Both the position numbers and the translations under genes were made by a program. The notes under the pieces were generated by a model. That model saw only the letters and a list, made by a program, of their open reading frames with translations, made no database searches and had not been told where the DNA came from. From an uncultured Planctomycetota bacterium (GTDB lineage: Bacteria > Planctomycetota > GCA-002687715 > CAIWVZ01), in the NCBI GenBank assembly GCA_903916245.1, contig CAIWVZ010000038.1, positions 1 to 53,038 on the forward strand: DNA of 53,038 nucleotides, written 5' to 3'. Positions 1-53,038 of the stretch are shown piece after piece. Position 1 is the first letter of the stretch. Each line of letters opens with the position of its first letter.

Positions 1-187
1 CGACGATCTTCACGCCGGCGATCTTGCCGAGCTCCGTGAGAATCGCGCGGCCTTGCCGCCCGACGCCGATCACCGCCACGTTGAGCGGCGCTTTCGCCGC
101 ATAAGGCAGCAATGATTCGAGGGACGGATTCAGCGCGAGCATCGCCGCGGAGGCACCGAGAAATTCACGACGCGATGGGGAACTCAT
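1..187 (-). CDS. Gfo/Idh/MocA family oxidoreductase, N-terminal part (runs off left edge), Tat signal
   Basis: Reverse-strand translation MSSPSRREFLGASAAMLALNPSLESLLPYAAKAPLNVAVIGVGRQGRAILTELGKIAGVKIV: twin-arginine signal followed by a Rossmann GVGRQGR motif; no stop before the window edge. Confidence 0.75.
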   Translation of the reverse strand, partial: MSSPSRREFLGASAAMLALNPSLESLLPYAAKAPLNVAVIGVGRQGRAILTELGKIAGVKIV

Positions 188-1025
188 GGGAAGAGATCTC
201 CGCCCCGGAACCCGGAGCGTGGGTGACGACATGACGGACGAAAGGAGACGACGGCGCCTCCCCCGTTCGGTGAATGGACAAGAACGCAGGGGTCGAGAGA
301 CCCGGGTCGACGAGGATCGCGGTCGACCAAATTTCGGCGATCGTGCCCGTCGGGGCGACGCCGGCGACGGCCCGGGAGCCGTCCAGCGGACACCCGTTGC
401 GCGGATCGACGACATGGGATCGACCCGCCGCATCGACTCGGCCGTCCGTGCGCGAGACCGACAAACTCGCGTCACGCAGGGCCACGGACACATCGCCCGG
501 GACGGCGATACCGAACCCGTCGGCGCCGGAAGGTGCGCCGATCGCGACGACGCTGCTCGTGCCTCCGTGGATCAACCCGCATACGACGCCCGCTTCGCGC
601 AAGAGCGTCGCGGCGCGATCGAGGGCCGCCCCCTTGGCGATCGCGCCGAAATCGAGACGCACACCGGACCGCGTGAACGCAACGCTGCGCGATCGCGCAT
701 CGAGAGCGACGTCACGCCACGTCACGCCCTCCGCGGACCCCGCGGTCGGATCGAACGCACCATCGGTGGCGGCTGCGCCCGAAAGCGCCGCGCCGAGTAT
801 TTCCACGAACTCCCACGAGACGGCGACGGGCGTCGTGCACGCGAGACGATTCACGCGCGAGATTTCGCTGTCGGCGCGAAAACGATTCCACGCGGCCTCG
901 CACGCTTCGATCTCGACGACGGCCTCTTCCCCCGCCGCGCGCAACGCGACGAGATCCGAGCCCCCGAGGACGAGTTCGAAGCGGGTCGCCATCGCGGCGA
1001 CGGCGAGGCGCACGTTCGGTGTCAC
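165..1025 (-). CDS. apbE: FAD:protein FMN transferase (ApbE family)
   Basis: C-terminal half of the 165..2030 ORF: MATRFELVLGG...DGAFDPTAG...RLDFGAIAKGAALDRA...GLIHGGTSSV...HVVDPRNGCP, ApbE-type motifs. GTG start overlaps the upstream TGA by GTGA. Confidence 0.8.
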   Translation of the reverse strand: MTPNVRLAVAAMATRFELVLGGSDLVALRAAGEEAVVEIEACEAAWNRFRADSEISRVNRLACTTPVAVSWEFVEILGAALSGAAATDGAFDPTAGSAEGVTWRDVALDARSRSVAFTRSGVRLDFGAIAKGAALDRAATLLREAGVVCGLIHGGTSSVVAIGAPSGADGFGIAVPGDVSVALRDASLSVSRTDGRVDAAGRSHVVDPRNGCPLDGSRAVAGVAPTGTIAEIWSTAILVDPGLSTPAFLSIHRTGEAPSSPFVRHVVTHAPGSGAEISSHEFPIAS

Positions 1026-2335
1026 GCCTGTGCGGCCTTTCGCGTGGCGGGGTCGAACGTCCATGCGCCGCCGCCCCAGATGGAACGGGTAGCGAGGTCG
1101 ACGATCACCATGATCTTGGCACCGAGCTCGACTTGGCTCTGGTTCGGCTGGCGCGTGCGGATGCAACGCAACCAATCGAGACGCAGTTCGTCCTGCTCGT
1201 TCATGCCGGCGCACTGGATGGTCTTCTCTTCGACGTCGTCGGAGTAGACGCGCTCCGGACGCAGCACGCAGTTGTTGCCGCCGAGATAGATGTTCGCTTG
1301 GTGGCCGCGAATCATGACCTCGAGACCGGTCTCGTTGCACACCGATCCCATGACGATCATCGTGTGTCCGCCTTCGAACTCGACGGTCAACATGACCTGA
1401 TCCTGGTTCTCCATCTTGAGGTCGCAATAGCGACCGCCCGACGCGGTCACCCGCACGGGCCAACCCATCTTCGCAGCCCAGACGAGCGGCGTCATCTGGT
1501 GCACGAGGAGATCGCCGATGATGCCCGTCGACCAGCGACGGTAGCGGCGCCAGCGGTGGTAGACCTCGTGATCGAAAGGCGCCGAACCGTTCGGTCCGCA
1601 CCACGCGTCCCAGTCGAGCATTTCGCCGGGGACGATCTTCGGGTCGATTTCGTAGAGCCACTCGCCGTTCTTCGAATTGCGGCAGTAACTCGTCTGAAGA
1701 AGCGTGATGTGCCCGAGGACGCCCGATTCGACGAGTTTTCGCGCCTCGCGATAGCGGGGCAGCATCATGTACTGCGTTCCGACCTGCACGAGACGGTCCG
1801 ACTTCGCGACCGCATCGGAGATGCGGAAGGCGTCTTCCATCTTCAGGGTCATGGGCTTTTCGACGTAGACGTCCTTGCCCGCTCCGAGGGAGTCGATGAC
1901 GTTTTGGGCGTGCCAGTGTTCGGGGGTCGCGACGACCACGCCGTGCACGTCCTCCTTCTTGAGGAGCTCGCGGTAATCGCGGTAACCGCGCACCGCGATG
2001 CCTTGAGTCTTCGACGCACGGTCGACCCAACCGTCGAGGTGCGGTTTCGCGACGTCGGCGATCGCCGTCACCTGCACCTTCTCCTTGTTCTTCTTGGCGA
2101 AGCTCATGAAGGCTTCGACGTGGCCGCCGCCCATGTTGCCGACACCGACCACCGCGATGCGCAGCGGCTCGTCACCCTTGAGCGGCACCGGGGCACGCAC
2201 GACGGCGGGTCCGGTCACACCGGCCGCGTCGGCGGCGCAGCCTGCCAGCGAGACGGCGGCGAGTCCGGCGGTCGTGTTGCGAAGGAAATCACGACGGGAT
2301 GAGGAAGACGGAACGGCGTCGCGGGATGAAGACAT
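1022..2335 (-). CDS. Gfo/Idh/MocA family oxidoreductase, Tat-exported
   Basis: MSSSRDAVPSSSSRRDFLRNT (Tat), LRIAVVGVGNMGGGHVEAF, VYVEKPMTL: typical family motifs. Confidence 0.9.
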   Translation of the reverse strand: MSSSRDAVPSSSSRRDFLRNTTAGLAAVSLAGCAADAAGVTGPAVVRAPVPLKGDEPLRIAVVGVGNMGGGHVEAFMSFAKKNKEKVQVTAIADVAKPHLDGWVDRASKTQGIAVRGYRDYRELLKKEDVHGVVVATPEHWHAQNVIDSLGAGKDVYVEKPMTLKMEDAFRISDAVAKSDRLVQVGTQYMMLPRYREARKLVESGVLGHITLLQTSYCRNSKNGEWLYEIDPKIVPGEMLDWDAWCGPNGSAPFDHEVYHRWRRYRRWSTGIIGDLLVHQMTPLVWAAKMGWPVRVTASGGRYCDLKMENQDQVMLTVEFEGGHTMIVMGSVCNETGLEVMIRGHQANIYLGGNNCVLRPERVYSDDVEEKTIQCAGMNEQDELRLDWLRCIRTRQPNQSQVELGAKIMVIVDLATRSIWGGGAWTFDPATRKAAQA

Positions 2336-2352
2336 GGGGGCTCCTGAATGAA

Positions 2353-2393
2353 CCAACGCCTCGCCGGGAGAGCCTCTCCCGACGGGGCGTTGG
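2353..2393 (-). terminator. Strong hairpin between MFS gene and oxidoreductase gene
   Basis: Nested inverted repeat CCAACGCC...CGGGAGA GGC TCTCCCG...GGCGTTGG (minus strand) 3' of the 2432 stop, followed by TTCATT. Confidence 0.5.
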
Positions 2394-2431
2394 ATTCTAG
2401 GGGATATCCCCCCGTTCGGTCGACCCCCGAA

Positions 2432-3733
2432 CTAGGACTTTCTCCCGGATGGGTAGGCGACGAGCAGCGCCGCGAGGCAGCCGAGGGCCATGTACATCGG
2501 GACGCTGAATAGTTTCGCGTGGTCCATCGCGCCGGACGCGGACGCCCACTTGCCGACGACGCCCGTGGCGAACCACGACCCGACGATGATGCCGATGCCG
2601 ACGATCACGAGGTTGAAGAGGTTTTGAGCGGTTGCACGAACCGTCGACGACGTGTTCTCGTCCACCACCATGAACGCCACGAAAATGAAGCAACCGAAGC
2701 ACAGCCCGTGGAGAGCCACTCCGAGCAAAACCGGGAAAAGCGACGGCGCGTAGGCGAACAACGCCATACGCCCCGCGTACGCGGCGAGACCGACCGCCAA
2801 AAGTTGCTTGCGAGAGAGGGATTTCGCCAACGCGGGGATGAAGCCGAGCACCGCGATTTCGGTCATTTGGCCGATGGTCATGAGCCCGCCGCCGCCGACT
2901 CCGAACACCTGATTCACGCCGCGCGAGAAAGCGTCCGCGGCACCGCTGCCCGCCGCGTTCTGAATCTTGGACACGAAGTCGCTCGTGAACACGAAATAGA
3001 ACTGGTGGATCATGCTCACCGGGACGGCGATGAGGAACAGCGTGAGCAACGGCTGCATCTTCACTTCGGCCAACGCGGCGCCGATCGGCGACGCGTCCTG
3101 CTTGCGGCCCGCGGGCGGCGTGTGCGGAAGCGTGAGGCAGAAGAAACCCATGACGACGCCGAGGACCGCGGAAATCGTGAAGGCCACGCCGCGACCGGCG
3201 TTCTGCGCCTTGGCGACGGCATCGGCATCGACTCCCTCCGGCGTATGCCAGCGCAGCAAAATCTGTCCGACCATGATGCCCGCGGCGATCCAGCCGATGG
3301 TGCCCCACAGACGCACCGGTCCGAAATCGCGATCACGATCCGGAAGGTGGGCGAAGGCCAACGAGTTGGTCAGCGCAAGCGTCGGGGCGTACACCAACCC
3401 GTAGATCGCGCTCAACGTCAACACGCCGGTGAAATCCGTCGTGGAGCCGAGTTTCCAGACGAGAATCGCGCCGACGAAGTGGCTGAAGGCGAGCAGTTTT
3501 TCCGTCGCGATGCTGCGATCCGCCAATTGTCCGGCGAGCACCGGTCCGAAGATCGCGCCGACCGCGCCCGCGGCGAGGCACCACCCCGTTTGATCGAGGG
3601 TGAAGCCGCGATGGCCGAGCAGGAACGGATACAGAATCGGAAGCCACGACCCCCAGATCGCATACTGGAGGAACATCATCAGAGAAAGCCGCGGCTTGAT
3701 GGAAGCGGCGCTCCCCGGGTTCGCATCGGTCAT
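2432..3733 (-). CDS. MFS transporter, nucleoside:H+ symporter-like
   Basis: MTDANPGSAASIKPRLSLMMFLQYAIWGSWLPILYPFLLGHRGFTLDQTGW...; 12-TM-like hydrophobic pattern; resembles the NupG-like MFS family. Confidence 0.8.
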   Translation of the reverse strand: MTDANPGSAASIKPRLSLMMFLQYAIWGSWLPILYPFLLGHRGFTLDQTGWCLAAGAVGAIFGPVLAGQLADRSIATEKLLAFSHFVGAILVWKLGSTTDFTGVLTLSAIYGLVYAPTLALTNSLAFAHLPDRDRDFGPVRLWGTIGWIAAGIMVGQILLRWHTPEGVDADAVAKAQNAGRGVAFTISAVLGVVMGFFCLTLPHTPPAGRKQDASPIGAALAEVKMQPLLTLFLIAVPVSMIHQFYFVFTSDFVSKIQNAAGSGAADAFSRGVNQVFGVGGGGLMTIGQMTEIAVLGFIPALAKSLSRKQLLAVGLAAYAGRMALFAYAPSLFPVLLGVALHGLCFGCFIFVAFMVVDENTSSTVRATAQNLFNLVIVGIGIIVGSWFATGVVGKWASASGAMDHAKLFSVPMYMALGCLAALLVAYPSGRKS

Positions 3734-3743
3734 GGTTCGCCTT

Positions 3744-4793
3744 TCAGCGCTTGCCTTCGGCGAACGCGGCGTCGAACGCGCGCCCCGAAGTCGGGAAATC
3801 GAGGCGTCGCACGAAGGCGCATGCCTCCGCCGCACCGGCCTCGCGGTCCATCATCGGGTCCTCCCATTCGACGCTGAGAGGTCCTTTGTAATGCGCGTGA
3901 TTCAAAGCGCGCAGGATCGCTTCGAAATCGAGGCGTCCGCGACCCGGCGATCGGAAATCCCACTGACGGCCGCGCGCTCCGAATTCGGTGTGACCGCCGA
4001 AGACGCCCGCTTCGGTAGGAACGTCGGACCACCACGAATCCTTCACGTGGACGTGGCGAATCCGAGCGCCGAACTCCCGGATGATGCCGAGGTAGTCGAC
4101 GCCCTGATAGGCGAAGTGCGACGGATCGAAGTTGAACCCGAAGCGCGGGTGATGGCCGACCGCCTCGAGCGTGCGACGGGTCGATGCGATATCGAACGCG
4201 ATTTCCGTCGGATGGATTTCGAGCGCCCATTCGATGTTCTCGCGGTCGAACACCGTGAGAATGTCCTTCCACGTTTCGCCGACTTCGCGGAATCCGGCGT
4301 CGATCTGCCCCGGCACGCAGGGCGGGAACGCATAGAGCAGATGCCAAATCGGACTGCCCGTGAAACCGTTCACGGCGACGTAGCCCATTTTCGCATGCCG
4401 CTCCTTCACTTCGGGCGGCGCGGCGTCGAAGAACTTGCGCGCCGCGCGCGCGGTGTCCTTCATCTCTTCGATCGCACGACGCCGCACTCCGGCGGGGTCG
4501 CCGTCTCCCCACACGTGGGCGGGCAAGATCGACTTGTGCCGCACATCGATCACGTCGCAGGTCGCCTGCCCCGTGAGGTGGTTCGAAATCGCCCAGCAGA
4601 AAAGACCGTGCTTGCGAAGCAACGCCCAGTGCCGCTTCGCCCAACCGTCGTCGGCGAGGCACGCGCGCACGTCGAAATGATCGCCCCAACAGGCGAGTTC
4701 CACGCCGTCGTAACCGAAGGCCTTCACCTTCGCGAGGAGCGCATCGAGAGGGAGATCGGCCCATTGGCCGGTGAACATCGTGACGGGGCGCAT
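3744..4793 (-). CDS. Sugar phosphate isomerase/epimerase (xylose isomerase-like TIM barrel)
   Basis: [42 protein letters not shown]...[17 protein letters not shown]...RHVHVKD. Confidence 0.85.
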
Positions 4794-4816
4794 AGTGGAC
4801 TCCGGTCGAACCGTGA

Positions 4817-5971
4817 TCAGGGAACGTCGTTCATCGCGACGGCGCAGCGATGCTTCGCCGACAATAGCGCGGCCTCGAGGACGCGACAGGTTTCGTAGGC
4901 ATCCGCGAAATCGGGAAGCGGAAGTTCGGGCTTCTTCCCTCCGAGAACGCGGAGGATGTCGGCCGCCATGTTGGTGAATCCGTGCTCGTAGCCGATGATG
5001 TGGCCGTCCGGCCACCACGCGGCCGCATACGGATGATTTCCCGCGGAAGTCGCGAGGATTTTCGTCCATCCGCGGAGACGCGGGGGCGCTTCGGCGTCGC
5101 ACCATTCGAGGACGTTCATGTCTTCGAGCGACCACCGCAACGAACCGCGCTCACCGTTGATTTCGACGGTGTTGTCGTTGAGATGACCTTCGGCCAACCG
5201 CGTGGCTTCGAAGGACGCCACGGCGCCGCCTTCGAACGTGGCCAAGAACAGCGCGGCGTCGTCGACGTCGCAGCGTTCACGGCGCTTCGTTCCGGGCACG
5301 ACACGCGAGGTGACGTAGGTCGGTGCAACCGCCCCGTGGACGTCGACGATGGCTTCGCCCATCAAAAACCGCGTCAGGTCGACGAGGTGCGCGTTCAAGT
5401 CTCCGTGGGCGCCCGAGCCCGCCGTCGCCGACGAGTATCGCCACGACATGGGCGTCGATTTCGCCCCCCACGACTGCAGATAGCGGGCCCGCACGTGGAA
5501 GATTTTCCCGAGGCGCCCTTCGCGCATCAGATTCCACGCGAGACCGATCGCGGGGGCGCGCCGATAGTTGTGCCACACGAAGGTTTTCACCTTTTTTCCG
5601 GCGGCCGCCGCGGCGTCACGCAACACGCGGGCTTCGGCCAACGTGCGGGCGAGCGGCTTCTCGCAGGCGACGTGCTTGCCCGCTTTCAGCATGCGGAGGG
5701 CCTGCTCGGCATGCAGATGATTCGGCGTACCGATGTCGACGAGATCCACGTCGGAATCGTCGGCGAGCGATTCCCACTTCGGCGTGGACTTCGCCCAACC
5801 GAACCGTTCGGCGAATGCCGCTAGCTCTTTCCGGTCCCGCGCGCTGACGACCGCAAGACGGGCGCCGACCGGGAGGTCGAAGAACTTCGCGGCCTGGGAC
5901 CACGCGTTCGAATGCGCGCGGCCCATGAACTTCTGCCCGATGAGGCCGATCCCGATCGACTTGGATGCCAT
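4817..5971 (-). CDS. Gfo/Idh/MocA family oxidoreductase (cytosolic)
   Basis: [24 protein letters not shown]...[34 protein letters not shown]. Confidence 0.9.
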
Positions 5972-5985
5972 GATGGGCGCGGATT

Positions 5986-7005
5986 CTACAGGCGAACGAC
6001 GCTTCCGGTGCGGAGACTTTCACGTTCGGCGTCGAGGAGGCGAGCGGTCCGAAGGGCGTCGGCCATATCGGGCCCGACGTTGAACGCCCCTCGCGAGATC
6101 GCGGAGATCGCGTGCCGAATCTCGCCGTCGTAGCCTTTTTCGGGAGGAAGCGGGACGGCTTCGGCTTTTCCGTCGCGGCACAGAAGCAACTCCGGGCTCC
6201 GCCCGAACTCGAAATCGGCGGTCGCTCCCTCCATCACCACGACGAACCGCATCCGGAACGCGAATCCGGGTGTGTGATTCCAGCCGCCCTCGGCCACGAC
6301 ATGAGACGGTCCGGAGGCGCCGAAGCGGTACAGGGTCGTGACGTGGTCCACGTCGCCCGTGGATACGACCGATTCGGGCTCGCCGAGCAACGCCCGGACG
6401 AAATCCGCGTCGTGGATGTGGAGGTCGATCAACGCGCCGCCCGAGCGACTCGGATCGGCGTAGAAATCGCGCGACCACGCCGGCGGGGACGCCAGTCGCG
6501 AAAACACCGCGCTCTTCACGCGGCCATAGGTTCCATGGGCAACCACTTGGAGGAGCCACGACCACGCGGGCCAAAAGCGCATGCACATCGCGGGCATGCA
6601 GAGGCGTCCGGAGGCCGACGCCGCGGCGACCAACGGTGCGATCGCATCGGCCGAGAGTGCGACCGGTTTCTCGAGAAGAACGTGCTTTCCCTTGCGCAAC
6701 GCGGCCAGCGCGAGATCGACGTGGGTGTCGGTCCGTGTGCAGATGCTGACGAGATCGACGTCGTCGCGCGCGAACAGAGCTTCGGGATCGGTCGTGCCGA
6801 ATACCGTCGACGGGTCGAACAGGCGGTCGGCACCGCCGACGTCGATGTTGCCGACGGCGCCGGTCTTTCCCGCAAGACGTTCGGGGTTGCGATCGCAGAC
6901 GGCGGTCAATCGGCAGGAATATCCGGCACCCGCCGCACCCGCATACGCGAGAACGTGCGTCCGCCCCATCGCTCCGAGGCCGACGACACCGACACGAACG
7001 GTCAT
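5986..7005 (-). CDS. Gfo/Idh/MocA family oxidoreductase (cytosolic, inositol dehydrogenase-like)
   Basis: MTVRVGVVGLGAMGRTHVLAYAGA...VDLVSICTRTDTHVDLALAALRKGKHVLLEKPVAL. Confidence 0.9.
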   Translation of the reverse strand: MTVRVGVVGLGAMGRTHVLAYAGAAGAGYSCRLTAVCDRNPERLAGKTGAVGNIDVGGADRLFDPSTVFGTTDPEALFARDDVDLVSICTRTDTHVDLALAALRKGKHVLLEKPVALSADAIAPLVAAASASGRLCMPAMCMRFWPAWSWLLQVVAHGTYGRVKSAVFSRLASPPAWSRDFYADPSRSGGALIDLHIHDADFVRALLGEPESVVSTGDVDHVTTLYRFGASGPSHVVAEGGWNHTPGFAFRMRFVVVMEGATADFEFGRSPELLLCRDGKAEAVPLPPEKGYDGEIRHAISAISRGAFNVGPDMADALRTARLLDAERESLRTGSVVRL

Positions 7006-7823
7006 ACGATTCCCCTTCGCAAGCTTGCCACCTTGGCACGCGCCGTCACGACGTCCGCCACTCGCGACGTTCCCGCCTCGCGTTCGATGACGCAGTCGAC
7101 CGGATGATCGTCGAGCAGCGCGAAGAACGCATTCCAGTCGACCACGCCCTCCCCGACCGGAACCTCGACACCCCACGTGCCTTCGACCTCGGTGGGTACG
7201 GCGTCTTTCACGTGCACCTGAAGAACGTGCGGCTTGAGGAGGCGCAACGCCGGAATCGGATTCCCCATTCCGTACAGGACGAGATTCGCAGGGTCGAAGT
7301 TGACCCCGATCCCCGTCCCGTCGAGGCGCGCGAGCAGGGCCGCGAGGTCGTGCGCGTGCTCCTGTCCCGTCTCGAGAGCGAGGCGCACCCCCGATGCGGC
7401 GAATATCCCCGCGAGTTCCCGCAAGCGGCCGGGCACCGGCGAGGCGTCGAGCGCGGAGTCCCCTTCGGGAATGAAGCCCGCGTGGAACGTCACGAGTCGC
7501 AAGCCGAGCGCGGCGGCGATCGTCGCCGCATCCGCCGCGGCACGGCGATTCGCCTCCCACGTCGCATCCGGCACGATGCCGCCGGTCTCACGGATGCTGG
7601 CCAAGGTCGAATAGTCCTCGCCCTCCGGCGCCCACATTCCCGACACCACGGTGGCGCCGACGCCCTCGAGAGCGCGGACGGTCGATCCCATTCCCCACGC
7701 GCCGGTGCGAATCGGATCGAGAGCGAGTTGGACGTGCTTCACGCCGCATGCGTCGACGCGCTCCGCCAACGTCTCGGGGTTCTCCGCCTGCAGCGACCAC
7801 GAGCACACGCCGAGTCTCGACAT
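7002..7823 (-). CDS. Sugar phosphate isomerase/epimerase
   Basis: MSRLGVCSWSLQAENPETLAERVDACGVKHVQLALDP...VNFDPANLVLYGMGNPI...VLQVHVKDAV. Overlaps the next gene by 4 bp. Confidence 0.85.
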   Translation of the reverse strand: MSRLGVCSWSLQAENPETLAERVDACGVKHVQLALDPIRTGAWGMGSTVRALEGVGATVVSGMWAPEGEDYSTLASIRETGGIVPDATWEANRRAAADAATIAAALGLRLVTFHAGFIPEGDSALDASPVPGRLRELAGIFAASGVRLALETGQEHAHDLAALLARLDGTGIGVNFDPANLVLYGMGNPIPALRLLKPHVLQVHVKDAVPTEVEGTWGVEVPVGEGVVDWNAFFALLDDHPVDCVIEREAGTSRVADVVTARAKVASLRRGIV

Positions 7824-9148
7824 CACAGCGTCCTCACGAAGATGTTGCGGAAGCGTAGCGTCTCCGACCGACCCGCATGGCCGGGAGAATGCCGCTGCAA
7901 GCCGATGAAGCCGCGTCGCGCGCGTTCGGCGAACGGCTTCGATCCGGAGCTTTCGACGGGCACGGCGTGCGTGTCGACGGCGTCGTGGATCTTGACGCCG
8001 TTCAACTCGACGTCGAGTCGATGTCCTTTGTAGACGACACGGTAGGTGTTCCACATACCCACGGGGGCGACCGCGCGACGATCCGACGGAGGCAGCGAGC
8101 CGTAGAGGCTTCCCGTGAACTGCCACGGCTTCAGCGTCGAACCGGTCTCTTTTTCCCAGTTGAAGTCGTCGAGAATTTGAAGTTCGCAGCCTGAGAAAGC
8201 GGGGTTGCCGCCTTTCGGATCGGCGCGCAGAAAAAGACCGCTGTTCGCCATCCGACCGATACGGAAGTCGACGACGCATTCGAAGTCGCCGAATTCTTCG
8301 ACCGTGCGAAGTTCTCCGTCGCCGTGGCCTTCCACGACGATCGCACCGTCCTTCACGACCACGGCGTCGCCGCCGCCTCCGGTCACCGTCCAACCTTCGA
8401 GCGAACGCCCGTCGAACAACGGTCGCCATCCGCGCGCGCGTCCGTCGGCAGTCGGAACGAGGAGCCCGCCGTCGTCCATCGTGAAGTCTTTCGTGTCGAA
8501 GACGGGAAGTTCGAGCAGGCGAAGATTCCGGAACCGGGCCCGCTTGCCGGGCGGGTCGTTGCGATTGCCGTGGACTTGGATGCCGATCAACCCGGTCGGC
8601 GCGAAACCGACGGCGTCGGCGGGCATCGTCCACGTGGACAACGGCGCACCGTTCAACCACGACTCGAGACGCATCGGCCACCCCGCACAGCGCACCTCGA
8701 CGCGATTCCAATCCCCGACTTTCCAACCCGCCTTGCCGTCGGGATGGTGCTTCAGCCATCCGTCGGAGTAGATCCCGCCGATCTCACCGCCGTCGACGGC
8801 GTCGAGCGTGACTTGGGCTCCCTTCGCCTTCGGTGTCATATGGACGAAGACTCCCGAATCGAACGGATCATCGAGGGCGACGTCGAGGGACAGGACGAAA
8901 CTCGCGTGGGACGTCGTCGTGTACAGAAGCCCCCCCGCATGGTTCGGGCCTTCACGGCCGACGATGACGCCGTCCTCGACCGTCCACACGGCACCACCGT
9001 CGTAACGACCGCCCTTCGTGGTCCACCCGTCGAGCGACGTGCCGTCGAACAACGGGCGCCATGTCGATGCGTCGAAGCGGGACGCGGGACGCGTGGTTTG
9101 CGCGTGCAGCGACAGAGCGAGACACAGGACGATCCACACGGGGGCCAT
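7823..9148 (-). CDS. Secreted protein with two DUF1080 (3-keto-disaccharide hydrolase-like) domains
   Basis: Signal peptide MAPVWIVLCLALSLHAQ; two copies of LFDGxSLxGWT (WRPLFDGTSLDGWTTKG; WRPLFDGRSLEGWTVTG), NSGLFLRADPKGGNPAFSGCELQILDD. Confidence 0.85.
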   Translation of the reverse strand: MAPVWIVLCLALSLHAQTTRPASRFDASTWRPLFDGTSLDGWTTKGGRYDGGAVWTVEDGVIVGREGPNHAGGLLYTTTSHASFVLSLDVALDDPFDSGVFVHMTPKAKGAQVTLDAVDGGEIGGIYSDGWLKHHPDGKAGWKVGDWNRVEVRCAGWPMRLESWLNGAPLSTWTMPADAVGFAPTGLIGIQVHGNRNDPPGKRARFRNLRLLELPVFDTKDFTMDDGGLLVPTADGRARGWRPLFDGRSLEGWTVTGGGGDAVVVKDGAIVVEGHGDGELRTVEEFGDFECVVDFRIGRMANSGLFLRADPKGGNPAFSGCELQILDDFNWEKETGSTLKPWQFTGSLYGSLPPSDRRAVAPVGMWNTYRVVYKGHRLDVELNGVKIHDAVDTHAVPVESSGSKPFAERARRGFIGLQRHSPGHAGRSETLRFRNIFVRTL

Positions 9149-9203
9149 CGGCAAACTCCTCGAGGCGGGGATTCTATCCATCCGGACGCCCCACGGACCT
9201 AAG

Positions 9204-10469
9204 ATGCGGGAGGAGCTCCGCATGCTGCGCCCTCTCGTCGTTCCGCTTCTCCTTTGCCTCGCCGCGGTCGCCCAAGAGCGCCCGAAGGTTCTGTTCCTTT
9301 CCCACAGCGCCGGGTTCGTCCACCCGGTCGTCAAGCGCCCGACGTCGGAGACGCTCGCCCTCGCGGAGGAACGACTCCGCGATCTCGGCAAGGGCAAGTA
9401 CGCCGTCACGCCGTCGCAGGACGCCGCGTCGTTGACGCCGGACATGCTCGCCGACTACGGAGCCGTCGTTTTCATGACGACGGGGGAAGTCCCTTTGCCG
9501 CAAGCCACGCGCGACGCCCTGTTTCGACGACTCCGAGCCGGAGGCGGGCTCGTCGGCATCCACTGCGCGACGGACACCTACTACAAGGTTTCGACGTGGG
9601 CCGACATGATCGGTGGCGTTTTCGCGGGACATCCGTGGACGCAGCGCGTGCGGCTGCGCGTCGAGCAACCCGCCCATTCCATCGCCGCACCGTTCGCGAA
9701 AGACCCGGAGATCGACGAAGAGATCTATCAGTTCAAGAACTTCCGGAGGGCACCCCTCGACGTCGTCCTCTCACTCGATCTCGCATCGGTCGACGCGTCC
9801 AAAGGGCAAAGAACCGACGGCGACTACGCGCTCGCGTGGACGCGCGCGTGGGGAGCGGGACGCGTGTTCTACACGGCTCTCGGCCACGGCCCGTCCGCAT
9901 GGAACGATCCGCGCTTTCTCGCACATCTCGAAAACGGGATCGATTGGGCACTCGACCCGCGCGCAAAACCTCCTCGCGGCTTGCCGAGCGGCGCGGTGGC
10001 GGCCGTCCCCGGGAACGGCCCGCGTCGCACGTGGGAGTTGCGGTCCCTCCATTTCGACGCCGAGATTCATCTCGACTACGTGAAGCCCCCACCGAAAGCC
10101 GACGGAAAACCCCGTCGCTACGGACGTCTGCGCCTCGGGCCGAAGACCACCATCCTCCTCGCGGATGACGAAGACGGGCCGACGGGAAGCGGCTCGCATG
10201 CGGCGATCGACGGTGTCCGCGCTCCCGACGAAGCGGTGTCGATTCGCGGTCGAGCATCGGAGACCATCGACATCGCGTGGAACGCGCGGCGTGTCCGCGC
10301 GACGGGGATCGTCAAATCCCCCGCACGCATCTCGGTGTGGCACAACGGGATTCCCGTCCATCGCAACGTCGAAGTCGACGACGCTTCGACGACGCCGACT
10401 CTCGAACTCGACGATGACGTCCCCGCACCGCGAGCTTTTTGGGGAATCGGCCGCGCGTCGTCTCAGTGA
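9204..10469 (+). CDS. Secreted ThuA-like domain protein with C-terminal DUF1080-like extension
   Basis: MREELRMLRPLVVPLLLCLAAVAQERPKVLFLSHSAGFVHP...GGGLVGIHCATDTYY...GRVFYTALGHGPSAW (ThuA signature), then HFDAEIHLDYVKP...ISVWHNGIPVHRNVEV. Confidence 0.85.
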   Translation: MREELRMLRPLVVPLLLCLAAVAQERPKVLFLSHSAGFVHPVVKRPTSETLALAEERLRDLGKGKYAVTPSQDAASLTPDMLADYGAVVFMTTGEVPLPQATRDALFRRLRAGGGLVGIHCATDTYYKVSTWADMIGGVFAGHPWTQRVRLRVEQPAHSIAAPFAKDPEIDEEIYQFKNFRRAPLDVVLSLDLASVDASKGQRTDGDYALAWTRAWGAGRVFYTALGHGPSAWNDPRFLAHLENGIDWALDPRAKPPRGLPSGAVAAVPGNGPRRTWELRSLHFDAEIHLDYVKPPPKADGKPRRYGRLRLGPKTTILLADDEDGPTGSGSHAAIDGVRAPDEAVSIRGRASETIDIAWNARRVRATGIVKSPARISVWHNGIPVHRNVEVDDASTTPTLELDDDVPAPRAFWGIGRASSQ

Positions 10470-10988
10470 TCGCGGAGCGCGGCGGGGAGACGTAGGCCGG
10501 GAGACTCCTCCGACCACGCGACGACGCAGAAACGCCAACCCTCGGCGGTTTTGATCAAGGTGAACGCGTTGACGCCCCGGGCGAACGGCTCGCCGTTTCG
10601 CGTACGTGACGACGCATACGACGACCACACGCTCGCGACGCCACCGAATACCTCGACGCGGGTGACCATCGGTCGCTCGTAGAACGACTCTTCCGCCGCG
10701 TTGCGCGACGCCCCCTCGACGAACGCATCGACCGAGAACGTCCGACTGCGCGGCTTGCCGTCGCGCCCCACGCCCGAGATGCAGAAGTAGCCTTCGGGAA
10801 CGAAGAGTTCCTTCAGGCGCTCCCAAGGACGTGCGACGCCCTTCTCTCCGGAAACCACCGCGTAGAGCGTATCGACCGCCGCGCGGACGGCGACGTCGTC
10901 GGGCTCGGGAGCGCTCGCGACGTCGCCGCGCGTCCCGGCGCAGGACGACGCGAATACGCACACGGCGAAGATCGCGACGCGGATCACT
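10463..10988 (-). CDS. Putative lipoprotein, SnoaL/NTF2-like fold
   Basis: GTG start: VIRVAIFAVCVFASSCAG (lipobox-like), then DDVAVRAAVDTLYAVVSGEKG...WERLKELFVPEGYFC...AFTLIKTAEGWRFCVVAWSEE, NTF2-like pattern. Confidence 0.65.
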
Positions 10989-11832
10989 TCACGGCTCCGG
11001 AGTCGCGTAGGATGGTGACTTTCGTCGGTATCGACGTACAGACGACTCGGAAACCGACCATCGGGGCGTCGGACAACCACCACGTGCTCTTCGGGATGTT
11101 GGGGTCGGTCGACTGCCATGATTTCAAGTACGGACGACGCTTGTCGACGGCGGTGTTCTTCGGATGGTCGGTGTAGTTGCCGCCCTTGGTGACGCCCTTC
11201 GTGTCGGGCGTGTCACACCACTCCTGCACGTTGCCGTGAAGGTCGAAAAGGCCCCATGCATTCGGTCGTTTCGTCGTACCGACGGGTTGCGGTACGCCCG
11301 CGGAGTTCAATCCCGTCCACGCGTAATCGCCGATCGACTCCATCGGGACGCAGAGCGAACCCTGTGCCCCCGCGAGAGCGAGCGTCTCGAATTCGCCCTC
11401 CGACGGGAGCCGGAAGGTGCCGCCCGTGCGCAGCGACAACCAAGCGGCGAACGCGCTCGCTCCGCGGTGGCTGACGGAGATGACCGGATACCCCGCGTGG
11501 CCGAGCCCACGATCCGGCGGGACGTAGGGCTTGCTCGGTCGGGTGACGCCGTCCAAGTCCTTCTCGCCTTCACCCACGTCGAGGAGGTAGACGAACGGGT
11601 CGTACGCGTCCCACGGGATTTCCGTGGACGCACACCAAAACTCCTTGCCGCCGAACGACGCCGCGGGCACGGCCACCATCTTCAGTTCCCACGTGGATCC
11701 GGGCACGACGAAGCGAAAGTCCTTCGCGACCGGCCGCGACGACGGCGCGCTTTCCGCGGTCGGACGGGACGTCTGTGCGACGACGCCCGCGGCGACGGCG
11801 AGTACGATCGGGAGCGTGATCAGAATCCTCAT
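10984..11832 (-). CDS. Formylglycine-generating enzyme/SUMF1-like secreted protein
   Basis: MRILITLPIVLAVAAGVVAQ signal; YPVISVSHRGASAFAAWLSLRTGGTFRLPSEGEFETLA...GLFDLHGNVQEWCDT...GGNYTDHP: SUMF1/FGE-sulfatase family motifs. Confidence 0.85.
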   Translation of the reverse strand: MRILITLPIVLAVAAGVVAQTSRPTAESAPSSRPVAKDFRFVVPGSTWELKMVAVPAASFGGKEFWCASTEIPWDAYDPFVYLLDVGEGEKDLDGVTRPSKPYVPPDRGLGHAGYPVISVSHRGASAFAAWLSLRTGGTFRLPSEGEFETLALAGAQGSLCVPMESIGDYAWTGLNSAGVPQPVGTTKRPNAWGLFDLHGNVQEWCDTPDTKGVTKGGNYTDHPKNTAVDKRRPYLKSWQSTDPNIPKSTWWLSDAPMVGFRVVCTSIPTKVTILRDSGAVK

Positions 11833-12817
11833 GGTCGTGGCGATGCTCGCGTGCGGATGCGCCACCGTGGAAACCCCGGTGGCCCCCGCGGGGCCTTTCC
11901 GGGGATCCTACCTCCGGGGAGCGATGGGAACCGTCGCCCGCATCGTGGTGTGGGCTCCGGACGAGGCCTCCGCCGTCGAAGCCGCGCGCAAGGGATTCGC
12001 CCTGATCGACACCATCGAAGCGTCCCTCACGGATTGGAAGCCGACATCCGAAACCGCCGCCGCGAGTCGTGCCGCGGGGGGGCCGCCCCTTCCGGTGGGC
12101 GCCCTGTTTCTCGATGCGGTCGCCGTCGCGAAAGCCGCGGCCCGTGCGACGGACGGTGCCTTCGACCCCACGATCGCTCCCGTGGTGGCGTTGTGGCGCA
12201 CGGCACGCAAGACGGGAACGCTTCCCGCGCCGGAGGCGCGCGACGCCGCCGTCGCCCTGCGCGGATGGCGCGAAATCGCCCTCGATCGCGTCCGCGGCAC
12301 AGTTCGCCTTCCCCGCCCCGGAATGGCGCTCGATTTCGGCGGCATCGGCAAGGGCTACGCCGCCGACCGCGTCGTGGCGCTCCTTCGGGCGTCGGGGTTC
12401 CCCGCGTGTCTCTGCGAAATCGGCGGCGACTTTGCCATGGGTGAACCACCGCCGGACGCCGCGGGTTGGCGCATCGGGACGCACTCGACGCCGCCCTTGG
12501 TGGTCGCGAATCGCGGGGTGGCGACCAGCGGCGACACGGAACAACACGTCGACATCGACGGCGTTCGTTGGTCGCACATCGTGGACCCCGACACGGGTCT
12601 CGGCGTCACCGAACGCCGATTGGTTACGGTCGTCGCCGACGATGGAGCCACGGCCGACGCGTGGGCGACCGCGCTCTCCGTCTTGGGGCCCGAACGCGGA
12701 TTCGCCCGTCTTCCGAAAAACGTCGAGGCCCGGATCGTCGTGCGTCCGGGCCTCGGAACCGCGTCCGAAAACGTCTACGAAACGCCGGGCTACCGGAAGC
12801 TGTCCGCCTCGCGATAA
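11816..12817 (+). CDS. apbE: FAD:protein FMN transferase (ApbE family) lipoprotein
   Basis: VIRILMVVAMLACGCATVET lipoprotein signal from GTG 11816 (alternative ATG 11831); GAMGTVARIVVW, DGAFDPTIAPVVALW, LDFGGIGKGYAADRV, WSHIVDPDTGLGVTERRLVTVVADDGATADAWATALSVLG. Confidence 0.85.
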   Translation: MIRILMVVAMLACGCATVETPVAPAGPFRGSYLRGAMGTVARIVVWAPDEASAVEAARKGFALIDTIEASLTDWKPTSETAAASRAAGGPPLPVGALFLDAVAVAKAAARATDGAFDPTIAPVVALWRTARKTGTLPAPEARDAAVALRGWREIALDRVRGTVRLPRPGMALDFGGIGKGYAADRVVALLRASGFPACLCEIGGDFAMGEPPPDAAGWRIGTHSTPPLVVANRGVATSGDTEQHVDIDGVRWSHIVDPDTGLGVTERRLVTVVADDGATADAWATALSVLGPERGFARLPKNVEARIVVRPGLGTASENVYETPGYRKLSASR

Positions 12818-13707
12818 GCCTTCACGACCGCCGCTTCGCCTTCGACGCCGTCCATCGAATTGCCGTGCTCCATGCCGATGATGCCTTTGAAGCCCTTCGC
12901 ATGGATGTGCTTGAACACGTTCCGGTAGTTGATCTCGCCCGTCCCCGGCTCGTTGCGGCCCGGATTGTCGCCGGTTTGGAAGTAGGCGATCTCGTCCCAA
13001 GCCTTGTCGATGTTCGGGATCAGGTTCCCCTCGGTGATCTGCTGGTGATAGATGTCGAAGAGGATCTTGCAGGACGGCGACTTCACCGCACGACAGATGA
13101 GATAAGCCTGCGGGATCTTGGTGAGGAAAAGCCCGGGGTGGTCGCGGAAGGGATTCAACGGTTCGAGCACCATCACGAGACCGGCCTTCTCGCAGATCTC
13201 GGCGGCGTATCGCAGGTTCTCGATGACGTTCGCCGTCTGATAGTCCCACTCGAGGCGTTGGTCGTAACGCCCCGGAACGACGGTCGTCCACGTGGCGCCG
13301 ACGCGCTTCGCCACTTCGACGGACTGCGTCATCTCCTTCTTGATGAACTCGCGGAAACCCTTGTCGGACGAAGCGAAATTCACCTTGCTGAAATCGGCCA
13401 TGCTGACGAACACGCCCATGCGCATGCCGTGCCGATCGAGGCCCTTGCGGATGCGCTCCTGCTCTTCGACGGAACGTCCGCGCATCCCGTTGTCTTCGAT
13501 GGCGCGGAACCCGTTGTCCGCCATGAAGGCGAGTTCGCCGTCGATGTCGCCCTTGCCGCTCGCTCCGAACATCCCGAAGTGAGGGGCGTAGTCGAGATTG
13601 AACGGTGCCGACGACGACGCGGCGGCGCCGGCGATCGTGGGTGACACCGCGGATGCGGCGACGGCGGCCGACGCGGACAAAAGGAATGAACGACGATCGA
13701 GTGTCAT
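12790..13707 (-). CDS. Hydroxypyruvate isomerase-like / sugar phosphate isomerase, Tat-exported
   Basis: MTLDRRSFLLSASAAVAASAVSPTIAGA (Tat); VMVLEPLNPFRDHPGLFLTKIPQAYLICRAVKSPSCKILFDIYHQQITEGNLI. Confidence 0.85.
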   Translation of the reverse strand: MTLDRRSFLLSASAAVAASAVSPTIAGAAASSSAPFNLDYAPHFGMFGASGKGDIDGELAFMADNGFRAIEDNGMRGRSVEEQERIRKGLDRHGMRMGVFVSMADFSKVNFASSDKGFREFIKKEMTQSVEVAKRVGATWTTVVPGRYDQRLEWDYQTANVIENLRYAAEICEKAGLVMVLEPLNPFRDHPGLFLTKIPQAYLICRAVKSPSCKILFDIYHQQITEGNLIPNIDKAWDEIAYFQTGDNPGRNEPGTGEINYRNVFKHIHAKGFKGIIGMEHGNSMDGVEGEAAVVKAYREADSFR

Positions 13708-13718
13708 GAGCGGCTCCT

Positions 13719-15026
13719 TCAGGCGAGGCGGGTACGGCCGGGGACGGCGACGGGAGGAACGTCGATTTTTCCGGACGCGAGATCTTTGGGGAACGTGTCG
13801 AGCATCGACTTGTTCAACGCGAAGTCGTACGAGACTTCCTGTCCCGTGTACGCGGCCATGCGTGCCATGATCGCCACGAGATTGGATTCGGCGATGCGCG
13901 TCGCTTCGTTCAGCGGCTTGCCGTCGCGGATCGACGCGATGAGGTCGATGTGCTCCTGCACGTAGGGGTCGGTGTAGTCGCCGCCTTCGTAGGTCCAAAC
14001 GGCGGTCTTGGACGCGCCCCATGCGTTGAGGCGATTCGGCGTCCATCCGTGCCCCTTCGTTCCCGCGACGTACTCGCCGACGCGTCCGGCGGAGCCGTCG
14101 ATTTGACGCGAGTACGACGCGGCATGTCGGCCGTCGGCCCATTCGAAGTCCACGGCGAAGTGGTCGAAGATGTGGCCGTACGCCGCGTCGGTGCGGACTT
14201 GGCGCCCCCCCAAAGAGGTGCACTTCGTGGGCGGTCCGCCCATGGCCCAGCACATCACGTCGAGATTGTGGACATGCTGTTCGACGATGTGATCACCCGA
14301 AAGCCATGTGAAGTAGAGCCAGTTGCGGGCCTGCCATTCGAGATCGGTCATCGTCGGGGTGCGATCCTTCTTCCAAAGGGCTCCCTGATTCCAGTAGACC
14401 GAGCACGTGACGACGTCTCCGATCACCCCGTCGGCGATCGCCTTCATCATCTCGACGTAGGGCTTTTGGTGGCGACGCTGCGTTCCGGTGACGAATCCCT
14501 TCTTCTTCGCATCGAGAATGCGGGACGCTTCGAGCACTTTGCGGATACCGACGGGATCGACCGCGACGGGCTTCTCCGCGAAGATGTGCTTGCCGGCGTT
14601 CGCGGCGGCGAGAATCTGATCGGGGCGGAAACCGGGCGGCGACGCGAGAATCACGAGATCGCAGTCCGTCGCGAGGACCTGTCGGTAGGACTCGTAACCC
14701 GTGAAGCAGCGCTCCGGCGGGAGATCCACGCGCCCGCCGTACTTGTCCTTCTCCTCGACGGCGATGCGGTTCAGATAGTCGCGGCAGCCGTCGACACGAT
14801 CCTGGAAGGCATCGGCGAGGGCGACGATCTTCACCGAGGGATGCGCGTCGAGGCAGTTTTGTGCGGCGCCCGTTCCGCGGCCGCCGCATCCGATGACGCC
14901 GACCTTCAGGACATCGCGTCCCTCGGCGAAGGCACCGAGCGGCACGGCGTGCGAGGCGGCGATGGCCGCGGCCCCGGCGGCGGACGAAGCGAGAAAACGG
15001 CGGCGAGAAGAATCGGGTCGGGTCAT
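13719..15026 (-). CDS. Gfo/Idh/MocA family oxidoreductase, Tat-exported
   Basis: MTRPDSSRRRFLASSAAGAAAIAASHAVPLGAFAEGRDVLKVGVIGCGGRGTGAAQNCL...HIFAEKPVAVDP. Confidence 0.9.
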   Translation of the reverse strand: MTRPDSSRRRFLASSAAGAAAIAASHAVPLGAFAEGRDVLKVGVIGCGGRGTGAAQNCLDAHPSVKIVALADAFQDRVDGCRDYLNRIAVEEKDKYGGRVDLPPERCFTGYESYRQVLATDCDLVILASPPGFRPDQILAAANAGKHIFAEKPVAVDPVGIRKVLEASRILDAKKKGFVTGTQRRHQKPYVEMMKAIADGVIGDVVTCSVYWNQGALWKKDRTPTMTDLEWQARNWLYFTWLSGDHIVEQHVHNLDVMCWAMGGPPTKCTSLGGRQVRTDAAYGHIFDHFAVDFEWADGRHAASYSRQIDGSAGRVGEYVAGTKGHGWTPNRLNAWGASKTAVWTYEGGDYTDPYVQEHIDLIASIRDGKPLNEATRIAESNLVAIMARMAAYTGQEVSYDFALNKSMLDTFPKDLASGKIDVPPVAVPGRTRLA

Positions 15027-15093
15027 GATGCGTACTCCTCGAAGGGTGATCGCATCATGGAGCGGCGGTCACGATCCGTGTACCCCGCCTGCC

Positions 15094-15123
15094 CCTCCGC
15101 TTTCCGCGAGCGGAAAGCGGAGG
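15094..15123 (-). terminator. Perfect inverted repeat 3' of the MFS gene (hairpin, no U-tract)
   Basis: CCTCCGCTTTCCGC/GA/GCGGAAAGCGGAGG, perfect 14-nt arms, 27 nt past the stop at 15150 on the minus strand. Confidence 0.5.
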
Positions 15124-15149
15124 CACGGGACGTTCACCGATGCGGAGGG

Positions 15150-16466
15150 CTAATCGTCGAGCGAGACGCCCGTTCGATCCTTGAGCAGGAACCAACCGGC
15201 GACGAGCGAGACGGCCGTCACGATCATCGGGTACCAAAGTCCCGCATACATGTTTCCGGTGTTCGCGACCATCGCCGTGCCGATGTAGGGCACCAATCCG
15301 CCGAATAGTCCATTGCCCAAGTGATAGGGCAACGACATCGACGTGTAACGGATCCGCGTCGGAAACATCTCGACGAGGAACGCCGCCATCGGACCGTAGA
15401 CCAGTCCGACGATCGCCACCTGAGCGGCGACGAGAAGCATGAGGCCCGTCATATCCGGGTCGCCCGGGACGACGGCGGCCGCCGCCATCGCTCGATAGAT
15501 CGGGAACCATGCGGCGAGCGCCGCGACGAATCCCGCGAGGATCACCGGCTTGCGACCGATCCGGTCGGAGAGGGCTCCGGCGGCGACGATCGCGGGGGTG
15601 CCGAGGATGAGCCCTCCGGCGACGGCGATGTTCGCGTTGATGAAGTCGATCTTCAGCACCGTCTGAAGGAAATACAGCGCGTAGAACTGGCCCGTGTACC
15701 ACACGACCGCTTGCCCGGCGGTGGCACCGACGAGTGCGATCGCCACCGTTTTCAGATTCTCCGGACGCGTCAGAGTTTCCTTCAGCGGATTCGTCGACAG
15801 CCGTCCCGACGCCTTCATCTTGAGGAACGCGGGTGATTCGGAAATCCGGCGTCGGATGAACCACGAAAACAACACGAGTACGACGGAAAGCAGGAACGGG
15901 ATGCGCCATCCCCAGCGCTCGAACTCCGCCTGACCGAGTTCGGTGCGGCACCAAAGGATCACACCGAGCGACAGGAGAAAGCCGAGCGTGGCGGTCGTTT
16001 GGATGAACGACGTCCAAAAGCCGCGTCGATCGGCGGGTGCGTGTTCGGCCACGTACGTCGCCGCACCCCCGTATTCACCGCCCATCGCGAGCCCCTGCAG
16101 AAGACGCAGGATGACGAGCAGCGTCGGCGCGAGCACGCCCGCCTGCTCCCATGTGGGCAGGAGACCGATACCCGTCGTCGCGAATCCCATGACGAGCAGC
16201 GTGACCAAAAACGCGTGCTTGCGCCCGACCATGTCGCCGACGCGGCCGAAGACGAGCGCACCGAACGGACGCACCACGAATCCCGTTGCGAAGGTCGCCA
16301 ACGTCGACAAAAGTGCGGCCGTCGGATTGTCCTTCGGAAAGAAGGCGCCGCTCATCACGGTCGCCAACGACCCGAAGATGTAGAAGTCGTACCACTCGAT
16401 CAGCGTCCCCGCGGACGACGCCGCGAGGACGGTACGGATGCCGCCGTCGGTCCGTGTTTCGCTCAT
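15150..16466 (-). CDS. MFS transporter, metabolite:H+ symporter (MHS/ProP-like)
   Basis: MSETRTDGGIRTVLAASSAGTLIEWYDFYIFGSLA...GALVFGRVGDMVGRKHAFLVTLLVMG...LLQGLAMGGEYGGAATYVAEHAP. Confidence 0.9.
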   Translation of the reverse strand: MSETRTDGGIRTVLAASSAGTLIEWYDFYIFGSLATVMSGAFFPKDNPTAALLSTLATFATGFVVRPFGALVFGRVGDMVGRKHAFLVTLLVMGFATTGIGLLPTWEQAGVLAPTLLVILRLLQGLAMGGEYGGAATYVAEHAPADRRGFWTSFIQTTATLGFLLSLGVILWCRTELGQAEFERWGWRIPFLLSVVLVLFSWFIRRRISESPAFLKMKASGRLSTNPLKETLTRPENLKTVAIALVGATAGQAVVWYTGQFYALYFLQTVLKIDFINANIAVAGGLILGTPAIVAAGALSDRIGRKPVILAGFVAALAAWFPIYRAMAAAAVVPGDPDMTGLMLLVAAQVAIVGLVYGPMAAFLVEMFPTRIRYTSMSLPYHLGNGLFGGLVPYIGTAMVANTGNMYAGLWYPMIVTAVSLVAGWFLLKDRTGVSLDD

Positions 16467-17718
16467 CGCTTCACGGGGACGATTTCGACGTCCTTGAAGT
16501 GGATTTCGACGCCTTCGGACTGCAGGCAGATCTTTCCGGCTCCGAGGTCGGCCTTCGTCCCCCGGTTGACGACCTTGCCGTTCACGCGCAGTTCGACGTC
16601 GCCGCCGTCGACTTCGATCTCGTAGCGATTCCATTCGCCGACGGGGTTTTCCGCGGCGACGAGTTTCGCGGTACGCACGCCCTTCGTGCGTGCGGGATCG
16701 GTGTCGATCGAGAACCCTCCGATGCGGAAGAAGTCGCCGGCGTTGCGCGACATGAGTTGCGCTTCGAGGCACCGCGGCCACACCTTGTCGGGGCCCGTCA
16801 TGCGGAAGAGCACTCCGGAGTTGCCTTCGGCCTTCGTCACCGGCGAAAAGCGCCACGAAAGCGAAAGGATGAAGTGTTCGAAGTCGGCCTCGGTCTTCAC
16901 GTAACCCGACGGAGATCCCTTGCAGACGAGCACGCCGTCTTCGACGGACCACGTTCCGGCGGGATCGGCGGCGGGTTCGAGATGCGCCTTCCAACCCGAG
17001 AGATCCTTGCCGTTGAACAGTCGACGCGACGCGCCGCCTTCGAACGTCCTGATGCGGATGTTGCGGTACCACACGTCGTCGCCGTGGTCCTGCAGAACGA
17101 TGCGTCCACGAGTCGTCGTACCGAAACGAGGCATGTCCTTGAATTTGCTCGCCTTGACTTTCGCCTTCCATTCTTCCGACGCCGTATCGAACGCGACGAC
17201 GCGGACGCCGTTCAACCAGTGCTCGACGCGCGTGCCGATCGCGACGATGCGGCCTTCGTTGAACTCGCCGACGGGTCGCAGCACCTTGCCGACGCCTTCA
17301 TAGAGCGCGTAGCAGCCCGCCGCCGACGTCTTCGGATCCTTGCCGTCGGCGTGCTTCGCATCGTCGAGAATCTGGTATTCGGGAGCCGTCATCCACGGAG
17401 CGTTTTCCGACTCGCTCGAGCGATACATCACGCCCGAGTTGGCGCCTTCGGCGACCTTCCATTCGAAGCGGAAGTCGAAGTCGCCGTACTCGTCGGCGGT
17501 CGCGATGTCACCGCCCCCACCCCCCGCGAGATGGCGCAGAGTCCCATTCTCGACGGCCCATCCCTTCGACGGAAACTCCTTGCCGCGGAACGAGCGCCAC
17601 CCGTCGGACGAAACTCCGTCGAAGAGAACCTTCCAAGGCGAAGCGGTGCGGTCTCCTTCCTGAGCGAACGACGAGGCGACGAGGACGCAAACGACTGCGA
17701 CGACACGAGTCAGGTTCA
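16463..17718 (-). CDS. Secreted double-DUF1080 protein
   Basis: MNLTRVVAVVCVLVASSFAQ signal; KVLFDGVSSDGWRSFRG...NSGVMYRSSESENAPWMTAPEYQILDD and RRLFNGKDLSGWKAHLE...NSGVLFRMTGPDKVWPRCLEAQL. Confidence 0.9.
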
Positions 17719-17884
17719 TGACCGAAATCTCCGGGTGCGAAGCGTACACGATCGGGACGTGACGACGACGTGCGGCTGCCCCGCGTTTCGCGAGGGAGCG
17801 TCGCGGGCGCTTCATTCGCGGGGCACCCCGGACATTCCACCGATCGCGGTTCCAATGATCGACGTGGGGGCCTAGACTTTCCCC

Positions 17885-19741
17885 ATGCGATCCCTCTCTC
17901 GACACCTCGCGGGCCTGCTCGTCGCCACGGCCTCGCTGTCCGCCCAGTTCCCCGCTACGTCCGCGACGAACGCGCCCATCGCGAACGCGTCGGGCGACCA
18001 AGCCGTGCCGAAACTGGCGGTCACCGCCGACGGCGGCTCGTGGATCGCTTGGTTCGACGGGAGCGTCGGCGGGTATGCGGTCCGCATCCAACGGCTCGAT
18101 CGCAACGGCTACGAGCAGTTCCCCCACAACGGGCTCCTCGTGAGTTCGAACCCGCAGTCCACGTCGTTGGTGGACTGGGATCTCATCACGGACTCGTCGG
18201 GGAACGCGGTTCTCACGTTCACCGACACGCGTGCGGGAGGCGATCTCGACGTCTACGCCTACCGCATCTCGCCTTCGGGACAGTTCCTTTGGGGAGCCAA
18301 CGGCATCGCCCTGTCGAACGACGCGCATTACGAAGCGAATCCCGTCGTCGCTGAAATGACGGACGGGTCGTTCGTGTTCGCGTGGATGCGTTCGGTCACG
18401 GGCGCGGTGGCGCGCCTCGGTGTTCAGCGCCTCGATCCGTCGGGACTGCCGCAACTCGGGGCGAACGGCATGGAAATCTTCGGCGGAACCACCGACGACC
18501 CGGGTTTCGTGGGCATCGTTCCGTCGGTCAACGGGCACTTCATCCTCGCGTGGATTCGCGACATCACGCCGTTCTCCGCCCCGCGACATCTTTGGGCGCA
18601 ACGCTACGACTCCGCGGGGACCCCGCAGTGGGGTACGGCCCCCGTGCAGGTCTTCAATTCCTCGGCCCTCCCCATCGCCTACAAGCCCGACATGATTCCG
18701 GACGGGTCGGGCGGCGCGTGGCTCGCGTGGCACGTCAGCGTCGGATCGTTCTATCAGTCCCGCGTACAGAGACTCGATGTCGCGGGCGCCGAAGTGTTCG
18801 CGCACAACGGCGTCGAAATCTCTCTCGAACCGAACCGCTCCGATTTTAATCCGTCGATCGTTCCGCTCGCGGGGACGGGCGATGTGATCGTCTTCTACAA
18901 CAAGCGCGACGCGGGTCAGGCGCAGTGGGGCATCGGCGGTCAACGCGTGACCGCGACCGGTTCGCTGGCTTGGGGCACGAACGGGATCGAATACGTCCCC
19001 TTCGACTCGACGGTGGAAGAAGTGCCGCGCGCGGTGGCGACGTCGAACGGCGCCATGTGTTTCGTGGAGCAGGGCGTTCCGGGGCAAAACGCGGGAGTCA
19101 ACGGTCTCGTGGGTTTCCGCGTCGACGGCGCGGGCACTCCGCTGTGGACGCCGACGGTATTGACCGTCGCCGCGACCCCGAGCGGGAAAGACAAGTTGCG
19201 CGTCGCCCCGGTTCCGGGCGACGGCGCCGTCCTCGTTTGGAACGATTCACGTACGGACATCAACGACGTCTACGCTCAAAGCGTCCGAGGCGACGGTGGT
19301 CTCGGTCCGCTTCCGGCGTCGTTCACCGCCTACGGATGCGGCCTCAATCCGTCGAATTCGTTGACCCTCGTCGGCGGCGCACCGTCCATCGGCGGCGGAT
19401 TCAGCCTCGCCGTCGTCGATCCGACCGCGTCGTTCGCGCCGGGAGCCTCGACGTTCCTCGCTCTCGCCGCATTGCCGCCGGTCGGTTTCCCGTGCGGGAT
19501 CCCCCTCGGAAACACCGGCATGGCACCCGGAACCACGGGAGAACTTCTCGTCGATCTCGGCACGTTGCTCGTTCCGCTGATCGGAGGAAGTCCCTACGGG
19601 ACAACGCCTTCGACATTCGGATTGACGGTCCCCGCCCTCCCGTGGCTCGTCGGCATCGACGTGTTCTCGCAGGCCGCGGTGATCGACGCGGCGGGCCGCG
19701 TCGGTCTGACGCAAGGCGGCGTGATCCACATCGGCCCCTGA
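17885..19741 (+). CDS. Secreted protein with 7-8 internal repeats plus lineage-type C-terminal domain
   Basis: MRSLSRHLAGLLVATASLSAQF signal; repeated unit like RVQRLDxxGxxxWxxNGxxxx; C-terminus YGCGLNPSNSLTLVGG...VGIDVFSQAAVIDAAGRVGLTQGGVIHIGP. Confidence 0.75.
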   Translation: MRSLSRHLAGLLVATASLSAQFPATSATNAPIANASGDQAVPKLAVTADGGSWIAWFDGSVGGYAVRIQRLDRNGYEQFPHNGLLVSSNPQSTSLVDWDLITDSSGNAVLTFTDTRAGGDLDVYAYRISPSGQFLWGANGIALSNDAHYEANPVVAEMTDGSFVFAWMRSVTGAVARLGVQRLDPSGLPQLGANGMEIFGGTTDDPGFVGIVPSVNGHFILAWIRDITPFSAPRHLWAQRYDSAGTPQWGTAPVQVFNSSALPIAYKPDMIPDGSGGAWLAWHVSVGSFYQSRVQRLDVAGAEVFAHNGVEISLEPNRSDFNPSIVPLAGTGDVIVFYNKRDAGQAQWGIGGQRVTATGSLAWGTNGIEYVPFDSTVEEVPRAVATSNGAMCFVEQGVPGQNAGVNGLVGFRVDGAGTPLWTPTVLTVAATPSGKDKLRVAPVPGDGAVLVWNDSRTDINDVYAQSVRGDGGLGPLPASFTAYGCGLNPSNSLTLVGGAPSIGGGFSLAVVDPTASFAPGASTFLALAALPPVGFPCGIPLGNTGMAPGTTGELLVDLGTLLVPLIGGSPYGTTPSTFGLTVPALPWLVGIDVFSQAAVIDAAGRVGLTQGGVIHIGP

Positions 19742-19819
19742 GGAACGCGGTCGACTTCCCACACGACGGCGGTGGATGAAGCTTCGGCGGATATCATGAC
19801 GGTCCATCGGAGTCCCACC

Positions 19820-20806
19820 ATGTCGACGCGCTTCCTCGCCGCCGCCCTGCTCGCCGCGGGCGCCATCGCCGCTCAAACGCCCTACGTCTTCCACCCGGAC
19901 GACAACACGACGGCGTACACGGCCCCCATCAACAACTTCCCGTGGTACACGACCACCACGGGATACCGCGCTCAGACGATCTTCCCCGCTTCGGCACTGT
20001 TGAACGTCGCGGGCGACATCACGTCGATCGCTCCGTTCCTCGGCGTCTCCACCCCGGCCGGGACGGCGACGGTTACGTACACGGTGATTCAAGTCACGAT
20101 CGGTCGTGCGGCGTCCCCCACGCTGACCACGACCTTCGCGAACAACATCGTTCCCGGGACGGGCGTGCAGGTGTTGAATCTCACGAACCTCACCGTCAAC
20201 TCGCCGGTCAACGGGTGGTACGACATTCCGCTTCAGATCCCCTTCACCTACACGGGCGGGGATCTCGTGCTCGACGTCACCACGCAGGTTCCTTCCGCGG
20301 TCTACTTCTCATCGTCCGTCGGCGGTTCGACCGCCCCCGTCCCCCGTCTGACGGCGTCGGGTCTCGCGCCGGTGACGGGCAGCGTCTCGACGTCCGGAGG
20401 AACGAAGTACCGCCTCGGCTACAACCCGATCAACCGACTGATCGCGTCGACCATGGGCAACGGCGCGGGCGATCTCACGCTCGCCGTGCAGAATCTCGTC
20501 CCCAATGCGACGGAGGGCTTCCTCCTCATCTCGACCGACGCGACCCATCCGCTCGGGACCGGCCCGATGTTGGGGCTGTGGCCGGACGCCCTCACTTGGC
20601 AGATCGTGATGGAACCGTTGGCGCTCGGCAGCCCGTTCCATTTCCCCTGCAACACCGGGTTCGGGCTTTTCCCCGACCAGCCCCTCTCCGTCCCTGCGGG
20701 ATCGCTTTCGTTCCTCGCGGGGCAGTCGTGGGACTTCGGGTTCGCCGTCTTCGCGCCGGGGTTCAACTACCTCGGCCGATCCCCGGTCAACCGCGTCGTG
20801 TGGTGA
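19820..20806 (+). CDS. Secreted hypothetical protein
   Basis: MSTRFLAAALLAAGAIAAQTPYVFHPDDN signal; C-terminus GNGAGDLTLAVQNLVPNATEGFLLISTD... shared with the next gene. Confidence 0.75.
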   Translation: MSTRFLAAALLAAGAIAAQTPYVFHPDDNTTAYTAPINNFPWYTTTTGYRAQTIFPASALLNVAGDITSIAPFLGVSTPAGTATVTYTVIQVTIGRAASPTLTTTFANNIVPGTGVQVLNLTNLTVNSPVNGWYDIPLQIPFTYTGGDLVLDVTTQVPSAVYFSSSVGGSTAPVPRLTASGLAPVTGSVSTSGGTKYRLGYNPINRLIASTMGNGAGDLTLAVQNLVPNATEGFLLISTDATHPLGTGPMLGLWPDALTWQIVMEPLALGSPFHFPCNTGFGLFPDQPLSVPAGSLSFLAGQSWDFGFAVFAPGFNYLGRSPVNRVVW

Positions 20807-20840
20807 TCGACGCCGATCGCCTCCCCATGAAGGGGAAACA

Positions 20841-20877
20841 AGGCCCCGTCGCCTCGCGGCAGCGGGGCTTTTCCTTT
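20841..20877 (+). terminator. Rho-independent terminator
   Basis: GCCCCG-TCGCCTCGCGGCAG-CGGGGC followed by TTTTCCTTT, 37 nt after the stop at 20806. Confidence 0.75.
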
Positions 20878-20933
20878 ACTCTCGCAAACAGGCCGCCCGA
20901 CGGCGTGACCGCCTTCCCGATGGAGATCGCCCC

Positions 20934-22208
20934 ATGAAGACCCTCGCAATCGCCGCGCTCGTCATCACCGCGGCCGCCCACGCGCAGTTCTCCCAATCGC
21001 TCCCGAACGGTCTCCTGACCGCGGAGGGAAGTTCGTCGTCCTCGTATCCGTTCGCGACGGCGAATCCGAACTTTTGGCATTGGAACTACGACACGTCGAA
21101 CTTCGTCTCCACGGGGCCGATCCTCATCCACACCGTGTCGTTCCGTGCGAACGGCGGCGCGACCGCCAACGGCGGCACCCTGCCGATCGAACTCACGATG
21201 TGCTCGTCCTTGGTCGATTGGTCGACGACCGGAAGCACGACGTCCTACGCCGCCGTGATGGATACCGACGCCACCCTCGTCTTCTCGGGCAACGTCACGT
21301 TCCCGGCGGGGACGAACACGACGCCCGCGGCATGGATCCCGGTCACGCTTCAGACCCCGTTTCTCTACGATCCGACGCTCGGGAAAGACTTCATCCTTCA
21401 AATCAAATCCGCCGGTCCGAACGCGGCGGTCATGTCCGCGATCGATCTCCACTCCGGCGGCAGCGCTCAGCGCTACGGCAGCCAAACCAGCGCCACGCTC
21501 GCCGCGGCGAACTTCGCGAACACCAACATCGTCGGCGTCTGCAAGATCGACTACACGCCGCCCGCGGGGCTCTTCACGTCGTTTACCGCGACGCCCCTCG
21601 TCGGACGCGCACCGCTGACCGTCCAGTTCACGAACACGACGTGGACGAGCGATCCGAGTGGTGTGACGAGTTTCGCCTGGGACTTCGACGGTGATTCGAT
21701 CGTCGATTCCACACTCCCGAACCCCATCCACACGTACCTGACCCCCGGCCCGCAAACGGTCACGCTGACGACGACGGACACGATCCACTCGCCGAACACG
21801 CTGACACGCCCCAACCTGATCAACGTCCAGCAGTATCTGTTCTCGGCGGTGACGTCGGGGGGTGGTCTCGGCGACCTTATTCTCACGGGAGTTCCGGGTC
21901 TCGGTGCCCCGACGTCGACGGAAGGCTACACGTTCATCTCGTTCGCCATCCCGGCCGCCGTCGGCACGGGCCCCTTCTTCGGGTTGAGTCCGGATGCGGC
22001 GACTTGGTCGAGCTTCTCCTACGCCGCCGCTCCGGGATTCCCGTTGCACTACATCCGTGTTCCCGGTGTCTATCCGGAAGCACCGCTCGTCGCACCTCCG
22101 GGAACGTTTTCCGGGTTCACCGGCATCACGATCGATTTCGTCCAAGTCGGCGTCACGCCCGCGTTCGGACTCGCATTCGTGAGTAACGTGTCACGCGCGA
22201 CCTTCTGA
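20934..22208 (+). CDS. Secreted protein with PKD-like domain
   Basis: MKTLAIAALVITAAAHAQ signal; PLTVQFTNTTWTSDPSGVTSFAWDFDGDSIVDSTLPNPIHTYLTPGPQTVTLTTTD (PKD motif). Confidence 0.8.
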   Translation: MKTLAIAALVITAAAHAQFSQSLPNGLLTAEGSSSSSYPFATANPNFWHWNYDTSNFVSTGPILIHTVSFRANGGATANGGTLPIELTMCSSLVDWSTTGSTTSYAAVMDTDATLVFSGNVTFPAGTNTTPAAWIPVTLQTPFLYDPTLGKDFILQIKSAGPNAAVMSAIDLHSGGSAQRYGSQTSATLAAANFANTNIVGVCKIDYTPPAGLFTSFTATPLVGRAPLTVQFTNTTWTSDPSGVTSFAWDFDGDSIVDSTLPNPIHTYLTPGPQTVTLTTTDTIHSPNTLTRPNLINVQQYLFSAVTSGGGLGDLILTGVPGLGAPTSTEGYTFISFAIPAAVGTGPFFGLSPDAATWSSFSYAAAPGFPLHYIRVPGVYPEAPLVAPPGTFSGFTGITIDFVQVGVTPAFGLAFVSNVSRATF

Positions 22209-22260
22209 AATCGCGGGTGCACGCGGTTGCCGTCGGCGCGGCGATCTGCCACCGTGCATC

Positions 22261-23610
22261 ATGCGATTTACCGATCTCGGGCTGCACGCGGACATCGTTC
22301 GGGGCATCAAGGACCTCGGCTATCAACGGCCGACGCCGATCCAGGAGTCCGCGATGCCCGCGGCCCTCGAGGGGAAAGATCTTCTCGCGTGCGCGGCGAC
22401 CGGCAGCGGCAAGACCGCCGCTTTCGTCGTTCCGATTCTCCAACGGCTGATCGCGAAGCCCCGGGCGGGGACCCGCGCTCTGATCCTGACGCCGACGCGC
22501 GAACTCGCGGCGCAAATCGCCGAGTCGATTTCCGAACTGGCCGTCCACACCCCGCTGTCGGGTGCCGCCATCTACGGGGGCGTGAGCATGGGCCCGCAGG
22601 AACACGCGCTGCGCACCGGCGTCGACATCATCGTCGCCACGCCGGGTCGTCTGCTCGATCACCTGCGTTTTCCCTACTGCAATTTCGAGCGTCTCGAAGT
22701 TCTCGTTCTCGACGAGGCCGATCGGATGCTCGACATGGGATTCCTCCCCGATATTCGTCGCATCCTGAAGCGCCTTCCGACGCGCCGTCAGACGTTGTTC
22801 TTCTCGGCCACCATGCCGCCGCCCATCGCCGAACTCTCGCGCGAAATGTTGCACGCGCCGACCATGATCGATCACGCGCGCCGCGCCGAACCGCCCGCGC
22901 TCATCGACCAACGCGCTTTCGCCGTCGACGGCACACGCAAGTCGGAGTTGCTCTACGACCTCATCACGAAGGGCGAGATCAAGGACGCGATCGTCTTCAC
23001 GCGAACCAAGGCCCGCACCAATCGACTCGCGGAGTTCCTCGAGAAGCGCGGAGTCGCCTGCGGCCGCCTCCACGGAAACCGTTCGCAACGTCAACGTGAA
23101 ACCGCCCTCGATCAGTTCAAATCGGGGAAGACCCGCATCCTCGTCGCCACCGACATCGCGGCGCGCGGAATCGACGTGCAACAACTCGGGCACGTGGTCA
23201 ACTTCGACGTTCCCCACGTCCCCGAAGACTACATCCATCGCGTAGGACGTACGGGTCGCGCGGGATCCGCGGGCGAAGCCATCACCTTCGTGTCTCCCGA
23301 AGAAGAGAAGGACTTTCGGGCCATCGAGCGCGCCATCGACCGCGTCGTCGAACGCATCCGGCACCTCGACTACACCCGTCCCTCGGCCGACGCGACGAAG
23401 CGTCCGCCCGCACGCGGCCCTCAACAAGCACCGCAACGCGCCCCGGCACGCGGCCCGCAGAGCGCGGCGCCCCGAGCGCCTGCGCGAAAGCCCGCCGAAA
23501 GCCCGCGCCCGTTCTTCCACAAGGGAGTTTCGGAGCGTCCGACGGGTCGTGCCGTGACGCGAACCCATGGACGTTCGGGCGGCGGCCCGCGGCGTCGGCG
23601 TTCGCGCTGA
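22261..23610 (+). CDS. DEAD-box RNA helicase (RhlE-like) with Pro/Ala/Arg-rich tail
   Basis: MRFTDLGLHADIVRGIKDLGYQRPTPIQESAMPAALEGKDLLACAATGSGKTAAF...LTPTRELAAQI...VLDEADRMLDMGF...FSATMP...HRVGRTGRAG. Confidence 0.97.
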   Translation: MRFTDLGLHADIVRGIKDLGYQRPTPIQESAMPAALEGKDLLACAATGSGKTAAFVVPILQRLIAKPRAGTRALILTPTRELAAQIAESISELAVHTPLSGAAIYGGVSMGPQEHALRTGVDIIVATPGRLLDHLRFPYCNFERLEVLVLDEADRMLDMGFLPDIRRILKRLPTRRQTLFFSATMPPPIAELSREMLHAPTMIDHARRAEPPALIDQRAFAVDGTRKSELLYDLITKGEIKDAIVFTRTKARTNRLAEFLEKRGVACGRLHGNRSQRQRETALDQFKSGKTRILVATDIAARGIDVQQLGHVVNFDVPHVPEDYIHRVGRTGRAGSAGEAITFVSPEEEKDFRAIERAIDRVVERIRHLDYTRPSADATKRPPARGPQQAPQRAPARGPQSAAPRAPARKPAESPRPFFHKGVSERPTGRAVTRTHGRSGGGPRRRRSR

Positions 23611-23620
23611 CGCCGAACGA

Positions 23621-24598
23621 TCAGTTCGCTCCGACCCGCTCCGTCGTCGTCGACACCGAAACGTCGTCGCGCGTCGGAGCGACCTTCATCGCCCGACCGG
23701 GTTCGGCCAGTAGATTGACGTAGTCGTCGCGCTGCGTGAAGCGTTTCATGAATGCGTCGACGTCCCCCAACGGCCGGGCTTCTCCCGTCGATTCGTCGAC
23801 GATCGACAATCCGTATCCCAGATGTTCGAAGAGTCGGAGCACGTCCTCCGGTACGTCCCCCGCGGCACGGATCCACGCGGGCATGAATTCGAGCAACACG
23901 GTCGGCTGGTCGTGGCGCAACGTTCCGAGCATCCCGCGCAACGCCTTCGCTTCCCAACCTTCGATATCGATCTTCACCAGCGTCACCCGACCGATGCCCG
24001 ACCGCTCGACGATGGCGTCGACGGGCAACACCGGGACCGTCTCGACACCCTCGGATCCCTTGAACCCGACGAGAGAGTGCTGGCCCTTGTTGTTCGGATC
24101 GAGGTGTAGGTCCGCGGATCCGACGGTTGCGCCGACGGCGGCCCGAACGACGGACACGTTGGCGAATCCGTTCATTTTGACCGACGCGTCCAACAACGTC
24201 GCGTTCTCGGTGTTGGGTTCAACGCTGACGACACGGCCGCGTGTCGCGCCGCCCGCCGCCACCACCGAGTAGAGCCCGATGTTCGCGCCGATATCGAGGA
24301 CGCGCGATTCGGGCCGCAGGAGGCGACGCCAGCACGCGAGTGACCCGGTTTCATAACTGTTCAGCGCGAGAGCCCCCGAGACCACGGGATCGTCTCGGTT
24401 CAGAATCAGCACCCCTTCGGGCAATGAAACGCTCGAAGGAATAATCCGCCGCAAGATGAAATGCGCGGCGGCACGCATGGGCCGCGGCTTGAGGATGGTC
24501 TTGTAGATGACCATGGGTGCGGTCGCGGGAAGCACCGAAAGCACGCGGGACACGATTCCCCGCAACACCGATCCGAACGTCGTCGTCGCACCCGCCAT
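23621..24598 (-). CDS. FkbM family methyltransferase
   Basis: LRPESRVLDIGANIGLYSVVAAGGATRGRVVSVEPNTENATLLDASVKMNGFANVSVVRAAVG...LVKIDIEGWEAKALRGM. Start uncertain (MVMAGATT at 24604 or MAGATT at 24598). Confidence 0.85.
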   Translation of the reverse strand: MAGATTTFGSVLRGIVSRVLSVLPATAPMVIYKTILKPRPMRAAAHFILRRIIPSSVSLPEGVLILNRDDPVVSGALALNSYETGSLACWRRLLRPESRVLDIGANIGLYSVVAAGGATRGRVVSVEPNTENATLLDASVKMNGFANVSVVRAAVGATVGSADLHLDPNNKGQHSLVGFKGSEGVETVPVLPVDAIVERSGIGRVTLVKIDIEGWEAKALRGMLGTLRHDQPTVLLEFMPAWIRAAGDVPEDVLRLFEHLGYGLSIVDESTGEARPLGDVDAFMKRFTQRDDYVNLLAEPGRAMKVAPTRDDVSVSTTTERVGAN

Positions 24599-24606
24599 AA
24601 CCACCG

Positions 24607-24631
24607 CCTTGCCGCACGCCGTGCGGCAAGG
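24607..24631 (-). terminator. Hairpin downstream of the 24672..26294 gene
   Basis: CCTTGCCGCAC-GCC-GTGCGGCAAGG, perfect 11-bp stem in the short intergenic gap. Confidence 0.45.
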
Positions 24632-24671
24632 TTCTCATCGGTCGATTCGGCGAAGGGCGTTTAGGTTCCGA

Positions 24672-26294
24672 TCAAAGCACCGTAATCGTCAACGGCGGCG
24701 AAATGTTTCCCACACCGGTCGGATTGGAGGCGTCGACGACGACGAGAGCCGCGTGAAAGACGATCCCGGCGAGCGACGGCACCGCGGGAATCGCGATGAA
24801 CCCTTGCGCCAGTCCCGCGGAATCCAAGGTCCCGACGTTGCCGACGAAAACTCCGTTGCCGGGCGACAAAGAGAGTTGCAGGAGAAAGTCGTAGTTGAGC
24901 GGAATCACCCGAGCGTCGGCGAGCGGAATCCCGGGTTGTGTCCCCGCCGCGAAACCGACGACGAAAGGAAGGTTCGCGTCGGAGGGACTGGAGCAATTGA
25001 ACGTCGCCAACGACCCGACCGTCGCCGGCGTCGCCAACGCGACGTTCGCCCCGCCCGCGGCTCCGATGCGCTGGAACATGTAGGCGTAGGGACCGGGTGC
25101 GGCGCCGTCACGCCACGTGACGTCGATCATGCCGCCCGTCCGGTTCGAGACCGGATACAGGGTGCCCCGGATCGCGGGAAGGTAATAGGCGTGACTCGCC
25201 GTCGTCGCGGGGCGCAAATCCAACACCGGTGTGAAGGTCGCGTCGCCGAGGTTCTTCTCCGCAAGTCGCAACGGACCGCCCGCGGAGAGATCGCGGTAGA
25301 CGGTCGAGCATTTCCCCGTCGTTTCGTCGGCGGCGATCGAGAAGATGAAGTAGTTGGCGATGTTGGTGTACTGCGCGGACGTCGCGGAGAAGAGCGGGGT
25401 CGACGGCGACCAAACGCCGTTCGGGTCGCGACGCAGGTAATTGAATCCCCATGTCGAACCCGCGGCCGCGTCGACGACGACGATGGCATGGACGTATCCG
25501 AGGTCGTCGGCCGCGAGCATTCCGTAATAGTCGTTGGTGGGCGTCGTGTTCCCGAGGATGGTGGTCGTCGTCGCCCACCCCGATGCGGGGTTGTAGACGC
25601 GGTGTTCGATATTTCCGGAACCGACTCCTCGGTAGAAGGCGGCGTGGATCTGTCCGGCGGCGTCGACCGTGATGCGGGTGTTTTGCGCACTTCCCGACGG
25701 GCTGATCGCGCCGACGTCCGTGAACGTATTCCCGGCGGCCGATGGAGCGGTGCTCTTCAAGAGTTTCTCCACCCACGACGTGGCCCCGTGCGCAACCAAC
25801 CAAATCGTGTCCGACGCGTCCGCGATGACGTCGAGTGCCGCCGTGCGTGACGTGACCGCGGCCCCGGTCACGCTTCCCACGATAAGCGTTGGCGAGACGA
25901 CGTTGGTCGTCGGGTCGTAGTTCCGGTAGTACTGCTGGTAGTAGGACGGGTAGTAGTACCGTCCCCACGTCGCGTGAAGTTTTCCGGTTCCATCGACGCA
26001 CAGCGCGCAGACGTTGACGAGATTCGTTCCATTCAAACCCGAGGCCGCATCGTTGAAGACGACGGTGCTCGAAGTCCACGTCGCCCCGCCGTCGAGGCTC
26101 GATTGAAGAACGAGGGGCCGGTCGCCCCCCGCGACGTCGACCATCGAAAGCGTCCACAACCGCCCGGATCCATCCCGAACCAAGTTCCGGGCGTTGTATC
26201 CGGTTCCCGCCGTCGTCGATTGTTGAAGGATGGCCTGCGCCGCGACGGGCAGGGCCATGAATACGACGACCGCGACAACAGTGCGCAACGACAT
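24672..26294 (-). CDS. Secreted protein with an Asp-box/BNR-like motif and C-terminal planctomycete-type domain
   Basis: MSLRTVVAVVVFMALPVAAQAI signal; SSLDGGATWTSS (Asp-box); C-terminus FIAIPAVPSLAGIVFHAALVVVDASNPTGVGNISPPLTITVL. Confidence 0.7.
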   Translation of the reverse strand: MSLRTVVAVVVFMALPVAAQAILQQSTTAGTGYNARNLVRDGSGRLWTLSMVDVAGGDRPLVLQSSLDGGATWTSSTVVFNDAASGLNGTNLVNVCALCVDGTGKLHATWGRYYYPSYYQQYYRNYDPTTNVVSPTLIVGSVTGAAVTSRTAALDVIADASDTIWLVAHGATSWVEKLLKSTAPSAAGNTFTDVGAISPSGSAQNTRITVDAAGQIHAAFYRGVGSGNIEHRVYNPASGWATTTTILGNTTPTNDYYGMLAADDLGYVHAIVVVDAAAGSTWGFNYLRRDPNGVWSPSTPLFSATSAQYTNIANYFIFSIAADETTGKCSTVYRDLSAGGPLRLAEKNLGDATFTPVLDLRPATTASHAYYLPAIRGTLYPVSNRTGGMIDVTWRDGAAPGPYAYMFQRIGAAGGANVALATPATVGSLATFNCSSPSDANLPFVVGFAAGTQPGIPLADARVIPLNYDFLLQLSLSPGNGVFVGNVGTLDSAGLAQGFIAIPAVPSLAGIVFHAALVVVDASNPTGVGNISPPLTITVL

Positions 26295-26432
26295 GGGGAA
26301 TCTCCTCGTCCGCGTTCCGATACTCGTTCCGACGCCGACGGCGCGAAACGGTGCGTCGACGATCCTAGTCCCGCACTCGCCCGACTGCCAACTCGCCCAC
26401 CGTGATTTCGGAGCGTCCCGTCCCGACCCGGT

Positions 26433-27377
26433 TCATTCGGAATCGAGGGCCCCGTCGACGGGCGCCGATCGGCGGACCACCGCGACGTCTTGCCACCCAC
26501 GCAATCCCCCGACCGCGTAGTCGACCACTTCCAAAGATGCGCGCCGGCATGCCTCTTCGAAACAATCCTTCGAAACGTAGGTCAGTCCATAATCGTCGCC
26601 GGCTCGTGCCGCGTCGAGTTCTTCCCTTCCATAAGGACGATAAACGAAGCGCCGATCGCCGAGTTCGTCCGCCAACGTGTTCGCCTCTTCGGATGAGAAC
26701 TTGAAGTAACGCTGCAGGACGGCGTTCGTGGCGACGTACCGGAGAGACCACTCACCGTGAAGCGTCACGATGCCGACTCCTCGCGACGCAAGCGCGCCCG
26801 CCACCTTCATCAACCAGGCATCGAAGCAGGACGACGAAAGGTGGGTGAACACCGAGACGGCGAGAACACACTCGTAGCCCCGACCGATGTCCGCCACCTC
26901 GGCATCGGACGGAATACGAAACGACCTCAATTCGGGAAGGTGTTCGCCGCACCACGCGACATGGTCGGGATTCGTATCCGCGAGCGCGACGCGTAGACTC
27001 GATGCGTTCATCAAGTGTCGGCTCACACGACCGCAGCCCCCTCCGAGATCGAGCAATCGACGAGGCTCGTCACGATGCACGAGTGGTACGTACCTTCCGA
27101 GGATCTCGATCACCATGCGTGCGTCGACGAGTCCGGTCCAAAGAAACATGGCCGGGTCCACGTCCGCCACGATGCTGCGCAGAGCGTCCGGAGGGATCGG
27201 CGGGATCGCGTCCGCCTCGCACGCCTCGGCAAGGGGGGCGACCGCACCCCACATCTCTTCGAGCCGACACCCCAAGATGAGTTTGGCGATCTTCCATCCG
27301 GGATCGGCACCGCACTTCGATTCCATGAGGCGCCGGGACGACTCCGACAAGAGACTCTCGATCGGTTGGGGTTCCAT
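26433..27377 (-). CDS. Class I SAM-dependent methyltransferase
   Basis: RRLLDLGGGCGRVSRHLMNASSLRVALADTNPDHVAWCGEHLP...GYECVLAVSVFTHLSSSCFDAWLMKVAGAL. Confidence 0.75.
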   Translation of the reverse strand: MEPQPIESLLSESSRRLMESKCGADPGWKIAKLILGCRLEEMWGAVAPLAEACEADAIPPIPPDALRSIVADVDPAMFLWTGLVDARMVIEILGRYVPLVHRDEPRRLLDLGGGCGRVSRHLMNASSLRVALADTNPDHVAWCGEHLPELRSFRIPSDAEVADIGRGYECVLAVSVFTHLSSSCFDAWLMKVAGALASRGVGIVTLHGEWSLRYVATNAVLQRYFKFSSEEANTLADELGDRRFVYRPYGREELDAARAGDDYGLTYVSKDCFEEACRRASLEVVDYAVGGLRGWQDVAVVRRSAPVDGALDSE

Positions 27378-27747
27378 ACGCGCAAGTCTCGGGCGACGGG
27401 GTCGACGATCAACGTGTTTCGATCTTTTCGAACAAAGCGGGCGTGACTTATGGATCTCAAACCGTTCAAAAAGGCACGACGCCGACGGGCACGAACTTCG
27501 CCGGGATCCGCCCCCGCGCTCCGAATAGACGCACCCTGCACGACGGAGCGGAGCGGAACCACCAAAGCATCGACGACACCATCATCGCCCCGAATGGTGA
27601 GGTTGGTACGGCTGCACGAAAGCTGCGCTGCCGTCAGCGCCTCGGTGGGATGTTCAAGCACGACTCCGCGTCGCGACCTGAGCAGCCACCAAGCCGTTCA
27701 TTGACAATCTGAGACACGTCGGACGAAGAGCCACGGCGAAGATCTGT

Positions 27748-27772
27748 CCCGTGTGGTGCAAAACCTCATCCG
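27748..27772 (-). repeat. Dispersed 25-nt repeat copy A
   Basis: Plus strand CCCGTGTGGTGCAAAACCTCATCCG; matches copies B, C, D. Confidence 0.6.
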
Positions 27773-28414
27773 AGCCCCCACGTTCCTGCATATTTCACGT
27801 GGTTCTCGCTTCAGAGCGCCGGACGACGAGCCCGAGGCCAGCGAGGCTCTCAGTCTAGACCCGCGGTCGACGTCGGGACATTTCTGGTCGTGGTGTGGAG
27901 CGTCGGTCCTGTTCTGGCCGTGGCCGTGATGGTCGTCGCTTGACTTGCTGCAAACGTGCCGACGCCCCCCGATGACGGAGGACGTGCCGCCTGCCAGCCA
28001 TGGCGCGAAGGATGACACCATCTCGGCCTGATGCGATCCCAATGGGCCCCGCCGTCACACCCGATGGCGCGATCCAAGCGGGCGGCTCGCCAGATCGGCA
28101 AGGCCTCGCAAGTCTGGACCTTCTCGATCGATTCCAGCACCGAGCAGTCCGTAGCCCCCGGCCGGGGCATGGGCACCAGGGCCGCCAGAGTTCGGTAGGC
28201 ATCCGGAGGCTGGCGCCGGACCACCAAGGGCGCCGTTTGCCGTCGACATCCGTTACTCCGCAGCGGGGGGCTCTCTCGTGCTCGGCCTGCTAGCGCGTGA
28301 CGCCGCTACGCATGCCCCCGCCATGACGCCCACCCGGAGGCAGCGAGACTACCGATCTGGAATCGGAGACGACCACGTGGCCCATTCCACCCTTCAAGCC
28401 TGAACCTGCGGGCG

Positions 28415-28439
28415 CGGATGAGCGATCGCACCACACGGG
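28415..28439 (+). repeat. Dispersed 25-nt repeat copy B (inverted relative to A)
   Basis: CGGATGAGCGATCGCACCACACGGG. Confidence 0.6.
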
Positions 28440-28440
28440 A

Positions 28441-28605
28441 GAGGCCGTGGTGACGTTCTTCGGACTGCCGCGCGTCAGTATTGGCGGAATTGACGGCGCA
28501 CTAAAGTCATCGTCCTCTTCTGACTTGATGGCGGGGGCACGACACCTCGTCTCAAAGAGAACCGTTTGGGTCGTTACCGCGGCGAACCGCAAACTCCGCG
28601 GTTAG
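28441..28605 (+). pseudogene. Remnant 1: C-terminal end of serine-recombinase-like gene
   Basis: Reads EAVVTFFGLPRVSIGGIDGALKSSSSSDLMAGARHLVSKRTVWVVTAANRKLRG*; matches remnants 2 and 3 (VTFFGLPRV ... LMAGA). Confidence 0.6.
28524..28539. repeat. att-like core copy 1
   Basis: CTTGATGGCGGGGGCA, identical to 39300..39315, which overlaps the tRNA-fMet 3' end. Confidence 0.65.
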
Positions 28606-28685
28606 AACTTGACTCTTCAATTCGAGCACACTTGAACGTTACGAACTGCACCGGACGGGATGGGCATTGTTCGGCACACGGAATC

Positions 28686-28982
28686 CTATGGCTCAATCAC
28701 CTCCCAAGCATCGAGGGGAACGAGGTAGAACTTCAACGCGTATGCCTTTGCCGAATCGACCGAGTCCATCCAGTAATCCGCGATCCGATGATTCATAGCC
28801 CACGGACTCGACCCAGAGTCAGCCCGGTAGTACCACAGGAGGCACCCACCCCCGTCCGTACTACTCTCGATCTGAAGGCCTGACGGCAGATGTGGGTCAC
28901 TCTCAGCGAAAGGGACTCTCGATAACACGGCGTTTACATTGACGCATGCCCGAAGCTTCATTGTGGCGGTCTCCAAACTCAC
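28686..28982 (-). CDS. Candidate immunity protein for the RHS C-terminal toxin
   Basis: 98-aa ORF directly 3' of the RHS ORF with overlapping GTGA stop/start; alternative ATG at 28961 preceded by GGAG. Function inferred from position only. Confidence 0.5.
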   Translation of the reverse strand: MSLETATMKLRACVNVNAVLSRVPFAESDPHLPSGLQIESSTDGGGCLLWYYRADSGSSPWAMNHRIADYWMDSVDSAKAYALKFYLVPLDAWEVIEP

Positions 28983-31900
28983 TTAATCTGCCGATGGAAG
29001 TTCGAGTTCGCTCTCCCAGGGTTTAGCTCCTCAAAATGCACGTGCGGCCCACAAGGCGAGTCGACGCCCAGGATGTCGTTATCCGTCATCCTGAATTGTC
29101 GCACGCCGTCGGCCGAGACAAATCGACCTCCGCCACAGTCTTTGTAACCTGGGCCTAGGAATGTCATTCCGTCTTCGAGCGCCTCCGACGGATCAATCGG
29201 ATAAGGTGTATTTGCAGATCGAGCGGGCACTCCCGGGATGCGGCATGCTTCTTGGGCGCATCGCTTGACTGCAGCACACCGAGGTCCAGCACCCATTGGA
29301 CCTGTCGTGCCTCCAGTTGCCGATCCACTCCCAGCTTCAGCCGGTGGCCCACGCGGAGTCGAGTCAAAGGTTTCACCGGGTTTCGTCTTGTCAACTATCG
29401 AGCCATCAGCAGGTCTCCTGAGACTCGGAGTCGTCCCTCTTTCAAGGGGCGGCTTGGGCCTCTCGGGCGATCCACCGCCTGCACCTGGAGTTGACCCTGG
29501 ACGAGCATCGCGTGCGGGCCGATTGGATTTGGGCTTCTTCCAACGCTTGGCAGCTTCCTCGGCTTCACGCGCACGGTTCAGATTCCGCATCCGCACTGTC
29601 TGACCCGTTACATTGATTCCAAGCTCGATGACCTCGCTTGCCAGCTCCGCATCTTCCGGGTCGGCACCGGCAGCCAGCATCGCGTGCTTTGTTCCCTCCC
29701 CTGCCGCTGCTGCCACCCCTGCAAGGATCATCTGTCCACCCAGCAGTTGCATCCCACCTGCGAGAACTGGCAACGCTGCGCCGCCCGTCGCAACGACGAC
29801 CGCTGCCGTCGCAAGAGTCACGAGGATCTCAACGGCACCTTGCTGGCACGCGGCAGTGATTCCACTGATGATCATTGAGCCGACGGCGTCCCAAAATCCA
29901 CAGCCGCTCGGATCCAGGAACCTCAGCGGATTCCCCCCGGCGTATTGGTACCGATTCATCCCGTCGACGAACCCTGCGGGGTCAAGCTGGAGGAACCTCC
30001 CAATCGCAGGCGAGTACGCCCTCGCTCGGTAGTGGTACAGGCCGATTTCACTGTCGTAGACATGGCCTGTGTACCCAAACGGGTTGCCTACGGTTGACGA
30101 GGTGACGGGCTGGCCCTGCCCGTTGTAGATCTGAGTTTCACCGTTCGGGCCGTAGAAGTACCGTTCAACGACCGCCCCTGATCCATCCGTGATGGCGGAC
30201 ACGGAGCCCAGCCGATCCAGATGGCAGTAGAACGTGGAGGTCGCGGTCTCGATGACGGCAGCCCTGTCGATCCCGTCGCCGTGGATGAAGTGGGCGACCC
30301 GGGTGCCCGAGCCGTCGTACTCCTCCATGAGCTGGACGCCGTCGTAGACGAACGTTGAAGTCTTCGCGTTCGTCCCGAACACTTGTTTCCGGACTCGGCG
30401 GCCGACCGCGTCATACTCAAACGACACAAGCAATGCTGTCGTCGACGCATCCCGCACCTCGATCAGGTGGTTCGCCCAGTCGTAGGCGTAGGTCTTCACC
30501 CCGTCTGACTTCAGGTTCCCGTTCTGGTCATAGGTAAACGACACTCCCCCAACTGCACTGTAGGAGGACTCCAGACCTCCGGTGTACGACGTCGTGGCGG
30601 GGGTGCCCGATCCCCATGCGGTCCATGACGTCTGGCTGCGGTTTCCCCGTCCGTCGAGCGTCGATCCGAGCGTTCCCAGTGCCGAGGTTGGGTTCGTCAG
30701 GGCATTCGCGGCGATCGTCGACGAGGTCACCCTGTCGAGGTCGTCAACCGTGTGGAGGTCGTAGACCGACTCCGGCTGATATGCGACCGATGTCACGTTG
30801 TTCGCAGCGTCGTACCCGTAGCCGCGTCCGAAGAACACGCCGCCTGAGTTCGTGTGTTGTTCGAGGGATGGCCTGAGGTAGGAGTCGTAGTTCCGGGTCC
30901 AACTGACGCCGTTACCGAAGGATCCCGCGGTTCTTCTTGAGGCTCCAGTCCAGGTCGATGTGAAGAGAGTCCCTGTCGTCGGCGCGGCTCCCGTCACGGA
31001 CGTCACCCGCTTGAGAGCGTCCCGGACATAGTTGATCCCGCGACCACTCGGAGCCGTACGCGAGACCCGTGCTCCGTCGATGTCGTATCCGTAACTGACC
31101 GTCCGGCCGTCTTGCGATTCCGTGAGGAGGCGACCCAAGGAGCTGTAGCTGAGCGTGTCCGCATGGCCGGAGCCTGCGTTGTTGCTCGCGGAGATTAGAC
31201 GGTCGGCAGCGTCGTAGGCAAAGGACTCGGAGGTAGCCCCCACGACACCGCTCGCAAGCGTCATGGTCCGACCGGTCATGCGCCCAAGAGCGTCAAATGC
31301 CTGCTGGACAACCGTGCCGTTGCGGTCCGTCCAACGGGTCAGGTTGCCACCCGCATCGTGGACGAAGGTCTCGACCTTCGAGCCGGGATAGGTTGCGGAG
31401 GTACGCCTGTTCAGGTGATCGTAGGCAAACGAGACCGTCTCCCCTGCGGAGTCCGTCCGCGAGACCATCCGCCCCCCTGCGTCATAGGCAAAGGAGTCAA
31501 CGAGGTTGGTTCCGCCATGTGGGCGAGTCCGCGACGTCACCCGTCCAAGCCCGTCATAGGCCAGTCGCGTTTCGTTGCCGCGTGGATCGATCGACGTCAA
31601 CACACGACCGTCGACGTCGAAGATCGCGGTGGTCGTGAGGTTTGACTGGTTCTGCGCTCCCCCGATCGGGAGGTGGGACACCGTCGACACGTTCCCATCA
31701 ATGTCGTAGGAGATGTTCGTCTGGGCGGTCAGGACATCGGCGTTGTTGATCCGGTCGTACGCTGTCTCGGCGACCACCCTCCCTCCTGAGATGACGCGTG
31801 AGGACTTGTTCCCCAGCGCATCACGGGTGGACGTCAGCCTCCCGCCGCCGTCGTATTCAAAGGTCGTGGCCTGTCCCCCAGGGGCGACCGACTGCGTGAT

Positions 31901-31998
31901 CAATGCCGATCGATCAAAGCTCAGCCTCGACTGTGCATAGGTCGTCCCCGACACGAGGACATCTGAGCCATAGGTCCGGCCTCGCTCATCAATGAGAA
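28979..31998 (-). CDS. RHS/YD-repeat protein with polymorphic-toxin-like C-terminus; apparently 5'-truncated
   Basis: Many YD repeats (AYDGLGRVTSRTRPHGG..., FAYDAGGRMVSRTDSAGETVSFAYDHLNRRT...), RHS core GYTGHVYDSEIGLYHYRARAYSPAIGRFLQLDPAGFVDGMNRYQYAGGNPLRFLDPSG, then a unique tip ending GGGRFVSADGVRQFRMTDNDILGVDSPCGPHVHFEELNPGRANSNFHRQIK. Homology stops abruptly near 31998; the ORF is open to 32170. Confidence 0.85.
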
Positions 31999-32001
31999 CG
32001 C

Positions 32002-32577
32002 GTGGACGCCACCGTAAAGCGCGTGCTCGAATCTGCGTTTTTGATTCCAGAGGCAAGAAGTCCAATCGTGAAGTTGCTCCAAAGTGAGACGATTGGCGAC
32101 CAGACACTCGACGCAACGGATATCGTCGCCTCGCTTCGCAGGGCCACGATTCGCGTCGAGTTTCCGCCAATGCCCGATACCGACGAGCCGGCAGACTTGA
32201 TCACAAATCGCTTGCCTCGGGCGTCCTCAGCAAAAGCATCGTTGTCGTCTCCACGAGGCGTTTTGCCAGTCGACGGCAGCCGACTCACGATCATTGAACT
32301 GATTCAGTCCAAGCGGCTAACAGCGAAGACCGGACTCATTCATAAGTCGCGCCGAGGTGATTTGCACGCCGCGATTGAATCCGACGGACGGGTGACGTTC
32401 GAGGGCAAACAATGGCCAACGCTTTCTAGTGCAGGTGCTGCGGCACGTCGATCCGAGGCTCCCGGCCGATGGAAGAGCGACAACGTTCCCGCGACGAACG
32501 GTTGGACGTACTGGTACATAAGGCATCCGAAGACGGGTGCGCTTATGACGATGGATGATTTTGCGCGACAGCCATGA
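32002..32577 (+). CDS. RAMA-domain protein (possibly 5'-truncated)
   Basis: LTIIELIQSKRLTAKTGLIHKSRRGDLHAAIESDGRVTFEGKQWPTLSSAGAAARRSEAPGRWKSDNVPATNGWTYWYIRHPKTG matches the RAMA-style pattern (LI...G..L......A.I..DG.I...G....S.S.AA......NGW.YW). Confidence 0.6.
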   Translation: MDATVKRVLESAFLIPEARSPIVKLLQSETIGDQTLDATDIVASLRRATIRVEFPPMPDTDEPADLITNRLPRASSAKASLSSPRGVLPVDGSRLTIIELIQSKRLTAKTGLIHKSRRGDLHAAIESDGRVTFEGKQWPTLSSAGAAARRSEAPGRWKSDNVPATNGWTYWYIRHPKTGALMTMDDFARQP

Positions 32578-32715
32578 CTCAGTCACTCTGAAGGCGAAGC
32601 CGACTCTTGCAGCATCTCGAACTTCGATGTCACACTGAGTCGATCTTAGAAACACCTGTGCGCTGCTTCGTGCGTTAGCCCATGGTTCAAGATCGTCCAT
32701 TACAAGCTTGTCGGG

Positions 32716-33183
32716 TTGGGCGTACGGTGCAGATGCTCAACGGTCTCGCGCTCACGTCATGGAGTCCTCGTACTTGACCACCGGGCTTTGAATTCGCGGC
32801 GCATGAGAGGTGCATGTCACACCGTGACTCTTGTCACGGTCAAGGCCTTGGACGACTTCCAACGCCTACGAGAATCACGACTCGACGTTGATGAGGTCAT
32901 GCGCGAGGTCAAGAAGTTGGTCAGCAGCCTTGCAAGCGTCGGCGATGTGATGGCATCGGGAACACTCAGCGAGCGACGGGACTTGTTGCAAGGATTGGTG
33001 CAGCGAATCGACTACGATCCGGCAACGGGCGCGGCGGATGTGACGTTCTTTGGGTTGCCTAGAGTCAATGTCGCCGGAGGATCTGACGGCGGAAGGAAAG
33101 CGTCCTCTTCTGCCTTGATGGCGGGCGCACGCAACCTCGTCTCAAAGAGAACGGTTTGGGTCGGGAGGAGGAGGGCTGGGTGA
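32716..33183 (+). pseudogene. Remnant 2: C-terminal part of serine-recombinase-like gene
   Basis: FQRLRESRLDVDEVMREVKKLVSSLASVGDVMASGTLSERRDLLQGLVQRIDYDPATGAADVTFFGLPRVNVAGG...SSALMAGARNLVSKRTVWV. The LLxGLVxRIDYDxxTGxxxVTF pattern resembles the C-terminus of serine site-specific recombinases; the catalytic N-terminus is absent. Confidence 0.6.
33114..33129. repeat. att-like core copy 2
   Basis: CTTGATGGCGGGCGCA, one mismatch to copies 1 and 3. Confidence 0.6.
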
Positions 33184-33488
33184 AGGGTGAAGTGTACCCA
33201 AAGGGGTGGGCAACAAGTGGCCGGACGGGGTTGGCCGATTGGATCCCGATGACCCGTCCGAGGCAAGAAAATCAAGGAGTTAAGGACCTGCATTTCTGGT
33301 CGATTTCAGGGATCTAAAGGCTATTTTCAATCCGGATTAGCGACTGCGACGCACAGAAATCTCACCCCAACACCGCCCCCCTTTCCAATTCCAGCCTCGA
33401 TCGGATACCGTCCACCCGTGTGGTGGGTCCCTTTCAGCCCAAAGGGGTAATCACCTTTCCGTACGCGAAAAAGTACATGGAGATAGTG

Positions 33489-33587
33489 ATGAAGGCTTTT
33501 CACGCAGTTTCCGCATTGTTCGCCATGGCGGCAGTCCTCTGCGCCCACGGCGATGAAGGTTTTACCCCCCCCCCCCCAGTAAATTAG
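33489..33587 (+). CDS. Signal-peptide mini-ORF out of frame with the downstream protease
   Basis: GGAG RBS, then MKAFHAVSALFAMAAVLCAHGDEGFTPPPPVN*; reads into a 13-C tract and stops at TAG 33585. Confidence 0.65.
   Translation: MKAFHAVSALFAMAAVLCAHGDEGFTPPPPVN
33565..33577. repeat. 13-nt poly-C homopolymer
   Basis: tttaCCCCCCCCCCCCCagtaaa read directly. Confidence 0.95.
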
Positions 33588-33610
33588 GGACGACACGGCG
33601 ACCGCCCCCT

Positions 33611-35677
33611 GTGGTTGTCGGGCAACTCACCCCGTGCAGGGCGGTTCCTGTGTGGATTTCGGGTCAACAAGTGCTGAAATGCAGCGAGCACGTCGGAGCA
33701 CACATCAAAACTCGACCCGAGTCGACAGTGTACCAACTCAGGGATGGAAATATCCGGATCATCGAACCAATGTGCGACGGTCATCACAGCCACGCGAACA
33801 AGCCAGACGTACTCTGGTTCGTCTGCCAAGCGGGTCCTCGCGTTGCGCCGAATGTCAACCCGGGTGTCGACTCGCCCTACTCGGCCGTTGACTACCCACC
33901 CAACCCAAACAACGCTGCACAGCCCGGAACACCAGAAACCCACGAGTTGATCACAAGGCACTGGAAGTATCCGAGGACGATTACGTACACGGTTCACAAG
34001 CCGTTCCCGATTACACCTGCTCCAACCTCGTGCGCTTTTCCCAATGTCATTCTGTGCAACATGAATGCGTTTGCTTACTCGACACCGGGGTACTACACCT
34101 ACGTTGACTTCGAGACGGACATCAACTCAATCTTTAGTGCCATCCAACAGAACAGCTTCCTCGACTTGCAATTCACAGCGTCCTCAGGCACCACCGATTG
34201 GGAGGCGGGCCTCCCTGCCACACCGGCCTTGGTTTCAACGGACTCATTCGAGTGGCGGGTAGGCGGGACACCAGCAGGACCTACGGGGAACGGTGTCAAC
34301 GACATCATCTTCCTTAAGAACCACTACTTCGTGGCATCCGGTGGGGGTGTCAGCATGGACGTCGATCCCGACAACGGCGCCATTAACGAGTGCGACATCA
34401 TGTTCTCAGCCCTTGTGCCTCCAGGGGCTCCTCCTGCATGGCCTGTGGGCGGTTACGGCCCACGATTTACCACCGGACTCATCCATGAGATCGGCCACTT
34501 TCTTGGCCTTGATCATACGAATTTGGCTCCTGGATGCGGGTCAAACAACATTCCGAATGGTGGAAGTCCAACGTCCTACGCGATCAACTTTGCGTCGACG
34601 AGCCAGTTTCCCGCCATGGTCGGCGCTTTCACCTGGGCATTTACTGCAACAGGCGTACCTGCAAATTACGTAGCGCAATTCGTCACGCAGTTCCCCGCAC
34701 TGGGCACGACACTACCGACGGGTGCCAATTCTGACGACCTCGCCGGCTTAGCGAGGCTATATCCAATTGCCATGTGCGATTCCCCGACTCTCGGCAAACT
34801 TCCTTGGATCAACCGTTTTGGGACGATTCGAGGCAAGGCGATCTATGCGGGCGTTCCGCAGTTTGGTGCGAATGTACTGCTTTCCAGCCACGTGGTGTCT
34901 GGCACGCCGGTAACGGTGCCGGGGGTCCCGGTCGTTGGGACCGTCAGCGGGACTGCACGCCTTGCGCCTACGTCCATCGTAGGCGCCTTGGACCTTGGCA
35001 CCAGCGCTGCGACCACCGGTGACTATCGGCTCATCCTCGTACCTACCGGAAGCTGGGATATCGTTGGAGAACCCCTAACTTCGGCTGGAATTTATCTTGC
35101 CCCAAACGCACTTCCAAACGGTGGCACCGGACTCTTCCCCGTCACTTTCGGCGAATGGTGGTACCACACGGCTACGGCACCGAATGCGTCGATTAATCCT
35201 GGGTACAATCCTCTTTGGAACACAACGACCAGCCCGGGGCAGACCGCCATCATCTCAAGTGCTGGCTCAGGTTCTACCCTGGATTCACTGCAGGTTGTTC
35301 CAGGCTCCGTGATCGACGTTCAGACTCCCCTGGAACTTGCAGGATCACCGGCATTCGAGAACGTCTCGCGACCCCTGGTGGAGATCCTCCAACGTGGTCT
35401 CGTCGGCGGCCTCATTCCCACTAGCATCACAATCCGCGTGACGACGGCGACGGTGAGGCCTCCCCCGCTCGTGGTGACGGCAAACGGAGCACTCGTTTCT
35501 CCTACATATGTCTCGGGCCCTGTCGGTGGCGGGCCCTTTCAATGGACGTTCAATCTTCCATCCGCGGCCATACCTTCGGGATCGGTTCGCCCGCTAAACG
35601 TCACAGCCACCGCCAAGGAGGGAACCACGCCACCCTATGGAACCTCGGTGTATGGCATCAACACCGTGATCTACTAG
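33611..35677 (+). CDS. Metzincin/matrixin-like metalloprotease domain protein
   Basis: HEIGHFLGLDHT zinc-binding motif (HExxHxxGxxH), later SDDLAGLARLYP typical of matrixin-like proteins. No signal peptide in its own frame; frame is open upstream through the poly-C tract to 33557. Confidence 0.8.
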   Translation: MVVGQLTPCRAVPVWISGQQVLKCSEHVGAHIKTRPESTVYQLRDGNIRIIEPMCDGHHSHANKPDVLWFVCQAGPRVAPNVNPGVDSPYSAVDYPPNPNNAAQPGTPETHELITRHWKYPRTITYTVHKPFPITPAPTSCAFPNVILCNMNAFAYSTPGYYTYVDFETDINSIFSAIQQNSFLDLQFTASSGTTDWEAGLPATPALVSTDSFEWRVGGTPAGPTGNGVNDIIFLKNHYFVASGGGVSMDVDPDNGAINECDIMFSALVPPGAPPAWPVGGYGPRFTTGLIHEIGHFLGLDHTNLAPGCGSNNIPNGGSPTSYAINFASTSQFPAMVGAFTWAFTATGVPANYVAQFVTQFPALGTTLPTGANSDDLAGLARLYPIAMCDSPTLGKLPWINRFGTIRGKAIYAGVPQFGANVLLSSHVVSGTPVTVPGVPVVGTVSGTARLAPTSIVGALDLGTSAATTGDYRLILVPTGSWDIVGEPLTSAGIYLAPNALPNGGTGLFPVTFGEWWYHTATAPNASINPGYNPLWNTTTSPGQTAIISSAGSGSTLDSLQVVPGSVIDVQTPLELAGSPAFENVSRPLVEILQRGLVGGLIPTSITIRVTTATVRPPPLVVTANGALVSPTYVSGPVGGGPFQWTFNLPSAAIPSGSVRPLNVTATAKEGTTPPYGTSVYGINTVIY

Positions 35678-35686
35678 GACAGCACC

Positions 35687-37468
35687 ATGCCAACGTCGAC
35701 AAATGGGACTTCGATGGCTGCTCGTCTCGCGCGAGGTATCGCTGCCTGTGTGCTGGCCGCTGCGTTCGCGCGCGGCCAGCTCATGAGGGACCTTTCGCCG
35801 ACCGCGTATTTCGCAACGAGCGGAATGCCGGTTTATTCGGGCATTCCGTATTCGCAATTCTCGCGGCCTCGCGTTGCGGATTTGAACGGCAACGGCCGGC
35901 CAGACCTCGTCATGTACGACGGCACCGCGGTCTCAGTGATGCTTGACCCAACGCTCGGCGTATCTACCGCCGCAACTGGCTACGAAACAGCCGGGGCACT
36001 CGCCTCGGGCGGAAGCAACGATCGCGTCGCCCCCCCCGCGGTATGCGACTTCAATGGAGACGGCTATCTAGATATCGTCGCCGTCCGGTATCAGATGAAT
36101 GGAGCCACAGGGACACCAGCAGATGCCAACTCCCACCCGACGCCATTCGTTATCTACCTCAACCAAGGGGATGGGACGTTTCAGTTGTCCCAGACCATTG
36201 CGGCATCGAGCACACTTCTCTTTCGCCATGACGCATTCGACATTGACGGGAACGGCCTCGGCGATCTGATTGTCACGACATGGGTGCCAACTACAACGTT
36301 CGGAGGGTACCAAGCGAACGTAACGGTATTCCTGAACAATGGGTCGACGTTAGTTCCAACCGGCGCAACATTTCCAGGGCCCAATGAAGGACGTTACGCC
36401 GGACATGGTGACTTTAACGGAGATGGACGTAGCGATCTGCTCTTTGCTTCGTCGCAGACGAACGTTCAATTTAGCCCATACTATGTCATGTTCGGTCTCC
36501 CGAACAATGCGTTTTCAAGCCCCGTTGCCTTCAACCAGTCTTATGTTGCCACCTACTTCACCGAGTTCATTCCAAAGATCGCCGACCTTGACAGCGATGG
36601 TTATGACGACATCGTGATTAGCTACCCTAGTCCGTCGATTCTCGTCTTTTGGGGAGGCCCCAATGTCCATCTCAATGGGGCACCAGCGACACCGATTGGG
36701 CAATTCCCAGCATGGCAGGGGCATGAATTTGTTGGGTGTTTTGACGTAGATGGTGACGGCACTCTCGACGTTGTGGGCACCGATTGGTTGCCGGGCGCTT
36801 GGATCTATCCAACCTACCCCCCATTTACCACACTGGTTATGTTGAGGAATCGCGGCGCTCGTCAGTTTTCGCCCACAGCCGTGAGCCTCGGTTCTTCGTT
36901 CAATAGCTCATACCCTGGCACAACCTTCAGTGGGTACGGCTTCACTCAACTTGCCTTCGCGGCGGCCGACTTCGACGGCGATGGAGATGTCGATTTGGTA
37001 GGCCTGCCAGGATGGGTTAATGCTCCCCAGACGAATCACCGAGCCATCTACTGGGAGAACACGTCCAACCTTCGCGGTGGGTGTGGGGGCATTGTCGGGA
37101 CGCCTTCGCTAACGTACTCAGCTGCGTACTTGGGTAACGCTGGATTCTCGCTCGGCATCACGGGTGCGGGTGCGACGGCACCTGCTGCCTTCATCGTTTC
37201 ACAGAGTCGCCACATGCTGACAGGGTGCGGTATCGTCCCAAATCTTGCCGTTGGTCAGGTGATTCTTCCAACCCCGTCGCTCGGGCTTACCATGACCGAT
37301 GCGCTTGGCTCCGCTTCGCTCGCGATTCCGCTTCCCAATGTCCAGTCTCTCATTGGGGGCCTCTACTACATCCAAGCCGGCGTAGTTGATCCGCTAGGTG
37401 GTTACCAGGTGGCCCCAGGGCTCAACCTCGCCCTTTCCAACGCCCACACCGTCCTGATCGGACCTTAG
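35687..37468 (+). CDS. Secreted FG-GAP/VCBS-repeat (beta-propeller) protein with planctomycete-type C-terminal domain
   Basis: Seven units such as PRVADLNGNGRPDLVMYDG, VCDFNGDGYLDIVAVRY, DAFDIDGNGLGDLIVTTW, GHGDFNGDGRSDLLFAS, IADLDSDGYDDIVISY, FDVDGDGTLDVVGTD, AADFDGDGDVDLVGLPG; signal peptide MAARLARGIAACVLAAAFARG. Confidence 0.88.
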   Translation: MPTSTNGTSMAARLARGIAACVLAAAFARGQLMRDLSPTAYFATSGMPVYSGIPYSQFSRPRVADLNGNGRPDLVMYDGTAVSVMLDPTLGVSTAATGYETAGALASGGSNDRVAPPAVCDFNGDGYLDIVAVRYQMNGATGTPADANSHPTPFVIYLNQGDGTFQLSQTIAASSTLLFRHDAFDIDGNGLGDLIVTTWVPTTTFGGYQANVTVFLNNGSTLVPTGATFPGPNEGRYAGHGDFNGDGRSDLLFASSQTNVQFSPYYVMFGLPNNAFSSPVAFNQSYVATYFTEFIPKIADLDSDGYDDIVISYPSPSILVFWGGPNVHLNGAPATPIGQFPAWQGHEFVGCFDVDGDGTLDVVGTDWLPGAWIYPTYPPFTTLVMLRNRGARQFSPTAVSLGSSFNSSYPGTTFSGYGFTQLAFAAADFDGDGDVDLVGLPGWVNAPQTNHRAIYWENTSNLRGGCGGIVGTPSLTYSAAYLGNAGFSLGITGAGATAPAAFIVSQSRHMLTGCGIVPNLAVGQVILPTPSLGLTMTDALGSASLAIPLPNVQSLIGGLYYIQAGVVDPLGGYQVAPGLNLALSNAHTVLIGP

Positions 37469-37638
37469 TCCGAATGCGTTCGGATCTCCGCGCCATGGAT
37501 GAGTCGTTGGGTGCAGATTTGGCGAACGACGGCCCCGTTCGCCTTTGGGCTGTGCCGTGTTGTCAACGGCGACTCCAACGTAAGCGTCGGGCCTAGAATC
37601 GTGATGTGTTGATGTGCTCCAGAACGGCGCCTGTGTAC

Positions 37639-37663
37639 CCCGTGTGGTGGAAGAGCTCATCCG
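37639..37663 (-). repeat. Dispersed 25-nt repeat copy C
   Basis: Plus strand CCCGTGTGGTGGAAGAGCTCATCCG. Confidence 0.6.
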
Positions 37664-37814
37664 AGGCTGTCGTTTCTTGCTGAACACATGCCGTTCTGGC
37701 TCCGAAGCCTCTGGACGACGAGTTCGGGGTGCGGACGCCAGTTTACACCCGGTCCCCAGCCTTCTGCGCTATCCCCTTCCCATAGGAATCGTGGTCAAAC
37801 CCTTCCACGTCCTC

Positions 37815-37861
37815 GCGGTCTTCGGAACCGCAGGTCGCCCGTTCGAATCGGGCCGGGACCG
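37815..37861 (+). other. tRNA 3'-half-like fragment (anticodon TCG, Arg-like), no matching 5' half
   Basis: GCGGT-CTTCGGA-ACCGC anticodon arm, AGGTC, GCCCG-TTCGAAT-CGGGC T-arm, CGGGACCG; no pairing 5' acceptor or canonical D-arm upstream. Confidence 0.5.
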
Positions 37862-38283
37862 CTAGGAATTCGCTAAGTCTCGGCGTTTCGGCCCAAGCCA
37901 GTGCCAGAATGCTGCCAACTTCCCGCGGGCAATAAACCACCGATCGTCGGCTCAGGGAGGCCGTCCATCCCCGGGGTCAAGTCCCTTGCAGGTTCGGCGA
38001 GGCGCAGATTCCCAACCGCCCCACGAGGTCACAGTTCGACCGCCTCCATGGCTCCTCGGTCAGCGCTCTACCGAGATGTGCGGGTGCGCCGCAGCGGACC
38101 GCGAACCCACTCCTACCGCGACGCTGCATGAGATCGGTGCGTCTGACAACCTGAAAACTTAAGGCCGACTGTCCGGAATCGATGAGAGGAGCTCTGCCTC
38201 CATCGTACAGATCAGATGACTTCAGGACCTCCACGGCGCGCGAAAGGGACCGGAATCTATGCGCAGGACGGCGCCTTTCGCTC

Positions 38284-38308
38284 CGGATGAGCGTCTGCAC
38301 CACACGGG
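38284..38308 (+). repeat. Dispersed 25-nt repeat copy D
   Basis: CGGATGAGCGTCTGCACCACACGGG. Confidence 0.6.
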
Positions 38309-39093
38309 GTCGGCGTCCGTGACTTCACTTTCGAGGCTTGCTCAGGGTTCATTCGCATTATGGCCTGCCGGTTCGCAGAACTGACCTGACCCGCGGACAT
38401 TGGTCCGGGTCACAAGGTTGTCGTTCAGGTCGTAGACCATGACGGTGTCAAGATAGGTCGGCGACCCCCCGCCTGTCAAACGGCGACGGATTTTAGTGGT
38501 ACGCCCGAACTCGTCGTAGAGGGCGGCTACGACGTTCCCGTTAGGGTCTGTGGTCGTCCTGACGCGCCCAAAGCCGTCCACTGCGAAGGTGGTCGTGAGG
38601 GCGGTGTCGGAGCCCCCACCCCGTTGGCTCTCTGAGGTGAGGTAGCCGTCCCCATCGTAGGCGTACTCCACGACATAGGACTTGGTGGTCCCCCCTTCGG
38701 ACTCATCGGCAGTGGTCTTGGTGACACGGCCGGCTGCGTCAAGGTGCTTGGTGGTGGTGTTGCCGAGGGCGTCGGTCACCTTCGTCATGCGGCCGGCGGC
38801 ATCCATGGCGAAGGAGGTGGTGGTGGAGCCTCCCCCGCAGCCGCAGGAGTCGGTCTTTTGGGTGAGGCGGTCGGATTTGTCGTAGGCCATCGTCCCTTGG
38901 ATGGTCCCGCTGCCGATGTTGTCCGAGAGATTGGCCTTCTTGGCCCAGCGGGAGGTGGTGGTCACACGGTCGTTCTGGTCAAGCGCGTAGGTCGACTCCG
39001 TGAGCTTGGCGTTGGAGGAGTTGAACGCCTGAGAGGTGATGGCGTTCGAGTTCTTGTCGAGGGCCGTCACACGGTAGTGGGAGCCTGGGTCGA

Positions 39094-39377
<284 letters not shown>

Positions 39378-39474
39378 GTGGATGGTCAGTTTAAAGCGGA
39401 TCGGGACGGTTTCAAGGTGGCAATCGGCCGGACCCGGAATAACTCGTCCCGTGCCGACCGGGGCGGTCTCTCAC

Positions 39475-42189
39475 CTACCACGGACGTTCGGTCCACCATT
39501 GGGCTACGGCTTGAATCTCTCGATTCCATACGTCCGCGTTCGCGTCGGCTGGAATCGGCGGGAAAGCCGCGGCGAACTCGGGGATTACGAGCCGAATCGA
39601 TTCGAGGCGACGGGCGACGACGACCGCCGCGTTTCGCCGATGCGCCTCGACGAGCCCTGCGAAGAGCCACGTTGCAACGGCCCGGCCTTCGCGCACGACC
39701 GCTCGACGCGCATCGTCTTCGTCGTTGAGCGGCGCGGCGTCGAGGGCTGCAACGACGGCTGCACGGCGTCGATCGTCCCCGGCCGCGCGGCGAAGTCCGT
39801 CGAGGTTCCCCGGGATCGCCGTCGCGGGAGCGGATTCGAGAACGTCCAAGATCCTCAGAAACTCCTCGCGATCCGTCGCGAGAGGGCTTTCAGCAAGAAC
39901 TTCCGCAAGGCGAAAACGGATCAAACCATCGTCGCCGGATCCGGGCGCACGCAAAGCGTTGCGGTACTTCGAAGCCGCCTCCTTGCGTCGACCCACGGCG
40001 GCTTCGACACGCCCCGCGGACGCCAGAAAATCACGGTCCGACGCAGGAGCCAATCGGTCGAGGAACGATTTTGCGGCGGCCGGATTGCCTCCGTCGACGA
40101 GTGCTTCGAGGCAGCGACGCTCCCAGGTTCGACGCTCGTCCCCGAGCGCTCCGCCCGCCGCCTCGATCGCCGCGATCCAATCGGCGGCGGCATCGGCCGG
40201 GCGACCGGAACGCTGAAGGATCTCGCCTCGAAGGAGTCGAAGCCGCCAGTCGTCCGGGCGTACCGAGACCAATACTTGGGCCTGTCTCACACCCTCTACG
40301 AGAGATTCGGCGCCTCCGTCGGCGAGAAGAGCTCGGCAAAACTCCTCCCGCAACGTCGCGACGGAATCGAGGGTCCCCGGCGCGGCACTCGGGGACGCGG
40401 CCGCATCGAGCGCGGCACGCAGGATCGTCGCGGCAGCGGCGTTGCGCCCGGCTTTTCGTAGTCGAACCCCTTCCCGGGTCAGCAACGCGACGTCGGACGG
40501 TGCGACGCGGGCCAACGCGGACGCGAGCTCTCGAACGGCGTCGGCGTCGGACTCGAGGCGCAGCCACCCGACCAAGACGTCCGCGAGTACGGCGCCTCCG
40601 GATCGCGGAAGCCCCGCGAGGAAGGTTGATCGTCGCTCCGATGTCGGCGCCAATGCCGGCAACACTTCGGAAAGGGTCGCGACCACCTTACCCGCGGACG
40701 CGACGCCGACGGCGTCCTTGCCCGCCGCGTCGAGAAGCGCGCGCGCCGCAAGCTCCGAAGCCGGTCCTTGACGCACGGCGACGGATGCGAGGCTGTTCAC
40801 CACGTCGTCCGGCCACGAACCGAGCTGTGCAAGTGCCCGCACGATCGCCACTTGGGTTTCGGGGCGCGTCTCGACGTCGAGCGCCTGCGCGAGCCGCGGA
40901 GCGGCGGCGACTTGACGGCCGTACGCGAGAATTCGAGCCGCGGTGCCGCGGACCTGCCAAGCGGGATCGCCGAGCGCGGCGATGATCGTTCCGAAACCCG
41001 CACCGAGCGAGTAAAGAGTCGTGATGCACTCTTCACGCGTTGCGAGACCGGATTCTCCGGAAGGGGTCGATCGATAAAGGTCTTCAACGAGGCGTGCGTC
41101 GTCGCGCCCCCCGGTTTGAGAAAGTGCGGACAACGCAGCCACCGCCAACGCGGGATCGGAGGCGCCGAGACGCGCACGGGCTTCGGGAGCGACGACGCCC
41201 CGCAACTTGTCGCGACCCTCGGCGAGCGAACCCGCCGCTCTCAACCTGAGCGCGACGGTTTCGGCATCGGATTCATCCGCGAGTCGAGCGACGAGGTCGT
41301 TCACGGCCTGCGCGACGACGTCGGGAGCGGCGTCGCGCAGCGCGGGAAAACGCGATGCCGCGTAGCGACGAATACTGGACTCAGGATATCGATTGCGGTC
41401 GAGCCAATCGACCGGGGGCTGCGATGCGGCGATGGCGCGCTCGACCCCGCGCTGCGCTTCACGGAAGAACCGACGGTCTTTCTCGCGTAGGGCCGACTGG
41501 AACAAGTCCACGTCGTCGAACCCCTGCGGATGCGACTTCCGGAATCCGTCGAGCCATTCGGCCCAGGCGTCGACCGATTTGAAGTCGTGGAAAGTCATGC
41601 GCTCGAGCGTCGCTTGGACTTCCGCCTCGTAGGCCGCGAGAGGCGAATCCTTCAACGCGCGGATGAGAATGTCCGCGGACGAAATGCGCTCTTCGGGCAG
41701 ATCGGAGACCTCGGCGAACAACCGCAAAGTGGCGGCCACGTCCGCCTTCGCGGTGGGATCATGCATCCGGGCGATGAGTTCATCTTCGATCGGGGCCGTA
41801 CGGTCGAACTCGCGCAATTGCTCTTCGATCCAACGATCGCGAGGGCCCGCGCCGCCGCGATAGTTCGCGTAGAACGACGGTAGAATCGTGCGATCGCCCG
41901 CGAACACGAACGAAGCTCCGATGCCGCGCCATGCGGCTTCGGGCAACGCGATCTCGTCGAGCAAGGTGCGAAGTCGTTCGGACCCGTTCGCCAGCCCACG
42001 GATGGCCGATGCCCGCAGGCTCGCTTGTTCGACGCCGCTCGAACGGCGCAACTCGGTCACGAGGCGGTCGAGCTCTCCCCCGCGGGTTGCGGGCCCGGAT
42101 TCCGCGACCGGACGCGTTTCCTGCGCCGCCGCGAAAGCGACGAGCAACAGGGGCGCAACGAGGCGCCGGACGGTGTCCCCCACGGTCAT
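39475..42189 (-). CDS. Large secreted HEAT/TPR-repeat-like protein
   Basis: MTVGDTVRRLVAPLLLVAFAAAQETRP signal; helical repeats, e.g. LGDPAWQVRGTAARILAYGRQVAAAPRLAQALDVETRPETQVAIVRALAQLGS (HEAT) and TPR-like C-terminus. Confidence 0.75.
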   Translation of the reverse strand: MTVGDTVRRLVAPLLLVAFAAAQETRPVAESGPATRGGELDRLVTELRRSSGVEQASLRASAIRGLANGSERLRTLLDEIALPEAAWRGIGASFVFAGDRTILPSFYANYRGGAGPRDRWIEEQLREFDRTAPIEDELIARMHDPTAKADVAATLRLFAEVSDLPEERISSADILIRALKDSPLAAYEAEVQATLERMTFHDFKSVDAWAEWLDGFRKSHPQGFDDVDLFQSALREKDRRFFREAQRGVERAIAASQPPVDWLDRNRYPESSIRRYAASRFPALRDAAPDVVAQAVNDLVARLADESDAETVALRLRAAGSLAEGRDKLRGVVAPEARARLGASDPALAVAALSALSQTGGRDDARLVEDLYRSTPSGESGLATREECITTLYSLGAGFGTIIAALGDPAWQVRGTAARILAYGRQVAAAPRLAQALDVETRPETQVAIVRALAQLGSWPDDVVNSLASVAVRQGPASELAARALLDAAGKDAVGVASAGKVVATLSEVLPALAPTSERRSTFLAGLPRSGGAVLADVLVGWLRLESDADAVRELASALARVAPSDVALLTREGVRLRKAGRNAAAATILRAALDAAASPSAAPGTLDSVATLREEFCRALLADGGAESLVEGVRQAQVLVSVRPDDWRLRLLRGEILQRSGRPADAAADWIAAIEAAGGALGDERRTWERRCLEALVDGGNPAAAKSFLDRLAPASDRDFLASAGRVEAAVGRRKEAASKYRNALRAPGSGDDGLIRFRLAEVLAESPLATDREEFLRILDVLESAPATAIPGNLDGLRRAAGDDRRRAAVVAALDAAPLNDEDDARRAVVREGRAVATWLFAGLVEAHRRNAAVVVARRLESIRLVIPEFAAAFPPIPADANADVWNREIQAVAQWWTERPW

Positions 42190-42193
42190 GACG

Positions 42194-42706
42194 TCATGTT
42201 AACGCGACGACGGCGGCGGTTACGTGTTCGAGGTCCGACTCCGCATCGACGATCACGTGGCAGACGCCCCGATAAACGCCGTCGCGGTCGGCGAACATCG
42301 CGCGGGCCTCGTCGACCGGACCGAAGGCCGTCAGCGGGGGTCGAATCGCATCGGCGTTCGCGAGCCGTGAGGCCGCGACGTCCGCCCGTAGCCTCAGGTA
42401 GACGACCCGCCCCGCCGCCCGCATGCGAAGGCGGTTTTCCGGATCGAGGACCACACCGCCGCCGGTCGCGATGACGGAGGGCGGCTCCGACAGCAGTCGA
42501 TCGAGCACAACGGACTCGGCGCGCCTGAAGGCGCTCCAACCTTCGCGGCGAACGAACTCCGAGATCTCCACGCCCTGCTCCGCGGCGAAGCGAACATCCG
42601 CATCGACGAACCGCGCGCCGATCGTTTCCGCCACGCGGCGCCCGACGGTGGTCTTTCCGCTGCAGCGGAGGCCGACGAGAATCAGGTGGCTCGCGAGAAC
42701 GCCCAT
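42194..42706 (-). CDS. aroK: Shikimate kinase
   Basis: MGVLASHLILVGLRCSGKTTVGRRVAETIGARFVDADVRFAAEQGVEISEFVRREGWSAFRRAESVVLDRLL...VIATGGGVVLD. Confidence 0.93.
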   Translation of the reverse strand: MGVLASHLILVGLRCSGKTTVGRRVAETIGARFVDADVRFAAEQGVEISEFVRREGWSAFRRAESVVLDRLLSEPPSVIATGGGVVLDPENRLRMRAAGRVVYLRLRADVAASRLANADAIRPPLTAFGPVDEARAMFADRDGVYRGVCHVIVDAESDLEHVTAAVVALT

Positions 42707-44190
42707 GAGACCGCCTCGTGCCAAAGTTCCGACGACGCGGGCGTCAGCCCGGCCCAGAAGTGATGGAGCTGCGCGAGCCCCTGCGCCTCGTACATCGCCT
42801 CACCCGGAATCACGTGCATGCCGGCGTTTCGGGCGGATGCCGTGAGACGCGTTTCGCGAGGCGCATAGTTCGTTTCGAATACGATCGCTCCGGGCCTCAA
42901 CCACGCGAGAGAGACGGCGTCCCCGTCGGGATCGCGCGTCGAGCCCGCGGGCGTCGCGTTCACGACGAGATCGAATCCCGCATCCGGAATCGCGCGCGGA
43001 CCGAGGCACGGGATCCCGAACGTCTCGGCGACGGGTGCCGCCTTCCAACCGTCACGCGCCGCGAGCGTCACGTCGATTCCGAGCGAGCGCAAACCGAACA
43101 CCGCGGCACGGCCCGCACCACCGGCCCCGACGACGAGCGCGCGCACGTCGCGAGGATCACGACCGATCGTCGCGAGCATCGCCCGCGTGGGTGCGGCGAT
43201 ACCGTCCGCATCGGTGTTGTAGGCGACCCACTTTCCGTGCTCGTGGACGAGCGTGTTGGCGGCCCCGATCATACGGGCGCGCGGCGACACCTCGTCGACG
43301 GCCTCGAGCGCGGCCGCCTTGAACGGCGTCGTCACGCTGAAGCCGCGGATGCCGAGCATCGACGCGGCTTCGCGCAGCCCGACGAGAGCGGGCGTCGTCA
43401 ACGACACGTAGGACGCGGGCACGCCGGCCGTACGGAAGAAGCGATTCCACGCGATCGGTCCGATGCTCTCGTACGCGGAAGATCCGACCACCGCGTACGT
43501 GGCCGACGGCGGCGTGTCGGGGCCCGGTGCGTAGAACCGCATGAGATCTTCGAGCGAGGGAATCCCGTCGAAGACGGACGTGCCGCCGACGGGTGCCTCC
43601 GAAGAACCCGCGGTCGCGTAGGTCCATGCGGATCCCAACTTCGACGCCAACACGCGCGTGACGAGACCGGTCGGTCCGGTGCCGACGAACGTCAACATGC
43701 CGCGGTGACGACGCAACGTCATCGCGACCGCGACGATGTCGGTCAGCGTTCGCAAGCGGGCGGCGATCTTGACCATCGCGACGCCCGGGCCCGCGCGCAG
43801 TCGCGTCGCGAGCGCATCGAGATCGGAGGGAACGATCTCGAAGTCGTGGTGGGAGGCGACGATTTTCGCGGCACCGAAAGAACCCGCCGATTCGATGACG
43901 TCCGACTCGACGTCGACGTAGGCGGCCCCGGCGGCGGCGGCCGCACGCAACATCTCGAAGCGAGCGGTTTCCGGACCGCGGAATTTCCCGCCGTCGCGCG
44001 GTCGTCGACACGTCGCGATGATCGGCAGTGGAGGATCCGCGAAGACGCCCGCGTCGAATGTCGATAAAAAGTCGAGTCGAACTTCCGCGAGAAGTCGACC
44101 CGGCGTCGCTTGCGACGTTTCGGCGAGACGAACGAGCGTTTCGCGGACGGACTCCGGGCGGGACTCCGCCACGACGGCGACACGAATCAT
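42682..44190 (-). CDS. aroDE: Bifunctional type I 3-dehydroquinate dehydratase / shikimate dehydrogenase
   Basis: N-terminus AEVRLDFLSTF...IIATCRRPRDGGKF...KIVASHHDFE...MVKIAARL (DHQD I); C-terminus YAVVGSSAYESIGPIAWNRFF...GFSVTTPFKAAALEAVDEVS...GAANTLV...ALVVGAGGAGRAAVFGL (SDH). Confidence 0.93.
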   Translation of the reverse strand: MIRVAVVAESRPESVRETLVRLAETSQATPGRLLAEVRLDFLSTFDAGVFADPPLPIIATCRRPRDGGKFRGPETARFEMLRAAAAAGAAYVDVESDVIESAGSFGAAKIVASHHDFEIVPSDLDALATRLRAGPGVAMVKIAARLRTLTDIVAVAMTLRRHRGMLTFVGTGPTGLVTRVLASKLGSAWTYATAGSSEAPVGGTSVFDGIPSLEDLMRFYAPGPDTPPSATYAVVGSSAYESIGPIAWNRFFRTAGVPASYVSLTTPALVGLREAASMLGIRGFSVTTPFKAAALEAVDEVSPRARMIGAANTLVHEHGKWVAYNTDADGIAAPTRAMLATIGRDPRDVRALVVGAGGAGRAAVFGLRSLGIDVTLAARDGWKAAPVAETFGIPCLGPRAIPDAGFDLVVNATPAGSTRDPDGDAVSLAWLRPGAIVFETNYAPRETRLTASARNAGMHVIPGEAMYEAQGLAQLHHFWAGLTPASSELWHEAVSWAFSRAT

Positions 44191-45071
44191 GAATTCCCCG
44201 GTTCGTTGAGCACGCGGCGGACGGACGAAGCCTTGGCCCCGTCGGGACGCGCCGCGGCGACACGGACGAGCGCTTCGGAAAGAGCCGCGTAGAACGCGGC
44301 GTCGGCATCGCCGAGATCGCGACGCAACGCGCGTATGTGGGCGGCGACCGTTTCGGCGTCGCCGCGCACGACGGGCCCCGTCAACGCGGCCGACGGTCCG
44401 GTGCGTCCGGCGTTCGCGACGGCGCCCTCGGCGAGCGTGGCCAAGGCGCGGCGCGCGAGTTCTTCGGGGATGCCCGCCCGCATGAGCGCGCGCATCCCGA
44501 GATCGAACACGGCGAGGATGCCGTTGCCCGCGGCCGCCGCCCCCGCGTGATAGGTATCGCGACGACGACCGTCGAGGCTCGCGGGTCGTCCGTTGACGGC
44601 GCGCGCGAGGGATTCGAGACGCGGGAGGTCCGCGGGGTCCGATTCGATCGCCACCAACGCCCCGTCGAGGCCGGAGGGGCCGAGGTCACGCACCGGAAGA
44701 CTCCGCAACGGATGCCACGCGGCCGTGCGCGCCCCGCGCGCGGCCAACGGGTCGAGCACCGATCGCCCCTTGGCACCGCAAACGTGGAAGGCCAGCGTCG
44801 TGGGTGCCGCGGGAGTCCCTTCGGCGAGTGCCGTCGCGACGTCGACGAGTCGATCGTCCGGAACCGCGATGATCACGAGCGACGCCATGCCGAGGGCGGC
44901 CGCATGCGGCACGACGGGCACGTCACCGAGCGCGGCGGCGACCGCGCGACGATTCTCGGGCGAACCGCCGACGATGGCCGCGAGACGGTGCCCCGCGCGC
45001 GTCAGCCCGCGCGCCAAACTGCACCCCGCCCGGCCCGGCCCGACGAGGACGATGTTCTCGCGGGTGGTCAC
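44187..45071 (-). CDS. Rossmann-like and DUF2520 domain protein
   Basis: VTTRENIVLVGPGRAGCSLARGLTRAGHRLAAIVGGS...ARTAAWHPLRSLP...DTYHAGAAAAGNGILAVFDLGMRALMRAGI. Confidence 0.85.
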   Translation of the reverse strand: MTTRENIVLVGPGRAGCSLARGLTRAGHRLAAIVGGSPENRRAVAAALGDVPVVPHAAALGMASLVIIAVPDDRLVDVATALAEGTPAAPTTLAFHVCGAKGRSVLDPLAARGARTAAWHPLRSLPVRDLGPSGLDGALVAIESDPADLPRLESLARAVNGRPASLDGRRRDTYHAGAAAAGNGILAVFDLGMRALMRAGIPEELARRALATLAEGAVANAGRTGPSAALTGPVVRGDAETVAAHIRALRRDLGDADAAFYAALSEALVRVAAARPDGAKASSVRRVLNEPGNS

Positions 45072-45931
45072 CGTCGTCGGCCTCCGCGATACGTCGCGGT
45101 ACGGAACGTCCGACACTGCGGTTGCCCCGCGATGAGCCGCGCTTCGAGGTCCGCCGCTTCCTGTGCGTTGGCACAGGCGAACCACCACGTCGAACCGCTA
45201 CCCGACAGCGTCGGCGCACGTCCGGCGACGTCGGTCAGACGCGATCGGGTTTCCGCGAGCCATGGGAACGCCGACAAAGCGGCCGCCTCGAGGCGATTCG
45301 GAGATTCCGGGATCGGCTTGCCGGCGGCGAGCGCCTCCAGCAACGCATGGGGTTCTCGGGGCGGCGATCCGTCGAGTCGAAGGGCCGCGTAAACCTCCGC
45401 CGTGGGACACGGTTGGTCGGAGAGGGCGAGCACGTAGTAACGCGCACTGCGGGTCTCGCACGGCGCGACGATTTCTCCGCGCCCGGTGCATCGCGCGGTG
45501 CCCCCGGTCACGAAGAACGCGACGTCGCTCCCGACCTCGGCCGCGATCGCGCGGCGAACGTCGTCCGACGCGTCGACGCCGTGCAACGCGAGGACGAGAT
45601 CCAAGGTGGCCACCGCGTCGGACGAACCGGCGCCGAGGCCGGTACCGGGCGGCACCATCTTCGTCAGGAACACGCGGGCGGGCAGCGGACGCCCGAGCAC
45701 GCGTTCCGCCACCCGGACGATCTTGAAGCACGTGTTGCCTTCGTTCGAAGGCACGTCGTGTCGATTCGACTCGACCGTGAGTTCCGCGGCCTCCGACACG
45801 CCGACGAGATCGCCGACGGCGATGGTCTCCATCACGGTGTCGATTTCGTGGTACCCGTCCGAGCGCTTCCCGCGTATTTCGAGAAACAGGTTCAGTTTCG
45901 CGGGGGCGAACTTCGTCAGGGTGGATTCCAC
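45068..45931 (-). CDS. ispE: 4-diphosphocytidyl-2-C-methyl-D-erythritol kinase
   Basis: KFAPAKLNLFLEIRGKRSDGYHEIDTVMETI...KMVPPGTGLGAGSSDAVATLDLVLAL...DVAFFVTGGTARCTGRGEIV...TLSGSGSTWWFA. Confidence 0.95.
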   Translation of the reverse strand: MESTLTKFAPAKLNLFLEIRGKRSDGYHEIDTVMETIAVGDLVGVSEAAELTVESNRHDVPSNEGNTCFKIVRVAERVLGRPLPARVFLTKMVPPGTGLGAGSSDAVATLDLVLALHGVDASDDVRRAIAAEVGSDVAFFVTGGTARCTGRGEIVAPCETRSARYYVLALSDQPCPTAEVYAALRLDGSPPREPHALLEALAAGKPIPESPNRLEAAALSAFPWLAETRSRLTDVAGRAPTLSGSGSTWWFACANAQEAADLEARLIAGQPQCRTFRTATYRGGRRR

Positions 45932-46018
45932 GCCCCCATGAATAACCGTTGCCGCCGGGCACGTTAAGTCCCTCACGAACGGCACTTTGCCCGGCTTGCG
46001 TGGTAACCTCCCTTCGTC

Positions 46019-46702
46019 GTGAGCCTTCCGACCCGCATCATCGCCGTGATCCCGGCGTTCAGGGAGCCTCGCATGGTCGGGGACGTGGTCGCGTCCGTCC
46101 TGCCGCGAGTCACGGAGTGCGTCGTCGTCGACGACGGCTCCGGAGACGGCACCGGGGCCGCCGCACGGGCCGCCGGGGCGCTCGTGGTCACCCACGCGGT
46201 CAATCGCGGGCAAGGGGCGGCTCTCATGACGGGTATCCGATGCGCGCTCCGACGCGGCGCCGACATCGTCGTCACCCTCGACGCCGACGGTCAACACGAC
46301 CCCGCCGACATTCGGGCGCTGGTCGCCCCCATCCTCGCGGATCGGGCGGATGTGGTGCTCGGCTCGCGGTTTCTCGGCCACGCGCACCTGATCCCGCCGA
46401 TGCGACGACGCCTCCTGCGTGCGGCGGTCGTCTTCACGCGATGGTCGACGGGACTCGACCTCACGGATACGCACAACGGCTTCCGCGCACTCTCGCGGAG
46501 GGCGGCGTCCGCGATCGAACTTTCGCAGGACCGCATGGCCCACGCCTCCGAGATCCTCGAGCGGATCGCCGCGCTCGACCTTCGCCACGTCGAAGTTCCG
46601 GTCGCGATCCGCTACACCGACTATTCCACCGGCAAAGGACAGTCGGCTTGGGGAGCCTTCCGCATCCTCGTCGATCTCTGGGTCTCGAAGGTGCTGTCGT
46701 GA
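46019..46702 (+). CDS. Family 2 glycosyltransferase
   Basis: TRIIAVIPAFREPRMVGDVVASVLPRVTECVVVDDGSGDGTGAAARAAGALVVTHAVNRGQGAALMTGI...LDADGQHDPADI. Confidence 0.93.
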   Translation: MSLPTRIIAVIPAFREPRMVGDVVASVLPRVTECVVVDDGSGDGTGAAARAAGALVVTHAVNRGQGAALMTGIRCALRRGADIVVTLDADGQHDPADIRALVAPILADRADVVLGSRFLGHAHLIPPMRRRLLRAAVVFTRWSTGLDLTDTHNGFRALSRRAASAIELSQDRMAHASEILERIAALDLRHVEVPVAIRYTDYSTGKGQSAWGAFRILVDLWVSKVLS

Positions 46703-47076
46703 CCCCGATCCAGATCCTTCTGCTCGCGGGACTCGGATCCGGCGCCGCACTCACCGCCGCACGATGGAAACGCGGGGATCTCCGCACGGCGTCCGCCTGC
46801 GGATGGGGGGCGCTGTGGGCGTCGGGCATGGTTTTGGTCGCGGTCCCCGAATGGGCGAATACCGCGGCGCGCGCGGTGGGGGTCGGTCGAGGTGCGGACC
46901 TCGTCACGTACGTCCTTCTCGTCTTCCTGCTCGGCGCGGTCTTCAGACTGATGGTCGTGGTCGACCGCCAACGCCGCGAATTCACGGCGCTCGTCCGCGA
47001 ACTGGCGCTGAAGGACGTTCCGCCGCGCGAGGCGTCGCCGCCGACGCACGCCGAGGAATCACGCCCCCATGCGTAA
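46699..47076 (+). CDS. DUF2304-like small membrane protein
   Basis: GTG start overlaps the glycosyltransferase stop; VTPIQILLLAGLGSGAALTAARWKRGDL...LVTYVLLVFLLGAVFRLMVVVDRQRREFTALVRELAL. Confidence 0.75.
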   Translation: MTPIQILLLAGLGSGAALTAARWKRGDLRTASACGWGALWASGMVLVAVPEWANTAARAVGVGRGADLVTYVLLVFLLGAVFRLMVVVDRQRREFTALVRELALKDVPPREASPPTHAEESRPHA

Positions 47077-48589
47077 CGCGCTCGTTCTCGGCGCGATCCT
47101 CGTCGCGGCGCTCCTCGTGCGGTCGATCGGTTTCTCGTGGGGCGACGATTTCCCGGGGGGATTCCGTGGCCACCACGTCGACGAATGGACGCACGTCGTC
47201 ATCGCGGGCACGCTCATCAATCCGAAAGTGCCGCCGCGCTGGCACCCGCAGCCCTACCCCAAAGGACTCGCCGCCCACGTCGCCGTGCCGTTCCTCGTGT
47301 CGCGCGCCGCGACGGGACGCCTGTTCGACACGCGACTACCGTCCGACGAAGCACTGATCAAAACCGCCCGAGCGATCTCGATCGCCTACGGCGTTCTCGC
47401 GGTGGCGGTCCTTTGGTGGATCGCCCGAAGACTCTGCGACGACGTGCGTGCCGCGCATTTCACCGCGCTCTGCCTCGCATTGGCACCTCTCGCCGTCATG
47501 CAGAGCCATTTCGGCTTGGCGGACTCCCCCGCGCTCTTTTGGTCACTCGCCGCCGCCGCGCTCCTCTACGCGGACATCGAAGACCGCCGACGGGGCGCCC
47601 TCGGCGCGGCCGCCTTCGCCGTCGGCATGGCCGTCGGCTTCAAGTTGACGCCGTGGCTTTTGCCCTCGCTTTTCCTGGTGGCGGTTTCGCAGCCCTCGCG
47701 CATCGGACGCCTCGCCGCGACCATCGGCGGATGCGTCGCGGGATTCGCCGTGTGCACCTTCCTGTCGATGTCCCCGTTCGACGTGGTCAAATGCTTCGTC
47801 GGTGACTCGGTGACGCCGCCGGACCTTCTCGATCCTCGGGACTTCCCTCGGCTTTACGCGATCGAAGTGCTTCCGTCGTTCACGGTGCCCGCGCTCCTCT
47901 TGGCCGCCGCCGGCATCCCCGCGCTCTTCCGACCGTCGCGTCACGCGTGGTTCATCGGCGTCGCGATCGCGATTCCGGCGGTGCTCCACATCGCGTGCGC
48001 GCTCCCGAAGTTGGCGCCTTTCCCGCGACATCTTCTGCCGCTCTTGCCCGCGCTCGCCCTATTGTTCGGCGCGGCGGCGGTGCGGTCGAAGATCCATGGC
48101 ATCACCGCGATGATCGCCGTCGGGTATCTGGCGTTCGCCACGCTCGCGACCGAACGACGCTTCGACGACGACCCGCGCTCGCTCGTGCGCGCGCACCTTC
48201 GCGCATCGCTTCCGCAAGGCGCGACGGTCCACTGGCCCGCCTACGAAAAGGAACTCGCCGAAGACGGGTTCTCGCCGGCTGCGTTCCCCGCGGAGGAAGT
48301 CCCGGACGTGATCGTCGCGGAATCGTGGCGCACGAACCACTGGCTTTCGGGAACGGGGCCGCGCGATTCGCGGCCGAAGGACTACCGCCGCGTCTTCGAC
48401 GGCATGTCGGCCGCCCACCTCGAAGCGTGGCAGGCGCTTTACGACGACCCCGCGCGTTTTTCGAAGAAGGTCGGACGGCGCTTCGACGTCGATCGTCCGC
48501 TTCCGGAAGACCGCATGGCCGACGCGCTTCTCGGCGACCGCTCGCGCACCTACGTCGGCGATGTATTGATTTTCGTCAACGCGCGCTGA
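47069..48589 (+). CDS. Membrane glycosyltransferase-like (family 39/PMT type)
   Basis: FSWGDDFPGGFRGHHVDEWTHVVIAGTLINPKVPPRWHPQPYPKG; multiple TM segments. Confidence 0.75.
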   Translation: MRNALVLGAILVAALLVRSIGFSWGDDFPGGFRGHHVDEWTHVVIAGTLINPKVPPRWHPQPYPKGLAAHVAVPFLVSRAATGRLFDTRLPSDEALIKTARAISIAYGVLAVAVLWWIARRLCDDVRAAHFTALCLALAPLAVMQSHFGLADSPALFWSLAAAALLYADIEDRRRGALGAAAFAVGMAVGFKLTPWLLPSLFLVAVSQPSRIGRLAATIGGCVAGFAVCTFLSMSPFDVVKCFVGDSVTPPDLLDPRDFPRLYAIEVLPSFTVPALLLAAAGIPALFRPSRHAWFIGVAIAIPAVLHIACALPKLAPFPRHLLPLLPALALLFGAAAVRSKIHGITAMIAVGYLAFATLATERRFDDDPRSLVRAHLRASLPQGATVHWPAYEKELAEDGFSPAAFPAEEVPDVIVAESWRTNHWLSGTGPRDSRPKDYRRVFDGMSAAHLEAWQALYDDPARFSKKVGRRFDVDRPLPEDRMADALLGDRSRTYVGDVLIFVNAR

Positions 48590-49448
48590 GATCGACGTTG
48601 TCGATGAGCCGGGTCGCGCCGAGCATGGCGGCGACCGCGACGACGTCGGTCGCCTCGGGGGCGGTTCCGGTCGCGGCGCGCGGCACGCACGTCGCGGCGT
48701 CCACGACGGAGAGATATTGGATCTTGAAGACCCCCGCTCGTTCGACGAGGGAAACCCCCGCGGATTCTAGTTCCGCCGTGGTGCGGACGCCCGCGGCGAA
48801 GGCGGCCGAAACGGCGTCGAGCGCCCGCTTCAGCGTCGGTGCGGCCGCACGTTCGGCGGGACCGAGATAGGCGTTGCGGCTCGACATCGCGAGACCGTCG
48901 GATTCGCGAACCGTCGGGCATGCATGCACGCGGATGTCGAGATCGAGATCGAGGTCGCGCACCATGCGGGTCAGCACGACGACCTGCTGGAAGTCTTTCC
49001 TTCCGAGGAAGATGTCGTGGGGTGCCACCTGCATGAGCAGTTTCAGCACCACCGTGAGGACGCCGGTGAAATGTCCCGGGCGCCATGCACCGCAGAGATG
49101 TTCGGTGGCGAGGCGTTGCGAAACGACGGTGTCCGCATCCGTCGGGTACATCTCCGCCACGTCCGGAAGGAAGAGCGCATCGCAGCCGCGGGCCGCGAGA
49201 AGAGCGGTATCGCGTTCGACGGGACGCGGATAGCGGGTGAAGTCCTCGTTCGGTCCGAATTGAAGCGGATTGACGAAAATGCTGGCGACGACGCGATCGC
49301 AGGCGGCGCGCGCCGTGTCGATCAACGCGAGGTGCCCTTCGTGGAGCGCCCCCATCGTCGGCACGAAACCGACGCGCAGTCCTTGCGCTTTCCATGCGGC
49401 GACGAGTCGGTGCACGTCCCGACGACCTTTGACGACGTCCATGGTCAT
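48576..49448 (-). CDS. panC: Pantothenate synthetase
   Basis: VGFVPTMGALHEGHLALIDTARAACDRVVASIFVNPLQFGPNEDFTRYPRP...FLGRKDFQQVVVLTRMVRDL...GLAMSSRNAYL. Confidence 0.96.
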   Translation of the reverse strand: MTMDVVKGRRDVHRLVAAWKAQGLRVGFVPTMGALHEGHLALIDTARAACDRVVASIFVNPLQFGPNEDFTRYPRPVERDTALLAARGCDALFLPDVAEMYPTDADTVVSQRLATEHLCGAWRPGHFTGVLTVVLKLLMQVAPHDIFLGRKDFQQVVVLTRMVRDLDLDLDIRVHACPTVRESDGLAMSSRNAYLGPAERAAAPTLKRALDAVSAAFAAGVRTTAELESAGVSLVERAGVFKIQYLSVVDAATCVPRAATGTAPEATDVVAVAAMLGATRLIDNVDLSAR

Positions 49449-49449
49449 G

Positions 49450-49983
49450 TCAGAGCCAACGGCGCGGGGGCCCGACGAGACGCACCGACGGCGGATCGCC
49501 GAGCGGACGCCTCAATTCGGCGATGGTGCGACCGTCGCCGGGGACCGTCCAATCGGATGCGATTTCGTCGGCGGGGATCAGCACGAACGCGCGTTCTTCG
49601 AGACGCGGGTGCGGGAGCACCGGGTCGGGAGCGCCGCGGACGTGTTCCCCGACGAGGATGAGATCGATATCGAGCGTGCGCGGCCCGTTCGGGACGCTGC
49701 GGATCCGCCCGGCGGCGTGTTCGATCTGCAGGCAGGCCGCGAGGAGATCCGCGGGGTCGAGAGCGACGTCGAACGCCGCGACGGCGTTCAGGTAGTGGTC
49801 CTGAGGCGGGCCGCCGACGGGGTCGGTCTCGTAGAGCGACGAACCGGCACGCCACGTCACGCCGGGGAGCGACGCGACTTGTCGGACGCCGAAACGCAGC
49901 CACCCGGCGCGGTCACCGACGTTCGAACCGAAAGCGATCAGCGTCCGCTGCGGCGACCAGCGGCGGGTGTGGCGTTCCATCAT
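49450..49983 (-). CDS. folK: 2-amino-4-hydroxy-6-hydroxymethyldihydropteridine pyrophosphokinase
   Basis: TLIAFGSNVGDRAGWLRFGVRQV...YETDPVGGPPQDHYLNAVAAF...GPRTLDIDLILVGE...PHPRLEERAFVLIP. Confidence 0.95.
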   Translation of the reverse strand: MMERHTRRWSPQRTLIAFGSNVGDRAGWLRFGVRQVASLPGVTWRAGSSLYETDPVGGPPQDHYLNAVAAFDVALDPADLLAACLQIEHAAGRIRSVPNGPRTLDIDLILVGEHVRGAPDPVLPHPRLEERAFVLIPADEIASDWTVPGDGRTIAELRRPLGDPPSVRLVGPPRRWL

Positions 49984-50807
49984 CAGATCACCTCGTCGTC
50001 GTCTTCCGCGGGAGCGGCCGCGGCGGGCGCCGCCGGGGCACGGCGCAGCTTGGCGCGCACCCACGCGAGGGGCCCGGAAGCCACGTAGGCGATCATCACC
50101 ACCGGGATGAGGATGTCGGCCCGCCACATCACCAAGGCACCGGCGAACAGCACGAGCACCAAGAATCCGAAGGTTTTGCGCTCGCCGAACAATGCGTTCG
50201 TGGCGTGGGCGTATTTGAAGCGGCTCACCATCAAAAAGCCGATGGCGGGCACGAGGAACGGCATGGCGTCGACCACCCACGAGTGCGCCGTGACGGGGTC
50301 GAGCGTGATGTTCAGGAACCCGAGCGCCAAGACGCACGCGGCCGCCGCGGGCGACGGGAGTCCTTTGAAGTGGCGATGGTGTTCTTCACCGACGTCGGTT
50401 TCGACGTTGAAGCGGGCGAGCCTGAGGGCCGCGCACGCGACGTAGACGACGGCGAGCACGAGGGCGGCCTTCGGCGTCACCACGCCCGAAGTTTCCGCCA
50501 TCACTTTGAACAGGAGGGCCGGCGCCGCTCCGAAGGAGATGACGTCTGACAGCGAGTCGATTTGGGCTCCGAAGTCGCTCGCCGCGCCGACCATGCGGGC
50601 GATTTTGCCGTCGACCGCGTCGAAGATCATCGCGAGGAGGATGCACCACATCGCCTTCTGATAGAGGCCGAGGCGCACCGGGTCGGTGTTGCCGAGGTGG
50701 TTCGAATCCGTCAGGTAGGCGATCGCGAGAAAGCCGCAGAAGAGATTCCCGAGCGTGATGAGCGTCGGAAGCATCTCCACGGGCTTCATCCTGCGGGTCG
50801 GGTTCAC
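49983..50807 (-). CDS. pssA: CDP-diacylglycerol--serine O-phosphatidyltransferase
   Basis: LPTLITLGNLFCGFLAIAYL...MIFDAVDGKIARMVGAASDFGAQIDSLSDVISFGAAPALL (CDP-alcohol phosphatidyltransferase motif). Confidence 0.94.
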   Translation of the reverse strand: MNPTRRMKPVEMLPTLITLGNLFCGFLAIAYLTDSNHLGNTDPVRLGLYQKAMWCILLAMIFDAVDGKIARMVGAASDFGAQIDSLSDVISFGAAPALLFKVMAETSGVVTPKAALVLAVVYVACAALRLARFNVETDVGEEHHRHFKGLPSPAAAACVLALGFLNITLDPVTAHSWVVDAMPFLVPAIGFLMVSRFKYAHATNALFGERKTFGFLVLVLFAGALVMWRADILIPVVMIAYVASGPLAWVRAKLRRAPAAPAAAAPAEDDDEVI

Positions 50808-51481
50808 CTCTGCGGGTCCTTCGACACGCGTCCGATGACGGTCATCCCACCCTTCACTTTGTCACCCACCTTCACGTTGATTTCCGCCCAACGGCCCGCC
50901 GGGAGGTAGACCTCCGTGCGCGATCCGAAGCGGATCATTCCGTAGCGTTCGCCCTTCTCGTAAACCCGACCCTTTTCGACCGGGCAGAGGATGCGGCGGG
51001 CGATGAGGCCAGCGATCTGGCGGATCATGACGCGTACGCGACCGCCTTCGGGGAGTTCGGCTTCCATTCCGAGGTCGACCGCTTCGTTTTCGTCGGCGCA
51101 GCGGAGGTCACGGGCGTCGAGGTAGGCGCCCGGGCGGTGTTCGCAGTGCTCCACCTTGCCGCGCAGCGGCACGCGGTTCACGTGGACGTCGAACACCGAG
51201 AGGAAGATGCCCACGCGCTCGGCGGGGCCGCCGATGTAGGGGCACTTCGCCACCTTGGTGATGTCCGTCACCGTGCCGTCGGCCGGGCTGACGACCACAT
51301 CGAGCCCTCCCGGGATGGTCCGGTCCGGGTCGCGGAAGAAGTTCAGGATGAACGCCAAGCCGCACAGCGGCAGCACCGTGAGTACCGGGAAGGACCACAG
51401 GCACAGGACGGCGGCGGCGATGAAGAACCCGCAGAAGAGCAGGATCTCGGGCACGGCGTAGCGGGTCAGCGGGATGCGCAT
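50804..51481 (-). CDS. psd: Phosphatidylserine decarboxylase family protein
   Basis: FFRDPDRTIPGGLDVVVSPADGTVTDI...FLSVFDVHVNRVPLRGKV...MIRFGSRTEVYLP: the FGSRTEVY end contains the short-form Psd processing-site-like GS. Confidence 0.93.
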   Translation of the reverse strand: MRIPLTRYAVPEILLFCGFFIAAAVLCLWSFPVLTVLPLCGLAFILNFFRDPDRTIPGGLDVVVSPADGTVTDITKVAKCPYIGGPAERVGIFLSVFDVHVNRVPLRGKVEHCEHRPGAYLDARDLRCADENEAVDLGMEAELPEGGRVRVMIRQIAGLIARRILCPVEKGRVYEKGERYGMIRFGSRTEVYLPAGRWAEINVKVGDKVKGGMTVIGRVSKDPQR

Positions 51482-51861
51482 GGAAGGGGCGGGGTCGCCT
51501 CGGCGCCCCCGAGGCGGGACGCTAACGGTTTCGCCCCCCGCCCGGCAAGCCTTCCCCCGCTTTCTCCGTGGGAAAACCCTCAGACGGCACCACAGGACGC
51601 GTGCATCCCGCCCGAATCGCCCGGCGGATGGATCATCGAAACACGCGGAGCACGGACGGCGACCGTCCACGACTGTCGGACACCCCCGCCTACCCCGACA
51701 CAAAGGGCTATGCTGCGCCATCCCGACGGCCCGATGACTGTCGTTTCCGAACGACGACACTACCGTCGCGGCAAGGGCGCCGACGGTTATCGACCCCCAT
51801 CACGGCGTCCGAATCGACGCATACTTCGACACCCACCCACCGCGCGAACAAAGCACACCCC

Positions 51862-53038
51862 ATGAACGAAGACATGAAGCCGACACGCGGCAAGGCGAAA
51901 GGCGAGACGAACGGTCAAGGACGCCGAGAGGTGATGATCCCGCGAACGCGTTCGGCCCATCTTGTCTGCGCGATGCTTCGCATGCTTTCCCGGAGCGACA
52001 CACCGGTGGAAAAAAGTGATCTGCGGCGCCGCCTCGCCGAATCGCTGGATTTGACTCCCGCGGAGAAAAGTACCGATGCAAGAGGTCGGGAACGATGGTG
52101 GTTGAATACCGGGTTCTATGCCATTGCTGCGGTGAAGGCCGGCTATCTGTCGCGAACCAAGGGCCAATGGAGCGTAACCCCCGAAGGCCGAACGGCACTT
52201 GCCACGATGAGTGACGCCGAACTGTTCGAGAGCATGCAAGATGCGTACACGACTTGGGCGGCCAATCGCCCGGATTCCAAGGATGACACGGATGGCGATA
52301 CGACGGATGCGCCCGGTCGCCGGATCTGGATCATCGGGACGGGGCCTCAGGGCGTGGACTGGGCCGACTTCCAGGACAACGGCTACATCGGGCTTGGATT
52401 CGACTACGACGGGAAAGAGGTCGGCAATGTCGCCGACCTGAGCGAGAGTCAACTTCGTGAACGCGTAAAGACCCTCAGCGGAAAGCCGAATCCGAAGAAC
52501 GACGTCCTCTGCCTGTGGAACTTCGGCCATGAAATGCGCGACGGCGACCTCGTCATTGCGCGGAGCGGCCGTCAGCGGATTCACGGACTCGGCATCGTCC
52601 AAAGCGATTACCGCTACGAAAAGGACCGCGACACGCTGCGGCACCGTCGTGACGTGAAGTGGATCGAAACGCATGAGCGCGAACTCCCCGAAGGCGAGTT
52701 CCACGCCACCAAGTCACTGACAGACGTCACCCCTTACCCGGCCTACGTCGACCTCATGATGGGCCGGAGGACCGCGGCCGCCATCAGCAAGTTGGAAGGT
52801 CTCAAGTTGTCCGCGAACGACATCGAGACCTTCTTCAATCAGGAGCCCTACCACGAACCGGGCGATCTCGACGGCGACGAATCGGATTGGCAGGACGACA
52901 ACGCGCCGACCCTCGAACGCATCGACTCGGAGAGCTTCCTCGACATCGGAGAACTGCGCGAAATCGTCGACGTGCTACGGACGAAACTCGCCATCGTCCT
53001 TCAAGGATCCCCGGGAACTGGGAAGAGCTTTCTGGCAG
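51862..53038 (+). CDS. McrB-like AAA+ protein, N-terminal part (truncated by window edge), with winged-helix and EVE/PUA-like domains
   Basis: Translated by me (not in ORF track, no stop): MNEDMKPTRGKAKGETNGQGRREVMIPRTRSAHLVCAMLRML...FYAIAAVKAGYLSRTKGQWSVTPEGRTAL, then RRIWIIGTGPQGVDWADFQDNGYIGLGFDYDGKEVG...GDLVIARSGRQRIHGLGIVQSDYRY, ending LAIVLQGSPGTGKSFLA (Walker A). Confidence 0.75.
   Translation, partial: MNEDMKPTRGKAKGETNGQGRREVMIPRTRSAHLVCAMLRMLSRSDTPVEKSDLRRRLAESLDLTPAEKSTDARGRERWWLNTGFYAIAAVKAGYLSRTKGQWSVTPEGRTALATMSDAELFESMQDAYTTWAANRPDSKDDTDGDTTDAPGRRIWIIGTGPQGVDWADFQDNGYIGLGFDYDGKEVGNVADLSESQLRERVKTLSGKPNPKNDVLCLWNFGHEMRDGDLVIARSGRQRIHGLGIVQSDYRYEKDRDTLRHRRDVKWIETHERELPEGEFHATKSLTDVTPYPAYVDLMMGRRTAAAISKLEGLKLSANDIETFFNQEPYHEPGDLDGDESDWQDDNAPTLERIDSESFLDIGELREIVDVLRTKLAIVLQGSPGTGKSFLA

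What the first reader, a model, noticed from the sequence alone, without database searches (positions are those of the whole stretch)
33489..35677. 13-C tract separates a signal peptide from a metzincin-like protease: candidate phase-variable (or frameshifted) exported enzyme
ATG 33489 (GGAG five nt upstream) gives MKAFHAVSALFAMAAVLCAHGDEGFTPPPPVN*, a near-ideal signal peptide that runs into 13 C and stops at TAG 33585. The protease ORF is in the next frame and open back through the tract to 33557. A tract of 14 C or 11 C, or a -1 ribosomal slip, gives a continuous MKAF...GFTPPPPSKLGTTRRPPPVVVGQLTPC... protein; 12 or 13 C ends early. Homopolymeric C tracts in the 5' coding region are the classic phase-variation device in other bacteria. 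As written, the protease (HEIGHFLGLDHT) has no export signal.
Basis: partly seen in the sequence, partly recalled or inferred. Interest (0 to 1): 0.8.

Follow-up and report, generated by a model that had tools for sequence, protein, structure and literature searches.

The report
Repeat-switched signal peptide of secreted protease
A run of 13 C's cuts the export signal off from a metal-dependent protease gene, and most relatives of this gene carry other unstable repeats near the same place, so the gene is probably switched on and off at random by slippage, a trick mostly described in animal pathogens.

Summary
C13 at 33565-33577 separates a signal-peptide ORF (ATG 33489, SD GGAG) from an open 706-codon metzincin-like frame. 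It is the only C/G run of 11 or more in the 3.17 Mb genome. In 291 kb of this genome, 16 SD-ATGs head signal-like peptides: 15 open ORFs of at least 190 aa and the 16th is this leader.

The strongest evidence comes from relatives. The protease family (5 of 12 genomes of the order, none detected elsewhere in the phylum) carries frame-breaking repeats near the start of most copies: (GACTCACG)n, (ACTCAAGG)n, (CCCAGAG)n, (GGCTCTC)n. The SD-ATG is out of register in nearly all. Four near-identical 5' ends in one genome have n=4, 5, 5, 6. Two repeat-free members are in frame. Two out-of-register paralogues show dN/dS of about 0.15, so they are not decaying. The same order holds poly-C/G or octamer repeats at the start of other secreted-protein genes, some in frame, some out.

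Best explanation: a slipped-strand (contingency) phase-variable exported protease, here captured OFF. It works like Neisseria Opa and NalP. Not shown: tract-length variation within the population, and expression. Mechanism known; lineage and gene family apparently new.

The parts
33479..33482 (+). Shine-Dalgarno GGAG, 6 nt before ATG 33489
   Evidence: sequence; same SD-ATG layout at the family homologues
33489..33587 (+). leader ORF encoding a signal peptide, MKAFHAVSALFAMAAVLCAHG|DEGF..., stopped by TAG just after the tract
   Evidence: signal-peptide specificity test
33565..33577 (+). C13 homopolymer, putative slippage tract
   Evidence: only run >=11 in the genome
33557..35677 (+). metzincin-like protease reading frame (open 706 codons); homology to the family begins about 33617-33629
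34484..34519 (+). zinc-site motif HEIGHFLGLDHT
   Evidence: H, E, H and H invariant in the nine-member alignment
35687..37468 (+). FG-GAP repeat secreted protein, 9 nt after the protease stop; the protease/FG-GAP pair recurs in most homologous loci
   Evidence: PF13517, 2.4e-30

Best explanation
The locus is a contingency (phase-variable) gene for an exported metzincin-like zinc protease, first gene of a conserved pair with an FG-GAP propeller protein. Slipped-strand mispairing at C13 changes the register between the signal peptide and the mature enzyme. With 13 C's (as assembled) translation from the SD-ATG stops after 32 residues (OFF); about one tract length in three joins signal peptide and enzyme (ON). 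In relatives the same kind of switch is built from 7- or 8-nt repeats placed between the ATG and the signal-peptide core. Shown: the tract, the two frames, the leader, the recurrent repeats, repeat-number differences between near-identical copies, and intact, purifying-selected ORFs. Inferred: slippage within the population, expression, secretion, protease activity.
For: (1) Sequence facts. (2) The leader is a true signal peptide by in-genome specificity: 15 of 16 such leaders head long ORFs and it is the 16th. (3) Homologues: G009:C75, C89, C43, C12 carry octamer repeats, G004:C11 and four G003 copies heptamer repeats, right after an SD-ATG; the ATG is out of register with the enzyme or signal-peptide frame in all but one, and that one (G003:C274) has a TGA directly after the repeat. 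(4) Four G003 copies share nearly identical flanks but have n=4, 5, 5, 6. (5) Repeat-free members G009:C33 and G008:C14 are in frame. (6) Out-of-register paralogues G009:C75 and C89 have dN 0.21, dS 1.38, so their ORFs are selected. (7) In 1.90 Mb scanned, non-triplet tandem repeats (unit 4-12) are very rare and nearly all sit at an SD-ATG; away from contig ends 6 of 7 meet the criterion against 10.5% of random positions. (8) Other genes of the order: G008:C33 C12 before the signal peptide, out of frame; its 37% identical paralogue G008:C46 C13 inside the signal peptide, in frame; G010:C76 S9 peptidase G13 after the signal peptide, in frame; G007:C488 (ACTCAAGG)4 out of frame.
Against: No read-level or strain-level evidence of length variation at C13. 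The two same-genus genomes lack the gene, so there is no close orthologue to compare. All data are assemblies, mostly metagenomic. Repeat-bearing metzincin copies are mostly out of register (about 1 of 10 in register, where a third would be expected; probability about 0.1 under random register). The phylum-wide excess of poly-C after SD-ATG is modest: 47 genomes against 19 with the backward control for the near spacing, 43 against 29 for the far spacing.
Confidence: 0.72

Rival explanations
1. Assembly or library miscount: the real tract has an in-frame length and the gene is an ordinary, constitutively exported protease.
For: Homopolymers of 13 are error-prone in library PCR and assembly (general knowledge); the genome is a 460-contig assembly; some relatives have in-frame tracts (G008:C46 with C13).
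Against: Does not explain why relatives have unrelated 7-8 nt repeats, which are much less error-prone than homopolymers, in the same region and also out of register, nor the n=4, 5, 5, 6 series. Even if the count is off, a C run this long remains hypermutable.
Confidence: 0.15
2. Pseudogene: a chance frameshift has killed the protease gene in this lineage.
For: Frames are disconnected; RHS-repeat genes and short recombinase-like remnants lie nearby; one relative, G009:C18, looks degraded, with an imperfect repeat and a truncated catalytic motif, and G003:C274 has a TGA after its repeat.
Against: About 700 codons remain open with every invariant family residue present; the break falls exactly in the only long homopolymer of the genome; out-of-register paralogues with dS about 1.4 show strong purifying selection.
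Confidence: 0.07
3. Recoding: ribosomal or RNA-polymerase slippage on C13 makes the joined protein from the unchanged DNA.
For: Long homopolymers can cause slippage by polymerase or ribosome (general knowledge); the required shift at C13 is a single -1.
Against: Relatives use 7-8 nt units with no evident slippery site, and the register change they need differs between copies, so a fixed recoding event cannot serve the family.
Confidence: 0.05
4. The protease starts at GTG 33611 as a cytoplasmic protein and the leader is fortuitous.
For: The homologous part begins only at about 33617-33629, so a GTG 33611 start keeps the whole conserved domain.
Against: No Shine-Dalgarno sequence before GTG 33611; the leader has one and is signal-like at very high in-genome specificity; relatives encode a hydrophobic leader in the protease frame before the same domain, and leader codons of G009:C43 and C12 differ mostly at third positions (15, 9, 26).
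Confidence: 0.01

Closest known systems
Neisseria opa genes (CTCTT repeats in the leader-peptide coding region)
   Same: Non-triplet tandem repeat in the 5' leader-peptide coding region of a multigene surface-protein family; repeat number sets the frame (PMC3960869).
   Different: 7- or 8-nt units or poly-C instead of a pentamer; zinc-protease-like enzymes instead of adhesins; another lineage; switching not yet observed.
Neisseria meningitidis NalP and MspA autotransporters (poly-C tract)
   Same: Exported protease switched by a poly-C tract in its coding sequence, observed lengths 6-15 C, ON only at every third length (PMC3723659).
   Different: NalP is an autotransporter; the protein here is a metzincin-like enzyme without a recognised translocator domain, and the tract lies between signal peptide and mature domain.
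Metzincin zinc proteases (serralysins, reprolysins, karilysin/matrixins)
   Same: HExxHxxGxxH site; weak profile matches to serralysins (E about 0.004) and karilysin (E 0.1) in the PDB, and to Reprolysin_5 for one member (E 0.004).
   Different: No Pfam or NCBIfam family is hit by the window protein; large extra N- and C-terminal regions; found only in this order so far.

Membership tests
SSR contingency (phase-variable) locus | non-triplet simple repeat or long homopolymer inside the 5' coding region | tested here: met
   C13 between signal peptide and protease
SSR contingency (phase-variable) locus | tract unusually long for the genome | tested here: met
   only run >=11 in 3.17 Mb, about 0.04 runs >=13 expected
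SSR contingency (phase-variable) locus | repeat number varies between close copies of the family | tested here: met
   n=4, 5, 5, 6 in four G003 copies with near-identical flanks, (in relatives, not at the window locus)
SSR contingency (phase-variable) locus | tract length varies within one population at this locus | not testable with these tools
   no reads or second strain; same-genus genomes lack the gene
SSR contingency (phase-variable) locus | downstream ORF maintained by selection although out of frame | tested here: met
   dN/dS about 0.15 between out-of-register paralogues G009:C75 and C89; 700 open codons in the window
SSR contingency (phase-variable) locus | ON/OFF switching of protein shown | not testable with these tools
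   needs reporter or proteomics
Metzincin protease | HExxHxxGxxH zinc site | tested here: met
   HEIGHFLGLDH; histidines and glutamate invariant in nine members
Metzincin protease | Met-turn and metzincin fold | tested here: inconclusive
   a Met follows in most but not all members; AlphaFold model too poor, mean pLDDT 38.5, so no fold search was run
Metzincin protease | match above a curated family threshold | tested here: not met
   no Pfam or NCBIfam hit for the window protein; hence 'metzincin-like' only

The most novel reading that the evidence does not exclude
This order of bacteria runs a phase-variable secretome: slippage repeats of several kinds (poly-C/G, heptamers, octamers) have been acquired repeatedly and placed at or within the signal peptides of secreted proteases and carbohydrate-active-like proteins, so that clonal populations diversify which enzymes they export.
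Probability: 0.45. Interest if true: 0.78.

Novelty: new member of a known kind. Interest (0 to 1): 0.62.

Why it matters
Phase variation by slippage has been described mainly in bacterial pathogens and their surface features (PMC11475388; [quoted passage not shown] Here the targets are secreted degradative enzymes in a lineage represented only by unnamed, mostly fragmentary assemblies. That suggests bet-hedging on costly exoenzymes or on surface exposure, and gives directly testable loci. It also means that gene callers will truncate such proteins, call them pseudogenes or lose their signal peptides.

Tried and rejected
Pfam and NCBIfam on the protease: nothing. The AlphaFold model of the protease was poor (mean pLDDT 38.5), so no fold search was run. 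Several poly-C/G runs in relatives are contig-end artefacts or next to gaps (G008:C24, C36; G010:C141) and were not counted. A literature search for phase variation together with Planctomycetota found nothing, but the phylum is not established, so this says little.

Full report
The tract is C13 at 33565-33577, and it is the only C or G run of 11 or more in the 3.17 Mb, 460-contig assembly in which the window lies. The assembly has 35 runs of 8 or more; extrapolating the decay of run lengths in 291 kb gives about 0.04 runs of 13 or more expected per genome. The leader ORF starts at ATG 33489, six bases after GGAG, and ends at TAG 33585. The protease frame is open from 33557 to 35677. The two are out of register, and 13 C's do not join them.

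The leader is real. I asked how often an ATG with a Shine-Dalgarno sequence in this genome heads a peptide with a positive start, a 12-residue uncharged hydrophobic core and a cleavage-like motif. Of 345 candidates in 291 kb, 16 qualify; 15 open ORFs of 190 to 706 residues, and the sixteenth is this leader. So a signal peptide has been cut off from its protein, and the only long open frame after it is the protease.

The protease belongs to a family confined, in the genomes held, to this order: 5 of 12 genomes of the order and none of the other genomes in a 392-genome sample of the phylum. The family has an invariant HExGHxxGLxHTNL motif and a DDxxxxxxxYP motif. The window protein matches no Pfam or NCBIfam model, and the family profile gives weak matches to serralysins and karilysin in the PDB, so it is called metzincin-like here. 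In most loci it is followed immediately by an FG-GAP propeller gene with its own signal peptide, as in the window. G009:C33 is an exception.

The relatives decide the interpretation. Reading the DNA before the conserved domain shows an SD-ATG followed at once by tandem repeats: (GACTCACG) about 4 and 3 copies at G009:C75 and C89, (ACTCAAGG) about 4 at G009:C43 and C12, (CCCAGAG) about 5.5 at G004:C11, and (GGCTCTC) 4 to 6 at four places in G003. None of these units is a multiple of three. In the assemblies the ATG is out of register with the signal-peptide core and enzyme in every case but G003:C274, which is in register but has a TGA right after the repeat. For G003:C40, cut by the contig end, the register is inferred from its sister copies, where in-frame means n divisible by three. 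G008:C3 lacks such an array but has an 11-base direct repeat spaced 14 bases in its leader and is also out of register; G009:C18 has a degenerate repeat and a truncated catalytic motif. Two members without repeats, G009:C33 and G008:C14, are in register.

Three findings argue against decay. Repeat number differs between copies with almost identical flanks: n is 4, 5, 5 and 6 in G003. The two octamer-bearing paralogues G009:C75 and C89, both out of register, have dN 0.213 and dS 1.376, so their ORFs have been under strong purifying selection over a long time. The leader between repeat and domain evolves like coding sequence in the protease frame in the G009:C43 and C12 pair, with 15, 9 and 26 differences at codon positions 1, 2 and 3; other pairs are less clear.

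The device is not limited to this family. In 1.90 Mb sampled from five genomes, non-triplet tandem repeats of unit 4-12 are very rare. Away from contig ends there are seven, and six of them sit at an SD-ATG followed by a long open frame, against 10.5% of random positions. Five of these seven belong to the metzincin family, whose contigs were deliberately sampled, so the family-independent support is the two G003 loci (C4, C12), plus G007:C488, found by pattern search with the same ACTCAAGG unit in front of an unrelated secreted protein. Poly-C or poly-G runs of 11-13 occur at the start of other genes of the order. G008:C33 and C46 are 37% identical DUF5060-type secreted proteins, one with C12 before its signal peptide and out of frame, the other with C13 inside its signal peptide and in frame. 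G010:C76 is an S9 peptidase with G13 after its signal peptide, in frame; G011:C197 is a glycosyltransferase with G11, out of frame. Across 392 phylum genomes, poly-C10 just after an SD-ATG is found in 47 genomes against 19 for the backward control; for the spacing of the window, 43 against 29. Among the loci read from these searches, tracts of 12 or more C's before a long open frame are mostly out of register, including one C15 inside a signal peptide (G026:C115), while leaders with a hydrophobic core and only 10-11 C's are mostly in frame. The phylum-wide signal is therefore present but modest.

Mechanism. The best-supported reading is slipped-strand phase variation that connects or disconnects the signal peptide and the enzyme. 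It works like Neisseria opa, where CTCTT repeats lie in the leader-peptide coding region (PMC3960869), and like NalP, an exported protease with a poly-C tract of 6-15 that is ON only at every third length (PMC3723659). Membership in the class of contingency loci needs observed length variation or switching; variation is seen among relatives' copies but could not be tested at the window locus. The main rival for this one locus is an assembly miscount of the homopolymer. It cannot be excluded, but it does not touch the 7- and 8-nt repeat evidence. Recoding is unlikely because the relatives' units have no evident slippery site and different copies need different shifts.

Limits: all sequences are assemblies, mostly fragmentary. 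The organism and phylum could not be named with the tools at hand. No reads are available. Protease activity and fold are inferred from motif and weak profile matches; the structure model was too poor to use.

Noticed in passing
L024 (G011:C197), tract at 1501: G11 run about 14 codons into a glycosyltransferase gene (MKILFITNHVLSGNGGGG...), out of frame in the assembly: a classic phase-variable glycosyltransferase layout.
   Followed up: partly
L221 (G008:C33) and L222 (G008:C46): Two DUF5060-type secreted paralogues (37% identical) carry poly-C tracts at different points of the leader (before and inside the signal peptide), one out of frame and one in frame.
   Followed up: yes
L175 minus strand, 4123-4155 (G003:C4): (ATGGTCGC)x4 repeat that itself carries start codons, before a signal peptide LLLVLAFVFPLIPAGSAAQ; every register offers a start at a different distance from the Shine-Dalgarno.
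   Followed up: partly
window 28979-32170 (-) and 38342-39142 (-): RHS-repeat proteins flank the protease/FG-GAP pair on both sides.
   Followed up: partly
window 32716-33183 (+) and 38979-39278 (-): ORFs around both sides of the pair share the peptide LG(N/T)PKNVTSAAPV(A/S)GS (also on the minus strand at 33012-33293), looking like remnants of one recombinase-like gene; no Pfam hit.
   Followed up: partly
L014 (G009:C18): Metzincin paralogue with degenerate octamer repeat and a frame ending inside the catalytic motif (HEIGQP): apparently a decaying copy.
   Followed up: partly
G008:C24, G008:C36, G010:C141 contig ends: Very long poly-C/poly-G at contig ends, most likely sequencing or assembly artefacts; a caution for automated tract surveys.
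   Followed up: yes
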